This document shows, piece by piece, positions 1-29,955 of a stretch of 29,955 bases of DNA. Where the stretch lies: IMG/VR virus record IMGVR_UViG_3300037961_000908, positions 1-29,955 of that record; one strand, written 5' to 3'. The notes beneath the pieces are model-generated. The model had not been told where the DNA came from and ran no database searches. It saw only the letters and a program-made list of their open reading frames with translations. Position 1 is the stretch's first letter; every line of letters starts with the position of its first letter. This stretch comes from a virus. The translations under genes and the position numbers were made by a program.

Positions 1-76
1 TGTTTACAGAAATAATATCTTCTTCTGTTTTTTCTCTGGCTAAACCATCAAGTCCTAAATACTTACTCTGCGGCAA
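1..76 (-). CDS. Start of an unidentified gene downstream of the portal (partial)
   Basis: A reading frame opens with TTG at 76, inside the last codons of the portal gene, and stays open to the left edge. The 25 visible residues begin MPQSKYLGLDGL and continue with a charged stretch. Head-gene order in podoviruses would predict a scaffold, capsid or small head protein after the portal, but nothing in these residues identifies one. There is no strong ribosome binding site, so both the start and the gene itself are tentative. The overlap with the portal stop fits the tightly packed neighbouring genes. Confidence 0.35.
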   Translation of the reverse strand, partial: MPQSKYLGLDGLAREKTEEDIISVN

Positions 77-1601
77 TCGGTTGTTCCATCTGTTGCTGTT
101 GTTGCATTTGCTGCATCATTGCAACTAGATTATTACGTTCTTCTTCGTCACGAATCAAGCTTTCTGGTATACCAAATTTTGCTGCAAGGTACATAGCAGT
201 ATCTTCTGAGCTTATTAATAGGTTAGTTACATCCTGCCCAAAGTATCCATTAATGGTTTCTAAGAACCTTGAAATAGCTTGAATGTCTTGATTAGATTGA
301 GCTTGTGCTAATGGAGAAACAGATCGAACCTTTACTTCTCTACCATTAACTGTTGGCATTTCAATACGTCCTTGCTTCTTAAGAATATGAACTACCCTTT
401 GAAGAACAGGCTGCACAAGTTCTGCTTGTAATCTACCAAATGAAGATCCAATACGCCTTGATAGATCTGCCATACGTTCCGCTACTTCCGTTGCAGACTT
501 AGGTGTTTTATTAGGATCACCAAGCATTTCACTATATAAAGCTTGTTTAATATTGAAACGCTGATCGCTAAGAACTAAATCACCAATATCAAATCGTCCT
601 GCTGCTTGTATTGGTTGCAAGCCTGCCGACTGCGGTGACTTAGGTATTATGGTTCCAGGGACTAGATTAATAGTATCAGGATTTATTATACCATCATCGT
701 CCATTTGATAAATACCAGAGATTGCCATTTGAGCATTCTCAAGAGTCATTCTTACAATAGCATTAGTTGTTTTGATTGCAGATAATGCTTGGAATAAAGG
801 ACCACGCCCATACACTTCACCTGCACACGTAGACCATCTAAAACAAACATATGGATTAGAACCTACGCCCTCAAAATAATTTTGGGTTATCATTGTTTTG
901 GAAGATACATCAATTACAAAATGGTCATACGCTTCAACATTCGGAGAAGCATAGTTACGACAAACAACCTCAAGTAATTTACATTTAGCATCAGGATCTC
1001 TTTGTATTCTTTGTAATACTCTTTGATCTGGCTCTGCATCAGGATACATAATTGGTATATGCATATTCTTAACAGTGCTTCGTTCTCGATACACATGATC
1101 TACTCTATCGTCTGGACCAGTATCTAAAACTACGTGAGGTAATGGAACAGCACGAAACACAATAGGATTTACAGCATCGCCTTCTTCTACACAAAGAACA
1201 CCAGTACCAACAGCAAGATCCATAAATGACTCATGCACTTCTTGTCCAAAGTTTGAGTTTTGTAGTATTTCAAATATGTATTCTGTTATTTCATCTAGTT
1301 CATTTTCAACAGCATCTTTCTGACTTGGATCTATTTCTGATCCTGCCGTAAGATCTGCCCACCTAGCAAAGTTAGGAACTAAACCTGCTTGCAATCTAGA
1401 TGCAAACTCTTGAACACCAACTACTGCGGTTTCATCAAAAATCTTATCATCTCTACGTTGCCCAGAAGTTTCATAATAAAATGATTCTCTTTGAGGTAAT
1501 GCATACTCATAGCATTCTTCAAATACATCAACAAAGTTTTGCCTAGAGTTCTTAGCAAGTTCGAACTTTGCTAAGTATTTTTCTGCTTCTTTATCGTGCA
1601 T
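63..1601 (-). CDS. Head-to-tail connector (portal) protein
   Basis: This 512-residue protein matches the T7 gp8-type head-tail connector family in length and sequence. It should form the dodecameric ring at the capsid vertex through which DNA is packaged and ejected. The N-terminal stretch with YALPQRESFY, followed by IFDETAVVGVQEFASRLQAG near residues 55-75, is typical of the family. So is the central region with GRGPLFQALSAIKTTNAIVR near residue 270. The C-terminus is rich in Met and Gln (MMQQMQQQQQMEQ), another common trait of these connectors. Its ATG overlaps the stop of the upstream gene by one base (TAATG), which suggests translational coupling. The gene lies two positions downstream of the large terminase, as expected for a packaging/head operon. 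Confidence 0.95.
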   Translation of the reverse strand: MHDKEAEKYLAKFELAKNSRQNFVDVFEECYEYALPQRESFYYETSGQRRDDKIFDETAVVGVQEFASRLQAGLVPNFARWADLTAGSEIDPSQKDAVENELDEITEYIFEILQNSNFGQEVHESFMDLAVGTGVLCVEEGDAVNPIVFRAVPLPHVVLDTGPDDRVDHVYRERSTVKNMHIPIMYPDAEPDQRVLQRIQRDPDAKCKLLEVVCRNYASPNVEAYDHFVIDVSSKTMITQNYFEGVGSNPYVCFRWSTCAGEVYGRGPLFQALSAIKTTNAIVRMTLENAQMAISGIYQMDDDGIINPDTINLVPGTIIPKSPQSAGLQPIQAAGRFDIGDLVLSDQRFNIKQALYSEMLGDPNKTPKSATEVAERMADLSRRIGSSFGRLQAELVQPVLQRVVHILKKQGRIEMPTVNGREVKVRSVSPLAQAQSNQDIQAISRFLETINGYFGQDVTNLLISSEDTAMYLAAKFGIPESLIRDEEERNNLVAMMQQMQQQQQMEQPIAAE

Positions 1602-2038
1602 TATAAATACCTGCTATAGTAACCAATACCACCTGTTGATCCTGTTACAAGAGAACGCCTGCCCATTCCACCGCGTCTAGCTGTTGGGCTAATTAAAGAA
1701 TCAGGTGTTTTAAATGCTAATTGTTTTTCATTTCCAGTTAAAACTTTTTTACCTGCACCGACTTCCTGCATTCTTTCTAATCGTTTAGCTAATGCTTTCT
1801 GTTTATCTCTTGCACGTTTAATTCTTTCTTGACGCAATTGTTCAGCTGCCAAACGCTCTTGCTCTGCTTGCTGTTCTTCAATCTGTTTTTTCTTTTTATC
1901 TTCTGAGGTTGTGCCAATTACAGCTGCATCACCATCATCAGTTGTTACACCTGTTCCTGTGTTTGGTCCAGTTGTAGTTGTAGTAGTAGTTGTGGTTGTA
2001 TTTGTTGCAGGTGCGCTTTTTTTTCTACCTATACACAT
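1601..2038 (-). CDS. Thr-rich, coiled-coil protein between terminase and portal; function unknown
   Basis: The 145-residue product has three visible parts. Residues 1-9 are MCIGRKKSA; an MC.G start is recurrent in small phage head genes. Residues 12-32 hold a run of ten threonines in a Gly/Thr/Asn-rich linker. Residues 48-95 form a charged Lys/Glu/Gln/Arg stretch predicted to be a coiled coil. The tail is Gly/Arg-rich (GGMGRRSLVTGSTGGIGYY). Position between terL and the portal suggests a head or packaging accessory protein, but I know no function. The threonines use mixed ACA, ACC and ACT codons, so the run is not a simple replication-slippage repeat. The stop overlaps the portal start by one base, and 48 bases separate it from terL. 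Confidence 0.8.
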   Translation of the reverse strand: MCIGRKKSAPATNTTTTTTTTTTGPNTGTGVTTDDGDAAVIGTTSEDKKKKQIEEQQAEQERLAAEQLRQERIKRARDKQKALAKRLERMQEVGAGKKVLTGNEKQLAFKTPDSLISPTARRGGMGRRSLVTGSTGGIGYYSRYL

Positions 2039-2086
2039 AGTAAACCCCTCTTGTTATCTACCGATAAACACAAAACTATAAAAAGT

Positions 2087-3613
2087 TCAACGCACAATTC
2101 TGGACCACCCTGATTGTTTTGGCATCGGTCTACCGTTGAACACATCAAAATTTCTTTTAGCAACCACAACATGAGAAGGTTTTTGATTGCTCATCAATGC
2201 TCTACCTTCTCCTGCACCTAACATTAAATACTGCAATGCATCGTGTATGTGAGAGTACATATTTTTATCAGGCTTATCTGCATATCGCTCACCACTTACC
2301 TCCATACGTTTGTAAGCATAACCACCATCGAACCCTTTAATAAGCTGAGAACACCTACGGTCAATTAAAAATGCAGGTTTGCCTTCTGTCATTTTGTTAA
2401 GTTGCGAATGTACTGCTTCAAGTCTGAGATCCACCGAATTGCTCGGGGCGGGAAATGCGCGTAGACCAGCACCTCTAAGTATATGAAAAGGGGTAGATTC
2501 GTCCGTCTGCGCCCTAAAATCACCTGCTGGATCACCGTATATATAGACATCGGAAACTTGAGAAAACCTTGTAGCAATTTCATTTCTAAGAACCTCTGCA
2601 AACCTTACTATGCCCATATCAAAAGCAACAATCTCTGATTGTATAAGCCACCTGTTTCTTATCTTCTGTCCAAGAACTGCGGCAGGAGTAAGCCCAAAGT
2701 CTATACCAACATACAAAGGATAGCCTGCGGCAACAGGTATTTCTTCTTTAGCAACATGAGTTTCCATTACAAACATAGGGTACACTGGCTTTCCATCTTG
2801 GATAGAGCCTAGCTTATTCATTACATAAACATCAATCCAAGATTTAGTTTTACCTTGTATTAGATTTGGATAATAGCTGTCTAGCATATTAGAAATGTTT
2901 TCAGCCTGATTATTTGGCTTGTAGCTTTCTACTTCACCATCCTCATTATAGACTTCTTTCATACCAGAAGGCTGAGTAAAGAATCGCCAGTTATCAGGCT
3001 TGACTAGCATCTTGGCTTGCTCTCTAGGAATGTGATCTGGCACTGGCACTTCACCTGACATAATAGGCCACCAATGATCTTCTTCTGGTGCGTTAGTATC
3101 TGCAATTACACCTGTCCAACTCGGACCACCATCACGCATAGAAGGGAATCGCCCAACCCTCATAGTACACGCATCAATAATACTCTTTGGTATTTCTCTG
3201 GCTTCGTTTATCCAAATACCAGTAAGCTCGAGGGATAAAAGTTTTTTTACATCCTCGGGTCGATCAAGAGCTAAGAAGATAATCTCTAAGTCTATCTCTC
3301 CCTTTTTAATGTGATGTGTATAAGGAACAGACCAAGTAAACTTACCCCACTCTGATTCTGGAAACCAATCAAGCCAAGTCTTTATAGTAGTTGTTCTAAG
3401 CTGTGGATTTGTGTTTCTTATAATAGCCCATCGACTACGCCTTAAGCCTTGAGCATTCTTCTCTTGCATAAGAGCACGTCTAAATATTTCCACACAACAG
3501 CCAACAGACTTACCAGAACCAACAGGACCACGCACTCCACGAAAGAACGTATTGTCTTTCATAAAAGATTTAAGAATATCACCATCAGGTTTATATTTAA
3601 ATTCAATTGTCAC
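2087..3613 (-). CDS. terL: Terminase large subunit (ATPase and nuclease)
   Basis: This 508-residue protein is the DNA-packaging motor and headful or end-cutting nuclease. The ATPase domain has a Walker A motif GPVGSGKS at residues 29-36, a Walker B-like segment GIWINEARE at 132-140, and a candidate coupling motif ending in ADTN near 171-174. The C-terminal RNase H-fold nuclease shows the expected acidic residues: D305 in YVGIDFGLTPA, D361 in YIYGDPAG and D458 in HDALQYLML. Length and domain order are normal for the family. The start overlaps the preceding small gene by 11 bases. The small subunit lies about 1.7 kb upstream, separated by seven small genes instead of being adjacent. Confidence 0.97.
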   Translation of the reverse strand: MTIEFKYKPDGDILKSFMKDNTFFRGVRGPVGSGKSVGCCVEIFRRALMQEKNAQGLRRSRWAIIRNTNPQLRTTTIKTWLDWFPESEWGKFTWSVPYTHHIKKGEIDLEIIFLALDRPEDVKKLLSLELTGIWINEAREIPKSIIDACTMRVGRFPSMRDGGPSWTGVIADTNAPEEDHWWPIMSGEVPVPDHIPREQAKMLVKPDNWRFFTQPSGMKEVYNEDGEVESYKPNNQAENISNMLDSYYPNLIQGKTKSWIDVYVMNKLGSIQDGKPVYPMFVMETHVAKEEIPVAAGYPLYVGIDFGLTPAAVLGQKIRNRWLIQSEIVAFDMGIVRFAEVLRNEIATRFSQVSDVYIYGDPAGDFRAQTDESTPFHILRGAGLRAFPAPSNSVDLRLEAVHSQLNKMTEGKPAFLIDRRCSQLIKGFDGGYAYKRMEVSGERYADKPDKNMYSHIHDALQYLMLGAGEGRALMSNQKPSHVVVAKRNFDVFNGRPMPKQSGWSRIVR

Positions 3614-3920
3614 GCATTTGGCCTATAAGCCTACTAAATTTTTTAGAAGCTTTTGTTGCATCAGCAGGAGAATCAAACTCAATATAGTCGCCCCTTTCGA
3701 TAGCAATCTGTCTAGCAGCCTTATTAGAATATCTAACAAGCTTTCCTTTAACAAACCTTATAGTAGGATATAATATTTCTTTACCATTATATTCACTTGA
3801 GCTTGAGCGTATTGTTTCCTTACCTTTTGTTTCTGGGTTGTTAGGATTCAATGCTCTTAATAACCAACTTGGAACTTTGCCATTCTTTCCTTTAGGCAAT
3901 GTATCTTTTATATCAGGCAT
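3603..3920 (-). CDS. Conserved-looking small phage protein of unknown function
   Basis: The 105-residue product has a Lys/Gly/Pro-rich N-terminus and a compact C-terminal half (residues about 45-100). That half contains ILYPTIRFVKGKLVRY, then GDYIEFDSPADATKASKKFS. This 'PTIR...GDYI.F.S...A...S..FS' pattern resembles a small domain I recall from other phage structural or packaging regions, but I cannot name a family. The gene overlaps terL by 11 bases and the preceding gene's stop by one base, so it belongs to the packaging operon. A packaging or virion accessory role is inferred from position only. Confidence 0.78.
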   Translation of the reverse strand: MPDIKDTLPKGKNGKVPSWLLRALNPNNPETKGKETIRSSSSEYNGKEILYPTIRFVKGKLVRYSNKAARQIAIERGDYIEFDSPADATKASKKFSRLIGQMRDN

Positions 3921-4111
3921 TATCTTAATCCCTTGTCTACGCCAAACCTAATCATTTGTTCCACAACCTCTGGACCAATGCTTTCGATAAGCTTGTCACA
4001 CTCTTTATCCGAAACACCTATCTTCTGCTCAACATGAGCAAGGTGAGTCTTTCTAACAATGCCCCTCAACAAATCTAAATCCTGCTGAGAAAGCGTACTG
4101 ATAAAGCTCAC
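3920..4111 (-). CDS. Small protein of unknown function in the packaging operon
   Basis: The 63-residue product begins MSFISTLSQQDLDLLRGIVRK and looks mostly alpha-helical. It has an acidic-basic patterned middle (GVSDKECDKLIESIGPEVVEQ) and no membrane segment or catalytic motif. Its stop overlaps the next start by one base (TAATG), and its own ATG overlaps the previous stop (ATGA), consistent with coupled translation. The helix-rich, charged composition would fit a small DNA- or protein-binding factor, but no family is recognised. Confidence 0.75.
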   Translation of the reverse strand: MSFISTLSQQDLDLLRGIVRKTHLAHVEQKIGVSDKECDKLIESIGPEVVEQMIRFGVDKGLR

Positions 4112-4317
4112 TCTGGCTTCTCGTATGCTTCGTTTACATCTGGTGTAGAAGGGTCATCACCTTTGAGTCTGCCCTTGGAGCTTCTGGCTCTCTTAGGCTC
4201 TGGCCCTTCCACCAACCTGCGAGACTCTGATGTTCTTGTCTTACCACTATAAGTTATACCTGCTAGAACGTGAGTTTCGCCAGTGTACAATTCACCGCTA
4301 GTTAAATACCAAGCCAT
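4108..4317 (-). CDS. Small basic protein of unknown function in the packaging operon
   Basis: The 69-residue product has a short aromatic N-terminal part (MAWYLTSGELYTGETHVLAG), probably beta-stranded. A basic, disordered tail follows, rich in Arg, Lys, Ser and Pro. It overlaps its downstream neighbour by ATGA, and its own start overlaps the previous stop in the form TAATG. I recall similar short proteins next to terminase genes in marine phages but know no function. Confidence 0.75.
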   Translation of the reverse strand: MAWYLTSGELYTGETHVLAGITYSGKTRTSESRRLVEGPEPKRARSSKGRLKGDDPSTPDVNEAYEKPE

Positions 4318-4451
4318 TAGCTGTAACTCGCTTTCATCAAGCTTTTAGCTTGCTTAGTTTTCTTCTTAGGTTTCTTCTTCTTAGAAGCAGCCATAGCAGC
4401 TTTAATTCCTTTTGCTGTGTATGGGAACTTCTTTCCGTTTACATTAGGCAT
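4317..4451 (-). CDS. 44-residue Lys-rich protein in the packaging operon
   Basis: The reading frame starts at ATG 4451 and ends at TAA 4317-4319. It encodes MPNVNGKKFPYTAKGIKAAM followed by a Lys-rich tail and MKASYS. The 'MP.V.GKKFPYT.KG...A' opening is a pattern I recall from short proteins in many phage packaging or head regions. The stop shares a base with the next start, and the start lies inside the preceding gene's last codons, so spacing is exactly that of the rest of the operon. The strong positive charge suggests nucleic-acid contact, which is inference. Confidence 0.75.
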   Translation of the reverse strand: MPNVNGKKFPYTAKGIKAAMAASKKKKPKKKTKQAKSLMKASYS

Positions 4452-4695
4452 CTCTATATCTCCTTACCTTTTTAGCAATCTTTTTCGGTTGAGCCACAAA
4501 CTGCTTACCCTTTGCCTTACCCTTTCGTTTGGCTCTGGTTGTAGCGCGATACTCAGAATCACTAAGAGCAGCGATAGCTTTAGCAGGCAAGTAACGCTCC
4601 CCTGTCGCGTTAGGACCTTGCGTAGAAGGCTTACCACTCTTAGTTCTCCACTTCTGCTTACCCCAGTTAACTAAAGAACGTTGTGGAGCTTTCAC
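4444..4695 (-). CDS. DUF5872-like protein, C-terminal half of the family
   Basis: The 83-residue product starts with GTG that overlaps the previous stop (GTGA). It contains the sequence of conserved landmarks I associate with the second half of DUF5872: WGKQKWRTKSGKPS near residues 11-24, then GERYLPAKAIAALS near 32-45, EYRATTRAKRKG, and KGKQFVAQPKKIAKK near the end. It is strongly basic with no membrane segment. In the versions I remember, mostly from large eukaryotic viruses and phages, this region follows the GQWSARKAQ segment in one polypeptide. Here that segment is a separate gene immediately upstream. The molecular function of the family is unknown. The family name is from memory and not verified by a search. 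Confidence 0.78.
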   Translation of the reverse strand: MKAPQRSLVNWGKQKWRTKSGKPSTQGPNATGERYLPAKAIAALSDSEYRATTRAKRKGKAKGKQFVAQPKKIAKKVRRYRDA

Positions 4696-4862
4696 GACTT
4701 ATATCCTCCACCTCTAGCTTTATAAACTCTTGCAAGCATCTGTGCCTTCCTAGCAGACCATTGACCTGCACCACCGCCTTTAGTACCTGCCTTTATCTGC
4801 TGAAATAAACTTTTACGCAATTTGGGCTTTGTGTAAACCCCTGCACTATTTACTGTACTCAT
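4692..4862 (-). CDS. 56-residue protein, N-terminal half of a DUF5872-like family
   Basis: The frame runs from ATG 4862 to TGA 4692. It encodes a short N-terminus, then TKPKLRKSLFQQIKAGTKGG at residues 11-30, then GQWSARKAQMLARVYKARGGGY at 33-54. The 'KP.LR..L...IKAG.KGG..GQWSARKAQ.LA..Y...GGGY' pattern is the hallmark of the N-terminal part of DUF5872-like proteins as I recall them. The start overlaps the previous gene by ATGA, and the stop overlaps the next start by GTGA. The two halves of the family are therefore encoded back to back as separate polypeptides. Function is unknown; the positive charge and position suggest a DNA-packaging or virion accessory role. Confidence 0.78.
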   Translation of the reverse strand: MSTVNSAGVYTKPKLRKSLFQQIKAGTKGGGAGQWSARKAQMLARVYKARGGGYKS

Positions 4863-5128
4863 GTTTTCTTATTCCTTCTTGCAAACGCTCGAGCAGCCGC
4901 AACACTGCCAAAGCCCCACTTCTTCAATGCCAATGCTTTCCTAGTTGGCCTACCCTTCTCATCTTTCATTGGCCCTTTCATTCCTGCAAACCTAGCAGCA
5001 AAAGAAACTCTGCGTGGATTCGTACCACTTCGAACAGGAGGCTTAAGATTCGCGCCCTCTTTACGTTTAAAATATTTTCGACCTGCTGCGGTTAACCCAC
5101 CTGTCGGACTCTTGTGTATTTTTCTCAT
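4859..5128 (-). CDS. DUF6321-like small basic protein
   Basis: The frame is open from 5299, but the supported start is the ATG at 5128. It has an AAAGG ribosome binding site six bases upstream, and the conserved sequence begins right there. The 89-residue product starts MRKIHKSPTGGLTAAGRKYF, continues with LKPPVRSGTNPRRVSFAARF, then GPMKDEKGRPTRKALALKKWGF, and ends with a basic AARAFARRNKK tail. This pattern matches what I remember as DUF6321, found in phages and large viruses; function is unknown. It is very basic. The stop overlaps the following start by ATGA. Confidence 0.78.
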   Translation of the reverse strand: MRKIHKSPTGGLTAAGRKYFKRKEGANLKPPVRSGTNPRRVSFAARFAGMKGPMKDEKGRPTRKALALKKWGFGSVAAARAFARRNKKT

Positions 5129-5299
5129 AACGAACCTTTCAAGAAAAAAATGTTTGTATGTGACCCCATAGCAAAGTAGTTGTTCCGTTTTTGACCCCAC
5201 CCCGTAGCACAGCGTTGTCCTGAGTGTGTCATGTTGCAGAGGCTTTGAGCAGCGTGACGCGCAGCGTATAGCTGTGAAACATAGTGTGTGCGTTAGCAC
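5129..5299 (-). other. Non-coding spacer after terS with tandem GGGGTCA motifs
   Basis: This 171-bp gap is the only sizeable one in an operon whose genes otherwise nearly all overlap. In the direction of transcription it begins with a small hairpin (GTGC-TAAC-GCAC). It carries two related motifs, TGCTACGGGGTGGGGTCA at about 5196-5213 and TGCTATGGGGTCA at about 5160-5172, then a T7 tract just before the ribosome binding site of the next gene. The frame of the next gene stays open through it, but the residues encoded are Cys-rich and unlike a conserved protein. I regard it as a leader or processing region, possibly a packaging-recognition site because it adjoins terS. Confidence 0.4.
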
Positions 5300-5677
5300 T
5301 CATTCCAGATCTATCGTCACATGAATATCCCCTGCGACCTGCACTTGTGACCTATCTATCGGCTTGAAGCCTGCTCGGTCTAACAGATCTTTGCTCGCCT
5401 CTAGCTGTACATACTCTGATTTCGCATTGCCTGATAACTGTGAGATCTTGCCGAGCGCCTTCGCAGCCTGCATTCCAAAAGCTTCTGACATTGCTTGCAT
5501 TAAGTACTGTTGCACATGAGGAGTTTTCATAGCCTTGTATGCTGATACTCTGCCACTGTTACCGTCAGCGTATCCTGCCTCATGTGCAGCTTTTGTGAGA
5601 TTACCGCCATTTGCTACAAACGCTTCAACTAAAAGTCTTTGTCTGCGTGTGCATTCCCTTACCTTGATGTTTGCCAT
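5300..5677 (-). CDS. terS: Terminase small subunit
   Basis: This 125-residue protein has the layout of small terminase subunits. An N-terminal helix-turn-helix region at about residues 8-60 contains CTRRQRLLVEAFVANGGNLT, KAAHEAGYADG and AYKAMKTPHVQQYL. An oligomerisation helix follows, then an acidic C-terminus (GDIHVTIDLE). The 'Q..lv.afv.nggN.t.AA..AGY' signature is typical of the Terminase_2 family. It recognises the packaging site on the genome and hands DNA to the large subunit. The ATG has a GAGG ribosome binding site. This is the first gene of the leftward unit and lies behind a sigma70-like promoter. Confidence 0.85.
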   Translation of the reverse strand: MANIKVRECTRRQRLLVEAFVANGGNLTKAAHEAGYADGNSGRVSAYKAMKTPHVQQYLMQAMSEAFGMQAAKALGKISQLSGNAKSEYVQLEASKDLLDRAGFKPIDRSQVQVAGDIHVTIDLE

Positions 5678-5694
5678 GTCTTATCCTCTGCAAG

Positions 5695-5717
5695 CCCCCC
5701 TCTCCCTCTCTCCCCCC
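5695..5717 (-). repeat. Polypurine leader, nearly mirror-symmetric
   Basis: Read on the minus strand, this is 23 consecutive purines. It has a G6 run at each end and AGAGAGGGAGA between them, so it is close to a mirror repeat. It lies between the predicted -10 box and the terS start and would sit in the 5' untranslated leader. Such tracts can form triplex or G-rich structures, or act as an extended Shine-Dalgarno region. Which of these applies cannot be read from the sequence. Confidence 0.6.
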
Positions 5718-5718
5718 A

Positions 5719-5749
5719 TTTATAGCACCGCAGAAAAGGGCTTTGTCAA
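5719..5749 (-). promoter_or_regulatory. Sigma70-like promoter driving terS and the late genes
   Basis: On the minus strand there is a consensus -35 box TTGACA (5749-5744), a 19-base spacer and a TATAAA -10 box (5724-5719) preceded by TGC, an extended -10 element. Spacing is two bases longer than ideal, which the extended -10 can offset. It faces the terminase genes and would start transcription near 5712. Confidence 0.7.
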
Positions 5750-5765
5750 CGCACAATTTGGGCCA

Positions 5766-5805
5766 TTTTGCGCATTTAGAGCTTCGCACATTCTTTTGCG
5801 CAAAA
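5766..5805. promoter_or_regulatory. Two TTTTGCGCA motifs upstream of the leftward promoter
   Basis: TTTTGCGCA occurs at 5766-5774 and 5794-5802, 28 bp apart. The second copy is a perfect 12-bp palindrome TTTTGCGCAAAA (5794-5805). Both lie just upstream of the -35 box at 5744-5749, where an activator or repressor would bind. No protein can be assigned to them. Confidence 0.45.
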
Positions 5806-5873
5806 CCGCGCTACTCATGAATCAAGCCGCGCAGCGTCTTGACCGAAGGTGAGTATCGCATTGTCCGAGAATG

Positions 5874-5895
5874 GAAGGACATTGCGCTGTCCTTC
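5874..5895. repeat. Perfect 8-bp hairpin GAAGGACA / TGTCCTTC
   Basis: The arms 5874-5881 and 5888-5895 are perfect inverted repeats around a 6-base loop. The heptamer GAAGGAC and its complement recur as the outer ends of the large inverted repeat at 5958-6123, so this sequence appears four times within 250 bp. No T tract follows, so it is not a typical terminator. Confidence 0.6.
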
Positions 5896-5957
5896 GCAAA
5901 CCATCCTATCGCAAAATAGAATGAAATGATTATTTTGTGAGGGATTGGATCAACCAC

Positions 5958-6123
5958 GAAGGACGGGGCAACCCTCTCTACGTCACGCCTCAAAAGTTCA
6001 CAACCCCATAAAGGGGTCAAGCGCGCAGCCGCATTCGCGTCTAGCCGAAGGCTGCGCGTGTGAACTTCAAGCCGCGCAAAGCGCGATTGAGGCGTGACAG
6101 AGGGTTTGATTACCCCGTCCTTC
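5958..6123. repeat. 166-bp nested inverted repeat with branched folding potential
   Basis: Four nested perfect arms face each other: GAAGGACGGGG (5958-5968) with 6113-6123, ACCCTCT (5971-5977) with 6099-6105, GTCACGCCTC (5982-5991) with 6089-6098, and AAGTTCACA (5994-6002) with 6059-6067. That is 37 base pairs in total. Inside the innermost stem lie two further hairpins: ACCCC/GGGGT (6003-6007/6013-6017, loop ATAAA) and CGCGCAGCC/GGCTGCGCG (6022-6030/6050-6058). A third small hairpin, CGCGC-AAA-GCGCG, lies at 6073-6085. The element is GC-rich compared with the genes around it and lies between the divergent transcription units. It could be a replication origin, a packaging site, a structured leader RNA or a palindromic mobile repeat; sequence alone does not decide. 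Confidence 0.9.
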
Positions 6124-6188
6124 TTTGGTCGGTCCAATGCGGGTCGGGTTTAGTGTAAATTATTTATTTTGTAACAAGGATTATTAAA

Positions 6189-6755
6189 ATGACTATATAT
6201 CAAAACTGTCTTGAAGAAGCTTTAGCTAACAATGACCCTATGTCAGACGTTGAATTGATTGCTAATCTTGCGGCATCATTAACAGAGGTTGAGAGTATTG
6301 AGGGGCGCAGCACCTATACAATCAACCGTTATAGCGGTTTACAATATGCCGTATTAAATGCCATCGCTAATGCCATCAATAGCCGCGTCAACAGTCAGTC
6401 AACTTACTGGTTTACTACTAGCAATGGTGAAGATAAGCATAAATGCTCAGGCATTAAGCGAAGGCTTGGCGAGATCAAGGTATCTTTAGAGGACGCACAG
6501 CGTCAGGATAAAGATAACGAGATCACAGCCAATGATATAAACCGTTTACGCTCAGAGCGAGATCGGTTGATCGATGAATACAGTGCAGCAATGGAACTAT
6601 ATCAGGCAACTGTCGGTATCATTGAAGAGATCAGAGGCAAACCCTTCGTTCCTTACAAATTGCGTGAGACGCACGGCGAAGCACCTTCAAAGAAGGTGGA
6701 CGCCAAAGCGTTGAAGGCTGAAGTCAATGAGATTGACAAGATCCTAGCAGCTTAA
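6189..6755 (+). CDS. First early gene; 188-residue helical protein, function unknown
   Basis: The product has an N-terminal helical region with acidic residues (EEALANNDPMSDVELIANLA) and a middle segment around residues 45-80 rich in Asn, Ser and Tyr. A coiled-coil-like stretch follows at about 87-150 (DINRLRSERDRLIDEYSAAM), then a Lys-rich tail ending in EVNEIDKILAA. There are no Cys clusters or membrane segments. The start has only a modest AAGGA ribosome binding site. The gene directly follows the 166-bp inverted repeat and is closed by a strong terminator, so it is probably a single-gene transcript. First-in-line early genes often act on the host, but nothing here shows that. Confidence 0.75.
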   Translation: MTIYQNCLEEALANNDPMSDVELIANLAASLTEVESIEGRSTYTINRYSGLQYAVLNAIANAINSRVNSQSTYWFTTSNGEDKHKCSGIKRRLGEIKVSLEDAQRQDKDNEITANDINRLRSERDRLIDEYSAAMELYQATVGIIEEIRGKPFVPYKLRETHGEAPSKKVDAKALKAEVNEIDKILAA

Positions 6756-6761
6756 AGTTGA

Positions 6762-6792
6762 GGGGGGTTGAAAGACCCCCCAAAAATTTTTT
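6762..6792 (+). terminator. Rho-independent terminator after the first early gene
   Basis: A perfect 7-bp stem GGGGGGT (6762-6768) / ACCCCCC (6775-6781) closes a TGAAAG loop. It is followed by five A and six T (6782-6792). It lies seven bases after the stop of the 6189 gene. Confidence 0.88.
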
Positions 6793-6871
6793 CGCTGCTT
6801 CGCAGCGAATTGAACGGTGCGTACCGCCATAGCGGTATCGCTTGCGCATTGATGATGCGCTACATAGCACC
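6791..6871. other. Cluster of hairpins downstream of the terminator
   Basis: Four perfect inverted repeats follow one another. TTCGCTGC/GCAGCGAA (6791-6798/6802-6809) comes first. Then a 5-bp closing stem GGTGC/GCACC (6816-6820/6867-6871) encloses two hairpins, TACCGC-CATA-GCGGTA (6822-6837) and GCGCAT-TGATG-ATGCGC (6844-6860). The second part folds as a small three-way junction. No convincing gene covers it. It lies between a terminator and the next promoter, so it may be a DNA-level structure or a short RNA from either direction. Confidence 0.55.
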
Positions 6872-6923
6872 CTTGATTAATTGTGACTTGCTATTTTATT
6901 CGCCCCTTCCTCGACAGTGGGGG

Positions 6924-6961
6924 TTGCATCATGGTGTTATGTGTAGTATAGTTTTCTATAC
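6924..6961 (+). promoter_or_regulatory. Early promoter with overlapping palindromic operator (copy 1)
   Basis: TTGCAT (6924-6929), a 17-base spacer and TATAGT (6947-6952) form a good sigma70 promoter. The -10 box lies inside the perfect palindrome GTATAG-TTTT-CTATAC (6946-6961), itself flanked by TGTA and TACA. The same arrangement recurs at 11141-11178. A palindrome over the -10 box suggests control by a dimeric DNA-binding protein. It would drive the genes from 7003 onward. Confidence 0.68.
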
Positions 6962-7002
6962 AAACTACATTCAAGTTTGAGTTTCATAACGGAGGTAGAG
7001 AA

Positions 7003-7128
7003 TTGAAACTGTATAATGCATTTATAGATTTCGTCGAGCAAGAAGGACTTTGGCCTGTAATTGCTACCATAATCGGTGGTTCTGGTTTGTTCTTCTGGCT
7101 TTTAGTTTTAATCTCCATCGTAACATGA
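7003..7128 (+). CDS. 41-residue single-span membrane peptide
   Basis: The frame starts at TTG 7003, seven bases after a perfect GGAGG (6991-6995), and ends at TGA 7126. The product has a short polar N-terminus (KLYNAFIDFVEQEGL) and one hydrophobic helix (WPVIATIIGGSGLFFWLLVL) that ends almost at the C-terminus. It is the first gene after the promoter at 6924. The strong ribosome binding site argues it is real despite the TTG start. Small early membrane peptides in phages may alter host membrane functions; no specific role can be assigned. Its last codons are part of a 36-bp direct repeat. Confidence 0.65.
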   Translation: MKLYNAFIDFVEQEGLWPVIATIIGGSGLFFWLLVLISIVT

Positions 7129-7141
7129 GGAGAAGGATATG
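7106..7141 (+). repeat. 36-bp direct repeat, copy 1
   Basis: This segment contains the last seven codons of the small membrane gene, the GAGGAGAAG ribosome binding site and the ATG of the next gene. It matches 7335-7370 at 34 of 36 positions. Confidence 0.85.
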
Positions 7142-7282
7142 ACTGACTGGCAAATTATTTGTTTTTATGATGCCCATTTTTTTCAAAGAGGTTATACATT
7201 TGAAAGGCTTGCTATCTTAGCAGATCGTTCTGTTGAAGAAGTCAAAGAAATACTTTCAGAAATTTACAGTAGTATATCATGA
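7139..7282 (+). CDS. 47-residue protein of unknown function
   Basis: The frame starts at ATG 7139 behind a good GGAGAAGG ribosome binding site and ends at TGA 7280. The product begins MTDWQIICFYDAHFFQRGYT and continues with a helical, acidic C-terminal half (DRSVEEVKEILSEIYSS). No family is recognised. The gene lies between two copies of a 36-bp direct repeat, which suggests it was inserted or that the leader was duplicated. The 85-bp gap after it holds two small inverted repeats (CAGCC/GGCTG and GTAGTC/GACTAC) and no gene. Confidence 0.65.
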   Translation: MTDWQIICFYDAHFFQRGYTFERLAILADRSVEEVKEILSEIYSSIS

Positions 7283-7334
7283 AACCATGAGTGCAGCCTT
7301 AAGGGGCTGTAGTCACGGTGTAATGCCGACTACG

Positions 7335-7370
7335 TTTTAATTTCCATCGTAACATGAGGAGAAGAATATG
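7335..7370 (+). repeat. 36-bp direct repeat, copy 2
   Basis: This copy matches 7106-7141 at 34 of 36 bases. Its upstream part still reads VLISIVT-stop in frame, the exact C-terminus of the membrane peptide gene. No start codon is available, so it looks like the fossil end of a duplicated copy. It ends with the ribosome binding site and ATG of the DUF932 gene. Confidence 0.85.
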
Positions 7371-8210
7371 TTGGATTTTACTAATCCTACTTGGGATTTC
7401 CCAGTAGAACTACAAGAAACTTTTGACCGTGATGGTAAAAAGATCGAAGGTAATCGTGTGGTTGTTCGCACTGATACTGGCGAACACATGAGTCGTGGTG
7501 TTGGTGACAAGTACAAGATCATTACGCACAGTGATGTAGTCAATAGCATCATGGATTCTATTGATGATGTAGCTAATACTCTTGGCACTGCATACGAAGA
7601 AAAGATACACATCATTGATGGTGGTCGTAAGCTACGAGGTGAGATTAACTTTCCTGATTGGAAAATCGAGCCAATGGTAGATGACATATGTACATTTCGT
7701 ATTCAGTTTTACAATTCATACGATACCAGTTGGGCATTTCAACATATGGCTGAAGCATTCAGACTGTGGTGTAAGAATGGTTGTACTACACCTAATACTG
7801 TAGCTAAGACTTGGGCAAAGCATACGACTAACGTATCTGTTACAGCATCATCAGCTAAAATCTTAAAAGGTTTTGAAGCATTTAAACTCAATGATGTGTT
7901 ATTCAAATCATATGTTGATAACAGAATTAGTTATGAAACAGCAGAAATGTTTATCAATGACATGCTTTGCAAAGTAAAACAACGTGGTAAATTAGGACAA
8001 CCACATTTCAATATGCGTAGACGCGAAGAACTCTTGCGTATGTGGGATGAAAATAAAGCTAACATTGGTAGCAATCAATGGGCATTGTACAATACACTAA
8101 CTGAGTGGGCTACACATACAGATCACTTGGGCAATCCAGAAAATGCTCGTCGGTTACGTGAGAATGAAATTGCTAAAGCAATGGATTCAACAAGGTGGTA
8201 CGCATTATGA
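7368..8210 (+). CDS. DUF932 family phage/plasmid-like protein
   Basis: The 280-residue product fits the DUF932 family, which is frequent in phages and plasmids and usually encoded in replication or recombination blocks; its biochemical role is not established. Matching features are the N-terminal region VVVRTDTGEHMSRGVGDKYK near residues 31-50 and the GDKYKIITHSDVV motif. The core around residues 80-150 contains FRIQFYNSYD, FRLWCKNGC and TTPN, followed by a helical C-terminal half. Length is normal to slightly short. The ATG is behind GAGGAGAAG. Its stop overlaps the next start by ATGA. Confidence 0.9.
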   Translation: MLDFTNPTWDFPVELQETFDRDGKKIEGNRVVVRTDTGEHMSRGVGDKYKIITHSDVVNSIMDSIDDVANTLGTAYEEKIHIIDGGRKLRGEINFPDWKIEPMVDDICTFRIQFYNSYDTSWAFQHMAEAFRLWCKNGCTTPNTVAKTWAKHTTNVSVTASSAKILKGFEAFKLNDVLFKSYVDNRISYETAEMFINDMLCKVKQRGKLGQPHFNMRRREELLRMWDENKANIGSNQWALYNTLTEWATHTDHLGNPENARRLRENEIAKAMDSTRWYAL

Positions 8211-8368
8211 TTACAGTTCAAGTTCAAAACATTGAGTCACTATTAGAGTGGCTCAAGACTTGCCCACATGATTACGCAATATCATCAATGCAAGGTGGTT
8301 TTGTGCATGTAAAGTTTTTTATTTCAATGGATGAGGTTATAAAATATGAGCAAAACGAAAGTGCTTAA
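8207..8368 (+). CDS. 53-residue protein of unknown function
   Basis: The frame starts with an ATG that overlaps the DUF932 stop (ATGA) and ends at TAA 8366. The product is MITVQVQNIESLLEWLKTCP followed by a beta-rich middle (GGFVHVKFFISMDEV) and a short polar tail. It overlaps the next gene by 23 bases. Coupling to DUF932 and a protein-like hydrophobic pattern support it. No family is recognised. Confidence 0.55.
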   Translation: MITVQVQNIESLLEWLKTCPHDYAISSMQGGFVHVKFFISMDEVIKYEQNESA

Positions 8369-8585
8369 AGTTGAATGGTTAGCCAAAGAAGTATGCCCCT
8401 TGTTGGGTTGGCCTAGCCGTATCGAAGATGTTGCTGACAAGCTAGAGGAATCTGGCTTGTTAACTAAAACTGTTCGAAAAACATTTATCAGAACAGCAAC
8501 TGAAAACTGGGAAAAGTTTAATGGTGTTCAGCTTGGTGATGATTTTATTCCACCAGAATATGGAGGTGAGTGTGAAGATGGGTGA
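8346..8585 (+). CDS. 79-residue protein of unknown function
   Basis: The product begins MSKTKVLKVEWLAKEVCPLL. It contains a helical middle (IEDVADKLEESGLL, then VRKTFIRTATENWEKF) and an acidic C-terminus. The helix pattern could be a small winged-helix or HTH-like fold, but no family is recognised. A GAGG lies about ten bases before the ATG. Its last codons overlap the next gene. Confidence 0.68.
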   Translation: MSKTKVLKVEWLAKEVCPLLGWPSRIEDVADKLEESGLLTKTVRKTFIRTATENWEKFNGVQLGDDFIPPEYGGECEDG

Positions 8586-8766
8586 TGATCGTGTTGCCAT
8601 ATGGTATGTCAATCAACAGCTTGAGGACATAGCTAAAGAACGTGGTGATCCTAACCGCATGTATCGTAAGCTGTTACAGTTTCAGTTGCAGCTAGTTAAA
8701 ATTGTTGAGGGCAATGCAGCGCATCGCCAGATGGAGGAGAGTAAGAATGAAATCCGAGAATGTTGA
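8578..8766 (+). CDS. 62-residue helical protein of unknown function
   Basis: The frame is open from 8521, but the best start is the ATG at 8578, behind GGAGGTGAG. The product begins MGDDRVAIWYVNQQLEDIAK and is probably a helical hairpin, with MYRKLLQFQLQLVKIVEG as the second helix. It overlaps its neighbours on both sides by 8 and 20 bases. It has no known domain. Confidence 0.65.
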   Translation: MGDDRVAIWYVNQQLEDIAKERGDPNRMYRKLLQFQLQLVKIVEGNAAHRQMEESKNEIREC

Positions 8767-8998
8767 CATGGATTTGCAACGCAACTTAAGTAAAGCGTTT
8801 GATAAAGTAATCTTTTCAAAAACACATTGGAAACATGCAAGTGATATTTGTCATGAGTGTGAAGGTGATGGTACAATCGAAGTTGATGTGCCACGACCTC
8901 ATGGTTTTGGTCGTGACATTGGATGCATAGATTCTAAACGTGTTAAATGTCCAGTTTGTGGTGGTGATGGTCGCATTGTTTTGGAAATAGATTTCTAA
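8747..8998 (+). CDS. Small zinc-ribbon protein with two DnaJ-like CxxC knuckles
   Basis: The supported start is the ATG at 8747, nine bases after GGAGG; the longer open frame is not needed. The 83-residue product has an N-terminal helix and then CHECEGDG at residues 35-42 and CPVCGGDG at 68-75. Four cysteines at 35, 38, 68 and 71 are spaced as in the cysteine-rich domain of DnaJ (CxxCxGxG repeats). It probably binds one zinc ion. Whether it acts on protein folding, RNA or DNA cannot be told. It is encoded among other small early genes. Confidence 0.75.
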   Translation: MKSENVDMDLQRNLSKAFDKVIFSKTHWKHASDICHECEGDGTIEVDVPRPHGFGRDIGCIDSKRVKCPVCGGDGRIVLEIDF

Positions 8999-9001
8999 GT
9001 C

Positions 9002-9045
9002 TTGACTAACATGCTGCACATATGCATATCGTGTGGCATGTTAGT
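9002..9045 (+). promoter_or_regulatory. Nested palindromes over a -35-like box, candidate autoregulatory operator
   Basis: ACTAACATGC (9005-9014) and GCATGTTAGT (9036-9045) form a perfect 10-bp inverted repeat. A second perfect palindrome, ATATGCATAT (9020-9029), sits in its centre. TTGACT at 9002-9007 resembles a -35 box, and CATATC 17 bases later is a poor -10. The element directly precedes or overlaps the start of an HTH gene, so autoregulation is plausible. Confidence 0.45.
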
Positions 9046-9301
9046 TAGTTATCTAGATCAGATCCTTGAGAAGCATCGTTATGTTGACATGCCATTGCAT
9101 AAAGTTTTTACACTGGCAAAAATACCAACGTCTACATATTACCGAACAACATCAGGTAAGACTGAACTTTCTTTAGATACAGCAAAGAAAGTTTACCGTG
9201 TGTTAGATAGGTTGTCACGAACATGGCCTACTGCTTTGGAAAATCCAAAGAAGAAAAATGCAAACCTTCCAAAATTATCAGAAGCCGACAGTAGTAACTG
9301 A
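9038..9301 (+). CDS. Small HTH DNA-binding protein (start uncertain)
   Basis: The conserved part is an XRE/Cro-like helix-turn-helix: LHKVFTLAKIPTSTYYRTTS followed by LSLDTAKKVYRVLDRL. Open-frame starts exist at 9002 (TTG), 9011, 9038 and 9089, none with a clear ribosome binding site. I chose ATG 9038 because the upstream bases form an operator-like inverted repeat and the HTH is complete from there. If the -35-like box at 9002 is used, the transcript would start close to this ATG, giving a leaderless message. The C-terminus is basic and its last 44 bases overlap the next HTH gene. It is probably a transcription regulator of the early region. Confidence 0.65.
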   Translation: MLVSYLDQILEKHRYVDMPLHKVFTLAKIPTSTYYRTTSGKTELSLDTAKKVYRVLDRLSRTWPTALENPKKKNANLPKLSEADSSN

Positions 9302-9509
9302 GGCATACGTTGATTTTGTTGACCAGTTGGTAGCAAGGCGGCACGAATTAGGCTTGACGCAAGAACGATTAGCTATGAACATAGGTTGTACTACTTCTTT
9401 AATTCACAAATGGGAACAATACAAACGTGTGCCTTCTGGTTTTATGTTGACGTGTTGGTTAGATGCTCTTGCCCTCAAGATCGAAGTCCGTCCGCTCGAC
9501 TTTGAATAG
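9258..9509 (+). CDS. XRE-family HTH protein
   Basis: The 83-residue product carries a classic XRE helix-turn-helix in its second half: VARRHELGLTQERLAMNIGC at about residues 25-44, then SLIHKWEQYKRVPSG, as in Cro/C1-type DNA-binding domains. There is no dimerisation or cleavage domain, so it is Cro-like in size. It overlaps the preceding HTH gene by 44 bases and is followed by an overlapping zinc-finger frame. The pair of HTH genes could form a small control switch, but no integrase or CI-like repressor is visible. Confidence 0.78.
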   Translation: MQTFQNYQKPTVVTEAYVDFVDQLVARRHELGLTQERLAMNIGCTTSLIHKWEQYKRVPSGFMLTCWLDALALKIEVRPLDFE

Positions 9510-9786
9510 CGGCACAGCTAAGTGCGATAGCTGTGAAATAATAACAGAATACTTTGTAGCTATATTACATAGTGAGAAGCCTGCATTGTATCATTACATA
9601 TGTTTAGATTGTTACGAGAAGGATACATGGCAAACAAGAATAAGCAAAAAGGCAGCTATCATGAACGATGGTTTGTCGAGTGGCTCACAAAAATCGGAGT
9701 CAAAGCAAAGCGCGTTCCCCTCTCAGGATCACTCGGAGGAGAATGGTCAGGTGACATCCACCTCACATTGGTGGGACAAGATCTAG
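9463..9786 (+). CDS. Possible four-cysteine zinc-binding protein overlapping the nuclease gene
   Basis: In this frame the product has CDSC at residues 21-24 and CLDC at 47-50 with a hydrophobic beta-like segment between (ITEYFVAILHSEKPALYHYI), the layout of a small zinc ribbon. The true start is unclear: the ATG at 9463 lies deep inside the HTH gene, and a TTG at 9502 overlapping its stop is an alternative. The last 160 bases overlap the nuclease gene in another frame, and the tail there is low-complexity Ser/Gln/Glu. The zinc-ribbon half fills a gap that would otherwise be empty, which supports at least that part. Confidence 0.5.
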   Translation: MLLPSRSKSVRSTLNSGTAKCDSCEIITEYFVAILHSEKPALYHYICLDCYEKDTWQTRISKKAAIMNDGLSSGSQKSESKQSAFPSQDHSEENGQVTSTSHWWDKI

Positions 9787-9977
9787 TAGGTGAGGTCAAG
9801 TATAGGGATAGATCTAGTTTTCCTAATGCATTCAAGGTGTTAGAAGGTAGAGATATAGCTTTCTATAAAAGAAAAACTGGTAATCCAAAAACTTGTGTGA
9901 TAATGTCAGGGGATCAGTTTGAGGCGCTGATAAAAAAGATACCCCCAACGAAGGGGGCATCTGATGAGGTAGTGTAA
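9627..9977 (+). CDS. Holliday-junction-resolvase-like PD-(D/E)XK nuclease
   Basis: The start is ATG 9627, behind GAGAAGGA. The 116-residue product follows the Hjc-type resolvase pattern: KGSYHERWFVEWL with E13, then RVPLSGSLGGEWSGDIHL with D43, then VGEVKYRD with E56 and K58. These are the catalytic residues of the PD-(D/E)XK fold. It probably resolves branched recombination or replication intermediates before packaging. The gene lies in the replication block, a little upstream of the exonuclease and annealing protein. Other small endonucleases share this fold, so substrate preference is inferred. Confidence 0.83.
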   Translation: MANKNKQKGSYHERWFVEWLTKIGVKAKRVPLSGSLGGEWSGDIHLTLVGQDLVGEVKYRDRSSFPNAFKVLEGRDIAFYKRKTGNPKTCVIMSGDQFEALIKKIPPTKGASDEVV

Positions 9978-10031
9978 ATTATATTTCTAATAAGGAGAAG
10001 AAATATACTAGATCATTTATATCATGAGTGT

Positions 10032-10691
10032 ATGAAAACGCAAGTTGGAAGTTCAACTGCGAAGTCTGTATATTGTGCGCTTGCAACATATGTAGACTCA
10101 GAAGGTCAGTGCTATCCAAGCATTCAAACACTATCGTCTGATACCGAGTTGCATCGAGCGACAGTTATCAGAGCAATCAATTACTTAGTGCAACATGGTT
10201 TCGTGGAGCGCATGAGCAATCATCGCGCAGCCTCAACGCGATACCAATTAACCATATGGAAGGGTGAATTAATGAGTGATGATAGTCGCACAGTGCGACA
10301 CGAAGTTATTAGTAATATTATTAATATCGATACATATATATCTTATAGTCGCAGAGAGCGACTACCCTATGAGATACAAGAGTTCTTAGAATTCTGGCAA
10401 GTGTATCCGAGACGCAAAGCCAAAGGTCAATCAAGGCAAGCGTTCGTTCGTGCGTGTGAAAAACAAAAAGCTTCTGTAATTATTGAGGCAGCTAGGCTCT
10501 TTGCAGAAAGTGTTAGGCATGTGGAGAAACAATACATTCCGTATGCATCAACGTGGCTCAACGGTGAGCGTTGGGAAGATGATCTTGATGAGATCGAAAC
10601 TAATTCTGATAAGCTTAATTCTATACTTAATATGGATGTGGCTGCGGAACTAGATAATGTTGTAGACATTAGAAAGATTGGTAAGAAATGA
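10032..10691 (+). CDS. Replication-initiator-like protein with N-terminal winged helix
   Basis: The 219-residue product has an N-terminal HTH_36-type winged helix (about residues 5-75), including YPSIQTLSSDTELHRATVIR and INYLVQHGFVERM. A variable linker follows. The C-terminal module at about 118-182 contains EFWQVYPRRKAKGQSRQAF and YIPYASTWLNGERWEDD. This architecture is that of phage replication proteins that bind origin DNA and load the host helicase (lambda O or DnaT/DnaD-like). The start is weak: the nearest GGAGAAG (9994-10000) is 30 bases upstream, and a 3-codon ORF (ATG 10024) ends on the start codon. Its stop overlaps the next gene by ATGA. Confidence 0.8.
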   Translation: MKTQVGSSTAKSVYCALATYVDSEGQCYPSIQTLSSDTELHRATVIRAINYLVQHGFVERMSNHRAASTRYQLTIWKGELMSDDSRTVRHEVISNIINIDTYISYSRRERLPYEIQEFLEFWQVYPRRKAKGQSRQAFVRACEKQKASVIIEAARLFAESVRHVEKQYIPYASTWLNGERWEDDLDEIETNSDKLNSILNMDVAAELDNVVDIRKIGKK

Positions 10692-11149
10692 AGTACGATG
10701 ATCGTATGCGTATGGTAAGCAAGTGGCTTACTGAATTGTTGAAGCGGTATACACCACCAACAACTACAGATCATGAGACATTGCGCAAAGAAGTTATGCT
10801 GCATGTTGAAGATATAAATAAAAACATTCCATCTCAGATAGAACCCAACGAGATGGAACATATCTTGAATGAGGTCGACGGACAGGTTCGCGCCAATCAT
10901 GGTGCGCGAACATGGCCGACGAGCAAGACGTTTATTATATCTACAAAAGAAGCAGTAAAAATTTATCTTGATCGAACTAAAGATATAAGAGTTACGTCAG
11001 GCCCAAAGTCATCAGATGAAATACTTGAAGATAGAATTAGGAAGGGTGAAGGGATACCAGATTATTATTTAAAAGATACTCTATCCAGAGAGCGATTGTT
11101 AGAACGTGGTAACATTACAATAAAAGATCTGGAAAAGTATTTGCAATAG
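10688..11149 (+). CDS. Replication-block protein of unknown function
   Basis: The 153-residue product is helical at the N-terminus (MKYDDRMRMVSKWLTELLKR) and has a middle with NHGARTWPTSKTFIISTKEA. The C-terminal part is charged (DEILEDRIRKGEGIPDYYL). Coupling to the initiator-like gene by an ATGA overlap suggests the two act together, for example as a helicase loader or initiator partner. No AAA+ motif is present, so a loader function cannot be claimed. It is the last gene before the promoter at 11141. Confidence 0.72.
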   Translation: MKYDDRMRMVSKWLTELLKRYTPPTTTDHETLRKEVMLHVEDINKNIPSQIEPNEMEHILNEVDGQVRANHGARTWPTSKTFIISTKEAVKIYLDRTKDIRVTSGPKSSDEILEDRIRKGEGIPDYYLKDTLSRERLLERGNITIKDLEKYLQ

Positions 11150-11178
11150 CTGCATGTATGCAGTATAGTAAACTATAC
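11141..11178 (+). promoter_or_regulatory. Early promoter with overlapping palindromic operator (copy 2)
   Basis: TTGCAA (11141-11146), a 17-base spacer and TATAGT (11164-11169) form a good sigma70 promoter. The -10 lies in the perfect palindrome GTATAG-TAAA-CTATAC (11163-11178). A second palindrome, CTGCAT-GT-ATGCAG (11150-11163), fills the spacer. This repeats the arrangement at 6924-6961 with the same boxes and spacing. It would drive the recombination genes from 11194. Confidence 0.7.
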
Positions 11179-11193
11179 AAGATGAGGTAAAGT

Positions 11194-11976
11194 ATGGAAC
11201 GCAAAGGATTTATTGGCGGCAGTGATGCAGTCACAATTATGAGTGGTCAATGGTATGATCTGTGGGAAGTTAAGACAGGTCGCAAAAAACCAGATGATCT
11301 ATCAGATAACTTAGCTGTGCAGTTGGGCATACACACTGAGAGTTTTAACTTACAATGGTTTGAGAAAGAAAAAAATTGTGTGCTCGAGCATCATCAGTTT
11401 GAGTACAAAGAACAGTACCCAGATATTAACTTGACCTTGAAGGGTACAGTTGATGCGCATTGGGGTGCTGCAATTGTTGAGGCTAAACATACAAATGCAT
11501 TTACAAATATGGATAAGATGTTGGCATACTACATGCCGCAGCTACAGTTCTATATGTTTCTAGCTAAACAAAATGGTTGTTATCTTTCTGTTATCTTTGG
11601 CAACAGTAAGTATGAATCATGTCATGTATCATATGACAAAGCATATTGGCATCGAATGTTTGATTGTATCAAAGAGTTCAATGGGTATGTCCAAAGGGAT
11701 GAAGAACCTATTGGTTTCGGTGAGCCAATTGCTACTGAGATAAATCATATCCCAGTAGACCAGATGGTAGTTCGTGATGCATCTACAGATAATATGTTTG
11801 TAGATAGAGCAGCTACCTATATTAAGTATCATCAACAATCTATTCAGTTTGAGAACGCTAAGAAAGATCTCAAGAACATGATTAATGATGATGAGCGTGA
11901 GGTATACTGCGACCAGTTGCAACTAAAGCGCAGCAAAAACGGTGCAGTTAGAATTAATATAAGGAATAGAGTATGA
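11194..11976 (+). CDS. YqaJ-type viral recombinase exonuclease
   Basis: The 260-residue protein is a lambda-exonuclease-like 5'-3' nuclease that makes single-stranded tails for annealing. Seen in order are IGGSDAVTIMSG at residues 7-18, LGIHTE with E49, GTVDAHW with catalytic D87, VEAKHT with E96 and K98, and YMPQLQFYMFLA with Q116 and Q118. These are the YqaJ-family active-site motifs. The ATG follows GATGAGGTAAAGT. The stop overlaps the start of the annealing protein by ATGA, the usual pairing of exonuclease and single-strand annealing protein. Confidence 0.92.
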   Translation: MERKGFIGGSDAVTIMSGQWYDLWEVKTGRKKPDDLSDNLAVQLGIHTESFNLQWFEKEKNCVLEHHQFEYKEQYPDINLTLKGTVDAHWGAAIVEAKHTNAFTNMDKMLAYYMPQLQFYMFLAKQNGCYLSVIFGNSKYESCHVSYDKAYWHRMFDCIKEFNGYVQRDEEPIGFGEPIATEINHIPVDQMVVRDASTDNMFVDRAATYIKYHQQSIQFENAKKDLKNMINDDEREVYCDQLQLKRSKNGAVRINIRNRV

Positions 11977-12419
11977 CTAATATGAAGATATGGGATCAGG
12001 TATCAACCTCAGATCCTGCGTTTCTAAGGAGAGTTGATTTTGGTCGTGGCTTTACAGCTATCGATGCGCACTCTCAGGTACAAAAAGCTACCGAAGTATT
12101 TGGTGCAGTAGGTGAAGGATGGGGGTATCATGTTGATACAAGCGTTCATACTTTGTCACCAAATGATACACTCATTATAGCTAATGTAAGTGTATGGCAT
12201 GGATCACCAAGTAATGTGTATGGTCCTGTGTCTGGGTGCAAGGCTCTTATGCGCAACGGTAAGGTTGATGAAGATGCGCCTAAGAAAGCTATGACAGATG
12301 GGCTAACCAAAGCGTTGTCTCATCTTGGTTTTAATGCAGATGTTTTTCTCGGTAAGTTTGATGGTAACAAGTATACATCAGATAACAAAGCCAAGAAAGA
12401 TGACAAGGATAAGTATTAA
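11973..12419 (+). CDS. Rad52/Erf-like single-strand annealing protein
   Basis: The 148-residue product has an N-terminal segment containing VDFGRGFTAIDAHSQVQKAT, a beta-sheet core (GWGYHVDT, TLIIANVSVW) and a conserved-looking helix KKAMTDGLTKALSHLGF near residues 104-120. The tail is disordered and Lys/Asp-rich. The 'D..KKA.TD.L.KAL..LGF..DV..G' pattern is typical of phage Rad52/Sak/Erf-type annealing proteins. Coupling to the YqaJ exonuclease by overlap strongly supports the role. It would promote annealing of complementary single strands during recombination-dependent replication. Which of the annealing superfamilies it belongs to would need a profile search. Confidence 0.77.
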   Translation: MTNMKIWDQVSTSDPAFLRRVDFGRGFTAIDAHSQVQKATEVFGAVGEGWGYHVDTSVHTLSPNDTLIIANVSVWHGSPSNVYGPVSGCKALMRNGKVDEDAPKKAMTDGLTKALSHLGFNADVFLGKFDGNKYTSDNKAKKDDKDKY

Positions 12420-12421
12420 TT

Positions 12422-12682
12422 ATGATGGTAAAGGAGGTAAAAAAATTATGGAAAGGTTCATTCGTTTCCGTAAGAGATTATGAAGTGAAGAAGGCTATCC
12501 AAATGGGTGGCCTTCTCATTCACCATGCAGGCAAGAGAATGTATATCTATCCTGATTCTCTGAAAGAAATGAAACCGCATCCGTATGTATTCAAATCAAA
12601 AACTGGCGGTAAAGATTATCGACTAGTTGATATTAAGTTCGAGCCAGTAACAACTGACCCTCGACAGGCAAGCCTATTATAA
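12422..12682 (+). CDS. Small protein of unknown function in the recombination block
   Basis: The 86-residue product contains LWKGSFVSVRDYEVKKAIQM at residues 9-28 and a compact beta/alpha region (GGLLIHHAGKRMYIYPDSL). The C-terminal half is polar (VDIKFEPVTTDPRQASLL). No motif is recognised. The ATG at 12422 has little upstream Shine-Dalgarno sequence. A strong GGAGG lies inside the gene (12433-12437) but leads only to an out-of-frame 11-codon ORF. Position between the annealing protein and an SSB-like protein suggests an accessory role in recombination. Confidence 0.72.
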   Translation: MMVKEVKKLWKGSFVSVRDYEVKKAIQMGGLLIHHAGKRMYIYPDSLKEMKPHPYVFKSKTGGKDYRLVDIKFEPVTTDPRQASLL

Positions 12683-12692
12683 GGAGATAAAT

Positions 12693-13064
12693 ATGGCAGA
12701 ATATGATAACACAAACTCAGCATCAGGGTTTGACCCATTCGGGCAGCAAGAGTTTTTGTTGCAAGGTAAAATGAATTTGGAGGGTAACGAAAGAAATTTT
12801 GTTATTATAAAGAACGTAACCAAAGGTGGTAAAACGGTTCTGGAAGTTTACCAAAAACTTGGAGTCATGTTTCAAAATGATGGTGCAGAAAATGCACCAG
12901 ATTGGAAAGGTCCAATTGATGATTACGCAACCAACAAAGACATGGTTCTTTCTGGTTGGAAGCGTGAATCAAAAGGGGATGAAAATGGAGAAAATAAAAA
13001 AAGATTCTTATCTATAAAGATAACTGAAAAGATGGGTGGTAAGAAAGATGAGATCCCTTTCTAG
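12693..13064 (+). CDS. SSB-like or DUF736-like protein with an SSB-type C-terminal tip
   Basis: The 123-residue product has a Gly/Asn-rich N-terminus and a beta-rich core: NFVIIKNVTKGGKTVLEVYQ, then APDWKGPI, then MVLSGWKRES and RFLSIKITEK. The tail is Lys-rich and ends in KKDEIPF. The core resembles the DUF736 pattern as I recall it. The terminal D-E-I-P-F copies the acidic-Ile-Pro-Phe tip by which bacterial SSB binds partner proteins. With the exonuclease and annealing protein just upstream, a single-strand DNA-binding role is likely but unproven. The ATG follows AAGGAGATAAAT, a strong ribosome binding site. Confidence 0.72.
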   Translation: MAEYDNTNSASGFDPFGQQEFLLQGKMNLEGNERNFVIIKNVTKGGKTVLEVYQKLGVMFQNDGAENAPDWKGPIDDYATNKDMVLSGWKRESKGDENGENKKRFLSIKITEKMGGKKDEIPF

Positions 13065-13257
13065 CGAAACGTGGTATAGCTTGAGAGAGAGACAGGAACA
13101 AGAGCGCATAGATCTTGTTCTTGATCTCTCGAAAGCAGGCTACACACAAACAGAAGCAGCAGAGATTCTTAAAGTACAACGAACAACGCTGCATGAGTTT
13201 ATCAAAAGAAAAAATATTCCGTGGCCTAACAAACAGCAAAGGCATTACAATGGGTAA
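13048..13257 (+). CDS. Small HTH protein
   Basis: The best start is ATG 13048, inside the last codons of the preceding gene. The 69-residue product begins MRSLSSETWYSLRERQEQER. It carries a helix-turn-helix at about 30-55: LSKAGYTQTEAAEILKVQRT followed by TLHEFIKRKNIPW. The 'A..GYTQTEAAEILKV....L...IK...I' layout is typical of small Fis-type or resolvase-type HTH domains. It probably binds DNA as a regulator near the end of the early operon. Confidence 0.7.
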   Translation: MRSLSSETWYSLRERQEQERIDLVLDLSKAGYTQTEAAEILKVQRTTLHEFIKRKNIPWPNKQQRHYNG

Positions 13258-13498
13258 ATTATTTTTTACATTACTTGTGATTGAATATGTTGTGCATGAT
13301 ACACCAGTATCAACTACTGTTATCTTCCCAAGCCAACAAGAATGTTATGATGCTATGGGTGATGGAATAGCTGATGATTTGTATGATGTTCTAGCTGATA
13401 CTTACGGCAAAGAGATCATGATGTATTGCCGTAAGACACCATTTATATCTGGTATCAAACAACCTTCTGTGAAACCAGAGCCTCGACCTACCTCATGA
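13250..13498 (+). CDS. Small exported or membrane-anchored protein with two cysteines
   Basis: The supported start is ATG 13250. The 82-residue product begins MGKLFFTLLVIEYVV, a short hydrophobic N-terminus like a signal or anchor. A beta segment (STTVIFPSQQECYDAM), an acidic helix and a second cysteine (IMMYCRKTP) follow. C32 and C60 could form a disulfide in the periplasm. The layout is very similar to the 60-residue protein at 14694-14876. The tail is Pro-rich. It is the last plus-strand gene, and its stop overlaps the endolysin stop region by 11 bases. Confidence 0.68.
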   Translation: MGKLFFTLLVIEYVVHDTPVSTTVIFPSQQECYDAMGDGIADDLYDVLADTYGKEIMMYCRKTPFISGIKQPSVKPEPRPTS

Positions 13499-13976
13499 GT
13501 TCGAAGTGAGGTCCATCATAGAAGGGTCGCTTTCCTTGTTTGCGTCTCAGGTCAACGTAAGCAAGGGAAGCGTTTTCCATTTTGCCACCCCAATCTCTTA
13601 TGTTTAACCATCTGATTTCTTCATTCACCTGCCAAGCGCCACCCCATGTTATATCTACAGCATGTTGATCGGCTGCTGCTTTCATTGCATCAGCTATGTT
13701 ATCGTAAAGTGTTTCTTCCCATGATGCTCGAGAACCAACATAGGCCATGAGATCAACCGCATGAGAGAATCCATCAACTTGTCTTCGATGAAAGCTGTTC
13801 ATGGTTTTACTTGCGCCTTTAGCTACAAGTTCTTTCTGTTCTTCTTCGGTACGCAAACCGCAAATACAACCAAAGTCTACATCAGTTAGAGTTATAGCTG
13901 TAGTTACAACCTTAATTAAATCAGGATGCACACCTCTGAGTTTGCTCATTGAGCGTTCTGATAATTTAAATGTCAT
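13488..13976 (-). CDS. Endolysin, L-alanyl-D-glutamate-type peptidase (M15/VanY-like)
   Basis: The 162-residue protein cleaves the peptide stem of peptidoglycan at the end of infection. It begins with the usual SERSMSKLRGVHPDLIKVV segment. It shows CGLRTEEEQKELVAKGASKT at about 39-58, then the zinc-site region S61-F-H63 and SHAVDLMAY with H72 and D75, and ends with GPHFEL containing H157. These match the M15 peptidase fold of phage T5-type and related lysins. No signal peptide is present, so it depends on the holin encoded just upstream. Its 3' end overlaps the converging early gene by 11 bases. Confidence 0.95.
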   Translation of the reverse strand: MTFKLSERSMSKLRGVHPDLIKVVTTAITLTDVDFGCICGLRTEEEQKELVAKGASKTMNSFHRRQVDGFSHAVDLMAYVGSRASWEETLYDNIADAMKAAADQHAVDITWGGAWQVNEEIRWLNIRDWGGKMENASLAYVDLRRKQGKRPFYDGPHFELMR

Positions 13977-13978
13977 GA

Positions 13979-14365
13979 TTAACCTCTCTTGAAGAACTTT
14001 GTTGCAGAGCGCACTGCAAAGCTACTGGCTACGATAACACCTAAAGTATACTGATACCACTCAGGCATCTGTTCCAGTGCTGTGAACCCCTCTGCAACGA
14101 CTGTACGACCCCATTCACCTGTGAACACTAGGATCAATGGGATTGAGAATAATAAAACTAACCACTCGTCCTTCCAAGAATTCTGAGAACCTTGTGCCAT
14201 AATCCTTTCCCAGTCTTGGACTGAGGTTTCTTTGGAGACGAGGATCTTGGCTTTGGCTTCGGCTTCGGTGAGTTTGAGTTTCGCGTTTGCTTGTTGGGCT
14301 TGGGTTTTGGCATTTAACCAACCTCCTGCTAGTTCAGTTATTGGACCTATTAGTGTCTGGAGCAT
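13979..14365 (-). CDS. Holin of the 3TM / gene-transfer-agent type
   Basis: The 128-residue product has an N-terminal amphipathic, Ala/Lys/Glu-rich helix (about 20-50). A conserved-looking NSWKDEWLVLLFSIPLILVF membrane segment lies at about 62-81, then a loop with ALEQMPEWYQ, and a second membrane helix at about 105-120 ending in a basic tail. This is the pattern of GTA_holin_3TM-type holins. It would form membrane pores that release the endolysin encoded two bases downstream. The upstream gene overlaps it by 32 bases. Confidence 0.85.
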   Translation of the reverse strand: MLQTLIGPITELAGGWLNAKTQAQQANAKLKLTEAEAKAKILVSKETSVQDWERIMAQGSQNSWKDEWLVLLFSIPLILVFTGEWGRTVVAEGFTALEQMPEWYQYTLGVIVASSFAVRSATKFFKRG

Positions 14366-14588
14366 AGTATCCTCCTCTATCTGTCTTTGCTTCTTTACCT
14401 AACCATAACGCAAAAGACGCAGAAAGCATAGCAGTAACTAAAGATACAAATGCAGACTGTTGTGTAGTTGGATCTTCAAGTGTCATAAACCAAAGACATA
14501 CTTTCCAAGTCAAAATAATTTGGCATAGAAAAGCTAGGCGTGGTAAGATTTTTAATTCATCTAAATAATTAGCTGTGATTGCTACCAT
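14334..14588 (-). CDS. Small two-span membrane protein in the lysis cassette
   Basis: The 84-residue product has two predicted membrane helices, LPRLAFLCQIILTWKVCLWF at about 15-34 and SLVTAMLSASFALWL at about 49-63. A short loop, EDPTTQQSAF, lies between them, and the tail is polar. The pattern 'LPRL...I.LTW.V..WFM.L.DPTTQQSAFVS' is one I recall from marine phage lysis regions. It could be a second holin, an antiholin or a spanin partner. It overlaps the holin gene by 32 bases. Confidence 0.72.
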   Translation of the reverse strand: MVAITANYLDELKILPRLAFLCQIILTWKVCLWFMTLEDPTTQQSAFVSLVTAMLSASFALWLGKEAKTDRGGYYAPDTNRSNN

Positions 14589-14697
14589 AATATTTCCTTG
14601 CGTGTCTGTAGGCTACTCGTTTGTCCCTAGTTATAATTACTACATAACCTTTGTCATTGTAGATTATGTACTTTCCCTTCCATTCTGTAATTGTCAA
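14569..14697 (-). CDS. Candidate 42-residue gene with a TTG start in the lysis cassette
   Basis: The TTG at 14697-14695 overlaps the stop of the previous gene (TTGA), and the frame ends at TAA 14569, 20 bases into the next gene. It exactly fills the only gap in this operon. The product begins MTITEWKGKYIIYNDKGYVV and continues IITRDKRVAYRHARKYYGS, a plausible beta-hairpin plus basic helix. There is no clear ribosome binding site, so translation would depend on coupling. Confidence 0.45.
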   Translation of the reverse strand: MTITEWKGKYIIYNDKGYVVIITRDKRVAYRHARKYYGSNHS

Positions 14698-14876
14698 CGT
14701 TCAATTTTTATACACACTACTTTATTATTTGTATTTGTAACTAATACTTTGGCTTCTTTTAATGCTTCTTTACATGCTTCTTCAGAACTGTGACTTGATA
14801 TGTGGTAATGATCAAAAGTTCCACTCACTAATTGTAACCATAATAGCGCCCACATGACTACCAACGTCCTTGCCAT
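14694..14876 (-). CDS. Small exported two-cysteine protein in the lysis cassette
   Basis: The 60-residue product begins MARTLVVMWALLWLQLVSGT, a signal-peptide-like hydrophobic stretch with a possible cleavage site after VSG. The rest contains YHISSHSSEEACKEALKEAK and VVCIKIER. C35 and C55 could pair in the periplasm. It overlaps the previous gene by 19 bases. A small exported protein between membrane lysis genes could be a spanin-like or exclusion factor. There is no lipobox, so an Rz1-type lipoprotein is not supported. Confidence 0.68.
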   Translation of the reverse strand: MARTLVVMWALLWLQLVSGTFDHYHISSHSSEEACKEALKEAKVLVTNTNNKVVCIKIER

Positions 14877-15334
14877 TTGCCGAGGAAATAGAAAATGCAG
14901 AACAAGACACCACCACTGAGCAGAAAAATAACGAACCCAATAGTAAAATTAATAGCCGCATCTATTCTCTCCTGTTTTTTATACAACTCCTGTTTTCTTT
15001 TCTTACGCATTTGCGCTTCAATGTGTAAGACTTCTTTCCACGCACTAGGTCCATAATGAAAACTAATATGGTCTTTTATTTCTGACCGCATTTGTTCCAT
15101 TTTCTTTTTATTTGCAAAAATTTCTAAAGCTGTTTCTTCATCAGATCCTTTGAATGTTTTTTTCCAGAACGGTGGATTATTTTCTCTTTCTTCTAAATTA
15201 CTAAAATCAGAAAATGCTTTGCCCCATTGAGCCAAAGTTCCTGACATTTCTTGAATATCTTTCCCAGTAGAAATTGCCGCACGTAGCGTCTTGTATGCCC
15301 CTGTTGCTAAAGCAACGCAAGATACTGGGTCCAT
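14858..15334 (-). CDS. 158-residue tail-anchored coiled-coil protein, possible spanin-like
   Basis: The product begins MDPVSCVALATGAYKTLRAA. It has a helical middle with NPPFWKKTFKGSDEETALEI and then a long basic coiled-coil stretch containing MRKKRKQELYKKQERID. A single membrane helix lies at about 130-150 (FTIGFVIFLLSGGVLFCIFY), and a short positive tail ends the protein. I recall this family as common and uncharacterised in marine phages. A coiled coil plus one membrane span next to holin and endolysin suggests a role in lysis, but the anchor at the C-terminus is the reverse of a classical Rz spanin. Confidence 0.78.
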   Translation of the reverse strand: MDPVSCVALATGAYKTLRAAISTGKDIQEMSGTLAQWGKAFSDFSNLEERENNPPFWKKTFKGSDEETALEIFANKKKMEQMRSEIKDHISFHYGPSAWKEVLHIEAQMRKKRKQELYKKQERIDAAINFTIGFVIFLLSGGVLFCIFYFLGKWQGRW

Positions 15335-15338
15335 TTAC

Positions 15339-15569
15339 CTATTCTTCGCTCGGATATAATCGCGCTTGTTCTGTTGTCCACGCATCATCATATGTAAATG
15401 ACTTGTCTGTTGAATTAAACAATGCGCCCATAGGGTCTTTATCAGGAAAAAACTCTATATCAATTAAATGCTCATTTGATTCACTTGCATCTGATGAAGT
15501 ATATGGTCCATATCTTACACCTGTTACACGATTATTTTCGTTTACTACTACTATTCCTTTTAAACTCAT
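15339..15569 (-). CDS. 76-residue protein between tail and lysis genes; function unknown
   Basis: The product begins MSLKGIVVVNENNRVTGVRY and continues with an acidic stretch (HLIDIEFFPDKDPMGALFNS) and DDAWTTEQARLYPSEE. It looks like a small beta domain with no membrane segment. Its start overlaps the previous gene by ATGA. It could be a tail-fibre chaperone, since such genes sit directly after the receptor-binding protein, but no family supports this. Confidence 0.7.
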   Translation of the reverse strand: MSLKGIVVVNENNRVTGVRYGPYTSSDASESNEHLIDIEFFPDKDPMGALFNSTDKSFTYDDAWTTEQARLYPSEE

Positions 15570-16063
15570 GTTCCTGATCCTACTTCTTCAATTACTACAA
15601 TGTCCCAAGCGTTATTATACCCAGCCCCTGATATTGGATACCAATAAAATATTTGACCCCCAGAAATATATAACTCTGCTGTATACCCTACTGATCTATA
15701 ATCAGTTCCTGCACCGTTTACTTGGTTACTTCCATTTGCATTATAATTTACATTTTCAATACCAGAAGTCATAGCAGAGCCGTGATTCCCTGTTGGATAA
15801 AAAGTAAATCTATTAGTATCAGAACCATTTGTATCAACTAACTCATCACCTACACGTAATAAACTACGAGTATCATTGTGATGATTTCTAATTAAAGCAT
15901 AGTTTATACTAGATGATGTTGACGTATGTATTCCAAAGAATCCATATGCCATAGTAACACTATTAATAATTATTTTAGCTACTGTACTAGAAGGACAAGT
16001 ATAAATACTTACCGCACTATTTGCGTTTGTATTTCCATAATATCTTTTTATTGCTTGTGCCAT
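15566..16063 (-). CDS. Tail-associated beta-rich protein
   Basis: The 165-residue product is rich in Asn, Ser, Thr, Gly and Tyr and shows alternating hydrophobic residues typical of virion beta-sandwich domains. It begins MAQAIKRYYGNTNANSAVSI and ends with a segment containing YTAELYISGGQIFYWYPISG. No signal peptide or enzyme motif is present. Position directly after the fibre genes suggests a capsomere- or tip-type receptor-binding subunit. Function is inferred from composition and context. Confidence 0.75.
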   Translation of the reverse strand: MAQAIKRYYGNTNANSAVSIYTCPSSTVAKIIINSVTMAYGFFGIHTSTSSSINYALIRNHHNDTRSLLRVGDELVDTNGSDTNRFTFYPTGNHGSAMTSGIENVNYNANGSNQVNGAGTDYRSVGYTAELYISGGQIFYWYPISGAGYNNAWDIVVIEEVGSGT

Positions 16064-16074
16064 TTATATCTCCT

Positions 16075-16650
16075 TTAAAAAGCTGAAAAAGCTGTGCCAC
16101 CTGATGCAGCATCTGCCCAAGTAGGTGCAGCACTGGCACCACCCGATGTAAGAACCTGTCCTGATGTACCGTAGGTTGCACCGCCAATGCCAAGTTGACC
16201 TGATGAACCAAACCTAAAGCGTTCACTTCCAGCAGTTTCGAAAGAAACTGTATCATCCGCTGGAAATCGTATAGCTGTATTGGTATCGCCAGTATGCACA
16301 ATCTTATCTGGCAATGTAACATCACCAGTAAATGTTGGGCTTGCTGAAGGTGCTTTAGCAGTAACTGTATTTATATCAGAAGCACTGACCGTTACACCGT
16401 CCATAATGTTTATTTCGGATGCTGTGGCAGTTACACCATCCATTATATTCAATTCAGCAGCCGTAGCCGTTACAGCAACACCGCCTATCTGTAAAGCTGT
16501 AGAAGCATTGATAGTAGGGCCTGTTACAGTGCCAGTAAACGTTGGGCTTGCAAGTGGCGCTGCACCAGTTACTTCTGCAACTGCAATTGCACCATCAGCC
16601 AACGGATTACCAGCCGCTATTAAGTTCGCTAAATCTCTTGCTTTTGTCAT
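16075..16650 (-). CDS. Short tail fibre, MTKARDLA-type (copy 2)
   Basis: The 191-residue product starts MTKARDLANLIAAGNPLADG and continues with AVAEVTGAAPLASPTFTGT, an N-terminal module shared almost exactly with the gene at 18227-18967. The middle has the fibre repeats ELNIMDGVTATASEINIMDG and another PSASPTFTGD unit. The C-terminal part contains SERFRFGSSGQLGIGG and SGGASAAPTWADA, typical of fibre proteins that usually continue into an S74 chaperone, which is absent here. It probably trimerises on the tail. It forms a pair with the propeller gene just upstream. Confidence 0.83.
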   Translation of the reverse strand: MTKARDLANLIAAGNPLADGAIAVAEVTGAAPLASPTFTGTVTGPTINASTALQIGGVAVTATAAELNIMDGVTATASEINIMDGVTVSASDINTVTAKAPSASPTFTGDVTLPDKIVHTGDTNTAIRFPADDTVSFETAGSERFRFGSSGQLGIGGATYGTSGQVLTSGGASAAPTWADAASGGTAFSAF

Positions 16651-16666
16651 GTATTATCCTTCCCTA

Positions 16667-18217
16667 TTATATATTATAGGTTGTTTTGTTTGTTGCCGTT
16701 TCATTAACAGGTGCAAAGTTACTATTAATACTACTGTCTTGTGAGTAGGTAATTTTTTGTGTACTTAAACGATCACCGTTATCTGTTCCTGTCGGAGTAA
16801 AATCGCTAACTGCCCTTGTTTCTGTAGCAGTCCGCCACTCATATTGCTGATTAGAAGGGCCAACAGCGCTACCATCAACAAGACTATCTATTAAAGATCC
16901 ATCTGCTGGTAATTTTGCAATAAAAAATCTGTATTTAAGTGTGCTGCCGTGCAGATGCCCTTTACCACCACATAAATAAAAACTTCCGTTATCATCAGCC
17001 ATTAATCGCCTACCGTTAGTAGCACCAGAGGAACCAGTACCAAGATGCGTAGAATGTTCTTCTGATCCAAAAACACTGTGCCAGTTACGAGTGCTCAAAT
17101 CATTGGAAAAACTCATAATAACAACATCTTGATTATTAGTACCAGCTGATCCAAGCCTATCAGGAGAGGTGCTATCATCATGCGTACCAGCAATAATAAC
17201 GTTATCATCACTATCGACTGTTATATGCAAACTAGGTTCTAAATCATTTGTGGTACTACTTGGTGTAATAAGTTTTTTTGCTTGTACACTTAACGTTGCA
17301 TCGAATTTTGTTAATTGAATTATTCTAGGTTGGCTAGAGGAACCAGTGCCATAAATTGTTCCTACAACAAATACATTGCCATTGCTGTCGTGTGCCATTT
17401 GATGAAATCTAAATGTAACTCCAAAATTATATTGAAATTCATACTGACTAGCTGGACTTCCTTGCGTTATAGCACTCGTGCTACTTGTAAATCTTGAGAT
17501 AAAAGGATTAGTTCCGGCCTCAGTATCATGACCGCACAGATAATAATTACTATTATAAGTGTTGTACATTACATCGTTAAATTTTGTTTGATAATTGTTA
17601 GAAGCTGGAAATGCTGCTTCCCAAGGTATAGTACCGTTTGCGTTCCATCTTGTTAAAGTATCAACACTACCAGTTAAACCGGGTGTAAAAGAAACTGTGT
17701 GAACAATATCATTAGCTTCATCTAACGTCATATTATGAACTTCGCCATTAGCCATATCGGGATAACCTATTTGCCTAGCCCAACTAATATCACCCGATGA
17801 ATCAAAATGTGCTACGACAGGCATAAATCCATAAGTGCCAGAATCGTGTTTGTATAATAAATGCGCCCAAAATTTACCATCATCTCCTAATGCACAACCG
17901 CCAATTCCTTGCAAAAAGTTTGAAGAAAAATTCTGGTGAGATAATATTCTAAGAAGTTGCACTTCACCATCTGAATTTAAAATATGAGCAATTGCTGGTC
18001 TACCTGATTTACCTGTGTCTGATGCAACACCGTCTTGATGCAAACCCATTACACCGCCATACGTGTTATTAACCCACAGCGACACATGGTTTACATCATA
18101 CAAAGCTTTTTCGTCATTATCACCATATTCATAAATCCAAGCACTAGGGCCACTAGCTGCTGCACCAAAACCCAAACTTTTAGCTGAAGCTGCACCAAAT
18201 GTTGAAAGTAAAGGCAT
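16667..18217 (-). CDS. Beta-propeller-type receptor-binding tail protein (516 residues)
   Basis: The N-terminus MPLLSTFGAASAKSLGFGAA is an attachment motif I recall from phage tail-tip proteins. The rest is built from repeated blade-like units of the type 'fV.gt...-...I.l.kfd...', for example GNVFVVGTIYGTG, DDNVIIAGTHDDS and GSFYLCGGKGHLHG. Asp-Ser-Asp/Asn-Gly loops separate the units, as in SBBP-like propellers. Length suits a six- or seven-bladed propeller plus a short C-terminal linker. Such propellers can bind host surface sugars. A good AAGGA site precedes the ATG. Confidence 0.83.
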   Translation of the reverse strand: MPLLSTFGAASAKSLGFGAAASGPSAWIYEYGDNDEKALYDVNHVSLWVNNTYGGVMGLHQDGVASDTGKSGRPAIAHILNSDGEVQLLRILSHQNFSSNFLQGIGGCALGDDGKFWAHLLYKHDSGTYGFMPVVAHFDSSGDISWARQIGYPDMANGEVHNMTLDEANDIVHTVSFTPGLTGSVDTLTRWNANGTIPWEAAFPASNNYQTKFNDVMYNTYNSNYYLCGHDTEAGTNPFISRFTSSTSAITQGSPASQYEFQYNFGVTFRFHQMAHDSNGNVFVVGTIYGTGSSSQPRIIQLTKFDATLSVQAKKLITPSSTTNDLEPSLHITVDSDDNVIIAGTHDDSTSPDRLGSAGTNNQDVVIMSFSNDLSTRNWHSVFGSEEHSTHLGTGSSGATNGRRLMADDNGSFYLCGGKGHLHGSTLKYRFFIAKLPADGSLIDSLVDGSAVGPSNQQYEWRTATETRAVSDFTPTGTDNGDRLSTQKITYSQDSSINSNFAPVNETATNKTTYNI

Positions 18218-18226
18218 ACCTATTCC

Positions 18227-18967
18227 TTATGCGTACTGTGTAACTGATGCTAAAACTGTAAATGTAGCATCTGCTGTTTTAATTATTGTAAATGAGTAAG
18301 CATCTATTCCTGACGCATTACCAGCTGACGGCGCAGAGCCACCTTGCCATTTTGGTGTTACTGATGAACTGTCTACTTGATAAGCATTTAGATAGTACGC
18401 TGTAGAACCTTGCGTCATTAAGATAGCAACAGTAACAGATTGCCCGATTGCAAGATTGGCATTTACATTACTAAAGTTAATAGTTCTGTTTGCAGTTTGA
18501 TTAGCTGTATAAAATTCAATTGCTTGTGCAGTAGTGTCGAATGTAATTGTGCCAGTTGTAGAAGTTTGAGTAGTTACTTTTTCGTAAACCTCTTCAATAT
18601 CAAGCGTATTATTAATAATTAATGCGCCTGTCATTGTACCACCTGCAAGCGCTAATTTTGTAGCAATGCTGTTAGTTACTGTTGTTGAGAAGTTTGCATC
18701 ATCACCTAATGCAGCCGCTAGTTCATTTAGTGTATTCAAAGCATCTGGCGCACTGTCTACTAGATTAGCTAAATCTGTTTGCACAAATGCTGTTGTAGCT
18801 ATCTGTGTGGTGTTTGTTCCGGCTGATGCGGTAGGTGCGCTTGGTGTTCCAGTAAATGTAGGGCTTGCAAGTGCTGCTGCACCAGTAACCTCTGCAACTG
18901 CTATTGCACCATCGGCGAGAGGATTACCTGTTGATACTAAGGTTGCTAAGTCTCTTGCTTTTGTCAT
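18227..18967 (-). CDS. Short tail fibre, MTKARDLA-type (copy 1)
   Basis: The 246-residue product shares the MTKARDLA...GNPLADGAIAVAEVTGAA..LASPTFTGT module with the gene at 16075-16650. A TFVQ-type shaft follows (TNTTQIATTAFVQTDLANL, then DALNTLNELAAALGDD), which is common in phage fibres. The C-terminal half is a beta-rich domain with IEFYTANQTANRTINFSNVN and a PKWQGGSAPSAG segment near the end, a recurrent tail-tip domain in marine phages. It follows the 392-residue propeller-like gene, giving the first propeller-plus-fibre pair. Confidence 0.85.
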   Translation of the reverse strand: MTKARDLATLVSTGNPLADGAIAVAEVTGAAALASPTFTGTPSAPTASAGTNTTQIATTAFVQTDLANLVDSAPDALNTLNELAAALGDDANFSTTVTNSIATKLALAGGTMTGALIINNTLDIEEVYEKVTTQTSTTGTITFDTTAQAIEFYTANQTANRTINFSNVNANLAIGQSVTVAILMTQGSTAYYLNAYQVDSSSVTPKWQGGSAPSAGNASGIDAYSFTIIKTADATFTVLASVTQYA

Positions 18968-18978
18968 ACGTTATCCCT

Positions 18979-20157
18979 CTATTCTACTTCATACACGTTA
19001 AGTACAATTTTATCTGATGAAGCTACATCTGCCCCAACAACCAAATACTTGCCTACTTGTATAATCCTACAATGCCCATCTGCTATATTCTGGCTATCAA
19101 CATTTCTTAAACCCATTTTTGAAAATGCTGTAGGCATACCTATTTGTGTGCTTTCATCAACAGCAAAAACTGAACCCCTATTTCCACAAACAACAGTACC
19201 ATTATAATGTCTAAAATTTCCATAATCTGAATCTGCCATATATAAACTTACAAAATTAGATGAAGAATGACCTACAACATTTCTGGCATTGCTTGCTGCC
19301 ATACCCTTTGAAAACACCATACCTGACGCTATTTTATTATCGCCATCTTCTGCAAACCAATAAGCACCACCTTGTTTTGCTGGGTAGGTAGCAATACTTG
19401 ATATTTGTTCGTATTGATTAGAAGCATGAGTAGTTTTTCTTGTTGTGGAACCAAAAGTAAAAGTATTACTTGAGATACTGCCAAGATTAATATATTGAGA
19501 ACCGATTGCATATACAGTTGAACTTTGTCCATCACGGTGTCTACCAATATAGGCAAGACCGTCTGCCGTTCCTGTTTGTGCAACCTGATCGTTGTCTCCA
19601 TACTTTGTACCATCTGTTAGCGAAGCACTAATAGTATTACCATTTGGATCAATACCAGCGCATTGCATATTTGATCCATCTGTACGTTTATGAGAACCTA
19701 ACATATAACCATTATACATAGAGGTTAAAGCTAATGATTTTTCTTGACCTGATGCAACATTACTAATGTTTGTCACAGCAAAAGAACTGCCATTCCAAAC
19801 TACTTTATCCATTCTAAAATCATTAGAATTATTGCTACTAACTATTAAAAAATGTCCATTAAAATTTCCTACGCCACCACGAGATAGATTATTAAAACCC
19901 AAAGTAGTAGGTGCTAAATCTTGCGTTAAACTACCATCACTACCAATTGTATAATGACCCATTTTTAATGCAGAAGAATTTTCACCAGACAAAACTGCAA
20001 ATTGAGTATCCGAATACGGAATAAAGTATGGATTAGTTTTAACAACATCTATAGTTAAAACACTTTTGTATGTAGCTTTTCTAATTAGATCATATGATAT
20101 ATTCGGTATAGCTGTAGACCCACCGCTTCCACCAAAAAAAGAACTTGTTGTACCCAT
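18979..20157 (-). CDS. Propeller-like tail protein (392 residues)
   Basis: The product starts MGTTSSFFGGSGGSTAIPNI, a Gly/Ser-rich opening common in phage tip proteins. It then shows repeated beta-strand units separated by Asn/Gly/Asp turns (GVGNFNGHFLIVSSNNSND, GLAYIGRHRDGQSS, GTVVCGNRGSVFAVDE). This suggests a beta-propeller of five to seven blades. It is not closely similar to the 516-residue protein in the stretches I compared, but size, context and architecture agree. The ATG has a GGAGAGGAAA ribosome binding site. Confidence 0.78.
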   Translation of the reverse strand: MGTTSSFFGGSGGSTAIPNISYDLIRKATYKSVLTIDVVKTNPYFIPYSDTQFAVLSGENSSALKMGHYTIGSDGSLTQDLAPTTLGFNNLSRGGVGNFNGHFLIVSSNNSNDFRMDKVVWNGSSFAVTNISNVASGQEKSLALTSMYNGYMLGSHKRTDGSNMQCAGIDPNGNTISASLTDGTKYGDNDQVAQTGTADGLAYIGRHRDGQSSTVYAIGSQYINLGSISSNTFTFGSTTRKTTHASNQYEQISSIATYPAKQGGAYWFAEDGDNKIASGMVFSKGMAASNARNVVGHSSSNFVSLYMADSDYGNFRHYNGTVVCGNRGSVFAVDESTQIGMPTAFSKMGLRNVDSQNIADGHCRIIQVGKYLVVGADVASSDKIVLNVYEVE

Positions 20158-20172
20158 TTTATTTCCTCTCCT

Positions 20173-22719
20173 TTACGAGAACGCCCAACCGATAGTGCTA
20201 TCTACATACCTTAAACTTAATACAAGATATGCTGTGTCTATTGTTAAATCTTCAGCAGCACCCATTATGTTACTACTATTACGACCAATCGTATTATTTG
20301 TATTACCAGCTACCTCACTTATTCTAACTTCATCACCTACACTTGGAGAGGAAGGTAAAGTAAGAGTAATACTTGAGCCATTAAGATAGTAATGATTATT
20401 TTTTGATGCTGTAGTATTGCTTGTTACTACATTAGTTGTAAAACCAATTCCTGTTAATGCAGAACCATCACCGCTAAATGACGTTGCAGTAACAGCACCT
20501 GTTACATCTAATGGTTTGTTCATTGTCCATTTGTCACCAGTAGAAGCATAGTTAAATGTGGCACTTGCTCCATCTACTGTAAGTCCAGCACCGTTTGCAG
20601 CCGCAGCATTAGCCGCACCAGAGGCCACAACAACATTTAAATCATCTACTGTTAATGTCGTACTATTTATAGTCGAGGTAGTACCGTCTACTTGCAAATT
20701 CCCAGCAACAACAAGCGTACCAGTATTATCGCCATGCGTTGCTGGATCTATTGTAAATGTTGATGGGCCACGTAAGTAGCCAGATAAGGTAGCATTTGTA
20801 CCGCTTATATCACCAGTAAATGTTGCTCCTGATAACTGAGCATATCGAGCATCTGAATTAGTTTTATTGTAGTGATCTGCTAACTCAAAAGTGCCATAGC
20901 CCACAATACCAACTATATCACCACTTGTTGCTGCACTACCTAATGTAACTGATGTACCATTTGTTGCAGTAAAATCGGCTGGATCAAGACGAACACCGTT
21001 TAAATATACGTCTAAAAAACCAGCATCATATGTTGCCGGAAAAACTGTAGTAGATCCAGTGTAACTTCCAGAGCTTGTGCCAACTACATAATTAGATCTG
21101 TCAGTTGTGCCGTTTACACTTGACCCAGCGTTTTGAAAACTAGAACCATTGTAAACTTTCATTGTATCGGTAGATGTATCAAACCATAGCAAACCCTCGG
21201 TAGGAGAGCTAGGCGCACTAGCACTAACTACATACTGATTACCAAATGAGTTTACAGAAGTAAGATTATTAGCAACAGTATTAACGTTAGATATTGAGCC
21301 ACTAACATTGCTCATTGCCGTAACATTTGCAGACGTACCAAGAATTGCCATATCCGCAACAACATCAGAAGTGCCAAGTATTGCCATATCTGCAACTGCA
21401 TCTGCTGTACCTAAGATGCCCATGTCTGTAATTACACTTGATACACCAAGCAATCCAATTTCTGTTGTGACGGCTGACAGAGCATTGATAGCAGTCGTAT
21501 CACCAGCAACTGTGCTTACTGCGGATGAAATTCCAGCGACCGTAGAAATGTTATTTGTAGGGCTTATTTGACCAGCCACTGTATTTACGTTTGTTATATC
21601 GCCACCAACATTATTAACATTAGTGATCGACCCAGCAACAAGCCCTATGTCTGTTGCATCTGCGTTAACTGCATTTATAGCTGTTTGGTCTGAGGACGTA
21701 GGCGTTGTACGTAGCCACGTAGTCGTACCTAAGTTGTACACCATTAACACATTATTAGTCGTGTCAAAAAATAATGCGCCATCAATAAGCGCGTTTCCGT
21801 CGTTGTCGGTCGTTGGGTTGCCACCTGACGTTGACTTTGCGCCTAAGTACCTATCATCAAAATCGTCAAAACTTGCTGCCGCTGATGTAGCTGATGCAGC
21901 CGATGCAGTAGCCGAATTCGCGCTATTAGTAGCGCTTGTAGCCGCTGCTGCCTGAGAAGCAGCCGATGCAGTCTCTGAAGCGGCTGATGCAGTTTCTGAA
22001 GCCGCCGCCGCAGTAGCACTTGCAGCCGCTGCGGTTTGTGCAGTAGTTGCCGATGCAGCATCTACGATAAGATCGTATTTTGCACTGTTAGCATTTGTTG
22101 TAAGAGGTTGAGAACCAGAACTAGTATGCGCTGTGTTAACTAAAAATATGTTATTGGTGCTTGTGTCTTTTACTAAATCTCTAGCATTGTAAGAAGTGCT
22201 AGTTGCCCAATTACCGCGAAAGGTTCCTAATTCTTGTGCTATGGATAAGTTACCAGAACTATCAAAACTAAATAGTTTGTTAGCTCGGTCTGTAGCAGAT
22301 ACCGTAAATTCTGAGTTAGATATTACGTTTGTACGCGATCCTTTAATAGCACGACTAAGTTCCTCTTCATGCTTTTGCGTCATAAACACTAACTTATCTA
22401 ACGCCTCTTCTAAGCTTTCAGCTGGAAACGGATCGTTAGCAACTAAGTCTAAACCTTGTGTAAGTGGTTGCTCGCGCAAAATCACTACAGTAACACCGCT
22501 TGCCGGAGCCGTACCAAATACAACATTACCGCCACTAGCCGACCCTACGCCTGTAACTGTATAGTGTGTTGTTATAGTCTGGACAGTTTCTGTTCCATCA
22601 GCTGCGCGCAAGATAACTGTAAGATCATCTTGGTCAAATATCTTAAAACTATAAGCAAAGGTAGTAAGCGAACCGTTACCACTAAAACTAACTTTACTTG
22701 TACTACTACTTACTGTCAT
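20173..22719 (-). CDS. Major tail fibre with T7 gp17-like N-terminus
   Basis: Residues 1-150 match the T7-type fibre attachment domain: SFSGNGSLTTFAYSFKIFDQ, a VILREQPLTQGLDL segment, then NDPFPAESLEEALDKLVFMT. Residues 220-285 are an Ala/Ser/Thr-rich coiled coil with ETASAASETASAASQ repeats. Residues 355-490 hold Asn/Val-rich repeats (NVNNVGGDITNVNTVAG) and three ADMAILGT-type units. A second fibre section at 495-640 contains TKVYNG-like and YLNGVRLDPADF elements. The C-terminus (660-848) carries STTLTVDDLNVVVASG and a terminal beta domain ending STIGWAFS. It would attach to the tail tube and carry or scaffold the downstream tip proteins. It is the first gene of the receptor-binding block. 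Confidence 0.92.
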   Translation of the reverse strand: MTVSSSTSKVSFSGNGSLTTFAYSFKIFDQDDLTVILRAADGTETVQTITTHYTVTGVGSASGGNVVFGTAPASGVTVVILREQPLTQGLDLVANDPFPAESLEEALDKLVFMTQKHEEELSRAIKGSRTNVISNSEFTVSATDRANKLFSFDSSGNLSIAQELGTFRGNWATSTSYNARDLVKDTSTNNIFLVNTAHTSSGSQPLTTNANSAKYDLIVDAASATTAQTAAAASATAAAASETASAASETASAASQAAAATSATNSANSATASAASATSAAASFDDFDDRYLGAKSTSGGNPTTDNDGNALIDGALFFDTTNNVLMVYNLGTTTWLRTTPTSSDQTAINAVNADATDIGLVAGSITNVNNVGGDITNVNTVAGQISPTNNISTVAGISSAVSTVAGDTTAINALSAVTTEIGLLGVSSVITDMGILGTADAVADMAILGTSDVVADMAILGTSANVTAMSNVSGSISNVNTVANNLTSVNSFGNQYVVSASAPSSPTEGLLWFDTSTDTMKVYNGSSFQNAGSSVNGTTDRSNYVVGTSSGSYTGSTTVFPATYDAGFLDVYLNGVRLDPADFTATNGTSVTLGSAATSGDIVGIVGYGTFELADHYNKTNSDARYAQLSGATFTGDISGTNATLSGYLRGPSTFTIDPATHGDNTGTLVVAGNLQVDGTTSTINSTTLTVDDLNVVVASGAANAAAANGAGLTVDGASATFNYASTGDKWTMNKPLDVTGAVTATSFSGDGSALTGIGFTTNVVTSNTTASKNNHYYLNGSSITLTLPSSPSVGDEVRISEVAGNTNNTIGRNSSNIMGAAEDLTIDTAYLVLSLRYVDSTIGWAFS

Positions 22720-22775
22720 AGCAATTCCTTACCTTGCTGCCCTAATACCATAATTTAACCTAATTGTGTAGTGTT

Positions 22776-25265
22776 TCATTGAAACGCTTTTGAAAAACGT
22801 GGCGCTCTTGTTGGCGCGGTATCACCTTGACCCCACCAGTACGTTTGACCGTAGTCGCGCAAATATTTTCTTTCAACTCTACGAAACTTTTGTTGTGCTT
22901 TTGGATCAGTCATAAGCTGTAATTGATCCCATACTTTGCGTTCTAATGCTAACCTTGCATACCACAAAGAAGATCCCGGTAAATATCTTTGCGTAAACTT
23001 AACAAGATCGCTTGCTACTTTAGGGTCTGTTCCTGTTGCTGCATCAACTAAATTTTTTCCAGTTAAATTATACAGATCTTGCCCAAAACTAACTACTGGA
23101 CCAGCTAATGTTTCTGCAAATCCACCGCCAACTCTATTTGTACCAGACGCTAGGAAATCACCAAATATACCTAAACCGCCACCTTGCAACATAGCAGCTG
23201 CCCAAAATTTTAAAGTTTCTTCTGTGTCACCTGTCATTGGACGCGGATCACGACCTTTTGCAATTTCTCGTAATTGTAAAGCTAACGCTCCCATTAGAGT
23301 TGTAGAAATTATTAAGTTTGCAAAATACGCTCCTTTAGTGCCAGCTGTAGGCAAGTTAAATCCACGCATAATATGAGTGTTAAAAAGTGTAACACCAAAA
23401 TTTTTATACATTGCAAAAGATCTTGACAGTTCACCCCTTAAAGTACCGGGTCTTGCATCACCTGTTAAAAATGTTCTGCCACGTAATGAATTAGATGGAA
23501 CTGCAAACTCTGTTTCTGTGTTTATCATTTCTAAAAAACGTTGTGATATTCTTTCGCGCAACCCTTCATCAAGATCTGTACGTCCAGCAACATCTGACGG
23601 TCTTATAAATTTAGCACCCTCCTCATCATACGGCGTTGTTGATCTTATAATATCCCACTCGCTTTCGTTTAGACCGTATCGTTCCATTGTGTTTTTAAAT
23701 GCTGGGTCTAAATCATCAAATCTTTTAGTTGCATTGCGACCTACAGTACCCATAAATTCCATACCAAAAGCCCAGCGACCAGCTGTTGTTAGAGGCGACA
23801 ATAAAGAAGCGCGCATGACAAAATCAGATATACGTCTAGTTATTTCTGGACCTGACATATCTCCTACAAAACGCATTTGCCCGGCAGCTAAAGTTGTCCA
23901 TCCTTCTGCAATAAGCCCACTACTTATTGCTAACTCGCCACGTTCTTTTGCATTTAACGGATTTAATTGTTGTAAATACTGTTGCATTACATTTGTTTGT
24001 CGCAATCCTGTGAATTGCCTTGCCATGCGATTAAAATTTATATCTGTTAGTGCGGCTATAGAAGTAGAACCAAGCATAGCGGATTGTAATGTTTGTCGCA
24101 GCCCAGCTAAAGTTGATGCAACACGACCATCTATAGGCGCGTTATTTCTGCCTGTAACAGCTGAATACAATTCATCTATTCTTAAATTAGTTTTTCGTGC
24201 TTTGTTTTTTAAAGTTTCGTTAGCTGTTAAGTTTGCTTTGTTTGTTAAAGTGTCTTTCATAAACGATACTGTTGCACCCGGATTAGGACCAAGTATTTCA
24301 AGTAACGCAATATCACGCGACATATTTTCAATATGGCTTATCATAGTATCAAATACGTTTGCATCACCGTATTGTTTTTGGTATTCAAACCATTGTTCAC
24401 CATTTTTAAAAGCTAAAAATCTATGGTCTTGCATCCTGTTACTTAAAGATTTTCCAACTGTAGATCGACCGGGTTTTGCTTTATTTGCACCTTCGGTTTT
24501 TATAGTTTCATAAACTTCTCGTAACGCGAGTTCTAAACGACCAGCATCCCTTATAAACGGTAAACCTGTCTGTTCATCTACCATTTTTTCTAAATCAAGT
24601 TTATCAATAATATCATCGCGCCATTTATTGTAACCAGCTTTAATTATCTTTGCTGCGTTGTGTCTTTGCGGCAACCCCCAATCAGGACGCAAAGGTATGT
24701 TGCCACCAGCGCGGTTAAATTTTTTACGCAAATATTCTGCAACTGTTTTCCAAGCTTTTGCCATTTCCGCAGCACTTCTATTGTTTGTAGATGTGCCAAA
24801 TATTTCTTTTGTTAAATCTTCAAACGTTGCTTTTTCTCGTACTTGTCCTATTACATTACGGCGAAACGTACTTAACACTTGCGAAAATTCACTATATGCT
24901 AACCCTTTTATGGCGTTTTCTCTTTGAACAATACTAGAAAACTTTGACATTCCATCTTGTTCAAAATGCGCCAATGCAGCGGCAAACATATTTTCTCTAC
25001 CTAATCTATCCCTGTATTGATTTTGATTTAAACTTATTTGTTGCCATGCTTTTGCTTGTAACAATTTTTTGCGTTTTTTTTCGTACACATTTTTTTCTGT
25101 TGCTTTAAAAGTATCGCGTCCAGCTTGTTTAGATGCTGCACCCGGACCCATTGTCTTTGAATAACTATCAAACAAACCATCATATATATTCAACATATCA
25201 GTAGCTTGTTTGTCAGTAATCGTACCTTCAGCTTTTGCGTTTACTATACACTCTCGTAAACTCAT
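22776..25265 (-). CDS. Large internal-virion-type protein (829 residues)
   Basis: The supported start is ATG 25265, which overlaps the previous stop by ATGA. The product is long, mostly helical and basic at the N-terminus. A hydrophobic segment lies near residues 650-668 (YFANLIISTTLMGALALQLR). Gly-rich hydrophobic stretches follow at about 692-730. The C-terminus contains YLPGSSLWYARLALERKVWD and YWWGQGDTAPTRAP. The 'YLPGSSLWYARLA' end is one I recall from large uncharacterised phage virion proteins ejected or located inside the head. The hydrophobic segments suit insertion into the host envelope during ejection. No peptidase or transglycosylase motif is evident. Confidence 0.8.
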   Translation of the reverse strand: MSLRECIVNAKAEGTITDKQATDMLNIYDGLFDSYSKTMGPGAASKQAGRDTFKATEKNVYEKKRKKLLQAKAWQQISLNQNQYRDRLGRENMFAAALAHFEQDGMSKFSSIVQRENAIKGLAYSEFSQVLSTFRRNVIGQVREKATFEDLTKEIFGTSTNNRSAAEMAKAWKTVAEYLRKKFNRAGGNIPLRPDWGLPQRHNAAKIIKAGYNKWRDDIIDKLDLEKMVDEQTGLPFIRDAGRLELALREVYETIKTEGANKAKPGRSTVGKSLSNRMQDHRFLAFKNGEQWFEYQKQYGDANVFDTMISHIENMSRDIALLEILGPNPGATVSFMKDTLTNKANLTANETLKNKARKTNLRIDELYSAVTGRNNAPIDGRVASTLAGLRQTLQSAMLGSTSIAALTDINFNRMARQFTGLRQTNVMQQYLQQLNPLNAKERGELAISSGLIAEGWTTLAAGQMRFVGDMSGPEITRRISDFVMRASLLSPLTTAGRWAFGMEFMGTVGRNATKRFDDLDPAFKNTMERYGLNESEWDIIRSTTPYDEEGAKFIRPSDVAGRTDLDEGLRERISQRFLEMINTETEFAVPSNSLRGRTFLTGDARPGTLRGELSRSFAMYKNFGVTLFNTHIMRGFNLPTAGTKGAYFANLIISTTLMGALALQLREIAKGRDPRPMTGDTEETLKFWAAAMLQGGGLGIFGDFLASGTNRVGGGFAETLAGPVVSFGQDLYNLTGKNLVDAATGTDPKVASDLVKFTQRYLPGSSLWYARLALERKVWDQLQLMTDPKAQQKFRRVERKYLRDYGQTYWWGQGDTAPTRAPRFSKAFQ

Positions 25266-28200
25266 AATGCACAATCCCTTAATCTATCCAACATACGTTG
25301 ATCTTGTACAAACTCATCTTTTAGTTGACGAATACTTTGCGCTTCTGCTATAACTTCATCGGTTTCATCATCAATAGTTCTTCCTGTTGGAACTTCAAAA
25401 TCATCGTCAAAGTTGACTTTTAGCTCTTCTAACAATATACTTTCATCAGAGGTATCCATGCGATTTTTTCTAATAGACGGATCTATACCAGCCATAGAAA
25501 CATCACCCGGTTCTATGATTGGACTTTTTAAAGGATCTTGGGGTCCAGTATCAGCTGATCGTATACTGTCGGACGAGCGTTCTCCAGAGGTTACACGCGA
25601 AATGGTATCTTCTCTAACCGCTAGACTTGGCGCAGATATGCCGTCTGACGTTTGATTATCTAGTATAGTTACCCAACTTTTTGATAATTTACTTTTTACT
25701 TGACCGTACAATTCAAGCATATCATTTACAGCTTTATCTCTATCTTCTGGTTTTGTTTTTCTACTTCTAGAAATGTTGTATAATGCAGTGCCTTTTGCCT
25801 GTTTTGCTTCAAGCATACCGGGTGCCCATATCTGCACTTCACCAATTTGGTTATCATCAAATATAACCATCAGCTTGCGATCAAAATATCCTTCGTTCGT
25901 AAACTTGTATCCTTCATCAACTAATTTAAATCTTTTTGATAGCTCTTCTATAAACTCTTCTGCTATTTCATTTGTATCAGCTGTAATACCGCCACGCGCT
26001 GCATCTGTAATACTATCTAAATCGCCGTTGTATTTATCATTAATTTTTTCTTCAATACGTTGACGTGTTTTTACTTTTGCTTTTTTTTGTTTTGCACCAG
26101 ATTTTGTACTTGCGTCTGCAATTGCTTGTGTCAGTAAACCATGATTTACGTTTGCTCTAGAAACAATTTCATCAATATTAACAAAAGCTTGTTCATTTTT
26201 TAATTGAATTTCTAACGCTTTAGCTTCGGGAAAATCTAAATCATTTAAACGAATTATTTGTTGCTCTGGAATTGCAATCGGCGTTTTAGATTTTTCTTTC
26301 AAATTATCTTTAGTATTTATTGCGCCCATTACATCGTTGTCTAAACCACTTAATTGTTCAGCTTGACCTGTGCCAAACATTTCACCAAAAGCATCTAGCT
26401 CTTCTGTTTCCGCATTTGATCGTACAGTAGGGATTTCTTCTGGAGTGTCGAAATAGCGTCCAGCATCGCTAACCTCTGCGCGATCAAACTCACCATCTGA
26501 AATCGCTCGTCTGACATCTTCGACAAAGCGCGCTGTAGCGGCGTTGTAGTTTCCTGTTTCTTTTGCTTGCCGCGCTGCGCCTGTGAGCGCATCTGAGAGG
26601 GTGCCTTTGCGGTTCGCTTGGCTTTGGAGGAGCGAGATTGCTTTGCCATCGTTTGTTGCCCTTCTTTCGTTAGCTGATTTAGCTAATTGGTTTCCTTCAT
26701 CTTCTAATCTATCGGCATTTTTAATTAAATTTTGAAATGCGTTTTTATCTTTGCGTAATTGTTTTTGCGCCCGGTCCAACACTTTTGCGCGTTCCGCAAA
26801 CAAGCTTTGCGTTAATACTTCCTCACCAAATAAATTTTCTTGCGTTTCAGTAACAACGTCTGTTTCGCGTACTTGACGCACTATTGCTTCCGCTTGAAAC
26901 TCATTTGACGGTTCCGTTTTGACCAAAACATCGAGCGCTGCTTTTTGCATAGTTTCATTATTTGGCATTAAACGACCAACAATAGCTGCGTAGTTTGGTG
27001 CAATTATTTCATTTTTAACCATGCCCCACGCATCATTAGACAGCACAGATAACTCTTTTGCTTGTTTTACAAATGTTGATCTAGGCGGCAAAGCACCAAC
27101 TTTATCAGGCGCAATTCTCAAAATTTTTGCTGCATCTACAACATTACCTGATTTCATAGCAATGTTAACTAACGCACCAGCAACAACTGCATCATCTGGC
27201 GTAATTCCATCTACTTCACGTATTCTGTACCCTAACATCCGTATTTTTTGTGATGGGTCGTTTGTCATTATACGCTTTGCTAAACCCAATCTTTGATGAC
27301 CATCTGCAATGAACAGACGCCCATCGGCGTACTCGTAAACCATAATAGTTTGCGCCATCATAGGGTTCCATTCGGTTACATCTTGTAAACTATCCTTGCC
27401 CGAAAGAACGCCAAATTCATCACCACCCTCTTTAAATTGAAACGTTTTCGCATCAACTCCAATTTCAAATGGATCGAACTCTTCAAATATTTGTAGGTTT
27501 GTTGCTTCGTTTAAATTATCCGGCACTTCAATTTGCGATTGAGTAGCGTCTGATAAATTTGGCATTTTACCATCACTTATAGCAACAGTAGCTTTGTTTA
27601 ATCTTGCTTGATGTTCCGCTTGCCCTAATGGTGTTTTTACAAACGGATTACTTTCCGCTGAAGAGGTTGCAACTTCCTCTAATATTTCCGCAGCTTCTTG
27701 AATGTCCGTTTTTTTTGGTGACGCTCTTGTTAAAACCTCAACACCTTTTTGCGCTTGCTTCATCGTGAGTTTTACTGTTTCACCACCAACTTTTATAACT
27801 ACTGGAAAAGCACCACCAATAACAGCGGCACTACCAACGTTAGTTATAAAATCTTTCCAATCATAATCTAATCCAAGACTGTCATACCATTCTTTTACGG
27901 CTGGTTGCTGGATAGCTTCTACTGTTGCGTTTGTAAAAGCTTCACCAATTACAATTCCAGAAAAAGTATTTTTTAATCGCAATGCCGGAATAGCCATACT
28001 TAATTGGTTAATCGGATCTTCTGCACCAGCTGCTAAACCACCTAAAAATCGTGATACCGTAGGCGCAACACCGGGGGATCTTTCTGTTATTTCTGCAAGT
28101 TCTGCGGTTTCTTCTTTAAATTTTTCTCTTGCTGCTTCAGCCCATGAATTATCTCTATCAGGATCTAAAACAGAAACAACTAACTCGTCTGGTAACTTAT

Positions 28201-28534
28201 CACGATTATCACGCACATAGCTTTCTACATCTTTTACATAACGATCATAAAAAGACTTTTGATTTATTAATGGATAGCCTTGACCTATTTCTAAAATATT
28301 AGGACGCAAATACGAACCGGGATTATCAAAAGATTTACCAGTAATATCTTTAATTTCTTCAACAATAGGCTCCCACGCTTCTTTAATAAAACGTTCTTTA
28401 GACGAACCACTTTGCATAAGACCAGCGTCAAACGATTTAGTAAAGTTTTCTAACAACGTTCCTTGCGGTTTGTTTGTTCTTTTTACAAAAGCAAAAGCTG
28501 AAGCATTAACGCCATCTGGTAAATAACTGGACAT
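25262..28534 (-). CDS. Polyvalent virion protein with ParB-like and RelA/SpoT-like domains
   Basis: The 1090-residue product appears to have several domains. The N-terminus (1-250) is helical with hydrophobic Gly/Ala-rich patches (SRFLGGLAAGAEDPI, NVGSAAVIGGAFPVVIKVGG), like internal virion proteins. A ParB-like domain lies at about 350-560, with GRLFIADGHQRLGLAKR at 405-421 and DAVVAGALVNIAMKSGNVVD after it. A helical coiled region covers 580-690. At about 815-925 a RelA/SpoT-like nucleotidyltransferase-type segment reads RQRIEEKINDKYNGDLDSIT, DAARGGI, then GYFDRKLMVIFDDNQIGEVQ and MLEAKQAKGTALYNISR. The tail is acidic. Combined domains in one virion protein match the 'polyvalent protein' concept, meaning effectors delivered with the DNA. 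Domain calls are by eye. Confidence 0.83.
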   Translation of the reverse strand: MSSYLPDGVNASAFAFVKRTNKPQGTLLENFTKSFDAGLMQSGSSKERFIKEAWEPIVEEIKDITGKSFDNPGSYLRPNILEIGQGYPLINQKSFYDRYVKDVESYVRDNRDKLPDELVVSVLDPDRDNSWAEAAREKFKEETAELAEITERSPGVAPTVSRFLGGLAAGAEDPINQLSMAIPALRLKNTFSGIVIGEAFTNATVEAIQQPAVKEWYDSLGLDYDWKDFITNVGSAAVIGGAFPVVIKVGGETVKLTMKQAQKGVEVLTRASPKKTDIQEAAEILEEVATSSAESNPFVKTPLGQAEHQARLNKATVAISDGKMPNLSDATQSQIEVPDNLNEATNLQIFEEFDPFEIGVDAKTFQFKEGGDEFGVLSGKDSLQDVTEWNPMMAQTIMVYEYADGRLFIADGHQRLGLAKRIMTNDPSQKIRMLGYRIREVDGITPDDAVVAGALVNIAMKSGNVVDAAKILRIAPDKVGALPPRSTFVKQAKELSVLSNDAWGMVKNEIIAPNYAAIVGRLMPNNETMQKAALDVLVKTEPSNEFQAEAIVRQVRETDVVTETQENLFGEEVLTQSLFAERAKVLDRAQKQLRKDKNAFQNLIKNADRLEDEGNQLAKSANERRATNDGKAISLLQSQANRKGTLSDALTGAARQAKETGNYNAATARFVEDVRRAISDGEFDRAEVSDAGRYFDTPEEIPTVRSNAETEELDAFGEMFGTGQAEQLSGLDNDVMGAINTKDNLKEKSKTPIAIPEQQIIRLNDLDFPEAKALEIQLKNEQAFVNIDEIVSRANVNHGLLTQAIADASTKSGAKQKKAKVKTRQRIEEKINDKYNGDLDSITDAARGGITADTNEIAEEFIEELSKRFKLVDEGYKFTNEGYFDRKLMVIFDDNQIGEVQIWAPGMLEAKQAKGTALYNISRSRKTKPEDRDKAVNDMLELYGQVKSKLSKSWVTILDNQTSDGISAPSLAVREDTISRVTSGERSSDSIRSADTGPQDPLKSPIIEPGDVSMAGIDPSIRKNRMDTSDESILLEELKVNFDDDFEVPTGRTIDDETDEVIAEAQSIRQLKDEFVQDQRMLDRLRDCAL

Positions 28535-29955
28535 TATTCTCTTTCCAATTCAATTTTTGCCATTCGTTTAATATTACCAATAACCATATTATTTACTGAT
28601 ATATTATTTTGTTTTGCCCATTCTTGTATGTCATAATCTTCCAATATCTCTACTATATTTTTTACAGAATAATCATTTTTTAATTCGTCAAAGACGCGAA
28701 CAGAATACTTGGCTTCTTTTTTCTCATAACTCTTTTTATCGTAAGAGGGTAATTGAGCAAACTCATATTCTGTAATTAAAAAATCGCCGTTTAATTTTTT
28801 TGTATTTTTAGCTTGATTATTAGGTACAATTTTTTCTACTTCTTGTTCTACAGCTTCTGCCGTAAGACCAGCCGCACTAACCTCTTGATTACGAGAAGAT
28901 ACCGTTTGCGACCTTTCAGCTTTTACTAAATCTTCTATAGTAAATCTTATGTCCACATTGTCAGTGTCAGTCATTATTCCATAATCAGTAGCACCGAATT
29001 TATTATGCGTTATTGTATAAAGAATTTTGCCGTTTTCACGCCCTACAGTTGCTAATGTATAATTACTATCAGTCTGTATTGCTTCAAACAATTCAGCGTC
29101 AACCATACGTACTTCGTTGTTAAAACGTGAATTTTGTGTAATTGCGCTAAAATTTTCTAACGTTATATTTTCTAGTGCGTTTAAGACTGTTTCTTTTGTT
29201 TGGTTAACTGGTAAAATTGTTGTGCCAACATCACCAGCCGGACCACGCAAGTTTACAATTCCAATACTATCAAGATTTTCATTGCTTCTTACATTACCGC
29301 CAACGGCAATAGTAACTGCTTTTTTCCATAAATCAGCTTGGTATGACCTGTCTCCTGTTCTTGAAATAACTTCTGCATAATATCCTAAAGCAACTTGCTT
29401 TACATTTTTTTTCAGTTCAGCGTTAAGTCTGCCCGGCAACAATTCATAGGCGCTTCCGATAATATTAAACATTTCTTCTTCTGCATCTGTCATAAACGCG
29501 CCCTCAATCGGCGCGCCGTTAGCTGCTATCTCTTCTAATCCTTTAAAAATAATTTCTGCTTCGGGAACTAAGCCATCTGATATTAATCCAGCAACGTGCA
29601 TTGTTATCGGGGCATCGCCTGATAATTGTTGCAATACATCATTGTTATATCTACCGAATAATTTTTGAATAGAAAGAACGCCACTTATTTTTTCAGCGGC
29701 AGTACCACCTTCTAACATACTTGAATACTTAACAACATCGTCCGGCGTTAAAAATTTTATTGGACCTTCAAGTTCGTAATGACCATGTATTGCAATTGCA
29801 TCAGTAATTCTTTTTGGAATACCAGTGTTTTCTAATGTTGCGCCCGGTCTGTCTAAACGCCCAGCTTCCATTGAGCTTTGTATTGCCTGTGGAGATAAAT
29901 CTATTGGAGTTATATCTACCGACCCTACCGTAGACGCATATCCTATAGGATCAGA
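28534..29955 (-). CDS. Internal-virion-type protein, C-terminal part (runs off the window)
   Basis: The frame is open through the right edge with no stop, so the ATG at 29871 is probably internal and at least 473 residues are seen. The visible part is helical and acidic: VVKYSSMLEGGTAAEKISGV, then a long helical repeat region with ELKKNVKQVALGYYAEVI. A Ser/Gln/Glu-rich linker follows, and the C-terminus reads IQEWAKQNNISVNNMVIGNI. I recognise no enzyme motif. The upstream part outside the window could hold a transglycosylase, which is common in such proteins. Its stop overlaps the next start by one base (TAATG). Confidence 0.78.
   Translation of the reverse strand, partial: SDPIGYASTVGSVDITPIDLSPQAIQSSMEAGRLDRPGATLENTGIPKRITDAIAIHGHYELEGPIKFLTPDDVVKYSSMLEGGTAAEKISGVLSIQKLFGRYNNDVLQQLSGDAPITMHVAGLISDGLVPEAEIIFKGLEEIAANGAPIEGAFMTDAEEEMFNIIGSAYELLPGRLNAELKKNVKQVALGYYAEVISRTGDRSYQADLWKKAVTIAVGGNVRSNENLDSIGIVNLRGPAGDVGTTILPVNQTKETVLNALENITLENFSAITQNSRFNNEVRMVDAELFEAIQTDSNYTLATVGRENGKILYTITHNKFGATDYGIMTDTDNVDIRFTIEDLVKAERSQTVSSRNQEVSAAGLTAEAVEQEVEKIVPNNQAKNTKKLNGDFLITEYEFAQLPSYDKKSYEKKEAKYSVRVFDELKNDYSVKNIVEILEDYDIQEWAKQNNISVNNMVIGNIKRMAKIELERE

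Follow-up and report, generated by a model that had tools for sequence, protein, structure and literature searches.

A nested inverted repeat between terS and the first rightward gene of a phage genome, probably part of a structured leader RNA

What is the role of a 166-bp nested inverted repeat that lies beside the terminase genes of a marine phage? The repeat occupies positions 5958–6123 of the window, by which we mean the whole stretch of 29,955 nucleotides that was analysed (IMG/VR record IMGVR_UViG_3300037961_000908). A reading made from the sequence alone had offered four roles: a replication origin, a packaging site recognised by the adjacent small terminase, a structured leader RNA of the first early gene, or a palindromic mobile element. 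It had also placed the repeat in a divergent non-coding region, which is correct, as the element sits in a 511-nt gap with terS (5300–5677, minus strand) on one side and ORF1 (6189–6755, plus strand) on the other. The leader RNA is the best supported of the four roles, since relatives have a large fold at the equivalent place, coupled in most of them to the RBS and start codon of ORF1, although the RBS-proximal switch found in those relatives is absent from the window. The genes and signals around the element are the following.

2087–3613, minus strand: terL, leftward
5300–5677, minus strand: terS, small subunit of the terminase; as the divergent neighbour it anchors the slot
6189–6755, plus strand: ORF1, 188 aa, the presumed regulated gene, of no known family, with the SD sequence AAGGA at about 6177
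6762–6781, plus strand: intrinsic-terminator-like hairpin after ORF1
7368–8210, plus strand: DUF932 protein, rightward block
10032–10691, plus strand: O-like replication protein, rightward block
11194–11976, plus strand: RecE-like exonuclease, rightward block

Judged by its gene content, the rightward block from ORF1 on would comprise the early genes. The terminator after ORF1 is not universal, being found by a strict scan in 15 of 53 cases against a background of 17 of 280. A second set of stem-loops lies at about 6790–6872 (plus strand), after the terminator-like hairpin and before the next genes, and strong folds between ORF1 and ORF2 occur in several relatives too.

The terS side of the gap carries two further sequences. 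An invariant 23-mer, CCCCCCTCTCCCTCTCTCCCCCC (G6AGAGAG3AGAG6 on the terS strand), is located just upstream of terS at 5695–5717 (minus strand). It matches exactly in 87 of 174 loci, and at least 119 viral stretches contain it unchanged. It is possibly the terS transcript start, a G-quadruplex or triplex, or a terminase site. The conserved box TGTCAACGCACAA at 5717–5756 (minus strand), kept in many relatives, reads on the minus strand as TTGACA with GCTATAAAT as a -10-like box, and by its sequence is probably the terS promoter.

The inverted repeat is real, and its best fold extends outward to 5944–6138. The 166 nt at 5958–6123 have an MFE of -98.6 kcal/mol, compared with -52.9 ± 4.4 for dinucleotide shuffles (z -10.45, 0/200). 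Four perfect arm pairs had been described, of 11, 7, 10 and 9 bp; all four exist, but two of them are longer, 8 rather than 7 bp and 12 rather than 10 bp. The two enclosed hairpins and the third hairpin on the right side are located at 6003–6017, about 6021–6058, and 6073–6077/6081–6085. The element is indeed GC-rich in an AT-rich genome, with 59% GC against 39% for the window. Its parts, and the stem-loops upstream of it, are listed here.

5944–6138, plus strand: nested, branched hairpin (MFE -114.2 kcal/mol), which would be the chief structured domain of an ORF1 leader RNA; kept in loci L004 and L005
5958–5968 with 6113–6123, plus strand: outer helix, 11 bp, perfect
5970–5977 with 6099–6106, plus strand: second helix, 8 bp, perfect
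5982–5993 with 6087–6098, plus strand: third helix, 12 bp, perfect
5994–6002 with 6059–6067, plus strand: AAGTTCACA, 9 bp, perfect, equivalent to helix P4 of relatives, which have GTTCGCAA/TTGCGAAC there
6003–6017, plus strand: inner hairpin 1, ACCCC-ATAAA-GGGGT
about 6021–6058, plus strand: inner hairpin 2, its tip missing from both arms in L005
6068–6085, plus strand: CAAGC linker (6068–6072 region) and right-side P5-like hairpin CGCGC-AAA-GCGCG (stem 6073–6077/6081–6085); relatives have GCAAGC and then a hairpin
5806–5861, plus strand: upstream stem-loop that L005 retains and that can still be recognised in L046; L004 has other hairpins instead
5874–5895, plus strand: stem-loop GAAGGACA-TTGCGC-TGTCCTTC, with single pairs compensated in L004 and L005 and one pair broken in each
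5905–5943, plus strand: stem-loop enclosing the proposed -10 box, with several pairs broken in L004/L005

The promoter boxes TTCGCA and TAGAAT, proposed earlier in the upstream part, reach a score of 9/12; hits of that quality number 5 in the region and 3.2 ± 2.0 in its shuffles, so the assignment is weak. The -10 box TAGAAT sits within the predicted stem-loop at 5905–5943. Cross-pairing of 5874–5895 with the outer arms was considered and rejected, because comparison finds it in the window and not in L004 or L005.

The relatives compared are IMG/VR loci and one cultured phage, Pelagibacter phage Hodr. A TerS scan kept 80 loci of 591 relatives, and an ORF1 scan kept another 80, largely on contigs already in the TerS set. 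Hodr is the closest cultured relative by terminase (TerL 66%, TerS 52%). The relatives, Hodr included, have a common layout of terS, a low-energy fold and ORF1, followed in most loci by a DUF932-sized ORF. The slot is filled by a long, branched hairpin whose sequence turns over heavily. The Hodr fold has a z of -6.4; its outermost helix, formed by TTTTCCTCCTTTGG and CCAAAGGAGGATAAAA, ends immediately ahead of the ATG and covers the Shine-Dalgarno sequence (SD/anti-SD p 0.01). MEP301 and the Roseobacter CRP phages were set aside, having single genes in common and not the layout.

L004 and L005 carry the element of the window itself, at 96% and 82%. In L005 two C-G pairs become U-A and A-U, both in the third helix, and the tip of inner hairpin 2 is lost by one deletion that takes both arms; in L004 one A-U becomes G-C. 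These three double-compensated pairs stand against four main-domain pairs broken in L004, L005 or both, among them one pair of the third helix broken in both loci, and the comparison gives a mixed result for the stems. Covariation in the wider family is much stronger. The hairpin modules next to the element differ between L004 and the window. In two otherwise similar terS-ORF1 leaders, L080 has the inner module GTTCGCAA/TTGCGAACTGCAAGC and L072 has a different hairpin, which suggests module exchange. The end of ORF1 is present at both ends of the 34.2-kb contig of L004 (also L084/L086); the contig is therefore probably a complete genome assembled with overlapping ends.

In the main group of relatives, the leader consists of an anti-SD (GTTCTCC in several lineages), the 5′ arm GGCCACCTCGC, P3, P4, the linker GCAAGC, P5, P2′ and the SD, in that order. 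The two strands of P4, GTTCGCAA and TTGCGAAC, surround a variable apical part. The TTCGCAA/TTGCGAA pair of the P4 motif is concentrated in leaders, which hold 84 of its 140 occurrences in 468 kb. The P2′ hairpin, GCGAGG-GTGGT-CCTCGC, which most relatives have in their 3′ arm, ends 18–25 nt before the AUG in nearly all main-group leaders. Its 5′ strand has two alternative partners, its own 3′ strand or the 5′ arm about 160–310 nt upstream of the start codon. The complementarity of 5′ arm, 3′a and 3′b, with gaps allowed, exceeds that of shuffled leaders (p<0.05) in 17 of 23 representatives, with a combined Fisher p of 4e-16 that is indicative, the representatives being hand-picked and partly of shared ancestry. 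The three strands change together: CCCC/GGGG/CCCC in L029, CCAACCTCTTG/CAAGAGGGTTGG/CCTCTTG in L069, TTTATCTCCGT/ACGGAGATAAA/CTCCGT in L052 and ACCATACAGGCA/TGCCTGTATGGT/CAGGC in L055. Relatives can thus form two mutually exclusive structures that use the SD-adjacent strand. Predicted SD pairing is 0.6–1.0 in most relatives, and in several lineages the outer helix is predicted to sequester the SD and AUG; an SD/anti-SD test without gaps reaches significance in some lineages only.

Alignment A3 keeps the chosen pairs in 100% of cells, with 28 double-change cells compared with 11.5 ± 3.2 in shuffles (0/500) and 0–14 in slid controls; these counts reflect a single division into two subgroups, and the choice of pairs came from folds of the same sequences. 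RNAalifold on the sequence alignment A4 recovered helix P4 alone, because P3 and P5 misalign.

The subclade of the window keeps the inner stems and a P4-P5-like core. The covariance model R1, built without the window, scores best at 5996–6075, precisely where that core lies, a weak match (E 0.057 in 701 bp), and a search of the whole record with the covariance model gave no match. The window, like L004 and L005, has neither P2′ near the SD (window 5′-arm p 0.19) nor a clear anti-SD (window SD/anti-SD p 0.55), and its SD is predicted to be only about half paired. Lacking P2′, with a half-paired SD and a weak model match, the window has a leader identified by position and fold. The RBS switch is seen in relatives only, and for the window we infer the mechanism. 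With the relatives taken into account, we read ORF1, the first early gene, as probably having a long, structured 5′ leader RNA whose main domain is the element.

The inverted repeat might instead act as DNA, its cruciform or single-stranded hairpin serving as a site for replication initiation, recombination or protein binding, or template switching might correct its arms, and the RNA fold would then be a by-product. The arms are near-perfect palindromes, TTCGCAA and TTGCGAA of the P4 motif form an inverted pair by themselves, the whole leader has no wobble preference for the ORF1 strand, and the sign of the GC skew switches in the region of the element. The skew switch, however, coincides with the change of gene direction. 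P2′ is confined to one side, keeps a constant spacing to the AUG and has a G.U bias, and the outer helices take in the SD and AUG in several lineages, which counts against a DNA site. The replication origin proposed earlier has no positive evidence in its favour: there are no iterons or tandem repeats at or near the element, none clear in the O-like gene (one two-copy repeat is found there), and the GC skew tracks the direction of transcription. We consider a DNA-level role unlikely.

Which strand would carry the RNA was examined by wobble pairs and by folding. Mismatches in P2′, read on the ORF1 strand, are G.U in 8 cases and A.C in 1. This bias, together with the fixed spacing of P2′ to the AUG, its one-sided location and the SD pairing, favours an ORF1-sense RNA, and the loops are purine-rich on the plus strand. 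Over the whole leader, in contrast, the antisense strand folds better after correction for composition, in 50 of 56 cases (z -7.1 vs -5.3), whereas in the controls (E. coli 6S, RNase P and rRNA pieces) the sense strand folds better in 16 of 18. Isolated mismatches in long stems are A.C in 35 cases and G.T in 15. Since A.A and A.G mismatches also exceed shuffles, a preference for A at mismatches may explain the statistic that favours the antisense strand, or the long stem may be under a DNA-level or antisense constraint. A wobble-asymmetry test on pairs common to both strands was discarded: restricting it to the intersection takes out both G.U and A.C, which leaves the test invalid or of low power.

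An RNA of the terS strand, either a regulator of the ORF1 mRNA or part of a longer late leader, would fit the better antisense fold, and A.C on the plus strand is G.U on the minus strand. A promoter-like site at 6159–6187 (minus strand) is at chance level. Against such an RNA, the promoter-like boxes of terS are found downstream of the element, and the P2′ wobble bias and purine-rich loops favour the plus strand; we regard it as quite improbable. A pac or cos site recognised by the adjacent small terminase is very unlikely. The element adjoins terS in all relatives, with the invariant 23-mer nearby at 5695–5717, but contig ends are scattered around the tract in 61 contigs, with no clustering near it that would mark a fixed or cos end, and the arms change in sequence while staying paired, something superfluous for a site recognised by its sequence. 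A REP- or MITE-like palindromic mobile element, suggested by a GC-rich palindrome in an AT-rich genome and by modules that differ between L004 and the window and between L072 and L080, is hardly credible for an element that keeps the same position in relatives, has a single copy in its 44,787-bp (44.8-kb) record (self-hits only) and has no DNA match in 50,697 phage records.

For the ORF1 leader RNA, the relatives suggest how it could work. An early promoter would transcribe the leader, which would fold on itself. With the 5′ arm paired to the strand next to the RBS, the outer helix would close over the SD and start codon and keep ORF1 off; with the local hairpin formed, that helix would open and ORF1 could be translated. 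The change might be triggered by the ORF1 protein, by cleavage with RNase III, by co-transcriptional folding or by a host factor. In the subclade of the window the inner stems are kept and the RBS-proximal switch is missing, so that we infer there only a leader that would control expression or stability of the ORF1 mRNA.

ORF1 itself gives few clues. Its net charge is about zero, which fits an N-like basic antiterminator poorly. The predicted structure of main-group ORF1 is confident (pLDDT 90), a helical hairpin with a further C-terminal helix, and its nearest PDB folds are generic hairpins including Rop, none of them significant. The model of the window ORF1 is of poor quality, yet has a similar helix order at the end; comparison did not demonstrate homology of the two proteins. 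A tblastn search of phages with a main-group ORF1 as query gave no match, Hodr ORF1 as query among phages matched itself only, and an ORF1 scan of GTDB genomes found one marine MAG contig. A bolder version of the leader reading, which we regard as a minor possibility, is a widespread RNA switch of marine phages that gates the first early protein by the partner exchange described above, with the Rop-resembling (not significantly so) ORF1 perhaps binding its own leader.

Rfam 15, searched with the window and 20 relative loci at gathering and relaxed thresholds, gave no family match, the best sub-threshold hit reaching 15 bits of 100. No description of such an element was found in the open literature searched (open-licence full texts). 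If the leader reading is right, a widespread group of marine phages, a cultured one on Pelagibacter among them, controls its first early gene by a large undescribed RNA structure, in which pairing is kept although the sequence changes. Rfam would gain a new family, and there would be a testable handle on how early expression is timed in hosts that are streamlined and have few protein regulators.

The element can be compared with several known RNAs. The phi29 pRNA, a packaging-motor RNA of about 170 nt, is similar in length and also lies near packaging genes, but the present phage has ordinary TerS and TerL, its element has no Rfam match, and the element precedes an early gene. The HK022 put antitermination RNA is likewise a structured RNA of an early phage transcript, with two hairpins in about 65 nt, whereas the present phage element is about 200 nt and, in most relatives, is coupled to the RBS. 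The phage lambda N leader has the order pL, nutL, RNase III hairpin, N and tL1. Both leaders are structured and precede the first early gene, access to the RBS is plausibly set by a large hairpin in each, and in the window and some of the relatives ORF1 is followed by a terminator-like hairpin. The ORF1 hairpin is, however, far larger, and in several relatives it pairs with the SD; ORF1, with its near-zero charge, is also not basic and rich in arginine. RBS-sequestering riboswitches and autogenous leaders differ in that the present element has no known aptamer or ligand and no Rfam match, and that the window is without the switch strand; they agree in the one SD-adjacent strand with two mutually exclusive pairings in relatives. 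Judged from its sequence, the element appears to act like an RBS-controlling leader while belonging to no described family tested, and we read it as a new RNA family.
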